Shown here: one piece after another, positions 1 through 64,000 of the stretch | Position numbering within the stretch: position 1 is the stretch's first letter | Layout: each line of letters opens with the position of its first letter | From: Porphyromonas asaccharolytica DSM 20707 | Lineage (GTDB): Bacteria > Bacteroidota > Bacteroidia > Bacteroidales > Porphyromonadaceae | Assembly (NCBI RefSeq): GCF_000212375.1 | Contig: NC_015501.1 | Coordinates: forward strand, 62,001 to 126,000 | Direction of reading: 5' to 3' | Length of the DNA: 64,000 nucleotides | The notes under the pieces: model-generated | Database searches by the model: none | Told to the model about the DNA's origin: nothing | The model's input: the letters and a program-made list of their open reading frames with translations, nothing else | Program-made: the position numbers and the translations under genes

Positions 1-2
1 TC

Positions 3-749
3 CCCGAAGCTAAGTCGATCATCGTCGTGGCGCAGAGCTATTACCCGCCTGTCAAGCAGCCACTAGAAGCACCCCAAGTAGCTTACTACGCTTACGGACG
101 CGACTACCACAAGGTGGTGCGCAAAAAGCTCGAGCGTCTCCTCGCATTCATTCAGTCTGAGGTCGATCAAACAGCCACGGGGCGTGTCTGCTGCGACACG
201 GCTCCGCTACTGGAGCGTTACTGGATCATGCAGAGCGGACTAGCCTATCAGGGACGCTCGAAGATGATGATCATACCTCGTCTAGGCACATTCTTTATCT
301 ATGGCTTCCTCGTCGTATCCCTACCGCTAGAGTACGGTGCAGCGATAGATCGTAGCTACTGTGGTCGCTGTCGGAGATGTATCGACAGTTGTCCCGGAGG
401 AGCTTTGCAGGCAGACGGCACTTTTCTAGCTGATCGCTGTCTAAGCTACCTAACGATCGAACATCGGGGCGCGTGGCCCGAGGGTGTCGCTGAGCGTCTA
501 GGCAATAGACTCTTCGGCTGTGACGTCTGCCAAGCTGTTTGTCCGCACAATGCTCACTGCGCACCGCACGACGAGCAAGACTTTATGATCCGCCCCGCCA
601 TTGCCCAGCTAACTTATGAACAGCTGGCCAGCTTTACCCCACAGCTCTACGAAACCTTAACGATAGGCTCCTCGATGCGACGATGCGCCTACGAAGACCT
701 CCTACGCAATGCCGAGGCGGTCTTAGCCAATCATACCACTTCCCTATGA
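3..749 (+). CDS. queG: Epoxyqueuosine reductase QueG, 5' end outside window
   Basis: Reduces epoxyqueuosine to queuosine in the wobble base of tRNAs, using cobalamin and two [4Fe-4S] clusters in the cytoplasm. The visible part is the C-terminal two thirds. A first ferredoxin-type cluster (CGRCRRCIDSCP) is encoded near 361-395 and a second (CDVCQAVCPHN) near 519-551, the paired arrangement typical of QueG. The reading frame is open to base 3, so the GTG at 27 is not a real start and the true start lies upstream of the window. The stop overlaps the ATG of the next gene (ATGA at 746-749), suggesting translational coupling. Family assignment is firm. Confidence 0.93.
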   Translation, partial: PEAKSIIVVAQSYYPPVKQPLEAPQVAYYAYGRDYHKVVRKKLERLLAFIQSEVDQTATGRVCCDTAPLLERYWIMQSGLAYQGRSKMMIIPRLGTFFIYGFLVVSLPLEYGAAIDRSYCGRCRRCIDSCPGGALQADGTFLADRCLSYLTIEHRGAWPEGVAERLGNRLFGCDVCQAVCPHNAHCAPHDEQDFMIRPAIAQLTYEQLASFTPQLYETLTIGSSMRRCAYEDLLRNAEAVLANHTTSL

Positions 750-1729
750 CAAGACACTACAACATAGCAGACCTACGAGGGCGCTTCATGCGCCGACTAA
801 AAGACTATGGTCTCCCCCTCTCCATACTCATCGGCATCGTGGGCTATCGCCCGCTCTCCACGCTGAGTCCCGCCATCCCCTATATGCTGATGCTGATGCT
901 CTTCTTTAGCTTTCTCAAGCTCACCCCTAGAGACCTGCGCATACGCCCCGTCCACTTCCTCCTACAGCTCATACAGATCGTGCTAGCTGTGGGCGGCTAC
1001 CTACTGGTGCGCTACTCAGGCATCTCCGAGAGTACGCTTCTCGCTGAGGGACTGATGATCTGCTTCTTCTGCCCCGCAGCCTCCGCATCGCCCGTAGTCA
1101 TCGGCTTCCTCGGAGGCAATGTCGCCCTAGGCACCACCTACGTCCTGCTCACCAGCGTGGGCGTCATCGCCTTAGCACCACTCCTGCTAGGCTTCTTCGG
1201 CAGTGGAGCAATGGACTACGGAGCCACCTTTGTACAGATCTTCTACCGCGTGCTACCCGTCATCACGCTGCCCCTACTCGTCGCTTGGGCCGTCCGCTAC
1301 GGCGTCAAGCCCGTCTATCGGGTACTCACTAAGATCCCCTCAGCCAGCTTCTGGGTCTGGCTTCTCTGCCTCTCACTCATTATGGCCAATACGGTACACT
1401 TCATTGCTGAGGAGCCACGAGAGATGATCCCGACGATGATCCTGTTAGGCGTCATGGGGCTGATCGCCTGCATCGTTCAGTTTGCCCTCGGCAAGTGGCT
1501 CAGCAAGCGAGTCCTCGGCGAGAGCATCACCCTCGGACAGAGCTTAGGACAGAAAAACTCAACCATCGCCATCTGGCTAGCGCAGAGCTACCTCAACCCG
1601 CTCTCCTCCGTCGCTATGGCCGCCTACTCTATCTGGCAAAACCTCCTCAACGCCTACCAGATACACCGCGCCACGCAACGCTCCGACAAAAAACCCTCCC
1701 ATAAGCGAAAGTCTAAACAAAACGATTAG
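746..1729 (+). CDS. SBF-like (bile acid:sodium symporter superfamily) membrane transporter
   Basis: A polytopic inner-membrane protein of about 327 residues with around nine or ten hydrophobic segments. The stretches FLGGNVALGT and, near the C-terminus, GQKNSTIAIWLAQ followed by a conserved Trp-Gln-Asn resemble the two crossover regions of the BASS/SBF family, whose members couple sodium to organic-anion uptake. The substrate cannot be read from sequence. I place the start at the ATG overlapping the queG stop, not at the upstream in-frame ATG at 683, which lies deep inside queG. The C-terminus is a basic cytoplasmic tail rich in Lys and Ser. Confidence 0.75.
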   Translation: MTRHYNIADLRGRFMRRLKDYGLPLSILIGIVGYRPLSTLSPAIPYMLMLMLFFSFLKLTPRDLRIRPVHFLLQLIQIVLAVGGYLLVRYSGISESTLLAEGLMICFFCPAASASPVVIGFLGGNVALGTTYVLLTSVGVIALAPLLLGFFGSGAMDYGATFVQIFYRVLPVITLPLLVAWAVRYGVKPVYRVLTKIPSASFWVWLLCLSLIMANTVHFIAEEPREMIPTMILLGVMGLIACIVQFALGKWLSKRVLGESITLGQSLGQKNSTIAIWLAQSYLNPLSSVAMAAYSIWQNLLNAYQIHRATQRSDKKPSHKRKSKQND

Positions 1730-1741
1730 AGGCCCCTCCTT

Positions 1742-2524
1742 ATGACGAGACGAAAAAGGATAACGCTATTGGTCATCGGAGCTACAGCTCTGGTGATACT
1801 GCTCTGCGGAGTATGGCTATGGCGCTCTATGCGCACGAGCAATCCGTGGGGCGCTAAGACTATTGGCGACATAGCCACACCCGCAGGCTACAGCCGTGTG
1901 GAGGCTCCCGCAGGGAGCTACACGGCTTATTTACGCGCCCTACCATTGAAGCCACGCGGTGCTAGGGTGCAGCTATACACGGGGAGCGATGCGCGCTTGC
2001 AGTTTCTCTCCACAGCGGTGATCGACCAGGATATCCTCAGCAACGATGAGCAGTGTGCCGATGTGACTATGCGTCTGCGGGCTGAGTACCTTTGGCAGAA
2101 GGGACGCTACCAGGAGATCAGCTTTCGCAATGTCCATGGCAAGACGATGCGCTACTCTGGCGGAGCGTCTCGTAGTGCCTTCGAGCGTTATATGCGAGGC
2201 GTCTATGGTGCTTGCAGTACCTTCTCGCTCTATCAGGAGACCAAGCCCCGTGCTATACAAGATGTGATGCCAGGCGATGTGCTCGTCTATCCGGCACGTC
2301 CAGGGCGCAAGTACGGTCATGCCGTTATGGTAGTCGATGTAGCGCGGAGCAGATCTGGCAAAGTGGCGATCATGTGCCTCGAGGGCAATACCCCCGCTCG
2401 TGAGAAGCACCTTGTGCGCAATCCCAACCCACTGCATAACCCGTGGTTTATACTCAGCGAGGGAGACGAGGCAATACAGATCTCAGTCTTTCGCTTTAAC
2501 AAAGACGAACTCAGACATTACTAA
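1742..2524 (+). CDS. DUF4846 family protein
   Basis: 260 residues with an N-terminal membrane anchor (about residues 7-27, VIGATALVILLCGVWLW) and an exported domain. The segment starting NPWGAKTIGDIATPAGYSRV and the later GGASRSAFERYMR and DVMPGDVLVYP stretches fit my memory of DUF4846, a Bacteroidota family of unknown function. The late HAVMVVDVA segment, with its His in a hydrophobic strand, resembles an NlpC/P60- or CHAP-like fold, but no catalytic set was established. It starts 12 bp after the SBF-like gene and is probably co-transcribed with it. Confidence 0.65.
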   Translation: MTRRKRITLLVIGATALVILLCGVWLWRSMRTSNPWGAKTIGDIATPAGYSRVEAPAGSYTAYLRALPLKPRGARVQLYTGSDARLQFLSTAVIDQDILSNDEQCADVTMRLRAEYLWQKGRYQEISFRNVHGKTMRYSGGASRSAFERYMRGVYGACSTFSLYQETKPRAIQDVMPGDVLVYPARPGRKYGHAVMVVDVARSRSGKVAIMCLEGNTPAREKHLVRNPNPLHNPWFILSEGDEAIQISVFRFNKDELRHY

Positions 2525-2536
2525 CTTCATAATAAT

Positions 2537-3034
2537 ATGAAACGAACCCTCTTACTCCTCACCCTACTCCTCAGCAGCCTCCTCACCCTCTCAGCTCAGA
2601 CCTATATCTATAGCGGAGATAAGCGCTACGACTACGACTCACAGGTCATCGCCACGTGGGACGGCACCCGCCTCTACAGCGGGGACAAGCGATACGACTA
2701 CAATTCACGAGTCATCGCCACGTGGGACGGCACCCGCCTCTACAGCGGGGACAAGCGGTACGACTACGACTCACAGGTCATCGCCACCTGGGACGGCACT
2801 CGCCTCTACAGCGGGGACAAGCGATACGACTACAATTCACGAGTCATCGCCACGTGGGATGGCACCCGCGTCTACAGTGGCGACAAGCGATACGACTACG
2901 ACTCACGAGTCATAGCCACCTGGGATGGTCCTCGCATCTACAGCGGCGACAAGCGGTACGACTATGACTCCCGTGTCCGCTACACCATCGAGGGACACCT
3001 CCCCGTTGCCGTTGCCATCTACCTCATCTTGTGA
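2537..3034 (+). CDS. Small secreted protein built of 22-residue tandem repeats
   Basis: 165 residues: a clear signal peptide (residues 1-20, ending LSAQ), then five full and one partial copies of a 22-residue unit, then a short hydrophobic tail. Each unit contains YSGDKRYDY, an Asp or Asn, Ser, Gln or Arg, then VIATWDG and an Arg. The DNA repeat is 66 bp: units begin at 2609, 2675, 2741, 2807, 2873 and 2939. Asp/Gln-type and Asn/Arg-type units alternate, pointing to duplication of a 132-bp pair. The regular Tyr/Trp/Gly-rich strands suggest a symmetric beta structure. It may relate to small 4-fold beta-flower proteins of Bacteroidota, but I am unsure. Function unknown; it starts 12 bp after the DUF4846 gene. 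Confidence 0.75.
   Translation: MKRTLLLLTLLLSSLLTLSAQTYIYSGDKRYDYDSQVIATWDGTRLYSGDKRYDYNSRVIATWDGTRLYSGDKRYDYDSQVIATWDGTRLYSGDKRYDYNSRVIATWDGTRVYSGDKRYDYDSRVIATWDGPRIYSGDKRYDYDSRVRYTIEGHLPVAVAIYLIL
2609..2980 (+). repeat. 66-bp in-frame tandem repeat, 5.6 copies
   Basis: Six head-to-tail units of 66 bp inside the small secreted protein gene. Units 2 and 4 differ at only two bases; units 1 and 3 differ at six, mostly third codon positions. The period is a multiple of three, so gain or loss of units keeps the frame. Confidence 0.93.
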
Positions 3035-3115
3035 TCCTTTTGGAGAGAGCAACAGGATCATCTTTCGAAAGAAACAGCTACATTTGTGACAACAAATAAC
3101 AACATACTCAATACG

Positions 3116-4789
3116 ATGAAGCGAATCATGGCTCTACTGCTAAGCCTCGTCTGCTTAGCCACTACGCTGTCCGCTCAGGTACAGGACACGACAGACCTCT
3201 CTACGCAAGATATGCCCACCTTGGAGCGAACCTTTGACACATTCTCACCCGACCTCCAGGATGCCCTAGAGACTATCATGCCTAGCCCTGAAAATCAGAC
3301 AGCATTCCTTGAGAACGTCCAGAAGGCACTCCAGAGCGAGCCAAACAATGGTGTCGCTTGGGCTTACGTCGCCACCATCTACCGTATGCAGAGCAAGCCC
3401 GAGCAAGCGCTAGAGGCGGCCACCAAGGCAATCACCCTCCTACGGGCGAAGCCCGCACGTAGAGCTATGGTCTACAGCCTACGCTCAGATATCTATACAG
3501 ACCTCGAGGACGCTGTCAAGGCGCTTATGGACCTACACTCTGCTATCAAGGATGCTCCCGACACGCCTGCTCTATACTTAAAGCGCGGTGGTCTCTATAT
3601 GAATATGGAGCAGTACGAACTCGCAGAGGTGGACCTGCGTAAGTTTATTTCGCTAGCTCCTAAAGACGCAACTGGCTATACTGGATTGGCTACGCTTGCG
3701 ATACTACAAGAGAAGTATGAGGATGCCATACAGAACCTAAATGAAGCTATCAAGCTCGAACCTAACGAAGGCTTTCTCTACTATCTGAGAGCTGGTAGCA
3801 ACGTCAAGCTAGAGCACTACGATGAGGCGATGGATGACATTATCTATACCATTGCAAATAGCCTCGCAGACCAAGACACCTATTCCCTACTCAATGTCAT
3901 CGCAGATCAGGCGATGCCTACTCTCGAAGCTAAGCTCAAGGCTGTAGAGTCCGTGAACAAAACGGGAGAGTACCTCTTCCTCATAGGCTTGACTCATCAA
4001 AATATCGGAGACAACAAGGGTGCCCTGGAGTACTACCAGAAGGTTACGGAGCGCAGAGAGCTAGACGATGTCGTAGCCAGCTCTATAGCGACTGCCTATC
4101 AGGGGATAGGCGACTACAGCTCTGCCCTCAAGTATATCGATGAGGCTATCTCGCTAGACCCTACGGACTACACCTACATTTATACCAAAGCGCAGATGCT
4201 CACAGAGGATGACAATCTACGAAGAGCCCTCGCAGAGTCGAATAAGTATCTCTCGCTCGTACCTGATGACCCTGATGGTTACTATCAGCGTGCTCAGATC
4301 AAGAGTAAGTCCCAGGACCTCCAGGGCGCCATCGATGACTACTCCAAGGTCATCGAGCTAAGCGACACCTACTTATGGGCTTACATCAAGCGAGCAGACC
4401 GCTACACAGCACTGGGACGCAAGGATGCCGCCACGGCCGACTATCGCAAGGTGATCGAGATCCTACAGGAGCAGGATGCGACAGACATGACTATGGCTTA
4501 TGCTTACCAGTCTCTAGGCGAGCAGGAGCAAGCCCTCGCAACCATCGCTAAGTGTATCGAGGGGGCCCCCGACAATGCCGAGCTCTACTACAGCATCTCA
4601 GGGGTCTATGGTCGAATGGGTAAGACGGAGCAAGCACTGGACAACCTACGCATCGCCCTCGAAAAGGGATACAAAGACCTCATCTACATTGAGGACGACA
4701 CAGACATCGCCGCCCTACGAGACAATCCACAGTACAAAGCCCTCATACAGCAGTACAAGGAGAAGCTAGGCTATAAGAAGCCCCAATAA
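3116..4789 (+). CDS. Secreted TPR-repeat protein
   Basis: About 557 residues from the ATG at 3116, which opens a standard signal peptide (MKRIMALLLSLVCLATTLSAQ region). A GTG 30 bp upstream would add ten polar residues before it and is less likely. The mature protein is almost entirely tetratricopeptide repeats, for example the units starting EPNNGVAWAYVATIYRMQ, PTDYTYIYTKAQML and SDTYLWAYIKRADRYTALGR. Such proteins act as scaffolds in the periplasm or outer membrane. No enzyme domain is visible and the partner is unknown. It follows the repeat protein after about 80 bp, so it may have its own promoter. Confidence 0.85.
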   Translation: MKRIMALLLSLVCLATTLSAQVQDTTDLSTQDMPTLERTFDTFSPDLQDALETIMPSPENQTAFLENVQKALQSEPNNGVAWAYVATIYRMQSKPEQALEAATKAITLLRAKPARRAMVYSLRSDIYTDLEDAVKALMDLHSAIKDAPDTPALYLKRGGLYMNMEQYELAEVDLRKFISLAPKDATGYTGLATLAILQEKYEDAIQNLNEAIKLEPNEGFLYYLRAGSNVKLEHYDEAMDDIIYTIANSLADQDTYSLLNVIADQAMPTLEAKLKAVESVNKTGEYLFLIGLTHQNIGDNKGALEYYQKVTERRELDDVVASSIATAYQGIGDYSSALKYIDEAISLDPTDYTYIYTKAQMLTEDDNLRRALAESNKYLSLVPDDPDGYYQRAQIKSKSQDLQGAIDDYSKVIELSDTYLWAYIKRADRYTALGRKDAATADYRKVIEILQEQDATDMTMAYAYQSLGEQEQALATIAKCIEGAPDNAELYYSISGVYGRMGKTEQALDNLRIALEKGYKDLIYIEDDTDIAALRDNPQYKALIQQYKEKLGYKKPQ

Positions 4790-4815
4790 TAAGCACCCCA
4801 GACACAATCGCATAG

Positions 4816-4975
4816 CCACGTGGAGAGTCACGAATCTCCACGTGGCTATTTTTTATTTCCTACGTGGGGGCGAAACATTTCCTCCGAAGTTTCATTTGAT
4901 TCCTCCGAAGTTTTGTTTCGTCTCCACGTGGAGAATGTTTCTTCCCCACGTGGCGGTTTGGAGATTTCCACGTGG
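4816..4975 (+). repeat. 160-bp CCACGTGG element, copy 1
   Basis: Bounded by CCACGTGG palindromes at 4816 and 4968. Further boxes, exact or one base off, lie at 4838, 4860, 4924 and 4946, so offsets are 0, 22, 44, 108, 130 and 152. The centre carries two direct repeats containing TTCCTCCGAAGTTT. Three further copies occur in this window with the same overall length. Confidence 0.92.
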
Positions 4976-5103
4976 GGATCGGAAACGTGTAGCCCTTTGC
5001 TTTCTAAGTTCATATGCAAGTAAAATGCGAAGTTTTTTCTCGTTTCGGAAGTTCGGTCGACTTCTCTTCGGGTGAACCGCTCAGCGGGGTGGGGGCTTCC
5101 ACC

Positions 5104-5233
5104 GTAGGTGCGGACCTATGTGTCCGCCCGTCCTCACCTGAGCGTAGTCTATTCTGCGGGCGGACACGCAGGTCCGCCCCTACACGAATCACATCAACAC
5201 GACAAATCCAGCCATCAAATGCTGTAATACCAG
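5104..5233 (+). repeat. 130-bp direct repeat, copy A
   Basis: Nearly identical to 5539-5668, with two mismatches by eye. The first 80 bases form a long imperfect inverted repeat: GTAGGTGCGGACC pairs with GGTCCGCCCCTAC, and TGTCCGCCCG pairs with CGGGCGGACA. The remaining 50 bases are unpaired. Confidence 0.93.
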
Positions 5234-5256
5234 TATTTGTATGGACTCATGGTCGT

Positions 5257-5408
5257 GCGTCCATTGAGTCAAAGCGAAACGAGTAACGATGAGACGAGTA
5301 ACCCTTTGTAGGGACGCACGGTCTGTGCGTCCGTTGAGTCAAAGCGAAACGAGTAACGATGAGACGAGTAACCCTTTGTAGGGACGCACGGTCTGTGCGT
5401 CCGTTGTC
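5257..5408 (+). repeat. 70-bp tandem repeat, two copies and a partial third
   Basis: The block beginning GAGTCAAAGCGAAACGAGTA recurs at a 70-bp period (5266 and 5336). Each copy ends in the hairpin GGACGCAC-GGTCT-GTGCGTCC. Related hairpins recur at 5434-5465, 6018-6045, 6117-6141 and 43326-43376. Confidence 0.9.
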
Positions 5409-5538
5409 GTTAAAACTACGATGCTGTAACTTTTGATACAACGGACGCTCAGACCGAGCGTCCCTACAGCGGGTTACTCGTCTTGCTTTGTCGACAACGG
5501 ACGCACTTGACGTATAGCGATGATACGTGTAACCCTTT

Positions 5539-5668
5539 GTAGGGGCGGACCTATGTGTCCGCCCGTCCTCACCTGAGCGTAGTCTATTCTGCGGGCGGAC
5601 ACGCAGGTCCGCCCCTACACGAATCACATCAACACGACAAATCCAGCCATCAAATACTGTAATACCAG
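5539..5668 (+). repeat. 130-bp direct repeat, copy B
   Basis: Second copy of the 5104-5233 repeat at an offset of 435 bp, with the same inverted-repeat head GTAGGGGCGGACC/GGTCCGCCCCTAC. Confidence 0.93.
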
Positions 5669-5689
5669 CAGCATAATAGACAGACGCAC

Positions 5690-6180
5690 ACAGAAGGACC
5701 TCGCAAGAGGTCCGACGAATCATAGCCGTGGGTCGGAGGGGCAAAGCTCCGAACGACCCACGGACGCTAGACTTCACCTGATTTATCGACCCCTTGTGGG
5801 TCGGACTAGACGAATCTACAGCTCCAGTCCGACCTCCCGCTAGGGGAGGTCGTCCCCCTTATACGCACCTATGTCCCCCAGTCGTTCGGAGCTTTGCTCC
5901 TTCGACTGGGGGCTATGATTCGTCCGACCGCAAGCGGTCGCTTCCTCCGTCACCTGCACTCGTCTTATTGCACAACAACGAGACAAGTAACCCTGTGTAT
6001 CACAGCGTGACGAGTAACCCTGTGTAGGGACGCTCGGATAGTATCGAGTCGGATGGCGTCCGTCCCCAAACCTGCCGTGACGGATAATAACTTGACGCTG
6101 TAACCTTTGCACAACGAGCGCACGGTCGTGCGTCCGTTGTAGTACAGCCGTTACTCGTCTCATCGCCACACGTGAGATTT
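5690..6180. repeat. Cluster of GC-rich hairpins
   Basis: Contains several short inverted repeats: GGGTCGGAGG.../...GACCCACGGAC around 5730-5763, CCCCCAGTCG...CGACTGGGGG around 5877-5912, GACCGCAAGCGGTC around 5926-5940, and GCGCACGGTCGTGCGT around 6118-6133. The phrase CGAGTAACCC recurs among them. No gene was seen. Confidence 0.6.
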
Positions 6181-6206
6181 GCGGGGATTAAAGAGTCTAG
6201 TGGGTC

Positions 6207-6237
6207 GTTGTGGCTTCGCTAGAGTTTTGTATCTTTG
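6207..6237 (+). promoter_or_regulatory. Bacteroidota-type promoter before the 6339 gene
   Basis: GTTG at 6207-6210, 19 bases, then TATCTTTG at 6230-6237, close to the TTTG-N19-21-TAnnTTTG consensus. Transcription would begin near 6244, giving a leader of about 95 bases. Confidence 0.5.
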
Positions 6238-6338
6238 GAGATATGAAGGAGATGAGACGGCTCTTCGGGGAGTTCTTTTCTCCAGCTATTCCGCACTGTG
6301 GGATAGCTTTCGTTGATAATTAGACAAATAGAGATCGT

Positions 6339-7088
6339 ATGAGACAGAGACAGATATTGGGACTTTTGCTCTTCGTGCTCCTCTTGGGAGTGAGAAGTAG
6401 CTGGGCACAGACGGCAGACCAGCAGCAGGTCTACGAGGCGTATGTAAAGCGTGACATCAACAGTTGGAAGCGGGTCGTAGACCGTATGCACGCTGAGCCT
6501 AACAAGAGCTATGCACGTATTGCCGAGCTGGTCGAGTATGAGTACGGCTACATCGCTGAGTGCATGCTACGCGACAGAAACAATGAGGCGGAGCAGTACC
6601 TCAAGCGTTACAAAGCGCACGTAGACTACCTCCTAGAGTGTGACTACAAGACCGCCGAGATGACCGCCTACCTATCGGCTTACTACACTTACCGCATCGG
6701 CATATCATGGCTACGTGCTCCGCTTGTGGGCAATAAGAGCATTAGTCTGATGAATCGCTCGATCAAGATGAACCAGCAAAACGTTATCGGCCTGATCCAG
6801 CGAGGCAATGCACAATACTTTGCGCCAGCTTTCTTCAAGGGTGATGCTAAGCGGGGAGCTATCGACTACTTTCTTCGTGCTGAGCGTGCGATGGTTTCGC
6901 AGGGCAAGAGCAAGGGATCGTGGCTTTACTTAAGTCTCCTGATCCAAATTGCCGAGTGCTACGTAGGTGTCGGGGAGCAGACGCAGGCTGAGACGTGGTA
7001 TCGCAAGGCTATCGCACTAGAGCCTAGACTCACCTGGGCACTCGATAGTAAGTACCTAGAGAACAAGCAGAAGCGCGGACAGCATTAG
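6339..7088 (+). CDS. Secreted helical (TPR-like) protein of unknown function
   Basis: 249 residues with an N-terminal signal peptide (about 1-24, ending SSWAQ). The rest is helical, with repeats that look TPR-like, for example YVGVGEQTQAETWYRKAIALEP close to the C-terminus. An Asn-Gln-rich middle stretch (MNQQNVIGLIQRGNAQYF) also fits a helix pair. I recognise no named family or catalytic motif. It starts about 100 bp after a promoter-like element and ends 15 bp before uvrB, so the two may share a transcript, though their functions seem unrelated. Confidence 0.75.
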   Translation: MRQRQILGLLLFVLLLGVRSSWAQTADQQQVYEAYVKRDINSWKRVVDRMHAEPNKSYARIAELVEYEYGYIAECMLRDRNNEAEQYLKRYKAHVDYLLECDYKTAEMTAYLSAYYTYRIGISWLRAPLVGNKSISLMNRSIKMNQQNVIGLIQRGNAQYFAPAFFKGDAKRGAIDYFLRAERAMVSQGKSKGSWLYLSLLIQIAECYVGVGEQTQAETWYRKAIALEPRLTWALDSKYLENKQKRGQH

Positions 7089-7103
7089 AGTGGAGCAGGT
7101 GCC

Positions 7104-9137
7104 ATGTCCTTCCAACTAACCTCAAAGTATAAGCCGACGGGCGACCAGCCGGAGGCTATTGCTCAGCTCTCGCAGGGAGTGCGTGATGGGTTGCCTCATC
7201 AGACGCTCCTCGGTGTGACGGGCTCGGGCAAGACCTTTACGATCGCCAATGTGATCCAGCAGGTGGAGCGACCGACATTGGTCATTAGCCACAACAAGAC
7301 GTTGGCCGCTCAGCTGTACAGCGAGTTCAAGGCGTTCTTCCCCAACAATGCGGTAGAGTACTTCGTCTCCTACTACGACTACTACCAGCCCGAGGCTTAT
7401 CTGATCAATACGGATACCTATATAGAGAAGGACATGGCGATCAATGCGGAGCTGGACAAGCTGCGACTACGTGCTACCGCCTCGCTCCTCTCGGGTCGTC
7501 GCGATGTGATTGTGGTCGCCTCGGTTTCCTGCATCTACGGTATGGCCAATCCGAATGACTTTGAGAATAAGATCATCAAGCTGGAGGTGGGCATGCAGAT
7601 CGAGCGGGATGCACTGATGCGACGACTGGCGGAGTCTTACTATGTCAATAACAAGGCGGACTTCGTGAGTGGCTCCTTTCGGGTCAAGGGAGATACCATC
7701 GACATCTTTCCCGCCATCGAGTCCTTCGAGGGGGTTGCTTACCGCATCGAGCTGTGGGATGACGAGATTGATCGGATCACCATCATCGACCCGGTCTCGG
7801 CTGAGAGCCAGGGGACACTGGATAGTCTACGCATCTACCCCGCCAACCTCTTTGTGACAACGGAGGAGCAGACGCAGCGTGCTATCGTGGAGATCAAAAA
7901 GGATCTGGCCGACCGCACGGCAGAGCTGGAGCGCGAGGGGCATCTCTTTGAGGCGAAGCGACTCTACGAGCGGGTCTCCTACGATCTGGAGATGATCAAG
8001 GCAGTGGGCTACTGCTCGGGCATTGAGAATTACTCGCGCTACTTCGATGGTCGCAAGCCTGGCGAGCGACCCTTCTGCTTGATGGACTACTTCCCCGACG
8101 ACTACCTCTTAGTCATCGACGAGAGCCACGTATCGATACCGCAGATACGCGCCATGTATGGCGGAGACAAGGCGCGCAAGACCACCTTGGTGGAGTATGG
8201 CTTTCGCCTGCCAGCGGCTTTGGACAATAGGCCCCTGGAGTTTGAGGAGTTTGTCAATCTGACCAACCAAGTGATCTACGTCAGCGCCACGCCAGCCGAC
8301 TACGAGCTCAACATGAGCGAGGGCGTGGTGGTCGAGCAGGTGATACGTCCTACGGGACTACTAGACCCGCCTATCGAGATCCGCCCCACGGAGCATCAGG
8401 TGGACGATCTGATGGAGGAGATCGTCATACGCACGGAGCGCAACGAGCGGACGCTCGTCACGACCCTGACGAAGCGCATGGCGGAGGAGCTGAGCGACTA
8501 CCTCATACGAGCGGGCATCAAGTGCGCCTACATACACAGCGACGTGGACACGCTAGAGCGCATCCAGATTATGGACAGCCTGCGGGAGGGGGCTTACGAT
8601 GTCTTGGTCGGTGTCAACCTGCTTCGTGAGGGGTTGGACTTTCCTGAGGTGTCGCTCGTAGCAATCCTTGATGCGGACAAGGAGGGCTTCCTGCGCTCGC
8701 ATCGATCGCTCACCCAGACGGCTGGACGTGCTGCCCGCAACGTGCATGGGCTGGTTATCTTCTATGCAGACAGCATCACCGACAGCATGCAGGCGACCAT
8801 CGACGAGACCAACCGCCGCCGTGCTAAGCAGATAGCCTACAACGAGGCGCATAACATCACCCCTACGCAGGTGGTGAGCAAGCGAACGAATGCGCTCTCG
8901 CAGGAGGGCTACGTAACAACAAAATCCTCGGCACAAGCCGAAGCTTATGTCGAGGAAGAGATAGCTGTCGCCTCACCTGTCGCTGAGTACCTCACTCAGG
9001 ACAAGCTCCCAGACCTGATCGAGCAGGTACGCAAGCAGATGTATGCTGCTGCCAAGGAGCTCAACTTCGTCGAGGCTGCACGCCTACGCGACGAAATGTA
9101 CGCACTGCAGAGTCGCCTAGAAGATCAAAAGAAGTAG
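7104..9137 (+). CDS. uvrB: Excinuclease ABC subunit B
   Basis: Central nucleotide-excision-repair protein: it receives the damage site from UvrA, verifies it and recruits UvrC. 677 residues, the usual length. Visible landmarks are the Walker A GVTGSGKT (residues 37-44), the Tyr-rich damage-binding hairpin (YFVSYYDYYQPEAY, near residue 92), the DEXX-type VIDESHVS, the helicase motif VSATPADYE, the late QTAGRAARN, and the C-terminal UVR motif (near 630-670, NFVEAARLRDEM) that contacts UvrC. The stop lies ten bases from the end of the convergent folB. Assignment is certain. Confidence 0.98.
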   Translation: MSFQLTSKYKPTGDQPEAIAQLSQGVRDGLPHQTLLGVTGSGKTFTIANVIQQVERPTLVISHNKTLAAQLYSEFKAFFPNNAVEYFVSYYDYYQPEAYLINTDTYIEKDMAINAELDKLRLRATASLLSGRRDVIVVASVSCIYGMANPNDFENKIIKLEVGMQIERDALMRRLAESYYVNNKADFVSGSFRVKGDTIDIFPAIESFEGVAYRIELWDDEIDRITIIDPVSAESQGTLDSLRIYPANLFVTTEEQTQRAIVEIKKDLADRTAELEREGHLFEAKRLYERVSYDLEMIKAVGYCSGIENYSRYFDGRKPGERPFCLMDYFPDDYLLVIDESHVSIPQIRAMYGGDKARKTTLVEYGFRLPAALDNRPLEFEEFVNLTNQVIYVSATPADYELNMSEGVVVEQVIRPTGLLDPPIEIRPTEHQVDDLMEEIVIRTERNERTLVTTLTKRMAEELSDYLIRAGIKCAYIHSDVDTLERIQIMDSLREGAYDVLVGVNLLREGLDFPEVSLVAILDADKEGFLRSHRSLTQTAGRAARNVHGLVIFYADSITDSMQATIDETNRRRAKQIAYNEAHNITPTQVVSKRTNALSQEGYVTTKSSAQAEAYVEEEIAVASPVAEYLTQDKLPDLIEQVRKQMYAAAKELNFVEAARLRDEMYALQSRLEDQKK

Positions 9138-9147
9138 CCCGCTACGC

Positions 9148-9516
9148 TTAATCATCACGCCTAGCAGCGAGCGTGACACTGGCGGCATCGATGACACCGG
9201 CGATAGGCGGGATCGCCTTTTGGATCGTTATCTCGCAGCTGTCGACCAACTTGTAGTTGTCTAGGATCTCCGTAAGTATCTGCCCAGCGACATACTCCAG
9301 GAGGTTGTCCCGTGAGTGACCTATCTTGTCCGCTATCACATCGTAGAGATCAGCGTAGCTCACCGCATCAGCGACATCATCGCTCGCGATCGCCTTGGTC
9401 GCATCGTAAGTAGCGGTGAGGTTGACGATGTATCTATTGCCCAGCACTTGCTCCTCAGGGAGAGCTCCTATATAGGAGTAGAAGTGCGCATTAACGATTC
9501 GAATGGTTGCTTTCAT
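9148..9516 (-). CDS. folB: Dihydroneopterin aldolase
   Basis: 122 residues, normal for FolB, which cleaves 7,8-dihydroneopterin to 6-hydroxymethyl-dihydropterin in folate synthesis. The opening IRIVNAHFYSYIGALPEEQ corresponds to the conserved FolB start (usually with GxxxxE), the middle VADAVSYADLYDVI matches the family's D-Y-x-x-hydrophobic block, and the end IQKAIPPIAGVIDAASVTL carries the K-P-x-A-I-like stretch with the catalytic Lys. It converges with uvrB. No other folate genes are nearby. Confidence 0.92.
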   Translation of the reverse strand: MKATIRIVNAHFYSYIGALPEEQVLGNRYIVNLTATYDATKAIASDDVADAVSYADLYDVIADKIGHSRDNLLEYVAGQILTEILDNYKLVDSCEITIQKAIPPIAGVIDAASVTLAARRDD

Positions 9517-9553
9517 AAGAAGGGAGGATTGACTTTTAGTTGGAGCCTTTTGG

Positions 9554-10483
9554 CTATTCGTGATCTGTATTTATCATAGCCATCGGCTCCACATGCACTA
9601 TTACGTGGGTGCGCTCGCCGTAGTGCTCCTTGAGCTTGTTCTCTATGTGCGTAGCCCGCTCGTGAGCGAGGATAACAGGCGTATCGTCAGGCAGGTAGAT
9701 GTCCACCTCGATAGCGACGGCAGAGCCTAAGCTACGAGTATTGAGATTGTGCGGATGGTGCCCCGGGTACTCAGCCTCGATGATCTCTAGGATCGTCTGC
9801 TGCTCCTCCTCAGAGAGGCTATGCTCGGTGAGCTCACGCCAAGGGGTCGAGATAAGCTGCACACCGGCCCAGACGATAAAAAGGCTGACACCTGCACAGG
9901 CTACTTGGTCTAGGATCGCCCACTGATTGCCCAGCAAGGCCGCCCCCAAGACGCCCACGAGGACAGCGATAGAGGAGTAAGCATCCGTACGATGGTGCCA
10001 CGCATTCGCCAGCACCGTGTTACTATGCACCCGCTCAGCGACTCCCTTGGTGTAGCGAAAGAGCCACTCCTTCGATAGGATAGAGATAAAAGCTATGATC
10101 GCCGCCCAGAGCGAAGGCCGCTGCGGGATAACCCCAGAGGCAAAGAAGAGATAGATAGTCTCTCCACTCTTGAGCAACATAGAGATGCCGATGCCCATCA
10201 GCACGGTGGCTATGATCAGCGTAGCTATCGACTCATACTTGCCATATCCGTAGCGATACTTGGTATCTCTAGGCTTGCCCGCGATGCCCACAAAGAGCGT
10301 CACGATGATGTCGGTACAGAAGTCCGAGAGCGAGTGTACAGCATCAGCAATCAAAGCAGCACTATGCCCCACGAAGCCCACGATGAGCTTGAGGAGTGTG
10401 AGCGCTACGTTGATCAAAGCACCCACCAGTGTGACCCGATAGATACTACGGGTACGCAGGTCGGTATGCTTCTCTTTATTCAT
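9554..10483 (-). CDS. Cation diffusion facilitator family transporter
   Basis: A proton-driven exporter of divalent metals (zinc, iron, manganese or similar) in the inner membrane, 309 residues. Six hydrophobic segments are followed by a cytoplasmic domain from about residue 215. The two metal-binding signatures are visible: HSAALIADAVHSLSD in TM2 (DxxHS... variant) and HHRTDAYSSIAVLVG in TM5 (HxxxD). The C-terminal domain ends with a His-containing strand (THVIVHVEPM) typical of the ferredoxin-like CDF domain. Metal specificity cannot be assigned. It lies 22 bp downstream of sdaA on the same strand. Confidence 0.92.
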   Translation of the reverse strand: MNKEKHTDLRTRSIYRVTLVGALINVALTLLKLIVGFVGHSAALIADAVHSLSDFCTDIIVTLFVGIAGKPRDTKYRYGYGKYESIATLIIATVLMGIGISMLLKSGETIYLFFASGVIPQRPSLWAAIIAFISILSKEWLFRYTKGVAERVHSNTVLANAWHHRTDAYSSIAVLVGVLGAALLGNQWAILDQVACAGVSLFIVWAGVQLISTPWRELTEHSLSEEEQQTILEIIEAEYPGHHPHNLNTRSLGSAVAIEVDIYLPDDTPVILAHERATHIENKLKEHYGERTHVIVHVEPMAMINTDHE

Positions 10484-10504
10484 AAGATCATGGTGTGAAC
10501 TGTC

Positions 10505-11743
10505 TTAATCCTCGATGAGGATCTTGCCACCATACTTCTCGTGGAGGATAGCTAGTCCACCCTCAGCCGTCTCTTTGTAGAGGCTCGGCAGATCCTTGCC
10601 CGTCTGGTGCATGGCTGCGACCACCTGGTCAAAGCTGACCCGGTGACGACCATCGGTGAAGTTGGCATAAGTATTCGCATCCAGCGCACGACTGGCCGCA
10701 AAGGCATTGCGCTCGATACAGGGGATCTGTACCAGTCCGCAGACTGGATCGCAGGTAAGCCCGAGGTGATGCTCCAAGCCCATCTCGGCCGCATACTCGA
10801 TCTGGTGCAGCGTACCGCCGAAGAGCTGACTAGCAGCCGCAGCAGCCATAGCGCAAGCGACACCTACCTCGCCCTGACAACCCACCTCAGCGCCACTGAT
10901 AGAGGCGTTCGTACGTACCACATTGGCAAAGAGCCCCGCCGTAGCTAAGGCACGTAGGATACGCTCGTCACGGAAGCTGCGCGTCTCCTGAAGGTAGAGG
11001 AGTACCGCTGGCATCACACCACAAGAACCGCAGGTAGGCGCCGTGACGACACGTCCGCCGGCAGCGTTTTGCTCACTGACGGCTAGGGCGTAGGAGTAGA
11101 CCATACCACGAGTCCGGACGCTATCCTTGTAGCTCAGAGACTTGACCAGCGTGTCGGCCGCTTTGCGGCGCAGGCGCAGACCTCCTGGGAGGACACCCTC
11201 AGCAGCCAAGCCTTCATGCACACTCTGCTTCATCACTTCCCAGACCTTGGCGAGGTAGTCCCAGATGTCGGGACCCTCGCAGCGCTCGACGTACTCCCAG
11301 TAAGAGAGTCCGCGCTGGTCTAGGTAGTCCATAATGTCGGCCATCGTCGAGAGCTCGTAGACAGGCGTGGTGACCTGCTCATTGAAGGTCTCGTTGGCGA
11401 GCGTACCGCCGCCGATGCTGTAGACTTTGAATTCTTTGATCTCCTCTCCCTCCTTATCAAAGGCGGCAAACTTCATCCCATTGGGGTGGAATGTGAGCTC
11501 CACACGAGGTTCCCATAGGATGGTCGTTGGGTGGACGGGATTGAGTACCGAGAGTATCGCTTGGTCGGTCATGTGCCCCTTGCCGGTGGCTGCGAGGCTC
11601 CCATAGAGAGTCACCTCGATACGATCCACAGGCAGCTCCTTGATCTGCGTTAGAAACATCTCAGAGGCTCGCATAGGAGCTATAGTGTGACTACTGCTCG
11701 GTCCGTGACCGATCTTGTAGATTTGCTTGATAGAGTCCATCAT
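10505..11743 (-). CDS. sdaA: L-serine ammonia-lyase, single-chain iron-sulfur type
   Basis: Converts L-serine to pyruvate and ammonia using a [4Fe-4S] cluster. 412 residues, with the beta domain at the N-terminus ([14 protein letters not shown] near residues 14-27, the family's substrate loop) and the alpha domain after about residue 160. Cluster cysteines are present in [12 protein letters not shown] and [12 protein letters not shown]. Fits an amino-acid-fermenting lifestyle. The start is one of two adjacent ATGs. Upstream is an rmlA terminator, so this gene is probably transcribed on its own or with the downstream CDF gene. Confidence 0.93.
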
Positions 11744-11784
11744 AGTTGTTAGGCGTGTAGTCTAATTGACGAGTCAAAGATACG

Positions 11785-11807
11785 AAAAAAGGGGGCATCA
11801 GCCCCCT
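11785..11807 (-). terminator. Rho-independent terminator of rmlA
   Basis: Read on the minus strand: AGGGGGC-TGAT-GCCCCC followed by TTTTTTC. It lies between rmlA and sdaA and separates their transcripts. Confidence 0.85.
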
Positions 11808-11861
11808 CACTCGGTTCTCCTCGGCACAAGCAGAGGATTAAGACAAGCTCTTTTGCTATCG

Positions 11862-12734
11862 CTACGCTTTGATACTGGCGAGGTACTGACCGTAAGTGCT
11901 GCCTCGCTGCTGCTCGGCAGCCTCTTGTAGCTGATCCATCGTGATCCATCCCTGACGTAAAGCGATCTCCTCAAGGCAAGCGATCACCATTCCCTGACGC
12001 TTCTGGATGACACTGACATAATTGGTCGCCTCCATGAGCGCCTCATGAGTGCCTGTGTCGAGCCATGCGAAGCCACGTCCGAGGGAGATGACGGAGAGCT
12101 GTTGCTGCTGTAGGTAGTAATCATTGACCGCTGTGATCTCTAGCTCCCCACGCTCCGAGGGAGTGATGCTTTGCGCCACTTGGACCACATCATTCGGGTA
12201 GAAGTAGAGGCCCACGACCGCTAGATTGCTCTTAGGGTGCTTAGGCTTCTCCTCTATATATGTAGGCTTGCCCGCAGCATCTAGGCAAACGACTCCATAG
12301 CGTGTCGGGTCGGAGACGGGATAGCCGAAGATAGTGGCGAGGCGATGCTGGGTGACGTTGTCGCGAGCCGCCGCCAGCTGCGTGGCAAAGCTAGAGCCGT
12401 GAAAGAGGTTGTCACCGAGTACCATACAAACGTCGTCTGAGCCAATGAACTCCCGTCCGATGATGAAGGCTTGCGCTAGGCCCTCGGGGCGAGGCTGCTC
12501 GGCGTAAGTCAGCTCAATGCCGTAAGCGGAGCCATCGCCTAGGAGACGCTCGAAGCTCGGCAGGTCTTGTGGCGTGCTGATGATCATGATCTCGCGAATG
12601 CCGGCTAGCATGAGCGTAGAGAGCGGATAGTAGATCATCGGCTTGTCATAGACAGGCAGTAGTTGCTTGCTGACAGACTTGGTCAGGGGGTAGAGTCTGC
12701 TGCCAGTGCCACCGGCTAGTATGATACCCTTCAT
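11862..12734 (-). CDS. rmlA: Glucose-1-phosphate thymidylyltransferase
   Basis: Makes dTDP-glucose from dTTP and glucose-1-phosphate, the first step to dTDP-rhamnose and other deoxysugars of surface glycans. 290 residues, standard for RmlA. The nucleotide-binding loop [11 protein letters not shown] (residues 8-18), [17 protein letters not shown], the metal-binding VLGDNLFHG and the [10 protein letters not shown] segment are all present. The rmlBCD genes are not beside it. The next gene upstream ends 11 bp away on the same strand, so both may share a transcript. Confidence 0.96.
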
Positions 12735-12745
12735 AGAGTAATAGG

Positions 12746-13747
12746 TTAAAGTGTAGAAACGTAGCGCCTGACCTCAGCGAGTGAGGTATCTCGCTGCAGT
12801 ACGATCCCGTCGGACGAGATGACGTATATGACTGGCGTGACAGCTAGGTCATAGAGCGACTCCTCGAGGAGACGCAGATCCCCGTTGAAAGCGGGCGTAC
12901 CAAAGGGTGGTAGATCCGCAAGCCCTTTTTTCCACTCGCTACGCTCATAGACGAGCGAGACGTAGAGGATCTCTGCCTTACCTCCCTCGGTAGCGCGCTG
13001 CAAGATCTGATCGTGAGACACTTCTGCCAGCAGATGTGTACAGCGATCACAACCAGGGGTGTAGAAGATGACCACCTTGGGCTTATCACGCAGTGCGTAG
13101 AGTGTCGTATCAGCAAAGGTGTACCCCTCTGCTGCTGGCTGTGCTAGGGTTATGGCGAAGTCTGTGGCAGGCTTGCCAACTTGATTTTGCGACACTAATG
13201 AAAGCATATCCTTGTAAACCACTTGATCCACATACTCCACCTGCGGGGATGTAGTGGCCCACTGCAAGGCTTGGATATAGTACGTGTGGTTCTTCAGAGG
13301 AGAGCCGCTCTCGTAGAGATACTTGGTATAGAGACGTAGAGCCTCGCTCAGCGCTTTGCCGCGCATCACCTTGAGCGGGCGCAGTAGATCCTCCTGCGAG
13401 ACACTCCCAGCAGGCATACTGCTATAGACAGCAAGATAGTCTACCAGTCCCTGCTCCATAGCAGCTGGATCAACAAGCTGCTCCAAAGTCTCTGCGGGCC
13501 AACGATCGAAGAAGTGCTCTAGTACATACTTCGCCCGCTGCAAAGGCTCCTGGATGTTCTCTGGGATCTTTACCATTGGATAGGGTTCTGCTGTTGTACC
13601 TTCGCTCAGGTGAGTCGTATCCACGACCCCAAAGGAGGCCTCCACAGACGAGGGTGTCTGCGAGCGCTGCTTACCAGTAGCACTGCATGAAAGAAGAGCC
13701 AAGGTAAGCAGGATGGTGGTAGAGATTAGTTGTAGGAAGTGAGACAT
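12746..13747 (-). CDS. Thioredoxin-like lipoprotein, DUF5106 type
   Basis: 333 residues with a lipoprotein signal (LALLSC, Cys at residue 21), so probably anchored in a periplasm-facing membrane. The N-terminal half matches the helical DUF5106 domain often found before thioredoxin folds in Bacteroidota. The C-terminal half (from about 205) is thioredoxin-like, with [15 protein letters not shown] providing a CxxC pair (CDRC) and a probable cis-Pro at VTPVIYV. Likely a thiol-disulfide exchange protein; substrate unknown. A terminator separates it from the upstream OmpA gene. Confidence 0.82.
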
Positions 13748-13779
13748 ATAGCTCTTGCGGTGAATGATACTGGGAGGAT

Positions 13780-13827
13780 AAAAAGGAAACGCATCACGCC
13801 CTGAGTAGTTCAGTGCGTGATGCGTTT
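13780..13827 (-). terminator. Terminator of the OmpA-family gene
   Basis: On the minus strand AAACGCATCACGC and GCGTGATGCGTTT form a 13-bp stem around a 15-base loop, followed by CCTTTTTA. Confidence 0.82.
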
Positions 13828-13838
13828 GGGGAGTGAGA

Positions 13839-14516
13839 CTACTTCAGCGTACCAGCCTTAGCCTCTTCGATCATCTTCTGGCTAGGTAGGATGAAGACCT
13901 CTACACGACGGTTCTTACGCTTACCCTCAGCCGTTGCGTTCGTATCAACGGGCTCGTGGCTACCACGACCCTCGTACTTCATACGTACGGAAGAGACACC
14001 CTGTCCCTCGAGGAAGTCACGGACGCTCTTAGCACGATTCAGTGAGAGTGGATCGTTGATACGATCATTGCCCGAACTATCGGTGTGACCGATGATCTCT
14101 AGGACCGTGTCATCGTTCTTGTTTAGGTTATCTGCGAACTTGCGTAGATCGTTGCGAGAAGAAGAGCTCAGCGTGCTCGAGCTGGTGTTGAAGAGTAGAC
14201 CGCTGTCGAAGACGACCTTGATAGCTTGTCCCTCATTGACTGTCTCGACCTGCGTACCCGCGGGTAGCTGCTGCTCGAGCTCCTTCTTTTGCTTCTCCAT
14301 ACGATGACCGATGAGTGCGCCAGCAGCACCGCCTACGACGGCACCAATAGCTGCGCCAGCACCCGTATTGCCTGCGACCTTACCGATACCAGCGCCAAGG
14401 CCAGCGCCTACGGCTGTACCAGCGCCAGCACCAAGTAGTGTCTCGTTTATCGCGCCACAACCCGATAGGGATAGAGCCACGGCCACGATGCCCGCTGTGA
14501 TAGATAGTCTGTTCAT
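13839..14516 (-). CDS. OmpA-family lipoprotein with glycine-zipper segment
   Basis: 225 residues. A lipobox (LSLSGC, Cys at residue 20) is followed by a glycine-zipper region, residues 29-70 (repeated GAGxG and AAIGAVVGGAAGALIG), then a C-terminal OmpA peptidoglycan-binding domain from about 105. The latter shows the family signature: VLEIIGHTDSSGND, LSLNRAKSVRDFL and NRRVEVFI. Such proteins tether the outer membrane to peptidoglycan. The architecture matches YiaD-like lipoproteins. It has its own terminator, so it is probably monocistronic. Confidence 0.92.
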   Translation of the reverse strand: MNRLSITAGIVAVALSLSGCGAINETLLGAGAGTAVGAGLGAGIGKVAGNTGAGAAIGAVVGGAAGALIGHRMEKQKKELEQQLPAGTQVETVNEGQAIKVVFDSGLLFNTSSSTLSSSSRNDLRKFADNLNKNDDTVLEIIGHTDSSGNDRINDPLSLNRAKSVRDFLEGQGVSSVRMKYEGRGSHEPVDTNATAEGKRKNRRVEVFILPSQKMIEEAKAGTLK

Positions 14517-14577
14517 AGTTTCTGTGATATTTGAGTTAGTAAATATGTCGTTATTGTGTATTTCTCCAGAGTGTTAG

Positions 14578-15561
14578 CTACGCTTTATTGCTAAAGTAAC
14601 GCATAAACTGCGAGCGCATATAGAGCTCCTGGTCAGACTGCTTAGAGGCGTTGAGACTGCCTCTAAACTCTTCTATGGATCGGTACCCATGCTGAGTCAT
14701 CCACTGTGTGAGCTCCTCCAGCATCTTCGTCAAGTAAGGTACTCCATGCTGATACAGTGTGGAGACAACCTGTACAGAGCTAGCTCCGACGAGGAGGCTC
14801 TTGACGATGCCTGCGTAGTCCATCACGCCGCCCGAAGCGGAGATAGCGAGCTGGGGTAGCTTGCCCGAGAGGAGTCCTGTGTACTTCAGCGTGTTGTATA
14901 ACTCTTGTCCCGTTGATATAACAGGTCCCTGAACGATCTCTAGGGTATCTATATTAATGTCTGTCTGCCAGCTCTTGTTAAAGCAGGTCAAGCCCTTGAC
15001 ACCACTCTTGACCAGCTCCTGCGCTAGGTAAAGGATGTTGGTAAAGCGATCTGAAATCTTGAAGACGACTGGTATCTGCACCGTACGGGTGATCGAGATC
15101 GCTAGATCTACCAGCTCCTTCTCTAGATCACTACCACGCTGTGCTGGATCTGTCTCGATGCGCATCACATTGAGCTCGAGCGCATCCGCGCCGGCTTCCT
15201 GTATGCTCTTGGCAAAAGATTGCCACTCGCCTCCTCGGTAACAGTTAATGCTTGCTATGACAGGGATGTCGACCGCGCCCTTAGCTTCACGGATCAGGGT
15301 TAGGTACTTCTCCACTTCATGCTGGCGCGTGTAGTGCAGCATATAGTCGAGCCCCTCAGGATAAGAAGTAGCCACCTCTGCTTGCGCTTGCAGAGCCGTC
15401 GCCTCTATCTGCTCCTCAAAGAGCGACTTGAGGATGACTGCCCCGGCGCCTGCCTGTGCCATTGCCGTAACTTGCTGGAGTGAGGCCGTGAGACCAGAGC
15501 TACCAGCTATGATTGGATTGCGGAGGGCGATACCTCCGTAGTGTGATGTCAAGTCCACCAT
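14578..15561 (-). CDS. Dihydroorotate dehydrogenase-like flavoprotein
   Basis: 327 residues with an FMN-binding TIM barrel of the PyrD superfamily: start GGIALRNPIIAGSSGLT, VIASINCYRGG strand, VVFKISDRF with the flavin-contact Lys, and phosphate-binding ISASGGVMD plus LVGASSVQVVS. In true class 1 PyrD a conserved N-x-S-C-P-N loop supplies the catalytic Cys. Here the matching place reads LELNVMRIETD, with no Ser, Cys or Pro. I therefore do not call it pyrD; it belongs to the DHOD-like subgroup of uncertain substrate. Its promoter region is shared, divergently, with tRNA-Phe. Confidence 0.85.
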   Translation of the reverse strand: MVDLTSHYGGIALRNPIIAGSSGLTASLQQVTAMAQAGAGAVILKSLFEEQIEATALQAQAEVATSYPEGLDYMLHYTRQHEVEKYLTLIREAKGAVDIPVIASINCYRGGEWQSFAKSIQEAGADALELNVMRIETDPAQRGSDLEKELVDLAISITRTVQIPVVFKISDRFTNILYLAQELVKSGVKGLTCFNKSWQTDINIDTLEIVQGPVISTGQELYNTLKYTGLLSGKLPQLAISASGGVMDYAGIVKSLLVGASSVQVVSTLYQHGVPYLTKMLEELTQWMTQHGYRSIEEFRGSLNASKQSDQELYMRSQFMRYFSNKA

Positions 15562-15619
15562 GCTATTTGTGCTATGTTACTACTCGCAAAGATACAAAAT
15601 AACATCGATTGCACCAGCG

Positions 15620-15651
15620 TTTGGTCAATTCAAAAAGTTGTCGTACCTTTG
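15620..15651 (+). promoter_or_regulatory. Promoter of tRNA-Phe
   Basis: TTTG at 15620-15623, exactly 20 bases, then TACCTTTG at 15644-15651: a full match to the Bacteroidota sigma-ABfr consensus. Transcription should begin about 16-18 bases before the tRNA. Confidence 0.85.
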
Positions 15652-15674
15652 CATCACCAAAACGCAAGAAGGAT

Positions 15675-15747
15675 GGTGCCATAGCTCAGATGGTAGAGCA
15701 AAGGACTGAAAATCCTTGTGTCCCCGGTTCGATTCCTGGTGGCACCA
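15675..15747 (+). tRNA. tRNA-Phe (anticodon GAA)
   Basis: 73 bases folding as a cloverleaf: acceptor GGTGCCA/TGGCACC, D-arm with AGCTCAGATGG, anticodon stem AAGGA/TCCTT around loop CTGAAAA (anticodon GAA), and TpsiC arm GGTTCGATTCC. The discriminator is A. The 3' CCA is not encoded. It lies between a consensus promoter and a strong terminator, so it is a single-gene transcript. Confidence 0.97.
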
Positions 15748-15762
15748 CTTCAATAACAATTC

Positions 15763-15799
15763 GAGATCTCGCAATGCCTATTGCGGGATCTCTTTTTTT
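15763..15799 (+). terminator. Terminator of tRNA-Phe
   Basis: GAGATCTCGCAA and TTGCGGGATCTC pair with one G-T mismatch around a 6-base loop, followed by seven Ts. Confidence 0.9.
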
Positions 15800-15897
15800 A
15801 TCCTTCTCGACCGATATGGCTACCACGCGACATGACGCTCCACCCGTATGACAGGTCCTTCGGCAACAGCCTTAACGAAAGCTTTATAAGCGATACG

Positions 15898-15928
15898 TTG
15901 GGTAATCCGACATTTATCAGTACTTTTG
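15898..15928 (+). promoter_or_regulatory. Promoter of the 15970 EEP-fold gene
   Basis: TTG at 15898-15900, 20 bases, then TACTTTTG at 15921-15928, a near-consensus Bacteroidota promoter 42 bases before the ATG. Confidence 0.6.
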
Positions 15929-15969
15929 TGAAGGCATAGTCTAATACTAGAACTAGAAACGATTGACTT

Positions 15970-17043
15970 ATGACACATAGCACACACTGTAGTAGATGGG
16001 GCTGGTTGATCACCCTGCTCTCTCTCTCCTTTGGGATCATATATGCACAGCAGAGTACCACACCACAGCGGGTGACGGTCGCATTCTATAACTTGGAGAA
16101 CCTATTTGACACCATCGATCAAGAAAACAACGACGAGGAGTTTCTCCCCGAAGGTGCCAATCGCTGGACCCTCGAACGGTACCAGCACAAGCTCCGCAAC
16201 ATGTCGCACGTGATCTCCCTCATCGGAGGTGATGGCCCCGCAATCATCGGAGTCGCTGAGATAGAGAACCGCGGTGTCCTCGAGGATCTGATCGCTGAGG
16301 AGTCACTACGAGACAAGCACTACGACATCGTCCATTACGACTCTCCTGACCGTCGAGGTATAGACTGCGCTATACTTTACCAGCCAGAGGTTTATAAGGT
16401 CTTTGCATCAGGCGCTAGAGCTGTAGAGATCCCTAACGAGCCGTGGATCAAAACAAGAGATGTAGTCTACGCTTCAGGACTTCTCGATGGTGAGATCGTG
16501 CATGTCCTCGTGGGGCACTGGCCCTCACGTAGTGGTGGGGAGGCGGTCTCGCTGCATCGTCGTATGGCAGCCGCTAAGACGATGCGCAGCGTCGCAGACT
16601 CGCTCTATACGCTCTTCCCTGGGAGCAAAGTGATCATGATGGGAGACTTCAACGATGACCCCATCAGCCCTAGCGTACGTGATGGTCTCGGTGTGCAGAA
16701 TCATCCTGACCAAACGAAGCCTGCTGACTACTACACCCCTATGCTACAACTTTATAATAAAGGTATGGGGACGCTCGCCTATCGTGACGTGTGGAATCTC
16801 TTTGACATCATCGCTGTCAACGGAGAGCTCATCGGCAGCAATCCGACCACGTGGCAGCTATACCGCGATCCCGAGACGACCGATATGGCATTTATCTTCA
16901 AGCAACCCTTTATGATCCAGCAGAGTGGTCAGTACAAGGGGTACACGCTCCGCACTTTCGTCGGTGGACAGTGGCAAGGGGGCTACTCAGACCACTTCCC
17001 CGTATATGTCTATCTAGTCAAAGGTGCGACAAAACGACCGTAG
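15970..17043 (+). CDS. Secreted endonuclease/exonuclease/phosphatase-fold protein
   Basis: 357 residues with an N-terminal signal peptide (hydrophobic GWLITLLSLSFGIIYAQ) and an EEP (DNase I-like) domain. Metal and catalytic landmarks are FYNLENLFDT (Asn), VAEIENR (Glu), LVGHWPSRSGG (His/Trp), MMGDFNDDP (Asp-x-Asn) and the closing YSDHFPVYV (Asp-His). The substrate could be nucleic acid or a phosphoester; sequence does not decide. The paralogue at 29433-30485 shares these blocks. It sits 50 bp upstream of the sigma-factor gene. Confidence 0.87.
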   Translation: MTHSTHCSRWGWLITLLSLSFGIIYAQQSTTPQRVTVAFYNLENLFDTIDQENNDEEFLPEGANRWTLERYQHKLRNMSHVISLIGGDGPAIIGVAEIENRGVLEDLIAEESLRDKHYDIVHYDSPDRRGIDCAILYQPEVYKVFASGARAVEIPNEPWIKTRDVVYASGLLDGEIVHVLVGHWPSRSGGEAVSLHRRMAAAKTMRSVADSLYTLFPGSKVIMMGDFNDDPISPSVRDGLGVQNHPDQTKPADYYTPMLQLYNKGMGTLAYRDVWNLFDIIAVNGELIGSNPTTWQLYRDPETTDMAFIFKQPFMIQQSGQYKGYTLRTFVGGQWQGGYSDHFPVYVYLVKGATKRP

Positions 17044-17093
17044 CCTCCCCCTCCTATCAGAGCTGTAGCCACACACCATAGTGTCCACGTAGC

Positions 17094-17642
17094 ATGACCG
17101 AAGATGAACTGCAAGAGCAGATTATGAATTCCGACACCCGCGCTGTCGCCTTTACAAAGGCAGTGCAGATGTATCAGGAGAAGCTCTACTGGTTGATCCG
17201 TCGTATCGTCAGGCAGCATGACGATGCAGATGACGTGCTACAGGAGACCTTTCTGAAGGCGTGGCAAAACTTAAACACTTTCAGAGGAGAGGCGAAGTTC
17301 TACACTTGGATCTATCGCATCGCCCTCTTTGAGGCGATCAACTACAACAAAAAGAAGAAGCGCATCGCAGACAACGAGTACGCTGTCAACGAAGACACCA
17401 GCTATCTCCTAGAGAGTGCCGTAGCCGACCCTTACTTCGACGGAGACAAGGGCGAGCTAATCTTACAGCAAGCGCTCGACAAGCTCCCGCCAAAGCAGCG
17501 ACAGGTCTTTGAGATGCGCTACTTCGACGAGATGCCCTACCGAGATATTGCGACCATCACAGAGACCTCAGAGGGAGCCCTCAAAGCATCTTATCACCAC
17601 GCTGTCAAGAAGATTCAGCTGTATATCTCTAATCTGAATTAA
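17094..17642 (+). CDS. ECF-type RNA polymerase sigma factor
   Basis: 182 residues with sigma region 2 at about 25-90 (YQEKLYWLIRRIV, then DDADDVLQETFLKAWQNL, the classic region 2.2 block, and TWIYRIALFEAINY) and region 4 at about 120-178 (LDKLPPKQRQVFEMRYFDEM and the helix-turn-helix DIATITETSEGALKASYHHAVKKI). Region 3 is absent, as expected for extracytoplasmic-function sigmas. The next two genes encode a single-pass membrane protein and an exported protein, a typical sigma, anti-sigma and periplasmic-partner order. The periplasmic partner is disrupted here. Confidence 0.95.
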   Translation: MTEDELQEQIMNSDTRAVAFTKAVQMYQEKLYWLIRRIVRQHDDADDVLQETFLKAWQNLNTFRGEAKFYTWIYRIALFEAINYNKKKKRIADNEYAVNEDTSYLLESAVADPYFDGDKGELILQQALDKLPPKQRQVFEMRYFDEMPYRDIATITETSEGALKASYHHAVKKIQLYISNLN

Positions 17643-17728
17643 ACTTACCAAGCTTATCTGTATCCAATAAAGTGTAAGGAGAGACCTCTCCTCAAGGTCT
17701 CACTAGACTCCACGTTTAATCACCTCTT

Positions 17729-18187
17729 ATGCCTACACCTTCAGAAGACTTGATCCGTCAGATACCCTTGCTCTCGGAGCGATTGGAGCATTACCATGTT
17801 CCTGAGGGGTACTTTGATGACTTATCCACCCGCATCCTATCGCAGATACCGCTTGATGAGCCGGCTCCTGCGACAGACGCTGTGGTGGCACCTAGGGCGC
17901 ATCGTAGAGCTAAGCTATGGGTAAGACTACGTCCGTGGGCTGCTATCGCTGCAGCACTGATCGCCGTAGTAGCCCTATGGGGTGTATGGCAAGTCACTAC
18001 GCAGGGGTCTCTGCGCTCTAGCGATGAGGTGGCTAGCTCTGTCTATGATCTCAGCGTCACACCGCTGACAGATGCCGAGTATGCAGACTATCTATACGAG
18101 ACCTGTGTAGACATCCTCACCGATAACTACGCCATCGGGGAGACTCTCGAGACTCTCTCTGAGGAGGATATGAGCGATGAGATATAA
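17729..18187 (+). CDS. Probable anti-sigma factor, single-pass membrane protein
   Basis: 152 residues. An acidic N-terminal part of about 65 residues precedes one membrane span (LRPWAAIAAALIAVVALWGV, about residues 68-90). A short acidic C-terminal domain follows on the other side. Position directly after an ECF sigma gene and this topology suggest it holds the sigma factor at the membrane, but no zinc-binding HxxxCxxC motif is visible, so it is not a ZAS-type anti-sigma. The function is inferred from context. Confidence 0.68.
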   Translation: MPTPSEDLIRQIPLLSERLEHYHVPEGYFDDLSTRILSQIPLDEPAPATDAVVAPRAHRRAKLWVRLRPWAAIAAALIAVVALWGVWQVTTQGSLRSSDEVASSVYDLSVTPLTDAEYADYLYETCVDILTDNYAIGETLETLSEEDMSDEI

Positions 18188-18611
18188 TTGATCACAATGC
18201 ATGGACACGACGATATGATGACACGACGTAATCTTTACAACTTTCTATTGGTAGCACTCCCTCTGCTACTTCTCCCCAGCATAGTCGTAGCGCAGCAGTC
18301 CCGCAGTGAGACAAATAGTCGCAGAAGAGAGGAACTGGTCAGGCAACGCAAGGAGTTCTTCGCTCAGGAGCTAGAGCTGACAGCTGACGAAGCTACCTAC
18401 CTAGACCGCACCTTGCGACAGGCGGATCAGAAGCGCATACCGCTATGGCGTGAACTACGTAAGCAGTACGAAGCAACAAGGGGTGAAGCTCTATCAGAGG
18501 CGCAGGCAGCCAAGTGCCTCGAGCGTGAGCAGCAACTTAAGTCTCAGCTAGCAGAGATAGACGAAGAGACCATGACAGAGCTGCGCAAGCAGATCCCTGC
18601 GCGCAAGCTAG

Positions 18612-20712
18612 CCCAAGTTTCACGGGAGGGGACGTGTAACGGCTGCTGGGAGCGGGCGGTAGCGTTTGTGTTATGGACTTTGTGTCCTACAGATTTTGAT
18701 TTTCCTAAAGGGGGCTTCTCGTAAGCCTAGCTTTTGGTAGATCTCGGTGGCTTGTTTCGAGGGCTTGCTACATTGTCGCATTTCGACCTTTTCGCCCAGC
18801 GGATTGACGCCTTCGGTGGTGACTAACTTCTGTGTAGACATACGTCGGACGATCTCCCGCCAGTAGCAGTTCTCGCCCTGCGCTTTGAGTCCACAGCGTA
18901 TGGTATTGACAACCCAGTAAGCGAGCAGGCCAAAGAAAAGATGGGCATCGCTGCGCTGATCCGTCTGATGAAAGAGCGGGCGCAAGTGTAGATCCGTCTT
19001 GAGCTGACGATTCGTGCACTCTATCTCTCGGATCAAGTTGTAGTAGTCCCAGGTGGTGCGCTCGTCTAGTGTACGGACGTTGGTGCGCAGGAAGTAACCG
19101 CCGTGACCGCCCTCTACCTTGGAGAGGTCTTTGATCTTCCAAGCCACCTCTTGCATCTCTAGGGGCTTCTCCTCACTGCGGATGTAGTTGATCTCGTAGT
19201 AGCGTGCAATCGACGGATAACGCTCTATGGCTCTGCCTGTTCGCTCCACGACCCTTTCGTACTTCTTCGTGCCTCCCTTCTTCTTGATCGCCTCGTTTAT
19301 CTTGATCAACTCAGCCTCAAAACGACTGCGCCATTGCCTGTTCATAGAGGCTTCGGTCATCGCTTTTGAGGGGGAGGTAATCTCTAGAAAATAGTCCTCA
19401 TCGGGAGCCGTGTGCACCTCACGAAGCTTGATCTCTCGCTTGCTGGAGTCCTGCACGACGATACACTTGTGGTTCTCTCGGAGGGTGTACTCCTTCAGCC
19501 TCGTACGCGAGACGCAGAGGTAGTTGTAGCCCTTCGCTTTGATTTTCGTTAGGTTCTCCTCAGTGGCAATGCCCGCATCCATAACGATCAGCGTCTTTTC
19601 CTTTCTGGCAGGGCTTTTCTGAGCCAAGCTCTCAATCATATCGGGCAAAGACTTCGGGTCTGCCGTATTGCCCTCGAGGATCGAAGAGTAGCGAATGAAC
19701 CCCTCTTTGTTGATGCACAGTGCCAAGACGAGGAGTTTGCAGTCGGAGCGTTTTTCTTTGGATCGACCAAACTTGCTCTTCTGGCTATTGCGCTTGCTTC
19801 CCTCAAAGTAGAAGTTAGTCAAGTCAAACAGCATCAGCTTATTGTCTATGTTAAAGAGGTGGTCGGTCATCATGCAGAGATGATGCTCAAGTTGCTCCTT
19901 GAGGGCAAAGAGCTGGTCGGTAATCGTGTAAAGCGCATTCCTACCTGGGAGCCAATCGGGGCGACCTGAGTAGAGTTCAGTAGCCGCCGAATTGTCACGC
20001 ATAGTGAAGTAGGAGGCGTGCTCAGAGGTGGCATAGACGGTGCGAACGATCAGTGCAGAGAGAGCCGTGTGGATGGCCTGCTCCGACCAACCTTGACGCT
20101 TCAAAAAGCTCTCCAGCTCTAGCTTATCAATGGTTTGCTTGCAGAGCCACTCGGCTCCCACATTGCGAGCATCGGTGTGCTTGGCGGAGTCCAAGTCGAT
20201 GTAGTGCTCCGCCTCCTTGCGAGCAGCCTGCTCTCGCTTGTCAAAGCGATCTATCCCGCCCTCCTGAACCATCCTATTCCACCATTCGTCAGCCTTAGCT
20301 TGTTCGTGTTCGGTCAACCCATTGAGTCGTTCGGAGAAGAGCGTCGTGGCGTGACGATTCTCAAACCTATTCGTCAGTGCACGAGCGATCTTCTTAGCCT
20401 GCAGAGCATCAATGGAGGGGTCGAAGCCGACGTTGAGCAGGATCAGCGAATGGACATTTCCCCGCACATCACGATAAGACTCCTTCAGTCGATAATAAGG
20501 AGCCTTCTCGCCGATTGTAGGGTTGAAACGGGTCTGAACATTTGCGTGCATGGCGCAAAGTAACAACAAATATTTCACCCAAAAGTGTCCTACAAATCGG
20601 AATCAGCTCCGATCGCCAAAAGCCCCCTTTGACACTCAGCGAGTTACGACTCTCGCCCCCTCAAGTTTCGGGGCAAAACGTCCCGAAATTCATTTTTGCC
20701 GTGAAACTTGGG
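18612..20712 (-). mobile_element. Complete 2,101-bp insertion sequence, IS1634/IS4-like
   Basis: Both ends carry the same 14-bp terminal inverted repeat, CCCAAGTTTCACGG (left 18612-18625, right complement 20699-20712), and the flanks are a 4-bp direct repeat CTAG (18608-18611 and 20713-20716). One transposase gene fills the element on the minus strand. A second inner inverted repeat, AAAGGGGGCTT, lies near 18706 and 20622. The intact gene and clean ends suggest recent insertion. The IS1634 assignment rests on the transposase; I have not matched it to a named element. Confidence 0.92.
18671..20551 (-). CDS. IS1634/IS4-like DDE transposase
   Basis: About 626 residues from the ATG at 20551, which gives MHANVQTRFNP, a familiar opening for this transposase group; an in-frame ATG nine codons upstream is possible. 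DDE candidates are the Asp in LMLFDLTNFYFEGSK, the Asp in TLIVMDAGIATEEN and the Glu in YNLIREIECTNRQLK, each in the expected order, with a C-terminal DAHLFFGLLAYWVVNTIR block. No frameshift or internal stop is visible, so the enzyme is probably functional. Confidence 0.92.
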   Translation of the reverse strand: MHANVQTRFNPTIGEKAPYYRLKESYRDVRGNVHSLILLNVGFDPSIDALQAKKIARALTNRFENRHATTLFSERLNGLTEHEQAKADEWWNRMVQEGGIDRFDKREQAARKEAEHYIDLDSAKHTDARNVGAEWLCKQTIDKLELESFLKRQGWSEQAIHTALSALIVRTVYATSEHASYFTMRDNSAATELYSGRPDWLPGRNALYTITDQLFALKEQLEHHLCMMTDHLFNIDNKLMLFDLTNFYFEGSKRNSQKSKFGRSKEKRSDCKLLVLALCINKEGFIRYSSILEGNTADPKSLPDMIESLAQKSPARKEKTLIVMDAGIATEENLTKIKAKGYNYLCVSRTRLKEYTLRENHKCIVVQDSSKREIKLREVHTAPDEDYFLEITSPSKAMTEASMNRQWRSRFEAELIKINEAIKKKGGTKKYERVVERTGRAIERYPSIARYYEINYIRSEEKPLEMQEVAWKIKDLSKVEGGHGGYFLRTNVRTLDERTTWDYYNLIREIECTNRQLKTDLHLRPLFHQTDQRSDAHLFFGLLAYWVVNTIRCGLKAQGENCYWREIVRRMSTQKLVTTEGVNPLGEKVEMRQCSKPSKQATEIYQKLGLREAPFRKIKICRTQSP

Positions 20713-20819
20713 CTAGTCAACTACCAGCAGGTACAGCGCGAGTTCGCTAGAAAGTATGTCAAGCGCAGTCAGCTCTACCGCTCTGACAGAAAGTAGCAAA
20801 ACAAAAGCCCCCCGAAGAT

Positions 20820-20866
20820 GAAGGAGCTCCATCGCAAATAATTTGCGGCGGAGCTCCTTCTTTTTA
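20820..20866 (+). terminator. Terminator of the sigma-factor gene cluster
   Basis: GAAGGAGCTCC (20820-20830) pairs with GGAGCTCCTTC (20850-20860), with an inner CGCAAAT/ATTTGCG stem, followed by a run of Ts. It would end the transcript of the interrupted gene. Confidence 0.88.
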
Positions 20867-20888
20867 TCTCTCAGCGCACAAACAAAGA

Positions 20889-20923
20889 GAAGAGCCCTAC
20901 GTATCAGATACGTAGGGCTCTTC
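20889..20923 (-). terminator. Bidirectional terminator after groEL
   Basis: A perfect 17-bp stem (starts GAAGAGCCCTACGTATC) around a single A, with T-rich sequence on both sides. It lies 86 bp beyond the groEL stop on the minus strand and faces the terminator of the opposite transcript. Confidence 0.85.
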
Positions 20924-21008
20924 TTTTGTTTGTTGCTCCTAGACGACGGGAGCTAGCGTGAGCGTTAGCGCACAGTGTCTAGGACTTAGCGAGTAGGCTC
21001 GCGGGGGA

Positions 21009-22655
<1,647 letters not shown>

Positions 22656-22694
22656 CTATTTACTTGATTCTTGATTAGGATAAGACGGAGTGGA

Positions 22695-22964
22695 CTAGAG
22701 CGTAGCGAGTACGTCGCTCTGCTTCATGATCATGAGCTTCTCGCCCTCGACCTCTATCTCCGTACCAGCATACTTGCCGTATAGCACCTGATCCCCCACC
22801 TTGAGGACCATCTCCTCATCTTTCGTACCCTTGCCCACAGCGAGTACCTCGCCCTTGAGGGGCTTCTCCTTTGCTGAGTCTGGGATGATGATACCACCTT
22901 GTGTCTTCTCCTCTGCAGTAGCGGGCTTGATCAGCACGCGATCTGCTAATGGTTTGATTGTCAT
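22695..22964 (-). CDS. groES: Co-chaperonin GroES
   Basis: Seven-subunit lid for GroEL. 89 residues. The opening [32 protein letters not shown] contains the mobile loop that contacts GroEL, and the C-terminal half has [13 protein letters not shown]. First gene of the groESL operon. Upstream sequence contains TTTTG about 20 bases before a weak TA-rich element. No CIRCE inverted repeat was seen, so heat control would depend on another factor. Confidence 0.98.
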
Positions 22965-23106
22965 AGTTTATCTTGAGTTATATATTATAGTCTCACTTAC
23001 CGCGTCCCCTCCATCTATGAGGGAAGCACGCATTAAGACTAAAGCAAATAATGTGCCAAAAGAGAGAAGGAGCCTCTTGACAAAAGGATCATGACAAAAT
23101 AGCACT

Positions 23107-23142
23107 ATCCGCGAGTAACCCTCTGTAGGGCTACTCGCGGAT
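23107..23142. repeat. Hairpin of the GAGTAACCC family
   Basis: TATCCGCGAGTA and TACTCGCGGATA form a long stem with inner ACCCT/AGGG pairing. It lies between groES and the next minus-strand gene. It may end that gene's transcript, but has no T run. Confidence 0.7.
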
Positions 23143-23197
23143 AGTATCTAGTGGGAGGAGGTCCCTACAGGTCTCTACTCGTCACGTTCCTTCGGAA

Positions 23198-24511
23198 CTA
23201 ATGCTTTTTGGAGGTCATGATGTTGAGCACGAGACGATCCGTCTCATTCATACCCACACGACCTATGCTGGTCAGGTTGTCTATCGTCTGATCTACATCA
23301 TCGTCCACGATACCCTCGCTACCGGTGACCACCTTCTGCTCCATCGCCAGCAAGGCGGAGAACATAGCCGTGCTCACACCACTCGACACCTTCAGGCTGC
23401 AGCTCGGTTTAGCTCCATCGCAGAGTAGACCCGTGATGTTGCCCACCATATTCTTCACAGCATAGCTCACCTGCTGCTTATTACCACCGAGCAGATAGGT
23501 CAAGCCACAAGCAGCACCTGTCGAGGCGACGACACAACCGCAGAGCGCCGAGAGGCGCCCCAGTTTCTGCTTGATATAGATCACCATCAGATTACTCAGC
23601 ATCAGGGCACGAACGGTCTCTTCGTGTCCTTTTTTTTGCTCCTTGGCAAAGGTCAGCACCGGCATCGTCGCCGTGATCCCCTGGTTGCCACTGCCCGAAT
23701 TGCTCATCACCGTCACAGGAGCTCCGTCCATACGGGCATCGCAGGCAGCACTCGTTGCCGCGATGATCTGCGTCAGTGAGGAGTCGCCTAGATACTTACG
23801 ACCCAGGTCACTCTGCACCATACGCCCCACAGCGTGGCCGTAGTTAGACTTCATCGAGAGGCGACTGGCCTCCGCATTCACCTCAGCATCAGCTAGAATA
23901 AACTCGATCTCCTCTAGTGGAGCCGTCGTAGCGAAGTCATAGACGAGCGAGAAGTTGAGTGCCAGCTCATCCTCGTCCTCCTCATCCTCCTGCTGCCCTA
24001 TCGGATGGTCCTCCAGCACTTGATCCCCCTTAGCCAGGAAGGTCAGATGGTCATGCTTGCCGCTGATGATCGCGGTGGCAGTCTCGCCACTGGCCGTCTG
24101 GATCGACACCTCGGCGTAGAGCTTGTCGACAGGTTCCGGCTTCGTACCGATGTTGATTATCTTAGCCTCGACCAGACGCTTAGCCTCAGCCAGTTGCTCA
24201 GGCGTAAAGCTGTCTAGGAGCGTGAGCCCCTTGTCAGGCTGAGCGATGACGATGCCGAGAGCGATCGCTATCGGTAGTCCGATCATGCCCGTTCCAGGTA
24301 TTCCGACACCGAGGGCATTCTTGAGCACGTTGGGGCTTAGTAAGACCGTGACACGCTCCGCGGTAAAGTCGCCCAGCGTAGCACTAGCGTAGGCAGTGCA
24401 GAGCGACACAGCTACAGGCTCCGTACAGCCCGTGGCAGGCACCACCTCTTGGTGGATGAGCGAGATGATCTCTTGGCGTAAAGCAGGGGTCAGTCCATTG
24501 GTCGTCTTCAT
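23198..24511 (-). CDS. L-cysteine desulfidase-like protein (UPF0597/CyuA type)
   Basis: 437 residues. The N-terminal IHQEVVPATGCTEPVAVSL is the classic UPF0597 signature, with a Cys proposed to ligate a [4Fe-4S] cluster. Later Cys-containing stretches AALCGCVVASTGAACG and LLCDGAKPSCSLKV match the serine-dehydratase-alpha-like half of the family. Characterised members degrade L-cysteine to sulfide, pyruvate and ammonia. That would suit an asaccharolytic, sulfide-producing oral or genital anaerobe, but substrate is not proved. It ends just after a GAGTAACCC hairpin. Confidence 0.87.
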   Translation of the reverse strand: MKTTNGLTPALRQEIISLIHQEVVPATGCTEPVAVSLCTAYASATLGDFTAERVTVLLSPNVLKNALGVGIPGTGMIGLPIAIALGIVIAQPDKGLTLLDSFTPEQLAEAKRLVEAKIINIGTKPEPVDKLYAEVSIQTASGETATAIISGKHDHLTFLAKGDQVLEDHPIGQQEDEEDEDELALNFSLVYDFATTAPLEEIEFILADAEVNAEASRLSMKSNYGHAVGRMVQSDLGRKYLGDSSLTQIIAATSAACDARMDGAPVTVMSNSGSGNQGITATMPVLTFAKEQKKGHEETVRALMLSNLMVIYIKQKLGRLSALCGCVVASTGAACGLTYLLGGNKQQVSYAVKNMVGNITGLLCDGAKPSCSLKVSSGVSTAMFSALLAMEQKVVTGSEGIVDDDVDQTIDNLTSIGRVGMNETDRLVLNIMTSKKH

Positions 24512-24533
24512 AAGGTAAGGAGGGATATGCTAG

Positions 24534-25073
24534 TTAAGGATTTGTCGCTTCGTAATCACTACGTGTCACATAGATCAGAGAGGTCGCCCCCAGCGTGATC
24601 ACATCGCCAGAGTGCAGTTCGCAGAAAGTATCTGGCAGGTACTCAACGCCAGCGACGAAAGTACCCGTCATACTATCCAAGTCCTGTATGATCGCCTGTC
24701 CATCAGGCTCTATCGTGATCTGGCAATGGTTGCGCCCCAAGCTAGGGTCGCTACTATGTATCGGGGTGGTAACCGAGGTGCCACGTCCGTTGTAGCTGCC
24801 TATCGTGTTGCACCCCTCGTAGAGCGGGAGCAAGGCAGCGTAGGCAAAGTCATTGGCGATCAACTGCAAGTAAGCTCGCACCGGCTCCCCCTCGGGAGAG
24901 AGGTCGGCGTAGCGTGCGTTGAGATGCTCTAGCGTAGCGCCCCTCAGGCGAAAGCGTAGGCTCTCGGAGCATGCAGGGCAGAGCATAGCGACCTTGCCTC
25001 GGCAGTCAGCATTGGCGAGGATCGTCTCTTCAGAGATCTTGTTCGTACAGTGAGGACAGAGGATATAGTTCAC
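24534..25073 (-). CDS. FHA-domain protein with N-terminal zinc ribbon
   Basis: 179 residues. Residues 1-40 hold two Cys-x-x-Cys pairs (LCPHC and LCPACS), a likely zinc ribbon. Residues about 85-175 form an FHA domain: SYNGRGTSV, then SDPSLGRNHCQITIE with the Ser-x-x-His pair and DLDSMTGTFVAG, the conserved phosphothreonine-binding set. FHA domains read Ser/Thr phosphorylation; no kinase gene is in the window. It begins 22 bp upstream of the desulfidase-like gene on the same strand and may be co-transcribed. Confidence 0.88.
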   Translation of the reverse strand: MNYILCPHCTNKISEETILANADCRGKVAMLCPACSESLRFRLRGATLEHLNARYADLSPEGEPVRAYLQLIANDFAYAALLPLYEGCNTIGSYNGRGTSVTTPIHSSDPSLGRNHCQITIEPDGQAIIQDLDSMTGTFVAGVEYLPDTFCELHSGDVITLGATSLIYVTRSDYEATNP

Positions 25074-25269
25074 GGAGATGTGGGAGAAAGTTCGTTCTTG
25101 CCCACAAATTTACCACAAATATACCACCTAAGCTCACTTAGCTCGGAGCCGTTCGCAGTTTCTCACGAACTAATTCCTATTTTGAGGCGCTTGAAGCGGA
25201 TCCCATTGAGATGTTATAGACAAGATCTCTTATGCCCCGATATGACTTTCCTTTAGAAGTGGTAGATCT

Positions 25270-25429
25270 CCACGTGGATATTTTCAAATTCCTAGGGAGG
25301 AAATAAAAATTCTCCACGTGGAGACGAAATGAAACTTCGGAGGAATCAAATGAAACTTCGGAGGAATCGTTTCTTCCCTACGTGGAGAATAAAAAATATC
25401 CACGTGGAGATTTGAGATTTTCCACGTGG
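25270..25429 (-). repeat. 160-bp CCACGTGG element, copy 2
   Basis: Outer CCACGTGG boxes at 25270 and 25422; others at 25314, 25378 and 25400, and a degenerate box at 25292. Two exact 21-bp direct repeats fill the centre (25327-25347 and 25348-25368). It runs in the opposite orientation to copies 1 and 4. This is the cleanest central repeat of the four. Confidence 0.92.
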
Positions 25430-25502
25430 ATATCGTGTTAGAGATTAGAAGTTAGAAACGAGTAGCCCGCTGTACTACAACGTAAGATTTACACAACGAC
25501 GA

Positions 25503-25546
25503 GAGGGGGCGACACCTAGACTCCTTGGTCTAAGTGCCGCCCCCCC
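25503..25546. terminator. GC-rich hairpin beyond cydB
   Basis: GAGGGGGCG-ACACCTAGAC pairs with GTCTAAGTG-CCGCCCCC. The T-rich run follows on the plus strand, so for cydB on the minus strand it is at best an imperfect terminator. Confidence 0.6.
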
Positions 25547-25600
25547 TTTGTTTGTGTGCGGTTCATTTGCTGACCCTACTTAGCGGGGCAGCCACCGTTA

Positions 25601-26773
25601 TTAGTACTTGACCTCCTCGTCTTGACCCATCTCGTGACGGGTGATCTTCTTGCGATCGATGGCACGCCAAGCGTAGAAAATGTACGCCAAGACAAACGGA
25701 ATCAGCAGCGATACGATGCTCATAGCCTTCAGCGTGTAGGGGCTAGAGCTACTGTTGCGTATCGTCAGCGAGCTATTGATATCTGCTATCGAGGGGTAGT
25801 AAGCCGTGTTGTTGTACCCGAGGATGAGGAGCAAGCTCAGGACAGCAAGGACGACACCGACACCTTCGAGCCAGATACCCTTGCGGAAGCCTTTCTTGAC
25901 CAGCGTGAGGATCACACCAGCTAGGACCAGCACCACGCCTACAAGGAAGATGATGAGGATCACGGGCATAGCGAGGAAGTTGTGCAGGTACTTATACTGT
26001 ACTAGGCTCACGGCACCCGTGCTTGGGTCGACATCGTATCCCTTGGTCACCATGAGGAAGACCACATAAGCGACGAAGAGGACGACGAAGATCGCTGCAT
26101 TGGGTAGCAGGCTCTTGCGAGCACGCTCGTAGGCGACCTCATCTTCGATATTGTTGATGAAGTATAGGAGTGCCGTAGTGCGTGCTAGGAAGAGGAGCGT
26201 CACACCGAGTACCACATTCCAGGGGTTGAAGATCGCCTCCAGTCCGTGTAGCTGTAACCCTGTGAGTGGGTCTGGCTGCCAGACAGAGATGGTCTGCATA
26301 GAGGCACCGAGGTCGTAGATAGCACTCTTGTCCACGATGAAGTTACCGCCTGTGAAGAGCGTCGATACCGCAGCTCCTAGTAGTACCGGAGCCAAGACAC
26401 CATTGATAAAGAGGAAGGTCTGGAAGGTCTTCTTGCCCCATACGTTGCCATGCTTAGACTGATACTCATACGAGACAGCCTGTATGACGAAGGTCAAGCA
26501 GATCAAGATCCACACCCAGTAAGCTCCGCCGAAGCTGGTCGAGTAGAAGAGCGGGAAGGAAGCAAAGAAGGCGCCTCCGAAGGTGACTAGCGTCGTGAGG
26601 GTAAACTCCCACTTACGACCCGTCGAATTGACGAGCATGCGCTGCAGCGGCTCGTCACGACGCGCTGCAAAGATAAAGGTCTGTCCGCCCTGCACAAAGA
26701 GCAGGAAGACAAGCAGGGCTCCCAGCAGTGAGACTAGGAACCACCAGTATTGCTGTAGAAATGCGTAGTCCAT
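25601..26773 (-). CDS. cydB: Cytochrome bd ubiquinol oxidase subunit II
   Basis: Membrane subunit of the high-oxygen-affinity bd oxidase, which reduces oxygen to water with quinol. 390 residues with about nine hydrophobic segments. FVQGGQTFIFAARRDEPLQRMLVNSTGRKWEF matches the conserved region of CydB near the first loop, and FGGAYWVWILICLTFVIQAVSYEYQ follows as in the family. It begins 28 bp after cydA. In an anaerobe this oxidase probably scavenges oxygen and supports micro-aerotolerance. Confidence 0.95.
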   Translation of the reverse strand: MDYAFLQQYWWFLVSLLGALLVFLLFVQGGQTFIFAARRDEPLQRMLVNSTGRKWEFTLTTLVTFGGAFFASFPLFYSTSFGGAYWVWILICLTFVIQAVSYEYQSKHGNVWGKKTFQTFLFINGVLAPVLLGAAVSTLFTGGNFIVDKSAIYDLGASMQTISVWQPDPLTGLQLHGLEAIFNPWNVVLGVTLLFLARTTALLYFINNIEDEVAYERARKSLLPNAAIFVVLFVAYVVFLMVTKGYDVDPSTGAVSLVQYKYLHNFLAMPVILIIFLVGVVLVLAGVILTLVKKGFRKGIWLEGVGVVLAVLSLLLILGYNNTAYYPSIADINSSLTIRNSSSSPYTLKAMSIVSLLIPFVLAYIFYAWRAIDRKKITRHEMGQDEEVKY

Positions 26774-26801
26774 TATGATAGTGTGTCTATGGGGTTAGTG
26801 A

Positions 26802-28433
26802 TTACTTACTCTCACGCTTGCTAAAGAGCTGCTCCACATCATTCAGATGAGACTCAGGACCATGCTTGATCGCCTTGATCATGATGCTCAGCTCTGCAAT
26901 GAGGAGGATCGTAAAGAGTACAGCAAAGATGAAGAACGTGGTCATCACGTTGGCGGGAGCAAGCTTAGAGACAGCGGCGTTCAGCGGAAGCATATCCTGG
27001 ATAGCCCATGGCTGACGACCCAGCTCGGCAACGATCCATCCAGCCTGACTGGCGATCCACGCTAACGGGATGCAGATGACCGTGATGATGTGTAGCCAGC
27101 GATAGCGTGCGAACTCCTCAGCACTCTTCTTGCGCTGCAGGATCCACACGAGGAGGAGGACAAGAATAAAGAGGAAGCCGCAACCGACCATGATACGGAA
27201 GGCATAGTACATGAGTGGCACATTGGGCACCAAGTCTGCCTTGTCCTGTACATAACCATAGCCAAAGTGGTCGAAGTTCTCCTGTATGATCGCATTCTGA
27301 CGATCCATCTCGGCAGCGTCACCTGCCTTCTGCGCTTCGCCATAAGCAGCGAGCGCCTCGATAGCTATCTTGCCACGACGCATACGCTCATCAGCTGAGA
27401 GCGCTTGGTTGCCGTCCTGGTCGTAGTAACCACCCTCTAGGATATTGTTGATACCTGGCACGTAGCCACTGGTAGAGCGTGTACCCAGCCATGAGAGCAT
27501 AGAGGGCATCTTGATGTTGAAGACGAATGGATCTTGATTTTCCTCAGCCAGTGGCGTGAGTTTGTTACAGTCGAGCAGACCGATAGCGCTGAGTCCTAGT
27601 CCCTTGCCGTCAGCAGTCTTGCCGTCGGGGGTGCTTTCGCCAGCATCGTAGAGCGCCTCCATAGCAGCGAGCTTCATAGGTTGACGCTGAGCCACGTTGT
27701 AACCAGAGGTATCTCCCGTGAAGGCGGTGAGCAAGGCAGCAATCAGTCCGAAAGGAGCTATGATACGACTATTGGCTAGTGCGAACTCCTTGTGCTTGCC
27801 ACGAAGGATGTAGATAGCGCAGATACCCAGCGCAAAGATAGAGCCGAGCGTCCAAGAGGAGATGGTCGTATGCCAGAACTTATTGACTGCTGAGCTAGAG
27901 AGTGCTACGGCCCAGAAGTCGGTCATCTCACTACGTACGGTAGCGGGGTTGAAGGCCATACCGACAGGGTCTTGCATCCAGGCGTTAGCGACAAGAATCC
28001 AGACAGCCGATATGGTCGCACCGATGACGGTCAGCCACGTAGATGCTAGGTGGAAGCCACGGCTCACCTTGTTCCACCCGAAGAACATGACAGCGATGAA
28101 GGTCGCCTCCATAAAGAAGGCTAGAATACCCTCGATAGCAAGCGGAGCACCAAAGATGTCACCCACGAGCCAGCTGTAGTTGGACCAGTTGGTACCGAAC
28201 TCAAACTCGAGGATCAGTCCCGTGGCGACGCCGATGGCAAAGTTGATACCAAAGAGCTTCTGCCAAAACATCGCCCAACGCTTCCACTCGGGGCGATTGG
28301 TGCGATAGTACTTAGTCTCGGCTATCGACATGATCACACCCAGTCCGAGCGTGAGCGGCACAAAGAGCCAGTGATAGCATGCGGTCAGAGCAAATTGCAA
28401 TCTAGACCAGAGGAGTAAAGCGTCTACATTCAT
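26802..28433 (-). CDS. cydA: Cytochrome bd ubiquinol oxidase subunit I
   Basis: Haem-carrying subunit: binds b558, b595 and d. 543 residues. The N-terminal LLLWSRLQFALTACYHWLFVPLTLGL includes the His ligand of b595, LEFEFGTNWSNYSWLVGD is the conserved CydA block near residue 75, and QPMKLAAMEALY followed by the variable Q-loop (about 245-340) precedes the C-terminal helices. The Q-loop is about the length of the short-loop class. The gene sits between DUF4492 and cydB, the common Bacteroidota operon order. Confidence 0.97.
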   Translation of the reverse strand: MNVDALLLWSRLQFALTACYHWLFVPLTLGLGVIMSIAETKYYRTNRPEWKRWAMFWQKLFGINFAIGVATGLILEFEFGTNWSNYSWLVGDIFGAPLAIEGILAFFMEATFIAVMFFGWNKVSRGFHLASTWLTVIGATISAVWILVANAWMQDPVGMAFNPATVRSEMTDFWAVALSSSAVNKFWHTTISSWTLGSIFALGICAIYILRGKHKEFALANSRIIAPFGLIAALLTAFTGDTSGYNVAQRQPMKLAAMEALYDAGESTPDGKTADGKGLGLSAIGLLDCNKLTPLAEENQDPFVFNIKMPSMLSWLGTRSTSGYVPGINNILEGGYYDQDGNQALSADERMRRGKIAIEALAAYGEAQKAGDAAEMDRQNAIIQENFDHFGYGYVQDKADLVPNVPLMYYAFRIMVGCGFLFILVLLLVWILQRKKSAEEFARYRWLHIITVICIPLAWIASQAGWIVAELGRQPWAIQDMLPLNAAVSKLAPANVMTTFFIFAVLFTILLIAELSIMIKAIKHGPESHLNDVEQLFSKRESK

Positions 28434-28450
28434 TATGCTATATAGTTAAG

Positions 28451-28738
28451 TTAGTGATTGTCTTGATGAAGCGTGTCGATGACAGGTGCCGTAAGCTGAT
28501 GCTGCACGAACTCTATCTGCGCCTCCCGGTCTCCCTGCTCGGCAATAACCCGCGGGAAGAAGATAGGACGCAAGATGGCAAACATGATAAAGAGCTTGAT
28601 GGCTACAATAATCCACAGCAGACGGCTCGTGCGGCTTTGACTCCGCAACCCGTCACGATAAAGGTCATAAAACCACCGAAGTCCCCCGTGCCCCTTGCGC
28701 GCTGTACCCGTAGATTCTGTATCCATACTCATCGACAC
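28451..28738 (-). CDS. DUF4492 protein, small membrane partner of cydAB
   Basis: 95 residues with one central hydrophobic segment (SRLLWIIVAIKLFIMFAILRPIFFP). The upstream FYDLYRDGLRSQSRTSRLLW is the typical DUF4492 block. In Bacteroidota this gene regularly precedes cydA, and its conservation suggests a role in assembly or stability of the oxidase, although no biochemistry is known to me. The gene lies 17 bp upstream of cydA and appears to be the first of the operon. Confidence 0.82.
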   Translation of the reverse strand: MSMSMDTESTGTARKGHGGLRWFYDLYRDGLRSQSRTSRLLWIIVAIKLFIMFAILRPIFFPRVIAEQGDREAQIEFVQHQLTAPVIDTLHQDNH

Positions 28739-28840
28739 TAGCTGATATTTGCAACAAATGTAGTGTTTCTACACTAAAGAAGAGGTCTACTGGTGGAATA
28801 TGTCATAAGAAAGAACGATTTTGTCAAGTCAATCACGCCG

Positions 28841-29338
28841 TCACCGCCCTATCGCTAAGATAGACTCGGGGATAATTTGGTGCAGCCAGTCGATCACCTC
28901 GCCATCGGTCGCCTCCTCGGCAAGAGCTACTATGATGGTGTCGTACCCAGCCACGCTACCGAGCGAGAGCGATGACAAGGAGCTGTCGAGGATGGTCGCT
29001 ATAGACTGCGCAAAGCCGGGCTCTGTGCGGATCACCAGCATCTGCCCCGAGATCGCATACGAGCGGAAGCCGACCGTCGGAGAGATCAGTCCCGTGGGTT
29101 GCGTCGTGACAGCGTCAGCCTGCGGCATCAGGGGGAGTTGATAGCACGACTTGAAGGAGCCAGGGCGCACCCCTTTGGTGGCGCCCAGCTCAGAGAGGTA
29201 GGTCGAGAGCGTCCCCTGTGTGATGGAGATGTTACGTCCTCGCAATAGCTCGAGGAGCATCGCTTGGTCTGTTACTTCGTGGGTTCTCAGCAGGTCGGCG
29301 ATGACACTGAGCCGCTGACTCTTCGTTTGCTTACTCAT
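28841..29338 (-). CDS. argR: Arginine repressor ArgR
   Basis: 165 residues: N-terminal winged-helix DNA-binding domain (about 1-75, QRLSVIADLLRTHEVTDQAMLLELLRGRNISITQGTLSTYLSELG) and C-terminal oligomerisation and arginine-binding domain, with SLGSVAGYDTIIVALAEEATDGEVIDW containing the conserved GxDT-like Asp ligands. It senses arginine and controls its metabolism. No arginine-biosynthesis operon is adjacent, so its targets lie elsewhere in the genome. No ARG box was identified. Confidence 0.93.
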   Translation of the reverse strand: MSKQTKSQRLSVIADLLRTHEVTDQAMLLELLRGRNISITQGTLSTYLSELGATKGVRPGSFKSCYQLPLMPQADAVTTQPTGLISPTVGFRSYAISGQMLVIRTEPGFAQSIATILDSSLSSLSLGSVAGYDTIIVALAEEATDGEVIDWLHQIIPESILAIGR

Positions 29339-29432
29339 TATGGTACTCAGGGGTGATACTTCGATGGCACAAATGTACTCTTTTATTCCTATCCTAGACT
29401 AGTCTGAGCGATGTGTTGACTATACATTTGAC

Positions 29433-30485
29433 TTAGTAGAGGAGGGTGGCGACGAGCGGGAGGTGGTCGCTGGGACCGGCGAGGTAGCTGTCGCCGCCGT
29501 ACGTTCGTCGCGGACGGCCCCACGGGGCTGGGCTCTCGTGCATGTACTTCTGTGGGGGCAGGGCTATGCGTACCGTCTCTAGCTCTAGACGCGGATAGCG
29601 CGTATCGGCAAGGAGCGTGCGGGAGACGAATAGTCGGTCGATGCGCTCCCAGTAGCCTCGGTAATAGTAGCTCCCTGGGGGCATCGTCTTGAGTTGCTCG
29701 TCGGTGAATGGTGGTGTGAGGTCTACCATCGCTAACGAATCGCTTTGAGATAGGTAGGCGTGGTAGGAGACAGCCCAGCTGTCGGTCAAGCCATCTTCTG
29801 GTGTAGCGTTGAAGTCGCCCACGACGACGATGCTTTGCTCTGGATTAGCCCTCAAGAGGCTATCGGTACGTATGCGAAGCATCTCGATGAGCGCAGCACG
29901 AGCAGCCTCGGCGGTAGCACCTCCTCGGCGTGAGGGGAGGTGGCAGACGATGAGCGAGAGTGGTGCTGCGGAGGGGAGGCGACCAGAGACGAAGAGCAAG
30001 TTGCGTGTCGGGTAGATGCTGTCGGGCGTGATGCGGAGGGGCCACTCCTCGGTATGCTCTACGGCAAAGCGGTCTGCGTCATAGAGCAGTGCCACGTGAG
30101 AGCCACGGCGGTCGGAGCCTGTGGCGCAGATGGTCTTGTAGTTGCCCCCTCGTAAGAGCGTGTGGTGCGCCAGCTGCTCGAGTGCCTCTACGCTCTCGAC
30201 CTCTTGTAGTGCTATGAGAGCGGGTATATCCCAGGCGGTCGCATGAGAGATCACCTCGGCTAGCTGATGGCACTTGCGCTTCATACGCTCTGCCGTCCAC
30301 CCTTTGCGGGCCGTGGGGAGGTACTCGCGATCATCCCAGCGGGTGCTGGGGATGGTGTCAAAGAGGTTCTCCACATTGTATGAGACAATGGTAAACCTCT
30401 GCTGCGCTACCAAGCAGTAGCCACTGCCTAAGAGCAAAAAGAATAGCACGAACCCACGGAAGTTTAGGAAGATGGAGCTGGTCAT
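29433..30485 (-). CDS. Secreted endonuclease/exonuclease/phosphatase-fold protein, second paralogue
   Basis: About 350 residues from the ATG at 30485, with a signal peptide (FLNFRGFVLFFLLLGSGYCLVAQQ) and an EEP domain: VSYNVENLFDTI, LQEVESVEALE, VCHLPSRRGG, VVVGDFNATPED and the final GPSDHLPLVATL. An in-frame ATG at 30515 would place the start inside the terminator hairpin of the upstream gene, so I prefer 30485. It resembles the gene at 15970 in all catalytic blocks, but the two differ in length and spacing. Substrate unknown. Confidence 0.87.
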   Translation of the reverse strand: MTSSIFLNFRGFVLFFLLLGSGYCLVAQQRFTIVSYNVENLFDTIPSTRWDDREYLPTARKGWTAERMKRKCHQLAEVISHATAWDIPALIALQEVESVEALEQLAHHTLLRGGNYKTICATGSDRRGSHVALLYDADRFAVEHTEEWPLRITPDSIYPTRNLLFVSGRLPSAAPLSLIVCHLPSRRGGATAEAARAALIEMLRIRTDSLLRANPEQSIVVVGDFNATPEDGLTDSWAVSYHAYLSQSDSLAMVDLTPPFTDEQLKTMPPGSYYYRGYWERIDRLFVSRTLLADTRYPRLELETVRIALPPQKYMHESPAPWGRPRRTYGGDSYLAGPSDHLPLVATLLY

Positions 30486-30489
30486 CTCA

Positions 30490-30545
30490 AATAGAAAAGG
30501 AAGCGACGCTCCCATAGAGTCTACTGTCTCTACGAGAGCGTCGCT
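30490..30545 (-). terminator. Terminator downstream of the M13 peptidase gene
   Basis: On the minus strand AAGCGACGCTC and its exact complement GAGCGTCGCTT (30535-30545 and 30501-30511) form an 11-bp stem around a 23-base loop, followed by CCTTTTCTATTT. It ends just before the ATG at 30485 and supports that start. Confidence 0.72.
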
Positions 30546-30565
30546 TTACGTTGATATGGTGTCTA

Positions 30566-30592
30566 GAGACTATTGACTTTTGCAATAGTCTC
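30566..30592. repeat. 27-bp hairpin flanked by 5-bp direct repeats
   Basis: GAGACTATTG and CAATAGTCTC form a stem around ACTTTTG. Both flanks are GTCTA (30561-30565 and 30593-30597). The hairpin closely matches, on the opposite strand, the left end of the MITE-like element at 39864. No T run follows, so it is not a classic terminator. Confidence 0.75.
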
Positions 30593-30599
30593 GTCTAGA

Positions 30600-32648
30600 T
30601 TACCAGACCACGACACGCTCCTCAGGAGCAATGTACATGGGGTCGCCAGGCTGGATGTTGAATGCCTCATAGAAGGCATCAATGTTCTTCAGTGCCTGAT
30701 TGACACGATAGATGCCCAAGCTGTGTGGGTCGATCTTGGTCAGACGTATCTCCTCCTCGGGAGTGATGTTCTGTCCCCATACACGAGCGTAACCGATGAA
30801 GAAGCGCTGTGCTGGTGTGAAGCCGTCGATCTTCTCGACCGTCTTGCCCTCGAGCTGCTTCTGGAGTGCTAGGTAAGAGACAAGGAGACCGCCCTGGTCA
30901 GCGATATTCTCACCGAGCGTTAGGTGACCATCAGCGTTGAGGTTATCATTGATCTTGATCTGGCTGAACTGCTGAGCGAGACGCTCCGTAGAGCTCTTGA
31001 AGTTGTTCTTGTCAGCCTCAGTCCACCAGTTGTGCATATTGCCGACAGCGTCAAACTCGCTACCCTGATCGTCAAATCCGTGCGTCATCTCATGACCGAT
31101 GACCACACCGATAGCTCCATAGTTGACAGCGTCATCAGCGTTGATGTTGAAGAAAGGAGGCTGTAGGATACCAGCTGGGAAGCAGATCTCATTCGTCGAA
31201 GGCATGTAGTAAGCGTTGACATCCTGAGGATTCATGAGCCAACGAGAGCGATCGACTGGCTGACCTAGCTCAGACATGTTGAAGTCGTGCTCGAACTGGA
31301 TAGCACTGCGGAGGTTCTCCACAAAGCTCTTGTCCTCTGAGATGTTGAGCTTAGAGTAGTCCTTCCACTTGTCAGGATAGCCGATCTTGACGGTGAATTT
31401 AGAAAGCTTCTCGATAGCCTTCTGCTTCGTTTCGTCAGACATCCACCCGAGCTGAGAGATACGATCCTTGAGCGCAGCCTGTAGGTTGCTGATCATCGTC
31501 TCCATACGCTCCTTAGCCTCTGCGGGGAAGTACTTCTTGACATAGACCTCGCCGAGTGCCTCACCGAGCGTGCCATTGAGGAGGTTGACAGCACGACGCC
31601 AGCGTGGGTGCATCTCCTTGACACCTGAGAGTGTAGTGGAGTAGAAGTCGAAGCTAGCCTGTACAAAGTCATCCGAGAGATAGCTAGCATAACCGTCGAT
31701 GGTCTGTGCTAGGACATAGTCCTTGAGTGCCTGTAGGTCTGCCGTGGGGAACCACTTGCTAAACTTCTTGAAGAAGTCTAGCTGACCGGCATTCCAAGAC
31801 TCTAGAGTCTGAAGCTTGCGCCCCTCGATGTAGCGTGCCCAGTCGAAGCCAGGGTTGTCAGCGACAAACTTCTTAACCTCAACCTTGTTGAAGTTGCGAG
31901 CTACATCACGAAGCTGTGTCTGCGAGTAGCACATATCAGCTAGTACGTTGCTGATAGCGATATTATTTTTCGCAATGCGCTGCGCATCCTCGGCAGAGTA
32001 ACCAGCGAGCTGAGCGATGCGCTCGATGTACTGGTTGTAAGCCTTGATGATCTCCGCATTCTTTGGGTCTGTGTAGTACTCCTTGTTGCCCAGAGCCAGA
32101 CCTGTCTGATTGAGGTTGAAGATGTTCATATCGCTATTCTCAGCATCGGCCATGACGTAGGTGCCAAAGAAGGTAGCATCCCCCTTGTTGTCCTGCTGAG
32201 CTGCGAAGTCTACGAGTGCCTCCTTAGAGTCGATAGCCTCGATAGCCTTTAGTTCGTCCAGGATCGGCTGAGCGCCTAGCTCGTTGCGCTTGACACTGTC
32301 GATAGCCTGCTTGTATAGTACAGAGACGCGATACTCGTTGGTTCCAGCCTTGTAGCTACCCTTAGCGAGCTCATCAACGATACCGTGGATCTGCTCGAGT
32401 GAGCGATCACGTAGCACGTCGAAGGTGCCGAAGCGACTGTAAGCCGGCTTCAGTGGGTTAGCCTTGATCCAGCCACCATTGACATAATGGTAGAAGTCAT
32501 CCTGTGGACGCACGAGGGTGTCCATATCAGCTAGATTGATAGCTGGGACGATCTCCTCGTTGGTCTGATTCTCCTGCTTCTTGTTACAAGCAGAGAACGT
32601 AATAGATGCTGCGCATAGAGCAGCAACTAGTAGTTTGCAATTGTTCAT
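30600..32648 (-). CDS. M13 family metallopeptidase (neprilysin/PepO-like), lipoprotein
   Basis: About 682 residues. The start at 32648 gives a lipoprotein signal (LLVAALCAASITFSAC), so it is probably tethered in the periplasm or outer membrane. M13 peptidases are zinc endopeptidases acting on oligopeptides. The zinc site is VIGHEMTHGFDDQG (HExxH), and GENIADQGG supplies the third ligand (ExxxD). The substrate-binding NAYYMPSTNEICFPAGIL block also fits. Such enzymes suit asaccharolytic bacteria living on peptides. An in-frame upstream ATG adds ten residues without a better signal. Confidence 0.95.
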   Translation of the reverse strand: MNNCKLLVAALCAASITFSACNKKQENQTNEEIVPAINLADMDTLVRPQDDFYHYVNGGWIKANPLKPAYSRFGTFDVLRDRSLEQIHGIVDELAKGSYKAGTNEYRVSVLYKQAIDSVKRNELGAQPILDELKAIEAIDSKEALVDFAAQQDNKGDATFFGTYVMADAENSDMNIFNLNQTGLALGNKEYYTDPKNAEIIKAYNQYIERIAQLAGYSAEDAQRIAKNNIAISNVLADMCYSQTQLRDVARNFNKVEVKKFVADNPGFDWARYIEGRKLQTLESWNAGQLDFFKKFSKWFPTADLQALKDYVLAQTIDGYASYLSDDFVQASFDFYSTTLSGVKEMHPRWRRAVNLLNGTLGEALGEVYVKKYFPAEAKERMETMISNLQAALKDRISQLGWMSDETKQKAIEKLSKFTVKIGYPDKWKDYSKLNISEDKSFVENLRSAIQFEHDFNMSELGQPVDRSRWLMNPQDVNAYYMPSTNEICFPAGILQPPFFNINADDAVNYGAIGVVIGHEMTHGFDDQGSEFDAVGNMHNWWTEADKNNFKSSTERLAQQFSQIKINDNLNADGHLTLGENIADQGGLLVSYLALQKQLEGKTVEKIDGFTPAQRFFIGYARVWGQNITPEEEIRLTKIDPHSLGIYRVNQALKNIDAFYEAFNIQPGDPMYIAPEERVVVW

Positions 32649-32698
32649 ATTCGATTGTTCGATTTCAAAATGATTCATAAGTAGAGGAAGAGCCTAAC

Positions 32699-33604
32699 CT
32701 AGAGTAGAGGTGAGGGATACTCACCCGCCTCAGTCAGCTTCGCCAGATGCTCTATGACCATATCACGGTCAGAGGCGTATGTCGCGCCAAACCAGCGAGC
32801 ATCTGTGCTCAAGACCTGTACCTGCGCGAGCCCCTGACGGATCAGCGTGTCGACAACTGTCGGGATAAAGAACTCCGACGTAGGCTCGTTGATATGATCC
32901 TTGAGGAAGTCTGCAAAGAGTCTCTCAGAGTGCTCCAAGTAGTCAGGCGTAAAGCCCCAGAGGTTCATCGATACGAGTGTACCGCGAGCTATGGAGAGCT
33001 TCTTGCCGTCGTGCATGCTGACTATCTCATGGTTCTCATTCTCGTGGATGTTCTTATGCTCGGTAATGTGCATGAGGTAGCCCTCGGGCGAAGCCTTGCA
33101 TACGCCACGGCTCACACTACCCTCAGCGGTGAGCGTGCTCTCGATGTCGTAAGCGACCATACAGTAGGCACCACGACTATCATCGGGGAGCTGAGAAAGG
33201 TAGTCACTCATCGTCTGAAAAGCCTCACGACCGTAGAAGTCGTCAGCATTGATTACTGCAAAAGGGCCATCGATCTCAGGTGCCGCCATCATCAGGGCGT
33301 GGTTAGTACCCCATGGCTTGGTGCGCTCGGCTGGAGCGGCAAAGCCCTCGGGCAGCGAGTCTATCTCCTGATAGACGACCGCCGTGTCGACTGCCTTTTG
33401 ATACTTCTGTAGCACCTGTTCCTTAAATTGCTCAGCAAAGGCGTGACGTATGACAAAGACCACCTTGCCAAAGCCTGCTCGGATCGCATCAAAGACTGAG
33501 TAGTCCATAATACTCTCACCAGCCGGCCCCAGCTTGTCTAACTGCTTGAGTCCGCCATAGCGACTGCCCATGCCAGCAGCCATAATGACTAGTGTAGGTT
33601 TCAT
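32699..33604 (-). CDS. Sugar-phosphate nucleotidyltransferase-like protein
   Basis: 301 residues with the NTP-transferase fold. IMAAGMGSRYGGLKQL (residues 8-23) is the glycine-rich nucleotide loop, and AVINADDFYGREAF carries the metal-binding Asp (the NADD variant). Members link a sugar-1-phosphate to a nucleotide, but the sugar and nucleotide cannot be inferred. It is distinct from the RmlA at 11862 in sequence and length. It lies between the M13 peptidase and luxS, with no glycan genes beside it. Confidence 0.82.
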   Translation of the reverse strand: MKPTLVIMAAGMGSRYGGLKQLDKLGPAGESIMDYSVFDAIRAGFGKVVFVIRHAFAEQFKEQVLQKYQKAVDTAVVYQEIDSLPEGFAAPAERTKPWGTNHALMMAAPEIDGPFAVINADDFYGREAFQTMSDYLSQLPDDSRGAYCMVAYDIESTLTAEGSVSRGVCKASPEGYLMHITEHKNIHENENHEIVSMHDGKKLSIARGTLVSMNLWGFTPDYLEHSERLFADFLKDHINEPTSEFFIPTVVDTLIRQGLAQVQVLSTDARWFGATYASDRDMVIEHLAKLTEAGEYPSPLL

Positions 33605-33671
33605 TCGATCGTTAGTTGTTAAGTGTGTGTAGGGGGTGCCACGCTATAAGCGACGTGCGCCCCCCTCTACG

Positions 33672-34151
33672 TTATTGAGGATAGTGCGTATTTGAGTCGT
33701 CCAGATGCTCTAGCACCTCTTCGAGATAGCGTCGTGACTCTTCTCGTGCCAGCTCTAGGTTGTGCAGCTTGTAGTTGCCACAGTCACGAGGAGCCACGCC
33801 AGGCACAGCGCCCTCATAGTGCGCTACAAAGTCAAAGGCACGGCGGAGCAGGTCTGCTATATCTAGCGGGTTAAGGTCTCCGACTATAATCAGGTAGTTG
33901 CCCGTCAAGCAACCCATCGGCCCCCAGTAGATGATACGGCTCCCCCACTCGGGATCATTGCGCAGATAGGTCGCTACAAGATGCTCTATCGTATGCAGAG
34001 CACTCAGATCGAGGACTGGCTCACGATTGGGAGCCTTCATGCGTATGTCGAAGGTGGTCACCACCTGATCACCGACGAGGTCACGACGAGAGACATAGAC
34101 ACCACGCTTGAGACGCTCATGATCTATGGTAAAGCTTGGGATATCCTTCAT
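33672..34151 (-). CDS. luxS: S-ribosylhomocysteine lyase LuxS
   Basis: 159 residues, normal length. Recycles S-adenosylhomocysteine by splitting S-ribosylhomocysteine to homocysteine and the precursor of the AI-2 signal. The metal site is complete: ALHTIEHLVATYL (two His of HTIEH), and APRDCGNYKLHNLE (Cys). The catalytic Cys is in GPMGCLTGNYL. Whether AI-2 acts as a signal here is unknown. No Pfs nucleosidase gene is nearby. Confidence 0.97.
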   Translation of the reverse strand: MKDIPSFTIDHERLKRGVYVSRRDLVGDQVVTTFDIRMKAPNREPVLDLSALHTIEHLVATYLRNDPEWGSRIIYWGPMGCLTGNYLIIVGDLNPLDIADLLRRAFDFVAHYEGAVPGVAPRDCGNYKLHNLELAREESRRYLEEVLEHLDDSNTHYPQ

Positions 34152-34169
34152 TACTTTAGGCTACGCAAG

Positions 34170-34892
34170 TTACTTTTTCTCGCTATATGCGAGTACTCCA
34201 GGCTCTATCTCTAGCGGACTGTCGTAGAAGGTAGGATAGTTAAAGAGCCGTGCCGTACGCTCACCCCACAGCGTGATCTTGTCACCTGTGATGTGAAGCA
34301 TACTCCCCTCGCGCAGACCGAGCACATCACAGTTGGGGTTGTACTTGACAAACTCTCTAATACGCTGCTCGCGCGTCTCGCCACCATGTCCCTCAGGATG
34401 TGCATCGAGGTAGTGCGGATTGATCTGGAAGGAGATCAGCCCCAGCGCCTGCGTTGTATCAGGATTGCAGATAGGCATATCGTTTGTCGTCATGATCGTC
34501 GGGCAGGCTAGGTTAGAGCCAGCGCTCCAGCCCACATAGGGGATGCCGTCCTCGAGGACACGCTCACGGATCAGCTTCATAGCACCCATATCTTGTAGTT
34601 GCTTGAGGAGAGCCCATGTGTTGCCACCACCCACCATAATAGCCTGTGCAGAGGCGATAGCTTGTAGCGGCTTATCGTAGGTGTGCAGACCCGTGACATT
34701 GACACCAACGCCACCAAGAGCATTATTAACCTTAGCTACATACTCATCCCAGCTATAGGTGATAGCGGCATAAGGGACAAAGAGTACATCCTGAGCCACC
34801 GGACCTAGGAAGCGGCCAATCTCCTCGGCGGCGTAGCCTAGGTAGGGCTGCCCCTGTGATGCAGAGTTGGATATCAGTAAGAGTTTCTTCAT
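34170..34892 (-). CDS. pepE: Peptidase E (Asp-specific dipeptidase, S51)
   Basis: About 240 residues from the ATG at 34892 (KKLLLISNSASQGQPYLGY). Cleaves Asp-X dipeptides in the cytoplasm. The nucleophile elbow GWSAGSNLA carries the catalytic Ser, and IMVGGGNTWALL is the conserved strand before it. A final VLGLREGSMLHI and His/Glu candidates complete the set. An upstream in-frame ATG would add 19 residues that cover a promoter-like TACCTTTG (34925-34932, minus strand), so the shorter start is preferred. Fits peptide-based nutrition. Confidence 0.9.
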   Translation of the reverse strand: MKKLLLISNSASQGQPYLGYAAEEIGRFLGPVAQDVLFVPYAAITYSWDEYVAKVNNALGGVGVNVTGLHTYDKPLQAIASAQAIMVGGGNTWALLKQLQDMGAMKLIRERVLEDGIPYVGWSAGSNLACPTIMTTNDMPICNPDTTQALGLISFQINPHYLDAHPEGHGGETREQRIREFVKYNPNCDVLGLREGSMLHITGDKITLWGERTARLFNYPTFYDSPLEIEPGVLAYSEKK

Positions 34893-35252
34893 GTCTATAC
34901 CAAATTGGTTGAGATAATCTAGTCGCAAAGGTACAAAATAGAAACACACGGCTCCACGTTTTGCGGGCTCTAAATTTCACAAATCTCACGCGTAACGATC
35001 CGTTGGAACGCTCGGTTAGTGTCTAGCGGGAGGACATCCGTTATGTCAAGACGAAACTAGTTTTGACGTCAAGATGTTGACTCTATAACCTTTTAACGTG
35101 AACAGACACTCAAGCCAGTCTTCCCTACAAGCCACTACACATCAGCTTGTTAAGCTAGCTCGCAAAGATTTGCGGAGTCGGGTAGACCTATCGCCTTTTG
35201 TAGAAATGTTGTACCTTCGTAACGGCACCAGCCGAACGGATACCGAACTAAT
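34893..35252. other. Intergenic region between pepE and parC
   Basis: About 360 bp between divergent genes. It contains a TACCTTTG element for pepE on the minus strand, and a degenerate stretch related to the GGACGC/GCGTCC repeat family (near 34990-35130). No gene and no clear second promoter were seen. Confidence 0.6.
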
Positions 35253-37880
35253 ATGGATCAAGACAATCACGACATAGAGCAAGAGCAGGAGATGGAGGAG
35301 ACCACTCCGACAGATATAGAAGCGGCATCGACCAGTGCCGACCCGAGCGATGAGGGCTACGTGGCTCCCGAAGAGGACGAGGGCGAGGGACACCTGCATA
35401 CCCTCGGCGGGATGTACCGTCACTGGTTCCTCGACTACGCATCGTACGTAATCCTCGAGCGTGCCGTGCCTCACATTGAGGACGGACTCAAGCCGGTGCA
35501 ACGACGGGTGCTCTACACGATGCACCTGATGGAAAACGGCACCCTCCATAAGGTTGCGAAGATCGTGGGTGCTACGATGGCATACCACCCACACGGTGAT
35601 GCCTCGATCAATGATGCTTTGGTACAGCTCGGTCAGAAGGGCTATCTCATCGACACGCAGGGTAACTGGGGTAACATACTCACGGGCGACGAGGCGGCCG
35701 CTGGTCGATACATCGAGGCTAAGCTCTCTAACTTTGCCCTCGAGATACTCTTTGGTGACAAGATCACCCCCTGGATGAAGAGCTACGACGGCAAGTCTCG
35801 TGAGCCTGTTTACCTGCCCGCCCGCTTTCCCCTACTACTAGCGCAAGGTGCCGAGGGCATCGCCGTGGGTCTCTCCTGCAAGATCCTCCCGCACAATCCT
35901 AAGGAGCTGATCGAGGCTGCCTGTGCTTACCTGCGTGGAGAGCCCTTTACCCTCTACCCTGACTTCCCCACGGGTGGCATCATCGATGTGGATCGCTACA
36001 ACGATGGTAAGCGGGGCGGACAGGTCAAGAGCCGAGCACGCATCGAGCGTATCGAGGATCGTGTGCTGAGTGTGCGTGATCTGCCCTTTGGCAAGACCAC
36101 CTCGACGCTCATTGACTCGATCCTAAAGGCAAACGACAAGGGTCTGATCAAGATCAAGCGCATCGATGATATGACCGCCGAGACGGCCGACATACGCATC
36201 TACCTACCCGTAGGGGTCTCGGCCGATAAGACGATCGACGGGCTCTACGCTTTCACCGATTGCGAGGTCTCTATCTCGCCGAATGCTTGTGTCATCGAGG
36301 ACGACAAGCCACGCTTCCTCGGCGTGAGCGACCTGCTACGTCACTCGGTGAAGCATACGCGTGAATTGCTGCAGGAGGACCTGCGCCTACAGTTACACGA
36401 CCGTCAGGAGGAGTATATGGGAGCTTCGCTAGAGCGGCTCTTCATCGAGCATCGTATCTATAAGTTACGTCCCTTTGAGGAGGCTCCTGATCAGCAGACA
36501 GCTCTGGACGTAATCCGCAAGGCTCTAGAGCCTATTGTGGGCGACTCTCTGCTAAGGCCCATCACGGACGATGACTTAGCACGCCTCCTAGAGATCAAGA
36601 TGGCGCGGATCCTGAAGTTTAACCTAGAGAAAAACGAACAGCTCATCCTACGCCTCACCGAGGAGATGGCGCAGATACAGCACCACCTAGACCATATCAC
36701 CGACTACACGATACACTACTACAGCTCGCTCCTAGAGGAGTATGGCGCTGGCTGGGAGCGGCGCACTCAGATCGGACACTTCGGGACGATCGAGGCTACG
36801 AAGGTGGTCGAGGAGAATCTCAAACTCTACATAGATCGCAAGATGGGCTTCGCTGGGACTGGCATCAAGGGCGGAGAGTACGTGTGCGACTGTAGCGAGA
36901 TCGATGATATGATCGTCTTCTTCCGTGACGGGACCTATCTGATTACCAAAATCGAAGAGAAGAAGTTCCTCGGCAAGGAGCGTGTACTACATATTAATAA
37001 GTATGTGCGAGGCGACAAGCGCACTATCTACAATGCGATCTATCTGGATGGTAAGACGAAGACTTCGTTTATCAAGCGCTTTCACGTGTCGGCCAGCATA
37101 CGTGATCGTGGGTACAACCTAACTATGGGGACTCCTGGGAGCAAGGTGCTCTACTTCTCAGCCAATCCGAATGGAGAGGCGGAGAGCGTGATGGTCAAGT
37201 TACTCCGAGGTGCCACTTCGCGACGTATCCTTGTCTTTGAAAAGGACTTTGCTGATATTGCTATCAAGGGACGCTCTGCCAAGGGCAACATCGTGACCCG
37301 CGCTCCGATCGAGCGTATCACACTCAAGGAGCAGGGTGGATCGACCCTCGGAGGACGCAAGGTCTGGTTTGACCCAGATGTGAACCGCATCAACTACAAT
37401 GACCAGGGGAACTACCTAGGCGAGTTTGAGTCGAGCGACCGCATCCTCGTCATTCTACCTTCGGAACAGGCTTATACGACAGACTTTGGCGAGAGTAACC
37501 ACTTCTCTGAGTCGCCCAAGGTCATCGAGAAGTATGACCCCGACAAGGTCTGGAGCGTCATCTACACCACACCTGAGGGAGTTACCTACATCAAGCGTGT
37601 CTCTATGCCCGACAGCAAGCGACCGCAGGCTATCATAGATCCCGAGGAGCAGCTCCTGGCTCTCACCGATGAAGCTGAGGCGCAGTTTACTCTGATCACG
37701 AAGCCGCAAGGACGCAAGAAGGCGGCGACGATCGAGATCTCTGTGACTGAGTACGAGCCACTCAAGAAGATCTCCGCACGTGGCAAGCGGATCACTGCGC
37801 TACCTATCGACAGCTTTGAGAAGGTAGAGTCCGTAGCAGACGAGACGGAGGAAGAGGAAGAAGAGCTAACCGACGAATAA
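35253..37880 (+). CDS. parC: DNA gyrase/topoisomerase IV subunit A (ParC-like)
   Basis: Breaks and rejoins DNA in the A2B2 type II topoisomerase. 875 residues. The catalytic Tyr lies in AAGRYIEAKLS, and the upstream winged-helix block MAYHPHGDASINDALVQLGQ is clear. The long C-terminal half forms the beta-pinwheel repeats (for example KVLYFSANPNGEAESV, IAIKGRSAKGNIV), and the tail is acidic. It is closer in arrangement to the Bacteroidota ParC group than to GyrA, since the residue after HPHGD is Ala, where E. coli GyrA has Ser83. parE is not in the window. Confidence 0.92.
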   Translation: MDQDNHDIEQEQEMEETTPTDIEAASTSADPSDEGYVAPEEDEGEGHLHTLGGMYRHWFLDYASYVILERAVPHIEDGLKPVQRRVLYTMHLMENGTLHKVAKIVGATMAYHPHGDASINDALVQLGQKGYLIDTQGNWGNILTGDEAAAGRYIEAKLSNFALEILFGDKITPWMKSYDGKSREPVYLPARFPLLLAQGAEGIAVGLSCKILPHNPKELIEAACAYLRGEPFTLYPDFPTGGIIDVDRYNDGKRGGQVKSRARIERIEDRVLSVRDLPFGKTTSTLIDSILKANDKGLIKIKRIDDMTAETADIRIYLPVGVSADKTIDGLYAFTDCEVSISPNACVIEDDKPRFLGVSDLLRHSVKHTRELLQEDLRLQLHDRQEEYMGASLERLFIEHRIYKLRPFEEAPDQQTALDVIRKALEPIVGDSLLRPITDDDLARLLEIKMARILKFNLEKNEQLILRLTEEMAQIQHHLDHITDYTIHYYSSLLEEYGAGWERRTQIGHFGTIEATKVVEENLKLYIDRKMGFAGTGIKGGEYVCDCSEIDDMIVFFRDGTYLITKIEEKKFLGKERVLHINKYVRGDKRTIYNAIYLDGKTKTSFIKRFHVSASIRDRGYNLTMGTPGSKVLYFSANPNGEAESVMVKLLRGATSRRILVFEKDFADIAIKGRSAKGNIVTRAPIERITLKEQGGSTLGGRKVWFDPDVNRINYNDQGNYLGEFESSDRILVILPSEQAYTTDFGESNHFSESPKVIEKYDPDKVWSVIYTTPEGVTYIKRVSMPDSKRPQAIIDPEEQLLALTDEAEAQFTLITKPQGRKKAATIEISVTEYEPLKKISARGKRITALPIDSFEKVESVADETEEEEEELTDE

Positions 37881-37897
37881 GCTAAGCAATACGGTCT

Positions 37898-38794
37898 ATG
37901 AAACAAAGATTACGACACCTACTTCTAGCGCTTTGCTTGGGGCTATCACTGATGGGTACAAGCAGCTCACTCTCTGCACAGGAGGCAGATACGACTACCA
38001 CGACAGCCACTACGCCCTACCGACTGCTCTATCTATCGCACGAGTTTCGCTTCGGGTGGAACACATTATATAATGAGTACCTCTCCCCTCTCTACTACCG
38101 TGGGCAGTCGCTGAGCTACCGACTCTCCTCGGAGGCTCCTATCACACAGGCTCACCCTGAGTGGCTCCTCTTGCAGAGCACACAGATCACTGGTGGGCAG
38201 CTACTCAACCCCGCACGCACTGGAGCTACCAGTCATCTCGCTTTCGACACGAAGTGGAGCTTCGTGCATCAATGGCGTCTGCCCTTTGGTATGGTCGTGG
38301 GCGTAGGCCCTGGCGTTATGGTCGAGGGGGCTACCTCTTACAACGGGCGCAACCAAAACAACCCGGCCGATCAGCAGCTCAACGGCGACCTAACGGCACA
38401 AGCCTTGGCAGCCTATCGTCTACGCATCGGGTGGTTCGTCGCTGATCTGCGCCTTCAGATGACCTCGGCACTGGTCGGTCTAGGCTTCGCACCTTATTAT
38501 AATGAGTCTTACCTACAGGCTTACTACTACGACAAGATCATCAACCACTTTGCCCTGCACACCTTCGGTCGGCGGCACTACTACCAGATAGGAGTGGCTC
38601 TCGACATCCCTATATGGCGCATCATGACCCTGCGCATGACCTACGACTACACTAACTCGGCAAGACGCATTCACTCCATCTATCGAGGATTCTCAGGACA
38701 CTATCTAGGAGTCGGCCTAGCCACTTACTTCCGGCCCTTCCGAGGATACCAAGAGGTACATAACGCAAACCACACGACTGCCATCAGCTTATGA
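37898..38794 (+). CDS. Exported beta-barrel-like protein, possibly DUF3316
   Basis: 298 residues with a signal peptide (LLLALCLGLSLMGTSSSLSAQ). The rest has many alternating aromatic and small residues typical of outer-membrane barrels, for example FHLGVG-like HYLGVGLATYFRPF close to the C-terminus and HQWRLPFGMVVGVGPG. It recalls DUF3316 proteins of Bacteroidota, but that label is from memory. It starts 17 bp after parC, and its stop overlaps the ATG of the S41 peptidase (ATGA), so the three may be read together. Confidence 0.7.
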   Translation: MKQRLRHLLLALCLGLSLMGTSSSLSAQEADTTTTTATTPYRLLYLSHEFRFGWNTLYNEYLSPLYYRGQSLSYRLSSEAPITQAHPEWLLLQSTQITGGQLLNPARTGATSHLAFDTKWSFVHQWRLPFGMVVGVGPGVMVEGATSYNGRNQNNPADQQLNGDLTAQALAAYRLRIGWFVADLRLQMTSALVGLGFAPYYNESYLQAYYYDKIINHFALHTFGRRHYYQIGVALDIPIWRIMTLRMTYDYTNSARRIHSIYRGFSGHYLGVGLATYFRPFRGYQEVHNANHTTAISL

Positions 38795-39846
38795 ATCTAA
38801 TGAGACTACAGAGCGGGCTTGTCGGCCTGCTACTCCTGCCACTCCTGCTTGCCTGCACACAAGAGCCGAAGGAGCAGGGATACACCAAAGACTATCAGAC
38901 CAACTTCACCGCACTCTGGACCATACTAGACGAGGGGTACTGCTTCTTTGACGATAAGCTCCCAGCTGCAGGCGATACCACCTGGAGCGACCTCAAGGAG
39001 ATCTACACGCCTCTAGTACAGCGATGCCAGTCGGAGGATGAGTTCTTCGACCTCATGGTAGAGCTAATGTGTCACCTCAAGGATGGACATGTAAATCTTT
39101 TTGCTCCCTTTGATGTAGGAGGATGGGATTTTCGCAAAGGAGCTAGATACTGTCTGGATAGTCGCATACGTAACCTTTATCTACAGCCTCATGTGCGCCG
39201 CGCTGGCTCGATCTATTATACGCCGATCACTTACAATGGACATGCAGCTGACTCAATCGGCTATATGGTGATTTCCTCTTTCTCCTCGTCTATCTCCTTG
39301 ACTCATCTGCACGCCGTCTTCACCAGGCTGGCGCATTGTCGTGGTCTGATCATCGATATGCGTAGCAATGGCGGTGGACTGCTGACCAATGCGGATCGTC
39401 TGGCTAGCGTCTTGATCCCCTCCGATACGGTCGTCGGCTATATGAGTACGAAGACTGGACCTGGACATCAAGACTTCGGTCCGCTCAAAGAGATCAAGCT
39501 CTCTCGTGCCCCCATCAGCTGGCAGCGTCCTACGGTGATCCTCGTGGATCGTGGCACTTACAGCGCAGCTAACTCGCTCGTCGCTTATGTCAAGGGGACG
39601 ACCCGCCACGTCCTCTTCATGGGAGATCGTACAGGTGGTGGCGGAGGTCTACCTCGTAGTAGCGAACTGCCCAATGGCTGGTGGCTACGCTACTCCTCCT
39701 CTCGTATGTACGATGCTCAGCAGCACAGCATCGAGGCAGGCATCGAGCCACACATTATCCAGGAGCAGACGGACGAGGCGACAGCGCAGCAGCAAGATGC
39801 GCTCATCGAGCGTGCTATCACGATACTCCTCGCGGCAACTAAGTAA
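38791..39846 (+). CDS. S41 family peptidase, lipoprotein
   Basis: 351 residues. Lipobox LLLLACT (Cys at residue 22) predicts membrane anchoring. The C-terminal half is a tail-specific-protease fold: GLIIDMRSNGGG, the catalytic-Ser block VDRGTYSAANSLVAYVK and FMGDRTGGGGGLPRS. A catalytic Lys could not be placed with confidence, since the usual Ser-Lys spacing does not show. No PDZ domain is evident, unlike CtpA-type proteases. An alternative ATG lies nine bases downstream. Translationally coupled to the preceding barrel-like gene. Confidence 0.85.
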   Translation: MNLMRLQSGLVGLLLLPLLLACTQEPKEQGYTKDYQTNFTALWTILDEGYCFFDDKLPAAGDTTWSDLKEIYTPLVQRCQSEDEFFDLMVELMCHLKDGHVNLFAPFDVGGWDFRKGARYCLDSRIRNLYLQPHVRRAGSIYYTPITYNGHAADSIGYMVISSFSSSISLTHLHAVFTRLAHCRGLIIDMRSNGGGLLTNADRLASVLIPSDTVVGYMSTKTGPGHQDFGPLKEIKLSRAPISWQRPTVILVDRGTYSAANSLVAYVKGTTRHVLFMGDRTGGGGGLPRSSELPNGWWLRYSSSRMYDAQQHSIEAGIEPHIIQEQTDEATAQQQDALIERAITILLAATK

Positions 39847-39863
39847 CACCCCACACATCAGAC

Positions 39864-40039
39864 GAGACTGTTGCAAAAGTCAACAGTCTGGACAATCTTG
39901 CCTGCAAGATTGTCCAGACTTTGCAGAAAGGATGAAGTGCAAGGCGCTGAGGGTGAGGTCTGAAGGGAGCATACCTCCGTATGTGACCGAAGCCGAATCC
40001 CGAAAGCAACACAGCGATTCGCCTTTATGCAACAGTCTC
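39864..40039. mobile_element. 176-bp MITE-like element
   Basis: Terminal inverted repeats GAGACTGTTGCA at both ends (39864 and, inverted, 40028-40039), flanked by a 5-bp direct repeat CAGAC (39859-39863 and 40040-40044). The left end also forms a hairpin, and 39888-39923 holds a 17-bp palindrome starting AGTCTGGACAATCTTG. There is no gene inside. The 12-bp ends and 5-bp duplication fit what I recall for IS1126/ISPg1-type elements of Porphyromonas gingivalis, but I cannot verify the match here. Confidence 0.88.
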
Positions 40040-40054
40040 CAGACCTATAAACAC

Positions 40055-40082
40055 AAAAAGAGCCTCCCATCTCAGGAGGCTC
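40055..40082 (-). terminator. Terminator of tRNA-Arg
   Basis: On the minus strand GAGCCTCC and GGAGGCTC form an 8-bp stem, followed by TTTTT. It lies between the tRNA and the MITE-like element. Confidence 0.88.
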
Positions 40083-40088
40083 TCTTTG

Positions 40089-40162
40089 TGACCGCGGCAG
40101 GATTCAAACCTGCAACCTTTTGATCCGTAGTCAAATGCTCTATTCAGTTGAGCTACGCGGCC
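40089..40162 (-). tRNA. tRNA-Arg (anticodon ACG)
   Basis: 74 bases on the minus strand: acceptor GGCCGCG/CGCGGTC, D-arm with AGCTCAACTGAAT, anticodon stem TTTGA/TCAAA around CTACGGA (ACG, read as ICG for CGU/CGC/CGA after deamination), TpsiC arm GGTTTGAATCC. Discriminator A and no encoded CCA. It is preceded by a promoter and followed by a terminator. Confidence 0.96.
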
Positions 40163-40254
40163 GATGAAAACTAAACCCTTAAAAAAACGACAAACAAGGA
40201 GCTGAAACAGTCGGACGCTCACAAGTGTGAGGCGTTCCTCCCCGTTTGCAGATG

Positions 40255-40285
40255 CAAAGGTACAACATTTTTCGGAACCTGCAAG
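40255..40285 (-). promoter_or_regulatory. Promoter of tRNA-Arg
   Basis: On the minus strand CTTG, 19 bases, then TACCTTTG (complement at 40255-40262). The context TACCTTTGCATC is identical to the tRNA-Phe promoter. The tRNA begins about 90 bases downstream, so a leader is processed off. Confidence 0.7.
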
Positions 40286-40526
40286 CCTTTTCCGCAAAAA
40301 TATTTCAGCACAACGAGCAAACAGCACCTAGGATAGCACACAACATAAAGAGAGACAATGAGATAAGCCGTATAAAAACATTTTACTCCCTCCCAACATC
40401 TAAATCCTTTACTCAAGGCTCTCCACCGAGGTTCTCCAGAGAGACTATCACACCTCTAGAGCCTTTGTAGGCTCTAGCTAATCGTATATTGGTATTCACC
40501 ATAGAGCAAATCAGCATAGTTAGGTA

Positions 40527-40557
40527 TTTTCGGCAGGGAGAATAGCCCGTAACTTTG
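40527..40557 (+). promoter_or_regulatory. Promoter of the BspA-like gene
   Basis: TTTT at 40527-40530, 19 bases, then TAACTTTG at 40550-40557, close to the Bacteroidota consensus. It predicts a leader of about 75 bases. Confidence 0.55.
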
Positions 40558-40636
40558 TACAAATAAATGGAGCACACACGAAAGAATTACAACGCTCCTC
40601 GATTACCCCACAATTCGACCAACTAAGTATCTATCT

Positions 40637-43261
40637 ATGCAACAGAAACGACTACGTTTTAGTACATTACTCTTATGTCTCCTGCTACCGCTCATCGGGC
40701 AGCTTCAGGCGCAGACCATAGACTTGGGAGACTTTGCCGATCCCTCGTCACACTTCAACCAGAGCATCGGGCAGACGGCGCCTTTTGACTTCGACTACCT
40801 CAGTAGCGTCACCCAGCAGATCTACACCGCTGCGGAGCTACAGGGACTAGAGGGAAAGGAAGTTACCAAGCTTGCTTTCCAAATTTATCTATCCGATGGT
40901 GAGTCCTACAATACCGAGTACACCAATGACCTTCAGATCTACCTTACCAACGTATCCGATGACCACTTTGAGCAAGTATCGGGCAAGTATTATTGGCTAC
41001 CTATCAACGCAGACCAGGATCTCTATATGCAGAAGACGATCACGCTTGATCTGATGGACTTAACCATCAATGGTAACCGCAAGACCTCACAGGCTGGCGT
41101 AGACTATCACACGCTAGAGCTAGAGCTCGACAAGCCTTTTGTCTACACGGGGCAATCTATCCTCCTCTCCGTACGCTCTAAGGCTAGCAAGCCCGCTAGC
41201 GATAGCAGATCCTATATAGAGTTCTGTAGCTATCCTAAGAATGTCAAAGAGATGCCCGTCCGCACGATCAATAAAGCGACAGACAAGGCTATCAGCGAGG
41301 GCTTCGTTGGTGTACTCGGTGAGACCGCTGATCGTGGGCAGATGGATCGTGCCGTGATGCGTATCACTTTCCGCAATGCCAGCACACCACAGCCTAGTTA
41401 CGACCCGATACACCCAGTCGTACAACTCACCGAGGCTGGTTTTCTAGCTAAGCTTATGCAGGGTATGGATCTCCTTAAGTGCCAGTCCATCACGGTGTCT
41501 GGTCCGATGAATTCTGAAGACTGCAAGACGATACGGGACAATATGGGCAATCTGACCGAGATCAACATCGCAGATGCGACCTTTGATGAGGATCAGCTCC
41601 CCGAGGCTGCCTTTTATAATATGCCACTCGTTCGCAAGGTGACACTTCCCCTCACCCTCAAGGTGGTTGGCGAGAGGGCTCTAGCTCAGATGTATCAGCT
41701 GGAGGAGCTAGTCCTTGGCAGTCAGGTGACTAAGATATGCGATAGTGCCTTTACGCAAAATAGCCGTCTGACCAAGATCAGCCCGATGCCTGCACTCACC
41801 ACTATTGGCAAATATGCTCTTAAAGAGTGTACAGCACTCACCACTTTTCCTTGGTCTGAAACACTGACGACGCTAGACACTGAGAGCTTTTCAGGCTCTG
41901 GGCTCACCGAGGTGCGTCTACCCAATGTTGCTGTCGTACCTAGCACCTGCTTCGCCAGCTGTAAGGCACTTGCAAAAGTGTATCTCGGAGCCAAGACCAC
42001 TGAGGTTATGTATGGCGCATTTGCTCAGTGTAAGGCGCTGACAGATATTACTGTCGAGGCGGTGCAGCCTCCTAAGGCTCACATCAAGGCCTTCAACGGG
42101 CTCAAGCCTGCGGACATCAGCTCCATCAATCTCTTCGTACCTAGTGATGCACAAGCGACCTACAAGGAGGCTAATGTGTGGAAGGGCTTCCACATCGCCC
42201 CCATCCCAGGCACAGAGCCTCAGGTCAAGAAGTATCTACTCACCTATCGTGTCATCGGAGAGCATGGCTCGCTAACGGCCAAAACGGCTACCGGCGTAGA
42301 AATACCTTCGCAGACAGAGGTCGAGGAGCATACGGCTATCACCTTTACCGCAGACCCAGATCTTGACTACATCGTCAAGAGCTTTAAGGTCGATGGTACA
42401 GAAACTCCGATGACCGCTGGCGAGCAAAACAGCCAGACATATACGCTCAACATCGAAGCTGCCACAGAGGTAACGGTCGAGTTCGTTCATCGTCCCTATA
42501 CGGTCACCTACTCTGTACGAGACAATGTGGGAGGCACGATCACAGCGACCTACAAGGGGCAGCCACTCGCCTCAGGAGCTACGACAGCTGTCGGGGAGTC
42601 TGAGACGATCATCTTCACAGCCCACCCAGAGGAGCACTACCACGTCAAGAAGTGGGTCGTCAACGGTCAGGAGAGTCCCAAGCCTGCTGAAAACAATCAG
42701 TGGCAAGTGATCTCTGGCAAGGACTACGTCGTCGAGGTCCTCTTCGAGCGTGACAAGGTCTACTATACGGTCGATGTATCTCAGGAGGGCAATGGTGGTC
42801 CTATCTACCTAGAGGTAGGTGGCGTACGCAGTGCTCTCAAGAGCAAAGTGCCTGAGAATATGGACATCCGTGTCTACGTCGAGCCTGACAAGGGCTACCG
42901 CCTAGACTACTGGATGGTCAATAGGGAGCGCATCAACCCAGTCGATGGCTCGCTAGAGTACACGACCAAGGCAACGAAGGATCTACGCATCGTAGCTTAC
43001 TACGCTAAGGTGGAAGAGGGCAACGCCATCGACGCACCTGCAGCGGGTACGCCCGATGTAGCCATTGCCCTAGAGGGGCAGACGATTACCCTGACCAGCA
43101 ATACGGGTAGTGCGCTCGACACCGTCGCCCTCTATGACTACTCAGGCCGTCTCATCGAGCAGCGTGTCGTAGCGGACAAGCTCTGCACGCTCACCGCACC
43201 ACAGGCTGGCATCTACCTGCTCTCTATCGGCACGACCACTGCAAAGGTCTGTGTCAAGTAA
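40637..43261 (+). CDS. BspA-like leucine-rich surface protein with T9SS signal
   Basis: 874 residues. Signal peptide (about 1-26, ending QLQAQ); an N-terminal beta-rich domain to about 250; LRR_5 (BspA-type) repeats at about 265-520 (FYNMPLVRKVTLP, LEELVLGSQVTKICDSAF, ALKECTALTTFPW); two to three InlB-B/flexible beta repeats at about 540-785 (YTVTYSVRDNVGGTITA). The last 80 residues look like a type IX secretion C-terminal domain (VALYDYSGRLIEQRVV, then AGIYLLSIGT ending in Lys). Likely exported to the surface, where BspA relatives bind host proteins or other bacteria. It is monocistronic. Confidence 0.87.
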   Translation: MQQKRLRFSTLLLCLLLPLIGQLQAQTIDLGDFADPSSHFNQSIGQTAPFDFDYLSSVTQQIYTAAELQGLEGKEVTKLAFQIYLSDGESYNTEYTNDLQIYLTNVSDDHFEQVSGKYYWLPINADQDLYMQKTITLDLMDLTINGNRKTSQAGVDYHTLELELDKPFVYTGQSILLSVRSKASKPASDSRSYIEFCSYPKNVKEMPVRTINKATDKAISEGFVGVLGETADRGQMDRAVMRITFRNASTPQPSYDPIHPVVQLTEAGFLAKLMQGMDLLKCQSITVSGPMNSEDCKTIRDNMGNLTEINIADATFDEDQLPEAAFYNMPLVRKVTLPLTLKVVGERALAQMYQLEELVLGSQVTKICDSAFTQNSRLTKISPMPALTTIGKYALKECTALTTFPWSETLTTLDTESFSGSGLTEVRLPNVAVVPSTCFASCKALAKVYLGAKTTEVMYGAFAQCKALTDITVEAVQPPKAHIKAFNGLKPADISSINLFVPSDAQATYKEANVWKGFHIAPIPGTEPQVKKYLLTYRVIGEHGSLTAKTATGVEIPSQTEVEEHTAITFTADPDLDYIVKSFKVDGTETPMTAGEQNSQTYTLNIEAATEVTVEFVHRPYTVTYSVRDNVGGTITATYKGQPLASGATTAVGESETIIFTAHPEEHYHVKKWVVNGQESPKPAENNQWQVISGKDYVVEVLFERDKVYYTVDVSQEGNGGPIYLEVGGVRSALKSKVPENMDIRVYVEPDKGYRLDYWMVNRERINPVDGSLEYTTKATKDLRIVAYYAKVEEGNAIDAPAAGTPDVAIALEGQTITLTSNTGSALDTVALYDYSGRLIEQRVVADKLCTLTAPQAGIYLLSIGTTTAKVCVK

Positions 43262-43325
43262 GAAGCTTATGTAGCATGCACATCAAAGCTTCCTAACCTT
43301 ACTATATATAGGAGGCAACCCGTCA

Positions 43326-43376
43326 GGACGCACGGACGTGTCACCCGCTCATGGGGTAAGCGCGATCCGTGCGTCC
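43326..43376. repeat. GGACGCAC-family hairpin
   Basis: GGACGCACGGA (43326-43336) pairs with TCCGTGCGTCC (43366-43376), the same stem type as in 5257-5408. Confidence 0.8.
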
Positions 43377-43501
43377 GTTGTGTCAAAGCGATCCGTGCGT
43401 CCCTACAGCCGATATGCGTATCGGCCGTGCGACCCGGCAAATCGTCATCCGTCTCTATCTTCTAACCTCTGATATCTAATATCTAACTTCTAATACGATC
43501 C

Positions 43502-43661
43502 CCACGTGGCAATTCTCAAATCTCCACGTGGAGAATAAAAAATGCCTACGGAGGAATGAAATGAAACTTCGGAGGAATCAAATGAAACTTCGGAGGAATC
43601 GTTTCGTCCCTCCGTGGAGAATAAAAAATATCCACGTGGAGAATTGAGAATCCCCACGTGG
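43502..43661 (-). repeat. 160-bp CCACGTGG element, copy 3
   Basis: Outer boxes at 43502 and 43654; further exact or near boxes at 43524, 43546, 43610 and 43632, matching offsets 22, 44, 108 and 130. Central 21-bp direct repeats are again present, preceded by a third degenerate copy. Same orientation as copy 2, and it lies between converging genes. Confidence 0.92.
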
Positions 43662-43750
43662 ATATTCTGTTTTATAGTCTCAGTTGATTAGAATATGCCC
43701 CTAGCTCTCCTCCTGTTCCTCAAAAGTAGGCATTAATCCCCTACAAGTCG

Positions 43751-44932
43751 CTACACGAGTCGGTGCAGGCGCATCTTAATCCGATGAGCTCCGTGATGCA
43801 GGAGACGCCAGAGACGCTGGTGGAGCGGTATGGTCGTGAGACGATCGATCAATTGCGCTAGCGGCTCTGCATCTAGCTGCTCGAAAAAGAGCTGTCGCTT
43901 CGGAGGCTCTGGCACCGTGCGCTCGATAGCGGGATTGCCCGCTAAGGCACTCGCATAGTTGGTCTCCTGATAGTGACAAGGTAGCCCCTCGAGCAGACTC
44001 CGTCCTCGCTCGCTATGGATCATTACGACACTAGTCCCTTTGTCCTCGTCTAGCGCACGATCTAGATCGGGGCAGGTGCGCTCCACCCCCCAATAGTCGC
44101 CCAGCGTCAGGTCGCTATGACTGCGTCCCCCTTTGGCCATGCAGGCGTAGCAACTAGGACGCAAGTAGAGGTCATGTAGGAAGCCTCGCATATAGATATT
44201 GTCTCCGTAAAACTGTCGCACGCCGCCCCCACCAGAGTGAGTAGCCATCTGTGCCACAAAGTTATAACGTCGCCAGCCCGACAGCGACTTGTCCCGAAAG
44301 GAGACCCCCTTGATCTCTCCCTGCTCCGCCCGAAGTGTCGCCAGGTACCTTTGCCACACCATCGGTGAGGGTACACCATGACAGACCACATCGACCGCCG
44401 TCAAGTTGTCATAGGCACGCCCGAGGTAGTTGACCAAGCCTTTGATCTGACAGGGAGTTCCTGTGAAGAGGACGGACCGTCCCTCTTTGAGAAACTGCTC
44501 CGCCTGCTGATAGCTATCTCCTATACGACTCTGCAGATACTTACTACCTCTGAAGGGTGCCAGCCCCTCTATCGTCTCCGTATAGTCGTGACAGACGCTC
44601 CACGCCTCATCAAATCGAGCTCCAAAGACCACGCCCCCACGTCGTAGCGTATCCTCAGCAAGTAGCGTAAAGAGTCCTCCCGACGAACTCTCCCTACGGA
44701 GCTCTTCATCGGTGGCACACGCTGCGTAAACCGCCTGTGGCTTGCGCGGTTCGTCTAGCTTCATAAAGGGACAGACACGCTCACACTTATGGCACTCGAT
44801 GCAACGATCGGTGTCAACGATCGGATAGTCAAAGCCCTCCTCGTCACGCTCCAGTCGTATACACCCCTTGGGGCAGATCTGTCGGCACGCTTCGCAGCCA
44901 CAGCATCGCTGCTTCTCCTCTATCTGTATCAT
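43751..44932 (-). CDS. Coenzyme F420 hydrogenase/dehydrogenase beta-subunit-like protein
   Basis: About 393 residues from the ATG at 44932, with two [4Fe-4S] ferredoxin motifs at the N-terminus (CCGCEACRQICPKGC and CIECHKCERVCPF). Then follow the FrhB N- and C-terminal domains (SSGGLFTLLAE, VLFTGTPCQIKGL, LTLGDYWGV). In many bacteria such proteins occur in polysaccharide or redox loci without F420, with uncertain role. The upstream in-frame ATG would add 60 residues of non-domain sequence that overlap the opposite promoter region, so I reject it. Confidence 0.88.
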   Translation of the reverse strand: MIQIEEKQRCCGCEACRQICPKGCIRLERDEEGFDYPIVDTDRCIECHKCERVCPFMKLDEPRKPQAVYAACATDEELRRESSSGGLFTLLAEDTLRRGGVVFGARFDEAWSVCHDYTETIEGLAPFRGSKYLQSRIGDSYQQAEQFLKEGRSVLFTGTPCQIKGLVNYLGRAYDNLTAVDVVCHGVPSPMVWQRYLATLRAEQGEIKGVSFRDKSLSGWRRYNFVAQMATHSGGGGVRQFYGDNIYMRGFLHDLYLRPSCYACMAKGGRSHSDLTLGDYWGVERTCPDLDRALDEDKGTSVVMIHSERGRSLLEGLPCHYQETNYASALAGNPAIERTVPEPPKRQLFFEQLDAEPLAQLIDRLTTIPLHQRLWRLLHHGAHRIKMRLHRLV

Positions 44933-45128
44933 CGCATCTACGTCTCTAGTGTGGTGCAAAGTTAACCATTCGCTTAGTAACGACCGCACAGATGATATTT
45001 GCGAAGTAAGGCGGTGCACAAAAAGTGACCGCTTATAGTTTTTTGCTATCTTTGGAGCAAAGGAAGTCTCGTTAGTGACGATCTGCGTCCTAAGACTTCT
45101 CACATAACACACTTAACACCCTACAGCT

Positions 45129-46118
45129 ATGAAAAAGATCCTTTCGACTCTAGCTATTGTAGCACTCCTCCTAGGACTTAGTGCCTGCCAGTCAGACAGT
45201 CCTACACAAGAACCCACTCCAACACCTGAGCCCCAGCAACCAGACAGTGCCTACATCTTGCCCTTCCTCAGATGGTGGGACGGTGGTGACGGGATCAAGG
45301 CCTTCGAATCTGCTCGTGGTAGCAAGCAGGAGTCTTACGATCCCTCTTTCGACCTCTACGTCTATAGCACGGGCAACGAGCTACAACCCACCATCTCATA
45401 CATCGTCGGTATGTACGCACAGGTGGATATGTCCTCGAAGGTGCTGACCAGCCCTAGCTTCTACGCCTTTATGAAGAAGAATGGTTTTGAGCCTGTAGGT
45501 GAGCCTCAAAACTCAATGCAGTACTTTACTTCCAGTAAGTACAAGCAAACGACCGTCTACTCCGTAGTGGAGCCTATAGACCTAGGCGAGGGGAACACGA
45601 TGCCCACATCTCTAGTCTTTGCAATGAAGGCGCCTGAACTGAGCAGCGTCCCCTACCCGATGCTAAACTGGCAAGCCGCTCCAGATGATATCAAAGCCTT
45701 TGAGACTCAAGCAGGCTTTACCGGCCCCAAAGAGTCTACCGTAAGCAATGGTGCGATCCAGCGCCTCCAATACTTCAAGAAGACGGATACAGATGAGTTT
45801 ACCGAGCTATTCATCCACCTGTATGACCTTAGGGATGGAAAGCTCATCCAGGCTACATCTATCGCAATCCCTAACGACTACATCTACCAAATAAGCGGAG
45901 ACGCTATCAATCCTTACCAATACTTCATCGACATGGTCAAGAAGGATGGATACACCTCTCGCAAGGGAGAAAATGGTCGCCAGGTATATGACAATCAAGC
46001 GAAGGGAAACAAGTTCACCTTTGAGACTTGGAGCAATATCAAGGTCAACGGATTTACCATGAAGGGAGCAGGCATGGCTTTCGTACCCTTCGATGGCCCC
46101 GATGAGATTGACTACTAA
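45129..46118 (+). CDS. Lipoprotein of unknown function with an internal duplication
   Basis: 329 residues. Lipobox LLGLSAC (Cys at residue 20), then a Pro/Thr/Gln linker, then two related domains of about 130-140 residues. Paired stretches include LPFLRWWDGGDGIKAFESA and YPMLNWQAAPDDIKAFETQ, and FYAFMKKNGFEPVGE and YFIDMVKKDGYTSRKGE. I recognise no family. A TATCTTTG element lies at 45047-45054 but without a good -33 partner. A strong terminator follows. Surface or periplasmic binding is a guess. Confidence 0.75.
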   Translation: MKKILSTLAIVALLLGLSACQSDSPTQEPTPTPEPQQPDSAYILPFLRWWDGGDGIKAFESARGSKQESYDPSFDLYVYSTGNELQPTISYIVGMYAQVDMSSKVLTSPSFYAFMKKNGFEPVGEPQNSMQYFTSSKYKQTTVYSVVEPIDLGEGNTMPTSLVFAMKAPELSSVPYPMLNWQAAPDDIKAFETQAGFTGPKESTVSNGAIQRLQYFKKTDTDEFTELFIHLYDLRDGKLIQATSIAIPNDYIYQISGDAINPYQYFIDMVKKDGYTSRKGENGRQVYDNQAKGNKFTFETWSNIKVNGFTMKGAGMAFVPFDGPDEIDY

Positions 46119-46154
46119 ACTATAGACCGTACAGGCTACGGTTCGCACTCAAAG

Positions 46155-46192
46155 AAAGAGAGACTGTTACGATTGCGACAGTCTCTCTTTTT
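46155..46192 (+). terminator. Terminator of the 45129 lipoprotein gene
   Basis: AAAGAGAGACTGT and ACAGTCTCTCTTT form a 13-bp stem around a 10-base loop, with Ts beyond. Confidence 0.88.
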
Positions 46193-46252
46193 GTTAGTCC
46201 TATTTGAACAAGATTCTGTACCTTTGTGGACATATCTTATACGAAAGCTCCA

Positions 46253-49200
46253 ATGAAGAAACCCTTTAAGGAATACCAGTCTGCTGACTTTGCACAGATC
46301 AATCAGGAGATGCTCGCTCTGTGGGACAAGGAGCAGCTCTTCCACCGCTCGCTACAACAGCGTGAGGATGCTCCGCTATTTACCTTCTACGAGGGGCCTC
46401 CCTCAGCCAATGGTATGCCTGGCATACACCACGTCATAGCACGCTCTATCAAGGATATCATCTGTCGCTACAAGACAATGCACGGATACCGTGTAGATCG
46501 TCGCGCAGGTTGGGATACGCACGGGCTGCCTGTGGAGCTGGGTGTCGAGAAGAAGCTAGGCATCACGAAGGATGCGATCGGGAAGACGATCTCTGTCGCT
46601 GAGTACAACCAGACTTGTCGCAAGGAGGTGATGAAGTACACCGCCGAGTGGGAGTCGCTGACGAACAAGATGGGTTACTGGGTCGATATGGAGCATCCCT
46701 ACGTAACCTACAAGAATAAGTACATCGAGACGCTCTGGTATCTCCTCAAGGAGCTATACAAGAAGGGGCTACTATACAAAGGTCTATCCATACAGCCTTA
46801 CAGTCCAGCAGCCGGTACAGGACTAAGCTCGCACGAGCTGAACCAACCGGGTTGCTATCGGGATGTCAAGGACACGGTCTGTACTGCACAGTTTCGCATC
46901 ATCGATGCTCCCGAGTCTCTCCGCGGACGTGGCGAGAGCTTCTTCCTAGCTTGGACTACCACCCCGTGGACGCTTCCATCGAATACAGCGCTCTGCGTGG
47001 GTCCCTCGATCGAGTACTGCGCCGTAGAGACGTTTAACCCCTACAGTGCTATGCCGATCACGGTGGTACTTGCCACGACGCTTCTAAACAGCTACTTCGA
47101 TGCTGAGAGCGAGGTGAGCGAGCTCCCTGAGACGTGGGACAAGGAGACCTACAAGAAAGCTCCCTGGCACCGCATCTCAACTTGCAAGGGTAGCGACCTC
47201 GTCGGTATCCACTACGAGCAGCTCATACCGTGGGTCAATCCTGGTGAGGGCGCTTTCCGTGTCATCCCCGGAGACTATGTTAGCACCGAGGATGGTACCG
47301 GTATCGTACACATTGCACCGACATTCGGTGCCGACGATGAGCGTGTCGCTAAGGCGGCTGGCATACCTCCTCTTCTGATGATCGACAATAAGGGGCAACA
47401 GCGCCCGATGGTCGACCTGAAGGGACGCTTTTACAAGATCGAGGCACTCGATCATCAGTTCCTCAAGGAGTCGGTGAACGTACCGCTCTACGACACTTAC
47501 GCAGGACGCTATGTCAAGAAGGACTACGACCCTAAAGACACTCCTGACAAGGAGACGCTAGACGTAGAGATCTGCGTCATGCTCAAGCATGAGAACCGCG
47601 TCTTCCGGGTTGAGAAGCATACCCACAACTACCCTCACTGCTGGCGTACAGACAAGCCGATACTCTACTACCCGCTAGATAGCTGGTTCATCCGCTCCAC
47701 CGCGTGCCGTGAGGAGATGATGCGTCTCAATGACACGATCGACTGGCATCCCGCCGCAATCGGTGTAGGACGCTTCGGCAAGTGGCTGGAGAACCTCCAG
47801 GACTGGAACCTCTCCCGTAGCCGCTACTGGGGCACTCCCCTACCTATCTGGCGCACCGAGGATGGCGATGAGGAGATCTGCATCGGATCGGTCGAGGAGC
47901 TATACAAGGAGTGCGAGCGCGCTGTACAGGCTGGTGTCATGTCGGCCAATCCGCTCGCAGGCTTTACCCCCGGCGACTACAGCGAGGAGAACTACGATAA
48001 GATCGACCTGCACCGTCCCTATGTCGATGAGATCACGCTTGTGACTCAGGACGGCAAGCGTCCGATGCATCGTGAGAGCGACCTAATCGATGTATGGTTT
48101 GACTCGGGTGCTATGCCTTTTGCGCAGGTGCACTATCCCTTCGAGCATCGTGAGGAGGTCGAGAGTGGCAAGGTCTTTCCCGCCGACTTCATCGCTGAGG
48201 GCGTAGACCAGACTCGCGGTTGGTTCTTCACGCTCCACGCTATCGCCACGATGACCCAGGGGAGCATAGCCTTTAGAAATGTCCTCGTCAACGGACTCGT
48301 CCTCGACAAGGATGGCAACAAGATGAGCAAGCGTCTAGGCAATGCGGTCGATCCCTTTGGTATCATTCAGCAGTACGGCTCAGATCCGCTACGCTGGTAC
48401 ATGATCACGAATGCTAATCCGTGGGAAAACATACGCTTCGACCCGAAGGGGGTTGAAGAGGTAAGCCGCAAATACTTCGGCACGCTCTACAACACCTACC
48501 AGTTCTTCGCACTCTATGGCAACTTGGACGGATTCGATCCTTCCGTAGCCCAGATCCCCTATGCGGATCGTCCTGAGATTGACCGCTGGATCCTCTCGCG
48601 TCTCAACTCGCTCATCAAGGAGGTAGACGGCAAGCTAGCAAGCTACGACCCAACACCAGCAGGACGTGCCATCGAGAACTTTGTCACAGAGCACCTAAGC
48701 AACTGGTATGTGCGTCTCTCTCGCAAGCGCTTCTGGGCAGGCTCTATGACCGATGACAAGCTGAGTGCCTATCAGACGCTCTACCAGTGTCTATCAGTAG
48801 TAGCTCAACTGATGGCGCCGATTGCACCTTTCTACGCAGATAGACTCTATCGTGATCTGCACGATGAGGCTGCATCGGTACACCTCTCCGACTACCCCGT
48901 AGCAGACGAGGCTCAGATAGACCTAGACTTAGAGCGCAGCATGGAGCTGGCTCAGATCTACTCGACGCTAGTCCTCTCACTACGTCGCAAGGTCAATATT
49001 AAAGTGCGTCAGCCGCTCAGCGCGATCATGCTACCAGTCAATAACCCCGCCGACAAGACCCACATGGAGCAGGTACACGACCTATTGCTCAGCGAGGTCA
49101 ATGTGAAGGAGATCCGCTTTGTCGACCCCTCCGACTCCATCTGGGTACGCACGGTCAAGCCGGACTTCAAGGCTCTAGGGCCTAAGGTGGGCAAGAATAT

Positions 49201-49666
49201 GAAAGCTCTTGCAGCTCAAATCAATGCACTCACACCAGAGCAGATCAATAAGCTAGAGCAGACAGAGCAGCTCACCCTAACGGTCGGTGATCAGCCTATT
49301 GTGGTCGATCTCAAGGATGTACAGATCATTGCTCAGGATATACCTGGCTGGACGGTCGCCAATGAGGGTCGTCATACGGTCGCTCTAGACATCACGCTCA
49401 CGCCCGAACTCGTTGCCGAGGGTACAGCTCGTGAGTTTGTCAACCGCATACAGAACCTCCGCAAGCAATCTGGCTATGAGGTCAACGATCACATTGAGCT
49501 CCTCGTGATGGCTCCCGAGGATGTCGTACAGGCACTACGCACCCATCAGGAGTATATTCAGACGCAAGTACAGGCCGACACGATCGACTACTCAGAGGTC
49601 CTCAGCGATGCCGAGGAGATCGATCTAGATGGTGCCTTGATAGCGGTACAAATCAGCAAAGTATAA
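46253..49666 (+). CDS. ileS: Isoleucyl-tRNA synthetase with swapped HIGH motif
   Basis: Charges tRNA-Ile. About 1,137 residues from the ATG at 46253; a GTG 27 bp upstream overlaps the promoter. Class I catalytic core, editing domain (WTTTPWTLPSN), KMSKR at 690-694 and a long anticodon-binding C-terminus are in order. The position of the usual HXGH signature reads G-I-H-H (residues 57-60, bases 46421-46432), after PPSANGMP. This exchanged GXHH form occurs in the eukaryote-like IleRS2 type. Published biochemistry on IleRS2 enzymes links GXHH with very strong mupirocin resistance. A TACCTTTG element lies at 46219-46226. Confidence 0.97.
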   Translation: MKKPFKEYQSADFAQINQEMLALWDKEQLFHRSLQQREDAPLFTFYEGPPSANGMPGIHHVIARSIKDIICRYKTMHGYRVDRRAGWDTHGLPVELGVEKKLGITKDAIGKTISVAEYNQTCRKEVMKYTAEWESLTNKMGYWVDMEHPYVTYKNKYIETLWYLLKELYKKGLLYKGLSIQPYSPAAGTGLSSHELNQPGCYRDVKDTVCTAQFRIIDAPESLRGRGESFFLAWTTTPWTLPSNTALCVGPSIEYCAVETFNPYSAMPITVVLATTLLNSYFDAESEVSELPETWDKETYKKAPWHRISTCKGSDLVGIHYEQLIPWVNPGEGAFRVIPGDYVSTEDGTGIVHIAPTFGADDERVAKAAGIPPLLMIDNKGQQRPMVDLKGRFYKIEALDHQFLKESVNVPLYDTYAGRYVKKDYDPKDTPDKETLDVEICVMLKHENRVFRVEKHTHNYPHCWRTDKPILYYPLDSWFIRSTACREEMMRLNDTIDWHPAAIGVGRFGKWLENLQDWNLSRSRYWGTPLPIWRTEDGDEEICIGSVEELYKECERAVQAGVMSANPLAGFTPGDYSEENYDKIDLHRPYVDEITLVTQDGKRPMHRESDLIDVWFDSGAMPFAQVHYPFEHREEVESGKVFPADFIAEGVDQTRGWFFTLHAIATMTQGSIAFRNVLVNGLVLDKDGNKMSKRLGNAVDPFGIIQQYGSDPLRWYMITNANPWENIRFDPKGVEEVSRKYFGTLYNTYQFFALYGNLDGFDPSVAQIPYADRPEIDRWILSRLNSLIKEVDGKLASYDPTPAGRAIENFVTEHLSNWYVRLSRKRFWAGSMTDDKLSAYQTLYQCLSVVAQLMAPIAPFYADRLYRDLHDEAASVHLSDYPVADEAQIDLDLERSMELAQIYSTLVLSLRRKVNIKVRQPLSAIMLPVNNPADKTHMEQVHDLLLSEVNVKEIRFVDPSDSIWVRTVKPDFKALGPKVGKNMKALAAQINALTPEQINKLEQTEQLTLTVGDQPIVVDLKDVQIIAQDIPGWTVANEGRHTVALDITLTPELVAEGTAREFVNRIQNLRKQSGYEVNDHIELLVMAPEDVVQALRTHQEYIQTQVQADTIDYSEVLSDAEEIDLDGALIAVQISKV

Positions 49667-49750
49667 ACACAATTTACTGCGTCTGTAGACGATAGGGCTT
49701 TATCATCAAAGAGACTTCATCTATAGTGCGCTAATAGATTCACAAATAGT

Positions 49751-50131
49751 ATGGAAGATAGCAGCAAGAAACGATACAATCCCGAGGAGCTCGAAGAGTT
49801 TCGTATACTTATTGAGAAGAAGATCGCTCAGGCTCGTGAGGATCTCAACATGCTCCGTGCTGAAAACGCCAACGACATCAGCGATACGACGCCTACCTAC
49901 AAGGATCTAGATGAGGGCGCCATCACTCAGGCTCGTCTTGAGAACGATGCGCAGGCACAGCGCCTGCAGGACTTCATCGAGAAGCTCGAGGCAGCTCTCC
50001 TACGTATCCAAAACGGTACTTATGGCATCTGCTCCGTCACGGGCAAGCTCATCCCCAAGGAGCGTCTTCGTGCCGTACCTCATACGACCAAGAGCATCGA
50101 GGCCAAGCTAAATCGCGATAAGCATAAGTAA
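49751..50131 (+). CDS. TraR/DksA-family protein with degenerate zinc site
   Basis: 126 residues. Coiled-coil N-terminal part (YNPEELEEFRILIEKKIAQ), an acidic segment (TYKDLDEGAITQARLEND) and a C-terminal zinc-finger-like domain (NGTYGICSVTGKLIPKERL). Of the four zinc-ligand positions only Cys94 remains: the others read Thr97, Ser115 and Ala118. Bacteroidota are known to have such Cys-poor DksA-like proteins. It may still enter the RNA polymerase secondary channel, but the fold would need another stabilising means. Lies between ileS and lspA. Confidence 0.88.
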   Translation: MEDSSKKRYNPEELEEFRILIEKKIAQAREDLNMLRAENANDISDTTPTYKDLDEGAITQARLENDAQAQRLQDFIEKLEAALLRIQNGTYGICSVTGKLIPKERLRAVPHTTKSIEAKLNRDKHK

Positions 50132-50148
50132 GTCATTCGCTTTCCCTT

Positions 50149-50829
50149 ATGACTCGCACTAGCCAGCGCCACTGGATTGTCGCAGGGCTTATTCTCCTGC
50201 TCATCGTCATAGATCAGGTTGTCAAGATCTGGATCAAGACACACATGTACGTCGGTCAGGAGTACCACATCTTCGACTGGTTTCGCATCTACTTTGTAGA
50301 GAACCGTGGCATGGCATACGGCGTGGAACTAGGCAGCAAGCTCCTCCTGACCGCCTTTCGCATCATAGCCATGACCGGATTGGCTATATGGCTCACACGC
50401 TTCGTCAGGCAGTGTCGACACTACTCGCTGGGCTTCTGCTGCATCATCGGACTGGTGCTGGCGGGAGGCATTGGCAACCTCATTGACTCTATCCTCTATG
50501 GACAGCTCTTCACCTCCTCCATCGGGCAGGTGGCGCAGTTTGTTCCTACGACAGCTGGAGCTGTGGGGTATGCCCCGTGGTTTGAGGGGCATGTGGTTGA
50601 CATGCTCTACTTCCCCCTCTTCACAACAGTACTGCCTGAGTGGTTTCCGATAGGTGGTGGGTCGGCGTATACCTTTTTCAGTCCTATCTTCAACATCGCC
50701 GATAGCTGCATCACCGTAGGCGTGCTGGCTCTGCTCATTTGCTATCCACGCACCACGACACGAGCTCTCGATCGTCTCTGGCTCTACCTCCGGGGCAAGC
50801 ATCGTCCTACGAGTCAGCGAGCTAAGTAA
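50149..50829 (+). CDS. lspA: Lipoprotein signal peptidase
   Basis: Aspartic membrane protease that removes signal peptides of diacylated lipoproteins. 226 residues, about 60 longer than E. coli LspA because of a periplasmic insert between about 120 and 175. Membrane segments are clear. The two catalytic Asp are in GGIGNLIDSIL and FNIADSCITVGV; VIDQVVKIWI carries the other conserved Asp. It lies 17 bp after the DksA-like gene and 15 bp before a lipoprotein gene, possibly one operon. Confidence 0.96.
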   Translation: MTRTSQRHWIVAGLILLLIVIDQVVKIWIKTHMYVGQEYHIFDWFRIYFVENRGMAYGVELGSKLLLTAFRIIAMTGLAIWLTRFVRQCRHYSLGFCCIIGLVLAGGIGNLIDSILYGQLFTSSIGQVAQFVPTTAGAVGYAPWFEGHVVDMLYFPLFTTVLPEWFPIGGGSAYTFFSPIFNIADSCITVGVLALLICYPRTTTRALDRLWLYLRGKHRPTSQRAK

Positions 50830-50844
50830 GCGATCTTACTAGTT

Positions 50845-51840
50845 ATGCGTGCTTACAGCGTCAAGGTCTCCTGGCTCAAGTTTGGGCTACTAAGCTTGCT
50901 GCTACTCCTACTCGGGAGTGGCTGCAAGAAGCGTTCGTGGCAACGCATACCAAATGATAAGCTCGAGAAGCTACTCACGGAGCTATACACAGCTCGTGGC
51001 GTGGGTCAGACGCTCTACCTCACCTCTGACCAGCAAGACTCGATCTACGCTTCCATACTCAAGTCTCACGGCGTATCTCAAGAGGATCTAGACAGCACAA
51101 TCTACTATCTCTCTGCCTCGAAAGCAAGGCTACTTCAGAAGGTCATTGCTCAGTCCTCTGCCAGCATACAGCGTGAGGTCGAAATACTAGAGCGTACGGC
51201 TGGATTCTTTCAGATTGGACTGGAGGGTGACGGGGGTAACTTCTACTCACCACTACCTGACACGCTCTCTTGCCGTGTCACACCACTCTCCACCTATCCT
51301 GTCCGCATTAATAAGGAGCAAAGCAGCTATCTCTGGAAGGTGGCTCTCGCTGATATTCCCAACCTCCCAGACACCATACATCAGATAGAGATACAGGGAC
51401 TCGTCAGTGGTACGCGACTACCTGAGCAAAGTCAAATGCCCTACATAGCACTCTCCAAGCAGCTTGATGCTACGCCTCCACCCTTAGCCATGGAGAGTGT
51501 ATCGACGCAACTACCCATCGGAGGAGCCTTCGTACTCACCCTAGGGACATCTACCCCAGAGCGAACTGCGGAGCCCAAGAAGGACCCAGAGCCAACAAGC
51601 TCAACTGATAGCTTATCAAAGGCCCTAGATAGCATTGCAAATGGTCTGATGGATAGTATGTCAGATAGTATGTCGAATAGCCTCCCCGCGAGTCGACCAC
51701 TCAAAGAGCCTGTACGCACGCCCCCACACTTCTCTGTAGGGGATACCATCTCGATCTCTATCTACAGCTTACCGTCAGACTACCTGGGTGCGCAGTCGCT
51801 ACACTTTAGGCTACAGGAGCTACGTATCATCGCTCGCTAG
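50845..51840 (+). CDS. DUF4296 lipoprotein
   Basis: 331 residues. Lipobox LLLGSGC, followed by a helical DUF4296 domain at about 35-115 (IPNDKLEKLLTELYTARG, DSIYASILKSHGVS, STIYYLSASK). The middle resembles a beta-rich region, and residues about 245-290 are low-complexity Ser/Asp/Met (DSMSDSMSNS). The N-terminal domain is conserved in Bacteroidota but its function is unknown to me. Directly downstream of lspA, which would process it. Confidence 0.85.
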   Translation: MRAYSVKVSWLKFGLLSLLLLLLGSGCKKRSWQRIPNDKLEKLLTELYTARGVGQTLYLTSDQQDSIYASILKSHGVSQEDLDSTIYYLSASKARLLQKVIAQSSASIQREVEILERTAGFFQIGLEGDGGNFYSPLPDTLSCRVTPLSTYPVRINKEQSSYLWKVALADIPNLPDTIHQIEIQGLVSGTRLPEQSQMPYIALSKQLDATPPPLAMESVSTQLPIGGAFVLTLGTSTPERTAEPKKDPEPTSSTDSLSKALDSIANGLMDSMSDSMSNSLPASRPLKEPVRTPPHFSVGDTISISIYSLPSDYLGAQSLHFRLQELRIIAR

Positions 51841-51885
51841 GATCTTACTCATAGTCCCTATGTAGCAAGCACAAGCATCACACCG

Positions 51886-52116
51886 ATGGCACGACAGATC
51901 ATCTTACACCCTGGCGATCGAATTGCACTCCGACAGCTGCGCTATCGAGATGAGCTCCTGCACTCCGTACTACTCACCTACCACGACCATGGGCGAGGCG
52001 TCGAGCTAACGCCTTGGTATCACGACGAACCACCACACACGCTCTACTACTCAGGCTCGTGGCGCCTCATCGAAGACGATAGTGCCGACCACCACTACCT
52101 ACTACGCTACGAGTAG
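51886..52116 (+). CDS. Small hypothetical protein
   Basis: 76 residues, acidic and basic residues mixed, with His- and Tyr-rich stretches (LLTYHDHGRGVELTPWYHDEP, SADHHYLLRYE). No signal peptide, membrane span or known domain. Proper codon composition and a start 45 bp after the DUF4296 gene support a real gene. I cannot suggest a role. It lies just before the heptad tract and promoter of alaS. Confidence 0.55.
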   Translation: MARQIILHPGDRIALRQLRYRDELLHSVLLTYHDHGRGVELTPWYHDEPPHTLYYSGSWRLIEDDSADHHYLLRYE

Positions 52117-52137
52117 CAATCTGTACGGACGCACGGC

Positions 52138-52172
52138 TCTAACCTCTAACTTTTAATCCCTAACCTCTAATT
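52138..52172. repeat. Heptad tract TCTAAYY upstream of alaS
   Basis: Five consecutive 7-base steps (TCTAACC, TCTAACT, TTTAATC, CCTAACC, TCTAATT). Similar tracts lie at 25434-25456, 43463-43495, 56107-56147 and 59954-59990. Confidence 0.75.
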
Positions 52173-52183
52173 TCGTACCTTTG
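52151..52183 (+). promoter_or_regulatory. Promoter of alaS
   Basis: TTTT at 52151-52154, 21 bases, then TACCTTTG at 52176-52183. It overlaps the heptad tract. Confidence 0.5.
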
Positions 52184-52221
52184 TAGGGTATTAAGTATTA
52201 GCATAGATTGCTCTATAGATT

Positions 52222-54840
52222 ATGATGACAGCACACGATATACGACAAGCCTTTCTCGACTTCTTTGAAGAGCACGGGCACCGCATAGTACCCTCGGCAC
52301 CGATGGTGATCAAGGACGACCCCACGCTCATGTTTACCAATGCGGGGATGAACCAATTTAAGGATATCATCCTAGGCAACAAAGAGCCTCAGTATCGTCG
52401 TGCGGCAGACTCGCAAAAGTGCCTTCGCGTCAGCGGTAAGCACAACGACCTCGAGGAGGTAGGACGCGACACCTACCACCACACAATGTTTGAGATGCTG
52501 GGCAACTGGTCCTTTGGCGATTACTTCAAGCGTGAAGCAATCAAGTATGCCTGGACCTTTCTGACGGAGCGTCTCCAGCTACCCAAGGATCGGCTCTACG
52601 TGACCGTCTTCGGCGGCAGTCCCGAGGAGGGGCTGAGTCGTGACGACGAGGCTGCGAGCTACTGGCTGCAGTACACCACGGAGGATCGAATCATAGACGG
52701 CTCTCGCAAGGACAACTTCTGGGAGATGGGTGACACGGGTCCCTGTGGCCCCTGCTCCGAGATACACATAGACCTGCGTAGCGAGGAGGAGCGTCAGGCG
52801 GTCTGCGGACGTGACCTAGTCAATAAGGACCACCCGCTGGTCATCGAGATCTGGAACCTCGTCTTCATGCAGTACGACCGTAAGGTGGACGGCCATCTAG
52901 AGCCACTACCTCACAAGGTGATCGATACGGGCATGGGCTTCGAGCGTCTCTGTATGGCTATGCAGGGTAAGAAGTCCAACTACGACACCGACCTCTTCAC
53001 CCCTCTGATACGTGCTATCGAGACGCTCAGCGGGGAGCAGTATGGTCAGAACGAGCAGGTGGATATAGCGATGCGTGTCGTCGCTGACCATATCCGTACG
53101 ATCGCTTTTGCCATTGCCGATGGTCAGCTCCCGAGCAATGCCAAGGCGGGCTACGTGATCCGTCGTATCCTACGTCGTGCCGTACGCTACGCCTACACCT
53201 TCCTCCATGCCGATGAGCCCATGCTCTACACGCTCCTGCCCACGCTCAATGAGGTGATGGGCGAAGCTTATCCCGAGATCGTGGCTCAGCGCGAACTGAT
53301 CGCTTCGGTGATCAAAGAGGAGGAGGAAAGCTTCTTACGCACCCTCGCTCAGGGGCTTAAGCTACTAGAAAGCAAAATACAAGAGCTACCCCAGGACGCG
53401 AAAGTTCTGTCGGGTGCCGATGCTTTTGTTCTGTACGACACCTACGGCTTCCCTCTAGACCTCACTGAGTTGATCCTGTCAGAGCGTGGCATGACACTGG
53501 ATCAGGTAGCTTTTGACAAACTGATGCAGGAGCAGAAGAGCCGTGCGCGTCAGGCAGCTGCTATCGATGCTGCCGACTGGGAAGTCCTCGACGAGGAGAC
53601 GACCGAGAGCACCTTCGTAGGCTACGAGACGCTCCAGATAGAGACACATATCCTGCGCTACCGCAAGGTGGCTGACAAGAAGCGCAGCTACTATCAGGTG
53701 GTACTCGCAGAGACCCCCTTCTACGCTGAGATGGGTGGTCAGATTGGTGACAAGGGGGTGCTGATCGCTCAGGACGGCACCGAGTACCCGATCATAGACA
53801 CCAAGCGGGAGAACAACCTTCCCGTCCATATTCTCTCTACTCTCCCCGCCAATCCTAAGCAGCCCTTCATCGCTCGTGTAGGAGATGAGCTGCGTCATCT
53901 CACGGAGGCAAACCATACGGCAACGCACCTGATGCACCACGCTCTGAGAGCAGTACTCGGCACGCATGTAGAGCAAAAGGGTTCGCTCGTGTCGGCAGAC
54001 TTGCTACGCTTTGACTTCTCACACTTCAAGAAGGTGACACCCGAGGAGATTGCTGAGGTAGAGCGTCTAGTCAATGCAGAGATCCGTGCCGACAGACCTC
54101 GTGATGAGCAGCGCAATGTGCCGATCGCCAAGGCTAAGGAGATGGGTGCTATGGCACTCTTTGGCGAGAAGTATGGCGACGAAGTACGTGTCATCAAGTA
54201 TGGTGACTCAGTCGAGCTATGCGGTGGTACCCACGTGGCTAGCACGGGGCAGATAGGCTTTTTCAAGATCATCAGCGAAGGCTCTATTGCCGCTGGTATC
54301 AGACGTATCGAGGCGGTTACGGGTCCCAAGGCAGAGGAGTATGTACACCATCTGGAGGAGCAGTTGCAGCTCTTCAACGAGCGGCTAAATAATGTTCCCG
54401 ATCCGCTCAAGGCACTAGACCGACTGATTGCCGAGGGTGCCGAGCAGCGCAAGGCTATCGAGCAGTACACCAAGGCTCAGGCTGAGCAAATAGCTCTGCA
54501 GGCTCTAGCCGATCAGACGAAGCGTGGCGAGACTACCATCGTCACCGTTAATAAGCCAATGAGTAGCGACGTCGCCAAGGATGTCGCTGGTACGATCCGT
54601 GAGCGACTACAGGGCTCTTACCTAGCGCTCATCGGTGCTGCCGAGGAGGGTAAGTGCACTCTCACGGTGATCCTCTCGCCAGACCTTGTCGACAAGGGGC
54701 TCAACGCTAGCAAGCTGATCAAGGAGGTCGCCTCGCTCATCAAGGGCGGCGGTGGTGGACAGCCACACTTCGCGACGGCTGGTGGACGCAACCCCGAGGG
54801 GCTCCAAGCAGCCATCGACCATATCGTCTCGCTGATCTAG
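52222..54840 (+). CDS. alaS: Alanyl-tRNA synthetase
   Basis: Class II synthetase; 872 residues. The catalytic core motifs are clear: [31 protein letters not shown] (motif 2 region), [12 protein letters not shown] and GMGFERL (motif 3). The editing domain has [11 protein letters not shown] and CGGTHV, supplying the HxxxH and CxxxH zinc ligands. The C-Ala domain follows ([14 protein letters not shown]). Start is one of two adjacent ATGs. Followed 15 bp later by aroB. Confidence 0.98.
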
Positions 54841-54855
54841 CAAGTTTTAGACCAG

Positions 54856-55950
54856 ATGCCACCCCTAGCCTTCATCTCCACCCAGTCGAGGGTTCTCGTG
54901 GGCAACCTGATGGGCGACTACCTGCGGGAGTTGCTCCGCCAAGGAAAGCACGAGAGCTACTACCTACTGGCAGATGCTAAGGTGTGGCATCTGAGCCAAG
55001 GGCTTATAGCGAAGAGCTATCCCGAGCTAACGGAGCTACCCCACTATCTCATCAACGATCCTGAGGGGGCCAAAAGCCTAGAGGGTATCGCTGAGATGGC
55101 ACGCTGGCTCCTCGAGCAGGGTGCCCATCGTGGAGCTACACTCATAGCTCTGGGTGGTGGAGCCGTGAGCGACGCCGTCGGCTTCCTCGCACAGATTTAT
55201 ATGCGGGGTGTCTCCCTCGTCCTACTCCCCACGACGCTCCTCGCCATGGCAGACGCGGCTGTGGGCGGTAAGTGCGGCATTAACTTTGCGGGTGTCAAGA
55301 ACCTGCTGGGAGCTTTTGCCAGTGAATCTGCTACGCTAACGCTCTGCGACACAGTTTGGCTGGAGAGCCTCCCGGAGGAAGAGCTACGCTCAGGCTGTGG
55401 CGAGCTGATTAAGTATGGTTTGCTCGTTAGTCCCGACCTGTGGCATCGATTGCTACAGGTACTTCCCGAGCAACCGTTCTCTTTAGAGCAACTCACCCCG
55501 CTCATTCGTGAGGCAGTACGGTTCAAGCTCGACATCGTGGCTCAGGATCGTCTAGATCAGGGCCTACGTCACCAGCTCAACCTAGGGCACACCTTCGGAC
55601 ATGCCTTTGAGGCGTGGAGCCATCAGCACAGCGACAAGCCTTTGCTACACGGCGAGGCGGTCGCTCTGGGACTAGTTCCCGAGCTCTACCTATCGCATGT
55701 CAAGCTAGGCTTTCCCAAGAAGGTGCTACACCAGTTGCTCACCATAGTGCAGGAGCTATACCGGCCGCTCGCCATCACCTGCCGAGACTACGATGCGCTG
55801 AGGGAGCTGATGCTCCACGACAAGAAGAATAGCGACGCAGAGCTCATCTCCACCGTCGCACTCACCGACATAGGTCAAGTTCACAAACTACAAAACAAGC
55901 CCCTCGACATCACCGAGGCGCTCGACTACTACCAGGACACGATGCTATAA
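54856..55950 (+). CDS. aroB: 3-Dehydroquinate synthase
   Basis: Second step of the shikimate pathway, converting DAHP to 3-dehydroquinate with NAD and a divalent metal. 364 residues. NAD-binding GGGAVSDAVGFLAQIYMRG, PTTLLAMADAAVGGKCGIN and metal ligands in SGCGELIKYG (Glu), LNLGHTFGHAFE (two His) and LLHGEAVALG (His) are all present. It lies downstream of alaS. No other aro gene is near. Confidence 0.97.
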   Translation: MPPLAFISTQSRVLVGNLMGDYLRELLRQGKHESYYLLADAKVWHLSQGLIAKSYPELTELPHYLINDPEGAKSLEGIAEMARWLLEQGAHRGATLIALGGGAVSDAVGFLAQIYMRGVSLVLLPTTLLAMADAAVGGKCGINFAGVKNLLGAFASESATLTLCDTVWLESLPEEELRSGCGELIKYGLLVSPDLWHRLLQVLPEQPFSLEQLTPLIREAVRFKLDIVAQDRLDQGLRHQLNLGHTFGHAFEAWSHQHSDKPLLHGEAVALGLVPELYLSHVKLGFPKKVLHQLLTIVQELYRPLAITCRDYDALRELMLHDKKNSDAELISTVALTDIGQVHKLQNKPLDITEALDYYQDTML

Positions 55951-55977
55951 AAAGTCCTAGCCCCGCAAATACCACGA

Positions 55978-56030
55978 GTAGCCCTTTGTAAGGAACGCAC
56001 AGACAGTAGAGCGTCCTTACAAAGGGCTAC
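55978..56030 (+). terminator. Long GAGTAGCCC-family hairpin after aroB
   Basis: GTAGCCCTTTGTAAGGA (55978-55994) pairs exactly with TCCTTACAAAGGGCTAC (56014-56030), 17 bp around 19 bases. It has no T run. It belongs to the GAGTAACCC/GAGTAGCCC repeat family, so it may be repeat and terminator at once. Confidence 0.65.
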
Positions 56031-56106
56031 TATTCATATCGCTTTGACGCAACGGACGCACTCTCGCTAAGCACTGACCGTGCCTCGACACAGGGCCCTC
56101 CCCAGC

Positions 56107-56147
56107 TCTACCCTCTAACTTCTAACCTCTAATCTCTAGCTTCTAGA
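56107..56147. repeat. Heptad tract TCTAAYY before dgt end
   Basis: Consecutive TCTAACT, TCTAACC, TCTAATC, TCTAGCT and TCTAG. Overlaps the 3' end of the minus-strand dGTPase gene by a few bases. Confidence 0.75.
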
Positions 56148-57489
56148 TCGCTGGCAGGCTCATGCCGGTGATGCGTCGGTAAAGGTCTAACGCATAGGGG
56201 TCAGTCATGCCAGAGATATAGTCGAGTGTGCACTGGAGCTTGCCGTAGATCGACTCTTCGTGCAGGTTGTACTGGCTGCTCACCAGCGAGAGGAGCGTAC
56301 GACTGTAAGCATCGTCTGGGTGTAGGAGCGAGTGCATCAGTTTGTCGATCAGCTCTGAGAAGATCCGATGCCCCGCCAGCTCCACGTCGATCACTGCCCG
56401 TGCCGTGTAGATCTCGCTCTGCGCCACCGCACTATTGGCTCGGTAAGCTTCATAAAGCCTTTCGGGCATCTGGCTGACCAGCGTCCCTGCGAAAGTTCCA
56501 TGCAGTATCTCCTCCTCATGCTCTATGAAGACCTCAGCACACGCCTCCACGAGGATATTGATCGCCTTAGCTCTTAGGTAAGCTATCCGCTCATTGCGAT
56601 CCCCGATAGACTGCATCGTGGCAAGCACATGGTCGTGACCATCTGCGGGGAAGTAACGCAGGAGCAGATCCACCGTACGCTCGTAGCTCAGGATGCGCAG
56701 CTTGTACGCGTCCTCCACGTCCATCACCTGATAGCATATATCATCGGCCGCCTCCACGAGATAGACCAGCGGGTGACGCACGTAGTGACCCGAGGCGGGG
56801 TCTACCGGTAGGATGCCCAGATAGTTCGCCACATCGAGATAGGTAGCCCGCTCTGACTGGAAGTAGCCAAACTTCCCGCTCTCAGGCGCCCTAGCCGATG
56901 ACCAGGGGTACTTGACAATAGCTGCCAGCGTGGTATAGGTAAGCGCAAAGCCTCCTGGTCGGCGTCCCTCAAACTGATGTGTCAGCAGGCGAAAGCCGTT
57001 GGCATTACCCTCGAAGTAGGCGAAGTCCTCCCACGGGTGCCCCTCCCCTACTACGGCGTCATACCATTGGCGACCATTGCCCTCGGTGAAGTAGGCACGT
57101 ATTGCCCGCTCGCCACTATGCCCGAAGGGTGGATTACCCATATCGTGTGCCAGACAGGCCGCCGAGACGACCGTGGCGATGCTGCCCCGATGAGGCGTAT
57201 CCTGATTGTCCGTCAGGCGGCGCGCTATGTAGTTGCCCAGACTGCGCCCCACGCAACTCACCTCCAGACTGTGCGTCAAGCGGTTGTGCACGAATATGTT
57301 CTTAGGCAGCGGGAAGATCTGCGCTTTGTTTTGCAGCCGGCGAAATGGTGCCGAGAAGATCAAACGATCGTAGTCCCGATCAAACTCCGTACGCATCTCC
57401 ATACCCCCGCCGAGTGCGCCAGCTCGCTCAGGCTCTGGAGCGCCAAAGCGTCGGTTAGAGATCAGCTGATCCCAGTTCATCCTACTCAT
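56143..57489 (-). CDS. dgt: Deoxyguanosinetriphosphate triphosphohydrolase
   Basis: HD-domain enzyme that splits dGTP (or other dNTPs) into nucleoside and triphosphate. 448 residues. Metal-binding HNRLTHSLEVSCVG (first His), ACLAHDMGNPPFGHSG (HD pair) and LVYLVEAADDICYQVMD (final Asp) are in place. FDRDYDRLIFSAPFRRLQNKAQ is the usual N-terminal block. It lies 17 bp downstream of radA on the same strand. Confidence 0.93.
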   Translation of the reverse strand: MSRMNWDQLISNRRFGAPEPERAGALGGGMEMRTEFDRDYDRLIFSAPFRRLQNKAQIFPLPKNIFVHNRLTHSLEVSCVGRSLGNYIARRLTDNQDTPHRGSIATVVSAACLAHDMGNPPFGHSGERAIRAYFTEGNGRQWYDAVVGEGHPWEDFAYFEGNANGFRLLTHQFEGRRPGGFALTYTTLAAIVKYPWSSARAPESGKFGYFQSERATYLDVANYLGILPVDPASGHYVRHPLVYLVEAADDICYQVMDVEDAYKLRILSYERTVDLLLRYFPADGHDHVLATMQSIGDRNERIAYLRAKAINILVEACAEVFIEHEEEILHGTFAGTLVSQMPERLYEAYRANSAVAQSEIYTARAVIDVELAGHRIFSELIDKLMHSLLHPDDAYSRTLLSLVSSQYNLHEESIYGKLQCTLDYISGMTDPYALDLYRRITGMSLPAI

Positions 57490-57506
57490 TATTATATATA
57501 GTGTAT

Positions 57507-58931
57507 CTATTGTCTTTGTGAAAAGAGCGTCCTAAAGGCGTGATCCACCCGATCACACGGCACGATCTCTATGTCGTAGCTGCGTTGCTGCAGGCTCTTA
57601 GCATTCGCCTTGGGGATCAAGATCCTCGTGAAGCCTAGGCGATGCGCCTCTGCTATGCGCCGCTCGATGCGGCTCACGGCACGTATCTCGCCCGCCAGCC
57701 CCACCTCGCCCGTCATACAGGTCTTCGAGGGGACGGCTATGTCTAGATTGGAGGAGAGGACGGCACAGAGCACGGCTAGATCCACAGCGGTGTCGTTGAT
57801 CTTGATGCCACCCGTGATGTTGAGGAAGACATCCTTCTGGATCAGCTTAAAGCCGGCCCGCTTCTCCAAAACCGCTAGCAACATGTTGAGTCGCCTCAGA
57901 TCAAAGCCCGTGGTGGACCGCTGCGGGTTGTTGTAGATAGCGGAACTGACCAAAGCTTGCGTCTCGATCATGATCGGGCGAATACCCTCCACGGCACAAG
58001 CGACGACGACACCACTGAGACCCTCCGTATTGCCCGAGATAAGGTGCTCCGAGGGATTGCTCACGGCGACCAGTCCCGAGCTATTCATCTCGTAGATGCC
58101 GAGGTCGTCGGTAGAGCCGAAACGGTTCTTGTGGCTGCGCAGGATGCGGTAGAGATGCTGCTTGTCGCCCTCAAACTGCAAGACCGTGTCTACCGTATGC
58201 TCCAAGATCTTCGGACCCGCTATGGAGCCCTCTTTGTTGATATGACCAATGACGATCACAGGGATGCCACTGCTCTTGGCAAAGTGCAGGAGCAGGTTGG
58301 CACACTCCTTAATCTGGCTGATGGAGCCTGGTGAAGATTCGGAGCGTGCGGTCGTGACCGTCTGAATACTGTCGATGACCAGCAGATCAGGCGCTATCTG
58401 TAGAGCCTTCAGGAGTATGTTGTCCAGGTCGGTGTCGCAGTAGATGAGGCACTGCTCCGAGTGTATGCCGATGCGGTCGGCACGTAGCTTGAGCTGCTGA
58501 GCACTCTCCTCGCCCGATACGTAGAGCGTCTTGAGCTCTGGACAGCGCAGGACAGTCTGAAAGATCAGCGTAGACTTACCAATGCCCGGCTCGCCACCCA
58601 GCAAGGTAAAGGAACCCGGCACTAGTCCGCCCCCGAGGAGTCGGTTGAGCTCCTCATCGTGCAGATCTACTCGACTCTCCTCGCTTCCCTCAATCTGCTG
58701 TATGGGTCGCACCTCCTCAGAGTGCAGTCCGTCCCACGTAGCACCCTCATGGATCTGCGTGAGCTTACGCTGTATCTCCTGCGCTGGGGTTGTCCGCCCA
58801 GAGGGTGTCGTAGGCTGTGCTAGCTGCTCCTCGATCGTATTCCACTCCTGACACTCGTTGCACTGACCTTGCCAGCGGCTGTAGGTAGCACCACAGGCAC
58901 TACACTTGTATATAGTCTTGACCTTTGCCAT
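57507..58931 (-). CDS. radA: DNA repair protein RadA/Sms
   Basis: Branch-migration helicase related to RecA that helps recombinational repair. 474 residues: N-terminal zinc finger (KCSACGATYSRWQGQCNECQEW), Walker A GGEPGIGKSTL, the RadA-specific SHKNRFGSTDDLG (KNRFG motif) and the C-terminal Lon-protease-like domain from about 290 that is not a protease in this family. Standard length. It starts 3 bp after the amidinohydrolase stop, so they are probably co-transcribed. Confidence 0.97.
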   Translation of the reverse strand: MAKVKTIYKCSACGATYSRWQGQCNECQEWNTIEEQLAQPTTPSGRTTPAQEIQRKLTQIHEGATWDGLHSEEVRPIQQIEGSEESRVDLHDEELNRLLGGGLVPGSFTLLGGEPGIGKSTLIFQTVLRCPELKTLYVSGEESAQQLKLRADRIGIHSEQCLIYCDTDLDNILLKALQIAPDLLVIDSIQTVTTARSESSPGSISQIKECANLLLHFAKSSGIPVIVIGHINKEGSIAGPKILEHTVDTVLQFEGDKQHLYRILRSHKNRFGSTDDLGIYEMNSSGLVAVSNPSEHLISGNTEGLSGVVVACAVEGIRPIMIETQALVSSAIYNNPQRSTTGFDLRRLNMLLAVLEKRAGFKLIQKDVFLNITGGIKINDTAVDLAVLCAVLSSNLDIAVPSKTCMTGEVGLAGEIRAVSRIERRIAEAHRLGFTRILIPKANAKSLQQRSYDIEIVPCDRVDHAFRTLFSQRQ

Positions 58932-58934
58932 CTA

Positions 58935-59873
58935 TCATGCACGCTCTAGAGGACATGTAGAGCAGCGCAGCAAGCCGCCCTGCTTGGAGATCTCACAGTA
59001 CGGCACCTCCTCGACGGTCATGCCAGCCACCTCACGGAGGTAGCGTTGCAGACGCTCGGCACCCGCCTCGACACAGACCACTTCGGGAGAGAGGGAGAAA
59101 AAGTTGGTATGCATCTCGACCGCCTCCTCAGCGGTGATGGTCAGCAGCTTGTCCTTGCCAAAAACCTCGCCAATGATCCCGCGTGCCTCTCGCGAAGCGA
59201 CTCCCTCGGGATAAAAGACGGCGAAGCCACGCCCCACCGGTTGGAAGGCGCAGTCTAAGTGCAGCACGCCACGCAGAGGATCCTGATCATGCTTGTATAG
59301 TGGTACAGGGACGACACGCTTGTGCGGGAAGAACTCACGGAAGAAGTCCACCGCGCGCTCATTGGTTCTCGTAGTTTTGAACTGCCCAAAGGCACCCGGC
59401 TCGCAGCACCCCACGAAGAGAATATCATCGTAGAGGATCACGTCCCCCCCCTCGACACGTACCTCAGCGGGCAGATGCACTATGCTACTCGGCTCGAAGA
59501 GGTCGTAAATCGGTGCGAAAGCATCGACCTCTCGTCTCCTATCGGGGATCATGTGTGCCACAAAGAGGTGCTCATCGATCACGAAAGAGACATCCCGTGC
59601 GAAGATCTGATTGCACCCCTCTATTGGCTCAGGACGATACACCTCCACGCCGTAACGCTGTAGGATAGCGAGGAAGCCCTCCATCTCACGCACCACAGCC
59701 TGCTCCGTGGGGTAGTCTCCCCGCAACACCGCTTGGTAGCTCTTCGCATCATAGGTCTCCTCGAGGGTCGGTGGCATACCGAGCGCATGGGGCAGCCCGA
59801 GGACCACCTTGCGGAGCTGGTTTGTTTCGTTGGTAACGTGAGGTGTGAGTCGTTCGTGTTGTTTGTCCATCAT
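58935..59873 (-). CDS. Amidinotransferase/DDAH-like hydrolase
   Basis: 312 residues with the pentein fold. Candidate active-site residues are FARDVSFVIDEH (Arg/Asp substrate binding), EVRVEGGDVILYDD (Glu and Asp), VLHLDCAFQPVG (catalytic His) and the C-terminal RCSTCPLERA (catalytic Cys in GLLRCSTC). Related enzymes deiminate arginine, agmatine, citrulline-like compounds or methylated arginines. The exact substrate is not clear. Two adjacent ATGs are possible starts. It is the first gene of a group with radA and dgt. Confidence 0.82.
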   Translation of the reverse strand: MMDKQHERLTPHVTNETNQLRKVVLGLPHALGMPPTLEETYDAKSYQAVLRGDYPTEQAVVREMEGFLAILQRYGVEVYRPEPIEGCNQIFARDVSFVIDEHLFVAHMIPDRRREVDAFAPIYDLFEPSSIVHLPAEVRVEGGDVILYDDILFVGCCEPGAFGQFKTTRTNERAVDFFREFFPHKRVVPVPLYKHDQDPLRGVLHLDCAFQPVGRGFAVFYPEGVASREARGIIGEVFGKDKLLTITAEEAVEMHTNFFSLSPEVVCVEAGAERLQRYLREVAGMTVEEVPYCEISKQGGLLRCSTCPLERA

Positions 59874-59953
59874 ATCATCTGTTTAGCGGCTTCCTGCACA
59901 GCATAGGTGCGGGAAGCTTTATTCTTTACTCAGACAAATATAGGGAAATATAA

Positions 59954-59990
59954 GAGATTAGAGATTAGAAGTTAGAAGTTAGAGATTAGG
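59954..59990. repeat. Heptad tract TAGARRT
   Basis: Consecutive TAGAGAT, TAGAGAT, TAGAAGT, TAGAAGT and TAGAGAT, the complement of the TCTAAYY tracts seen elsewhere in the window. Confidence 0.8.
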
Positions 59991-60061
59991 CTCTAGTGTT
60001 CCTAGTGATACTAGTGGCACTAGTACAACTAGAAACTATCTACTAACTATTAATCCGATAG

Positions 60062-60221
60062 CCACGTGGAAAATCTCAAATCTCCACGTGGCTATTTTTT
60101 ATTCTCCACGTAGGCGAGAAAAAATTCTTCGGACTTATCGTTTGATTCTTCCGAAGTTTCATTTTACGCCCACGTGGAGAATTTTTATTTTCCACCTGAG
60201 AAATCAAAATTCTCCACGTAG
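60062..60221 (+). repeat. 160-bp CCACGTGG element, copy 4
   Basis: Outer boxes at 60062 and 60214 (the last reads CCACGTAG). Others lie at 60084, 60106, 60171 (one base beyond offset 108) and a degenerate one at 60192. The central repeat is diverged but recognisable. Same orientation as copy 1. The site is between divergent genes, which argues against a pure terminator role. Confidence 0.9.
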
Positions 60222-60438
60222 CTATTGCGCATTTGAGCGAGAGTTCCAAAAGTTTTCCTTCCTTGGAAACTTTTCGTCCCAAGGGAGGGAGCATTTCGTC
60301 CCAAAGCGGGTGGGCATCGTCTTCCCCCGTAGGTTTGCGAGCAGTACCTACTACTGGGTAGGTTTGCAGAGGTGATCCCTTGGCAAAGAGGTATAACTTT
60401 GCGATGCAATGTACAAGCTGTATTTCCCGCAGAAACTG

Positions 60439-61104
60439 ATGACCAAGGCTCAGCATAACGCATATATCAAGCAGATGCACCGCTACGATGCACTCATGAC
60501 GGGACGCTCCTGGTGGGGGCATCTCTTTATGAATGGGCTCTGGCAGGTGGATCAGCTACAGATGGCGGCAGAGGTCTTGGCTATGATCCCCGATGACTTT
60601 GTGGGGCGGCTACTAGATGTGCCGGTGGGGACTGCGGTCTTCACCTGCGACAAATACAAGCAGCTTGCCAAGGCTCAGATCACTGCACTGGACTACTCCG
60701 AGAAGATGCTCGAGATAGCTGCTCACCGCTTTGAGGCGGAGGGGGTGACCAATGTATCGCTCGTGCAGGGCGATGTGGGGACGATGCCCTTTGCCGATGG
60801 GGAGTTTGACTATCTGCTCACGATGAGTGGCTTACAAGCTTTCCCCGACAAGGAGCGAGCCCTTCGTGAGATGCACCGTGTGCTGAAGCCTGGAGGGAGA
60901 CTGTGTGGATGCTTTTACGTACGTGGGGAGCACCGCGTAGGCGACTGGATAGCTCGCCATATATTGGAGCGCAAGGGGTACTACTGCCCGCCACACTACA
61001 CAGCGACAGAGGCGGTGGCACTTCTTCGAGACCTCTTTGGGGAGCGTATCTCCGTACATCAGTATCACGCTATGCTCATCTGCTCAGTAATCAAAGATAG
61101 GTAA
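60439..61104 (+). CDS. Class I SAM-dependent methyltransferase
   Basis: About 221 residues from the ATG at 60439. The Rossmann-type SAM-binding block is GRLLDVPVGTAVFTC, then ITALDYSEKMLEIA (acidic residue binding ribose), GDVGTMPFADGEFDYLLTMSGLQAFPDKERALREMHRVLKPGG as in UbiE/COQ5-like enzymes. The substrate is unknown. An ATG 30 bp upstream is in frame but lies only about 8 bases after a TAACTTTG promoter element, so I favour the second. It lies 11 bp before the TetR gene. Confidence 0.85.
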   Translation: MTKAQHNAYIKQMHRYDALMTGRSWWGHLFMNGLWQVDQLQMAAEVLAMIPDDFVGRLLDVPVGTAVFTCDKYKQLAKAQITALDYSEKMLEIAAHRFEAEGVTNVSLVQGDVGTMPFADGEFDYLLTMSGLQAFPDKERALREMHRVLKPGGRLCGCFYVRGEHRVGDWIARHILERKGYYCPPHYTATEAVALLRDLFGERISVHQYHAMLICSVIKDR

Positions 61105-61115
61105 ACAAACGAACT

Positions 61116-61736
61116 ATGAATAGTCCGACACCAGATATACAGCAGCGTATCGAGGAGGGTGCCTTACGGCTCTTCTCTCGACATGGCTACATAGGCACCT
61201 CGATGCGTATGGTTGCCAAGGAGGCTTACGCCTCGCTGGGCAGTATCTACTACTATTATGAGGACAAGGAGGCACTCTTTCGCTCGCTCGTAGAGCCTGC
61301 GATCAAGGGGCTAGAGGCATTTTACGCCTTACCGCCTGAGGATCAGGACATGGAGATGGATATGCTGGACCCCGAGGAGCGTAAGCGGAGGGGCTACTCG
61401 AAGGCACCCTTCTACCAGTACATCATTGACCATGCTGAGGCTCTGCGACTGGTCTTCTTCGCCAGTGCGGGCTCCTATCTAGATCACTACGAGGATCGAC
61501 TCAATCAGTTGAGCAACGAGGCGACCATCCGCTACTTCGAGCGGTATCGAGAGCTGCATCCCGAATGGAAAGCCGAGGTCGATCCTTCCTTCATCGATAT
61601 TTACTCAGCCTTTATCACGGCAACCATCAAAACTATACTACAGCGGTCCGACACCAGTCCAGAGGAGCTGGCACGGTTCTGTCGGTGCCACGAGAAGTTT
61701 AGCTTCGGAGGTTGGCGAGAGCTCTTAGGGGGCTAG
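61116..61736 (+). CDS. TetR/AcrR family transcriptional regulator
   Basis: 206 residues. The N-terminal DNA-binding domain is RIEEGALRLFSRHGYIGTSMRMVAKEAYASLGSIYYYYEDKEALFRSLV (three helices, residues about 9-58). The C-terminal ligand domain is divergent, with no recognisable ligand class. It shares a transcript with the methyltransferase, 11 bp upstream, and precedes a TonB-dependent receptor gene. Which of these it controls is inferred only from position. A terminator overlaps its stop codon. Confidence 0.93.
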   Translation: MNSPTPDIQQRIEEGALRLFSRHGYIGTSMRMVAKEAYASLGSIYYYYEDKEALFRSLVEPAIKGLEAFYALPPEDQDMEMDMLDPEERKRRGYSKAPFYQYIIDHAEALRLVFFASAGSYLDHYEDRLNQLSNEATIRYFERYRELHPEWKAEVDPSFIDIYSAFITATIKTILQRSDTSPEELARFCRCHEKFSFGGWRELLGG

Positions 61737-61763
61737 TGAAACAGTTCACTAGACCCTTTTTTT
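61733..61763 (+). terminator. Terminator after the TetR gene
   Basis: CTAGTGAA and TTCACTAG form an 8-bp stem with loop ACAG, followed by ACCC and seven Ts. The stem includes the TAG stop of the TetR gene. Confidence 0.85.
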
Positions 61764-61826
61764 GAACACTTAGCGAAAGACGTTCAGTTCCCCCTCTTCC
61801 CAATAAGCAAATCAACTAACTAATCA

Positions 61827-64000
61827 ATGAGACGATACAGACTACTATTACTAATCATGCTACTCTCCCTCAGCGCAGTAGCAGCTCAGGAGTACCACTA
61901 CCGTGGCAACGTACTCGATGACGCTACGGGCGAACCCCTCATCGGAGCCAATGTCTATGCCGAGCCAAAAGGGGCAGGTGCCGTCACCGATGCCGAGGGT
62001 CGCTGGGAGCTCACCTCCAAGCAACGGGTCAAGAGACTCGTCGTGAGCTATGTGGGCTACAAGAGCAAGCGCATCACATCACCACGGCAAGATGGCAAGC
62101 CGATCAGCGTGAGACTAGAGGTCGACGAGACGACGCTAAGCAGTGTCGTCGTCGTTGCCAAGCGTCAGGAGCGCGCGCTGCGTGAGTCCGCTATGCCTAT
62201 CTCGGTCATCTCGATGCGACAGCTACAAGGCACCGCCTCCTCGATAGACGAGGTGCTGTCTCGCACTACTGGCGTGACGCTGCGCAATACGGGCGGACTA
62301 GGGAGTGCCTCGCGCATCTCGCTACGTGGACTAGAGGGCAAGCGGATGGGCATCTACATTGACGAGACGCCCTTTGGCGAGATGAGCGACTTCATCTCGA
62401 TCAATGACATCCCGACCGATATGATCGAGCGGGTGGAGGTCTACAAGGGGATCGTACCCTACAAGTTTGGCGGCTCGGCTATGGGCGGAGCGGTGAATGT
62501 GGTACTCAAGGAGTACCCGCCGAAGTACTTTGACGCTTCGTATGAGGTGGGATCGTACAATTCGCACATGCTCTCGACAGTCTTCAAGCGCACACTAGAG
62601 GATGCGGGCGTGCAGCTAGGACTTGGCGGTACGCTCGCCTACTCGGACAACAACTACAAGATGGAGCTGCCACACTACAAGGATCGGATCGTGAGGCGCG
62701 ACCACGATCAGTTTCGGAAAGCGATCCTAGGCGGTAGCCTCAAGGCGACGAAGTGGTGGTTTGACGAGATCAAGCTAGAGTGCGCTGGGACCTACATTCG
62801 CAGAGAGATACAGGGCTTCGAGTGGGACGTACGAGAAGCTTTTACCCTCTCCAAGGGCTTGGCTATGGAGAGTACCTTCAAGCGTGCGGACTTCTTCCTC
62901 CCAGGGCTCGATCTAGACGCATCGGTCGGGGTGGTCTTCGGGCAAAATGGACTGACCGACAAGGCTGCGCATCGCTACGACTGGGATGGCAAGGAGTACC
63001 CCGCAGGCTCCTCTTATGGGGGCGAGCTATCGAGCATACCTACCGATGGGGTCAATCGAACGATCAACTTGGTGGACAAGGTCAACCTAAACTATACGCT
63101 AGACCGCCATCAGGCTTTCAACCTCAACCTGTGCCACACTTACGCTTATCGCAATCCCACGGACACGCTTATGGATCGAGCTTTGGGCTATAAGGCGAAC
63201 TTCAAAAGCCGTATGAACAGCCTCACGGCAGGAGCCTCCTACGACCTCACGCTCTTTGAGGATCGGCTCCAAAATGCCTTCACCGCAAAGTACTACAACT
63301 ACCGCTCCCGCTCTAAGGTCATCGGAACGATCAGTATGGGCGACCTCAAGGATGTGGAGACTAACCGACACTTCTTCGGCTGGAGCGAAGCTATCCGCTA
63401 CCGCTTCACGCCAGACTTCCTGATCAAGGCTTCCTATGCGGACGAGGTGCGCATCCCTACGAGTGAGGAGCTACTAGGCAATGGCTACTCAATCAGCGCC
63501 TCGACGGACCTGCGCCCCGAGCATAGCCGTGGAGGTAACATTGGCTTGGTCTATCGCAACCTCTCGCCCACATCAATGCGGTTGATCGAGGCTGAGATCA
63601 ATGCTTTCGGCTCTTACATCACCGATATGATCCGCTTTATGCCAGGAATTATTCCCTCCATGAGCTGCTATCAGAACTTCGGGAGCATCCGCACGTGGGG
63701 CGTAGAGGGCGAGGTGAAGTGGGATGCCCTCCCCTGGCTCTACCTCTATGGCAATGCAACTTACCAAGACCTCAGAGACACGCGCCGACTGATCCCCTCG
63801 ACAAATGTCGCTAACCCGACGTACCTCAAGCGTATGCCCAACATCCCCTACTTCCTAGCTAATGCGGGCTTGGAGCTACACAAGGAGAATCTCTTCGGTG
63901 GGGAGGGCTACAACAGCCGTCTGATGCTCGATGCCTCCTATGTGCATCAGTACTACTACGACTTCGAGGTGAGCCAGTACCAAGAGCGCAAGATACCGAC
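61827..64000 (+). CDS. TonB-dependent outer-membrane receptor, 3' end outside window
   Basis: At least 724 residues, running off the window end with no stop. Signal peptide (MRRYRLLLLIMLLSLSAVAAQ), then a carboxypeptidase-regulatory-like domain (GNVLDDATGEPLIGANVYAE), a TonB-box-type stretch (VSSV-like LSSVVVVAKR) and the plug domain (IDEVLSRTTGVTLRNTGG, DMIERVEVYKGIVPYKFGG, GGAVNVVL). The barrel follows. Such receptors import iron complexes, haem, vitamins or oligosaccharides; the ligand cannot be read here. It lies 64 bp beyond the TetR terminator. A SusD partner is not visible. Confidence 0.93.
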   Translation, partial: MRRYRLLLLIMLLSLSAVAAQEYHYRGNVLDDATGEPLIGANVYAEPKGAGAVTDAEGRWELTSKQRVKRLVVSYVGYKSKRITSPRQDGKPISVRLEVDETTLSSVVVVAKRQERALRESAMPISVISMRQLQGTASSIDEVLSRTTGVTLRNTGGLGSASRISLRGLEGKRMGIYIDETPFGEMSDFISINDIPTDMIERVEVYKGIVPYKFGGSAMGGAVNVVLKEYPPKYFDASYEVGSYNSHMLSTVFKRTLEDAGVQLGLGGTLAYSDNNYKMELPHYKDRIVRRDHDQFRKAILGGSLKATKWWFDEIKLECAGTYIRREIQGFEWDVREAFTLSKGLAMESTFKRADFFLPGLDLDASVGVVFGQNGLTDKAAHRYDWDGKEYPAGSSYGGELSSIPTDGVNRTINLVDKVNLNYTLDRHQAFNLNLCHTYAYRNPTDTLMDRALGYKANFKSRMNSLTAGASYDLTLFEDRLQNAFTAKYYNYRSRSKVIGTISMGDLKDVETNRHFFGWSEAIRYRFTPDFLIKASYADEVRIPTSEELLGNGYSISASTDLRPEHSRGGNIGLVYRNLSPTSMRLIEAEINAFGSYITDMIRFMPGIIPSMSCYQNFGSIRTWGVEGEVKWDALPWLYLYGNATYQDLRDTRRLIPSTNVANPTYLKRMPNIPYFLANAGLELHKENLFGGEGYNSRLMLDASYVHQYYYDFEVSQYQERKIP

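Follow-up and report, generated by a model that had tools for sequence, protein, structure and literature searches.

Evenly spaced intergenic arrays of eight phased boxes in a Porphyromonas chromosome

We found that the Porphyromonas asaccharolytica DSM 20707 chromosome carries about 120 copies of a 160-bp DNA array, each made of eight phased boxes, and that these copies sit between genes at strikingly regular intervals. This suggests a chromosome-wide set of protein-binding sites rather than ordinary scattered repeats, although both the binding and the protein are inferred from sequence alone. We started from a window of 64,000 nucleotides (NC_015501.1, positions 62,001 to 126,000, part of a single 2,186,370-base contig), in which the original prediction had described four intergenic copies of a fixed-length element with six boxes. 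That observation is confirmed: all four copies are there, each spans exactly 160 bp, and boxes or degenerate boxes sit at offsets 0, 22, 44, 108, 130 and 152. The prediction also had one box of copy 4 shifted by a base, but no shift is needed because copy 4 reads CCACCTGA (two mismatches) at exactly offset 130.

Copy 1 (4816-4975) has its core in + orientation and lies between convergent genes at 3086-4789 (+, a TPR protein) and 5247-5777 (-). Copy 2 (25270-25429) has its core in - orientation and lies between same-strand genes at 24534-25073 and 25601-26773. Its box at offset 22 is the degenerate CTAGGGAG. Copy 3 (43502-43661) also has its core in - orientation, has a flank of the type we call B on one side, and lies between convergent genes at 40637-43261 (+) and 43751-45112 (-). 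Copy 4 (60062-60221) has its core in + orientation, has the lowest profile score of the four (128.9 bits), and lies between divergent genes at 58935-59873 (-) and 60409-61104 (+).

These patterns were compared with chance. Within the window CCACGTGG with up to 1 mismatch occurs 53 times against 20.9 expected, and 0 of 100 shuffles were as high. In the whole genome CCACGTGG-N14-CCACGTGG occurs 198 times and the reversed control 0 times, CCACGTGG-N144-CCACGTGG with up to 2 mismatches occurs 102 times (control 1), and the core occurs 109 times (control 0). A profile search of the stretches around these places gave 126 hits, of which 121 score above 40 bits and 118 above 60 bits; 111 cover at least 150 model positions and 15 are shorter fragments. 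Three further core places (32912, 322937 and 1772090) were used by position only in the spacing test. The family has about 121-124 copies. As a check on the inventory we read one 400-kb stretch in full (1100001-1500000) and found 22 arrays above 40 bits, all of which were already in our list, so it is probably close to complete.

Anatomy. The central 56 bp hold two 21-bp direct repeats, and the start of each, CTTCGGAG, is a further non-palindromic degenerate box, at offsets 65 and 86 in the orientation of copy 2 (core at 25335-25376, -). There are therefore eight boxes with steps of 22, 22, 21, 21, 22, 22 and 22 bp, and the core gives each copy a direction. Of the 111 near-full copies only 6 have an internal indel, and 80 align end to end over exactly 160 bp, although the mean pairwise identity of the 105 ungapped copies is only 0.788. 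On a tree of these 105 copies parsimony counts 1,293 substitutions: 3.05 changes per position in the core, which is the slowest-changing part, 5.81 in the outer boxes and 12.66 in the spacers. The tree set was selected for being ungapped but the 111 were not, and the 15 fragments are outside both. A few copies carry extra 22-bp box units or a third 21-bp core unit.

Spacing. This is our strongest result. With 124 positions the mean gap is 17.6 kb and the CV is 0.525, while 10,000 random sets gave 0.987+-0.086 and none was as even (121 positions gave 0.531). Only 5 gaps are under 5 kb, against 30.4 expected. Profile hits under 40 bits were left out here. We repeated the test in the complete 400-kb stretch with its real intergenic gaps as the null, and the CV was 0.500 against 0.87-0.91, with 2 to 10 of 5,000 sets as even. 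The commonest other intergenic repeat of that stretch, a GTGCGTCCCTAC-type repeat in 33 gaps, is randomly spaced, with a CV of 0.982 against 0.883 for its null. Two smaller families (7 and 6 gaps) and two marker motifs (11 and 12 clusters; 895 and 426 of 2,000 nulls as even) are unremarkable too. When we restricted the genome-wide test to the 106 copies above 120 bits the CV rose to 0.736 (5 of 10,000 random sets as even), so the diverged copies contribute to the evenness.

We looked for the same evenness in relatives, using lists that are incomplete and favour one strand and leaving out contigs with few listed hits. P. uenonis 60-3 (G024; its array at locus L309 scores the same as that in record NZ_ACLR01000182.1, 152,717 bases) has a CV of 0.460 against 0.867 (71 positions; 0 of 5,000), and the first 365 kb of a second relative, G025, has 0.463 against 0.940 (23 positions; 0 of 5,000). 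A third, G023, shows it only weakly, with 0.722 against 0.866 (76 positions; 201 of 5,000).

Copies with different flanks also avoid each other. In a first sorting eighteen copies share flank B and seventeen share a second flank, A. When arrays within 300 bp of an A or B copy were left out, B copies were on average 15.2 kb and A copies 17.0 kb from the nearest array of another type, but this hid one close pair in each. With these pairs counted, B copies lie on average 13.8 kb away (random 7.0) and A copies 16.1 kb away (random 7.3), each distance reached in 1 of 10,000 random sets. One of 18 B copies is within 5 kb of another type against 8.3 expected (0 of 10,000), as are 3 of 17 A copies against 8.0 expected (111 of 10,000). 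However, a simple exclusion radius of about 7 kb reproduces the evenness (CV 0.565+-0.047, mean largest gap 62 kb against 59 kb seen), so exclusion alone suffices and nothing shows that wide gaps are selected against. We also asked whether close neighbours are decayed copies, and array score does not fall with nearness to a neighbour (Spearman -0.04), although two of the four closest pairs include a low-scoring copy. Recombinational loss of direct close pairs was another idea. The three gaps under 5 kb between copies above 60 bits are all inverted, which is too few to judge, and such loss would not explain the shortage of inverted close pairs.

Mobile flanks. Flank profiles applied to the 118 copies above 60 bits found at least one B flank in 31 and an A flank in 19 (two of which also hold a piece of B), while 68 have neither; each profile gave 0 of 236 in reversed flanks. 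B copies end in a 26-bp inverted repeat beginning GGCTAATT. The pattern of this repeat was found 46 times in the genome, and six pairs are 1658 bp apart and bound insertion sequences. In the one that we examined (locus L132) an ORF matches PF01610 DDE_Tnp_ISL3 with an E-value of 1.6e-34. Target duplications of 8 bp are exact in all six insertion sequences. Among 12 MITEs of 279/280 or 340/343 bp, 3 are exact, 4 more match at 6-7 of 8 and 5 are lower. Overall 13 of 19 elements bounded by these repeats match at 6 or more of 8, against 2 of 342 cross pairs. In part of the family the 160-bp array is therefore cargo of an ISL3-type MITE. The 160-bp unit itself showed no clear excess of target duplications in the 70 copies outside groups A and B, at the offsets (0-13) and lengths (2-10) that we tried. 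On one side of copy 2 there is a decayed terminal inverted repeat of this MITE at 25168-25193 (+), with CTAATTCCTATTTTGAGGCGCT starting at 25170, and we noticed no matching repeat on the other side by eye. Many A-type copies are flanked by a further MITE-like repeat with ends CAGGGCTGACGCATTATA / TATAATGTGTCAGCCCTG (e.g. loci L042 and L077). A roughly 1.3-kb insertion sequence, judged IS3-like by eye, interrupts or abuts several arrays (locus L069, and 1329700-1330981, 1676269-1677549 and 1809251-1810531).

Elements with the same ISL3 ends exist with and without the array, which gave us a natural experiment. The ten array-less sites are six full insertion sequences (all outside the arrays), one 65-bp repeat pair and three single repeat matches. 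Within 8 kb of a non-B array we found 2 of 17 array-bearing sites against 7 of 10 array-less sites (Fisher p 0.0036; Mann-Whitney p 0.019), and the array-less sites do not differ from random placement (p 0.157). The comparison depends on how one array is assigned. If the low-scoring array at 1493377, about 70 bp from a MITE, is counted as non-B, it becomes 3 of 16 (with B copies listed by hand) against 7 of 10 (p 0.015; Mann-Whitney p 0.060), and cut-offs of 4, 5, 6, 7 and 10 kb give p 0.54, 0.05, 0.16, 0.37 and 0.04. This is suggestive, but not proof, that avoidance comes from the array and not from the transposase's choice of target.

Gene context. We called genes from open reading frames of at least 90 aa, leaving out those under 600 bp that overlap an array. 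Of the 118 copies 1 overlaps a called ORF, 56 lie between same-strand genes, 41 between divergent genes, 17 between convergent genes and 3 at the edge of a stretch; the control gaps were 26, 18 and 5. There are 61 copies on the + strand and 57 on the - strand, and in same-strand pairs 34 copies point with the genes and 22 against.

Relatives. The core pattern occurs in 5 of 26 Porphyromonas genomes: the one studied here, P. uenonis 60-3, G023, G025 and one more, G021. The other 21 have no match to it, so the function would not be essential to the genus. The core is shared, but the commonest outer box differs. CCACGTGG pairs number 198 in our genome, 64 in G021, 260 in G025, 5 in G023 and 3 in P. 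uenonis, while the core numbers 59 in G021, 212 in G025, 122 in G023 and 168 in P. uenonis. In the sample from G023 the dominant arrays (17 of 22) have the box CCTAGGTAG, inverted between the arms, with 23-bp spacing, so the phase is not universal. In the 27 P. uenonis arrays sampled the boxes are of CCTCGGTAG, CCACGGAGG and CTCCGTGG kind, including CCTCGG types. Box variants that are rare in our genome, such as CTCCGTGG and CCACGGAG, are common there. The genomes differ in the dominant form and not absolutely, as G023 also holds P. uenonis-like and CCACGTGG copies.

Positional conservation is mixed. Among loci with a core, at least one flanking gene has its best hit within 1.2 kb of an array of our genome in 14 of 23 (G023), 12 of 28 (P. 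uenonis), 8 of 17 (G025) and 2 of 8 (G021). Both sides point to the same array in 0, 2, 3 and 1, and to two different arrays in 5, 2, 0 and 1. Two pairs of neighbouring G023 arrays share flanking genes and so count twice. We left out hits to the IS3-like element, hits in several places and ORFs overlapping the array, and only the stretches around our arrays were searched, so hits elsewhere in the genome could not be seen. The chance level is about 15 percent per side (2 x 121 flanking genes among about 1,660, extrapolated from 304 genes in 400 kb), or more if arrays prefer certain gaps. The 8 rows of 76 that point to two different arrays are 7 distinct places (loci L122, L188, L193, L211, L216, L220 and L221), so arrays coincide with rearrangement breakpoints between species. 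At the site of copy 2, however, G023, P. uenonis and G025 have the same gene adjacency and no array above 20 bits, and P. uenonis (locus L303) has another 22-bp tandem repeat there, of GTTTCTTCCGTATGAAACTGGA type as read by eye. At the site of copy 3 the gene adjacency is absent from the four relatives. No array was found beside the left gene in any of them, and arrays lie on the other side of the right gene in P. uenonis and G025. Arrays therefore seem to turn over while even spacing remains.

We believe the best reading, which we hold only tentatively, is that each element is an array of operator-like boxes phased at two helical turns (near-palindromes except for the two in the core), along which an oligomeric, dimeric DNA-binding protein could load on one face of the helix. 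In this view the arrays are a chromosome-wide set of sites with a structural role (domain or loop anchoring, supercoil handling or segregation) acting over about 7 kb or more. Copies would appear and be replaced partly by hitch-hiking in ISL3-type MITEs and in the second flank type, and insertions too near an existing array would be lost or prevented. A change of the commonest box from genome to genome while core and phasing persist is what we would expect if boxes co-evolve with one binding protein, and the genome-specific boxes offer a route to it, since it should co-vary with the box. The analysis itself establishes the anatomy, the length constraint, the copy number, the even spacing, the clade restriction, the box differences and the MITE as a vehicle. 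The protein and its binding, the chromosomal role and the reason that close pairs are excluded are our inference. A bolder form of this reading, which the data allow but which we consider doubtful, is a lineage-specific spacing system in which the arrays are regularly placed anchors for one oligomeric protein, roughly one per 14-18 kb, renewed by MITEs and with box dialects that track the protein's evolution. The bacterium would then have built an evenly spaced set of anchor sites out of mobile DNA. Dispersed intergenic repeats are often regarded as parasitic, with little order in their placement, so a family that is fixed in length, diverged in sequence, phased to the helix and far more even than chance gives a concrete test of whether bacteria domesticate mobile repeats as chromosome-organising sites.

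The main rival is possible and not far behind. Here the arrays are selfish interspersed repeats (MITE/REPIN/BOX-like) with no host role, spread by several vehicles, and the evenness comes from array-mediated exclusion, either target immunity, where an array or what binds it blocks insertion nearby, or loss of close pairs. The MITE flanks, the target duplications, the natural experiment, the limited clade and the sufficiency of a 7-kb exclusion radius all fit it. On the other hand, copies with different flanks exclude each other, so immunity would have to come from the array and not from one transposase. The purifying pattern and strict length in copies with 21 percent mean pairwise difference also speak against it, as do the 68 copies with neither flank and the lack of target duplications at the 160-bp edges of the 70 copies outside groups A and B. 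If this rival is right, it would be a kind of insertion immunity carried by the cargo rather than by the transposon ends.

The remaining explanations appear unlikely to us. Transcribed RNA elements or terminators acting on neighbouring genes would fit the intergenic location, the 34 of 56 copies pointing with the genes in same-strand pairs, and the folding of 140-nt parts as single-stranded DNA, which beat shuffles (z -5.84, -3.66, -6.67 and -5.95), as inverted arms lead one to expect. But the two arms of a copy match each other no better than arms of different copies (0.6929 against 0.6904, p 0.25), only 3 of 60 arm pairs exceed z 3, there is no clear preference for convergent gaps (17 of 114 against 5 of 49 control gaps), only two tRNAs in the window match Rfam at gathering score, and the copies are split between the strands. 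A hairpin kept by compensatory change is not supported. DNA-uptake or recombination signals kept by molecular drive could also have genome-specific dialects and an even spread, as uptake sequences of other genera do (a literature search on this point found nothing), but a 160-bp eight-box array is far larger than the uptake sequences known to us, and its copies are roughly ten times rarer. Lastly, the spacing could be a by-product of gene organisation or insertion hot spots, since intergenic sites are repeat mosaics and the P. uenonis place orthologous to copy 2 holds a different 22-bp tandem repeat. However, the nulls with real intergenic gaps and the other repeat families of the same 400 kb argue against this.

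The interpretation in the original prediction is partly supported. It had inferred selection on spacing, and the many substitutions with few indels support that. It had offered a binding array for a dimeric protein, which remains the best fit but is inferred, a non-autonomous mobile unit, which is true for a part of the family, and a structured DNA or RNA element, which is weakened. Two outcomes had been set beforehand as counting against it. Copies of random length and spacing were not found, although 15 of 126 profile hits are fragments shorter than 150 model positions, and occurrence only as pieces of a larger element holds for some copies and not for all.

Literature searches, in which we also consulted PMC5771137 and PMC5570325, returned no title or abstract naming this family, and our view that it is not in print rests on these alone. 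Searches of viral contigs (0 exact matches) and of plasmids and phages (no match) gave nothing. Among the closest known systems are the REP/BIME elements (PMC6379681, PMC3733652, PMC2817692), which are intergenic, palindromic modules in phased composite arrays with above 100 copies per genome. BIME-2 of E. coli, gyrase sites that might contribute to genome organisation (PMC6379681), are the closest thing that it works like. Our element differs in having eight boxes of 21-22-bp period in a fixed 160-bp unit, no clear preference for convergent gaps, and strong mutual avoidance. REPs have an unpaired GTAG or CGTC tag at one end of a 20-40-bp palindrome and an associated RAYT tyrosine transposase. 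The letters GTAG or CTAC lie inside a box in 83 of our 105 ungapped copies, as in the dominant G023 box CCTAGGTAG, but this is an occurrence of letters and not a demonstrated tag, and we do not claim membership in REP/BIME. Among chromosome-organising sites such as BIME-2, parS and matS, the feature that our arrays show is the non-random distribution.

We checked the BrickBuilt MITE of Porphyromonas gingivalis first (PMC4596501), as it is an intergenic tandem repeat inside MITE-like flanks in the same genus. We dropped it because BrickBuilt has 23-nt repeats in variable number, is 84-991 nt long with 19 copies in ATCC 33277, and has IS5-like terminal inverted repeats of GAGACC/GGTCTC type, while our unit has a fixed length and a 21-22-bp period, and the terminal inverted repeat of its B flanks is of ISL3 type. 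BOX elements of Streptococcus pneumoniae (PMC3049150) are also modular, intergenic and clade-limited, with about half of the insertions shared by all strains compared there. They vary in length by the number of boxB modules, whereas 105 of our 111 near-full copies have no internal indel. BOX, RUP and SPRITE favour convergent gaps, the authors judge BOX parasitic, and we saw no mention of mutual avoidance in the parts of that paper that we consulted. The MITE B copies share their 26-bp ends (GGCTAATTnCTATTTTGAGGTGCTGR) and 8-bp duplications with the 1658-bp ISL3-family insertion sequence, but most array copies lie outside recognisable MITE flanks.

Several G021 draft contigs (loci L124, L126, L129 and L130) end within or just beside an array, so arrays probably break short-read assemblies. 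In the window, CCACGTGG or CCACCTGG boxes every 66 bp at 2652-2923 lie inside an ORF (2537-3034) and are apparently a coding repeat unrelated to the arrays. A separate repeat of about 176 bp at 39864-40040 lies next to a tRNA gene (40089-40162). It has many copies in G021, G023, P. uenonis and G025, is mostly 93-97 percent identical between genomes, and is better conserved than the arrays.
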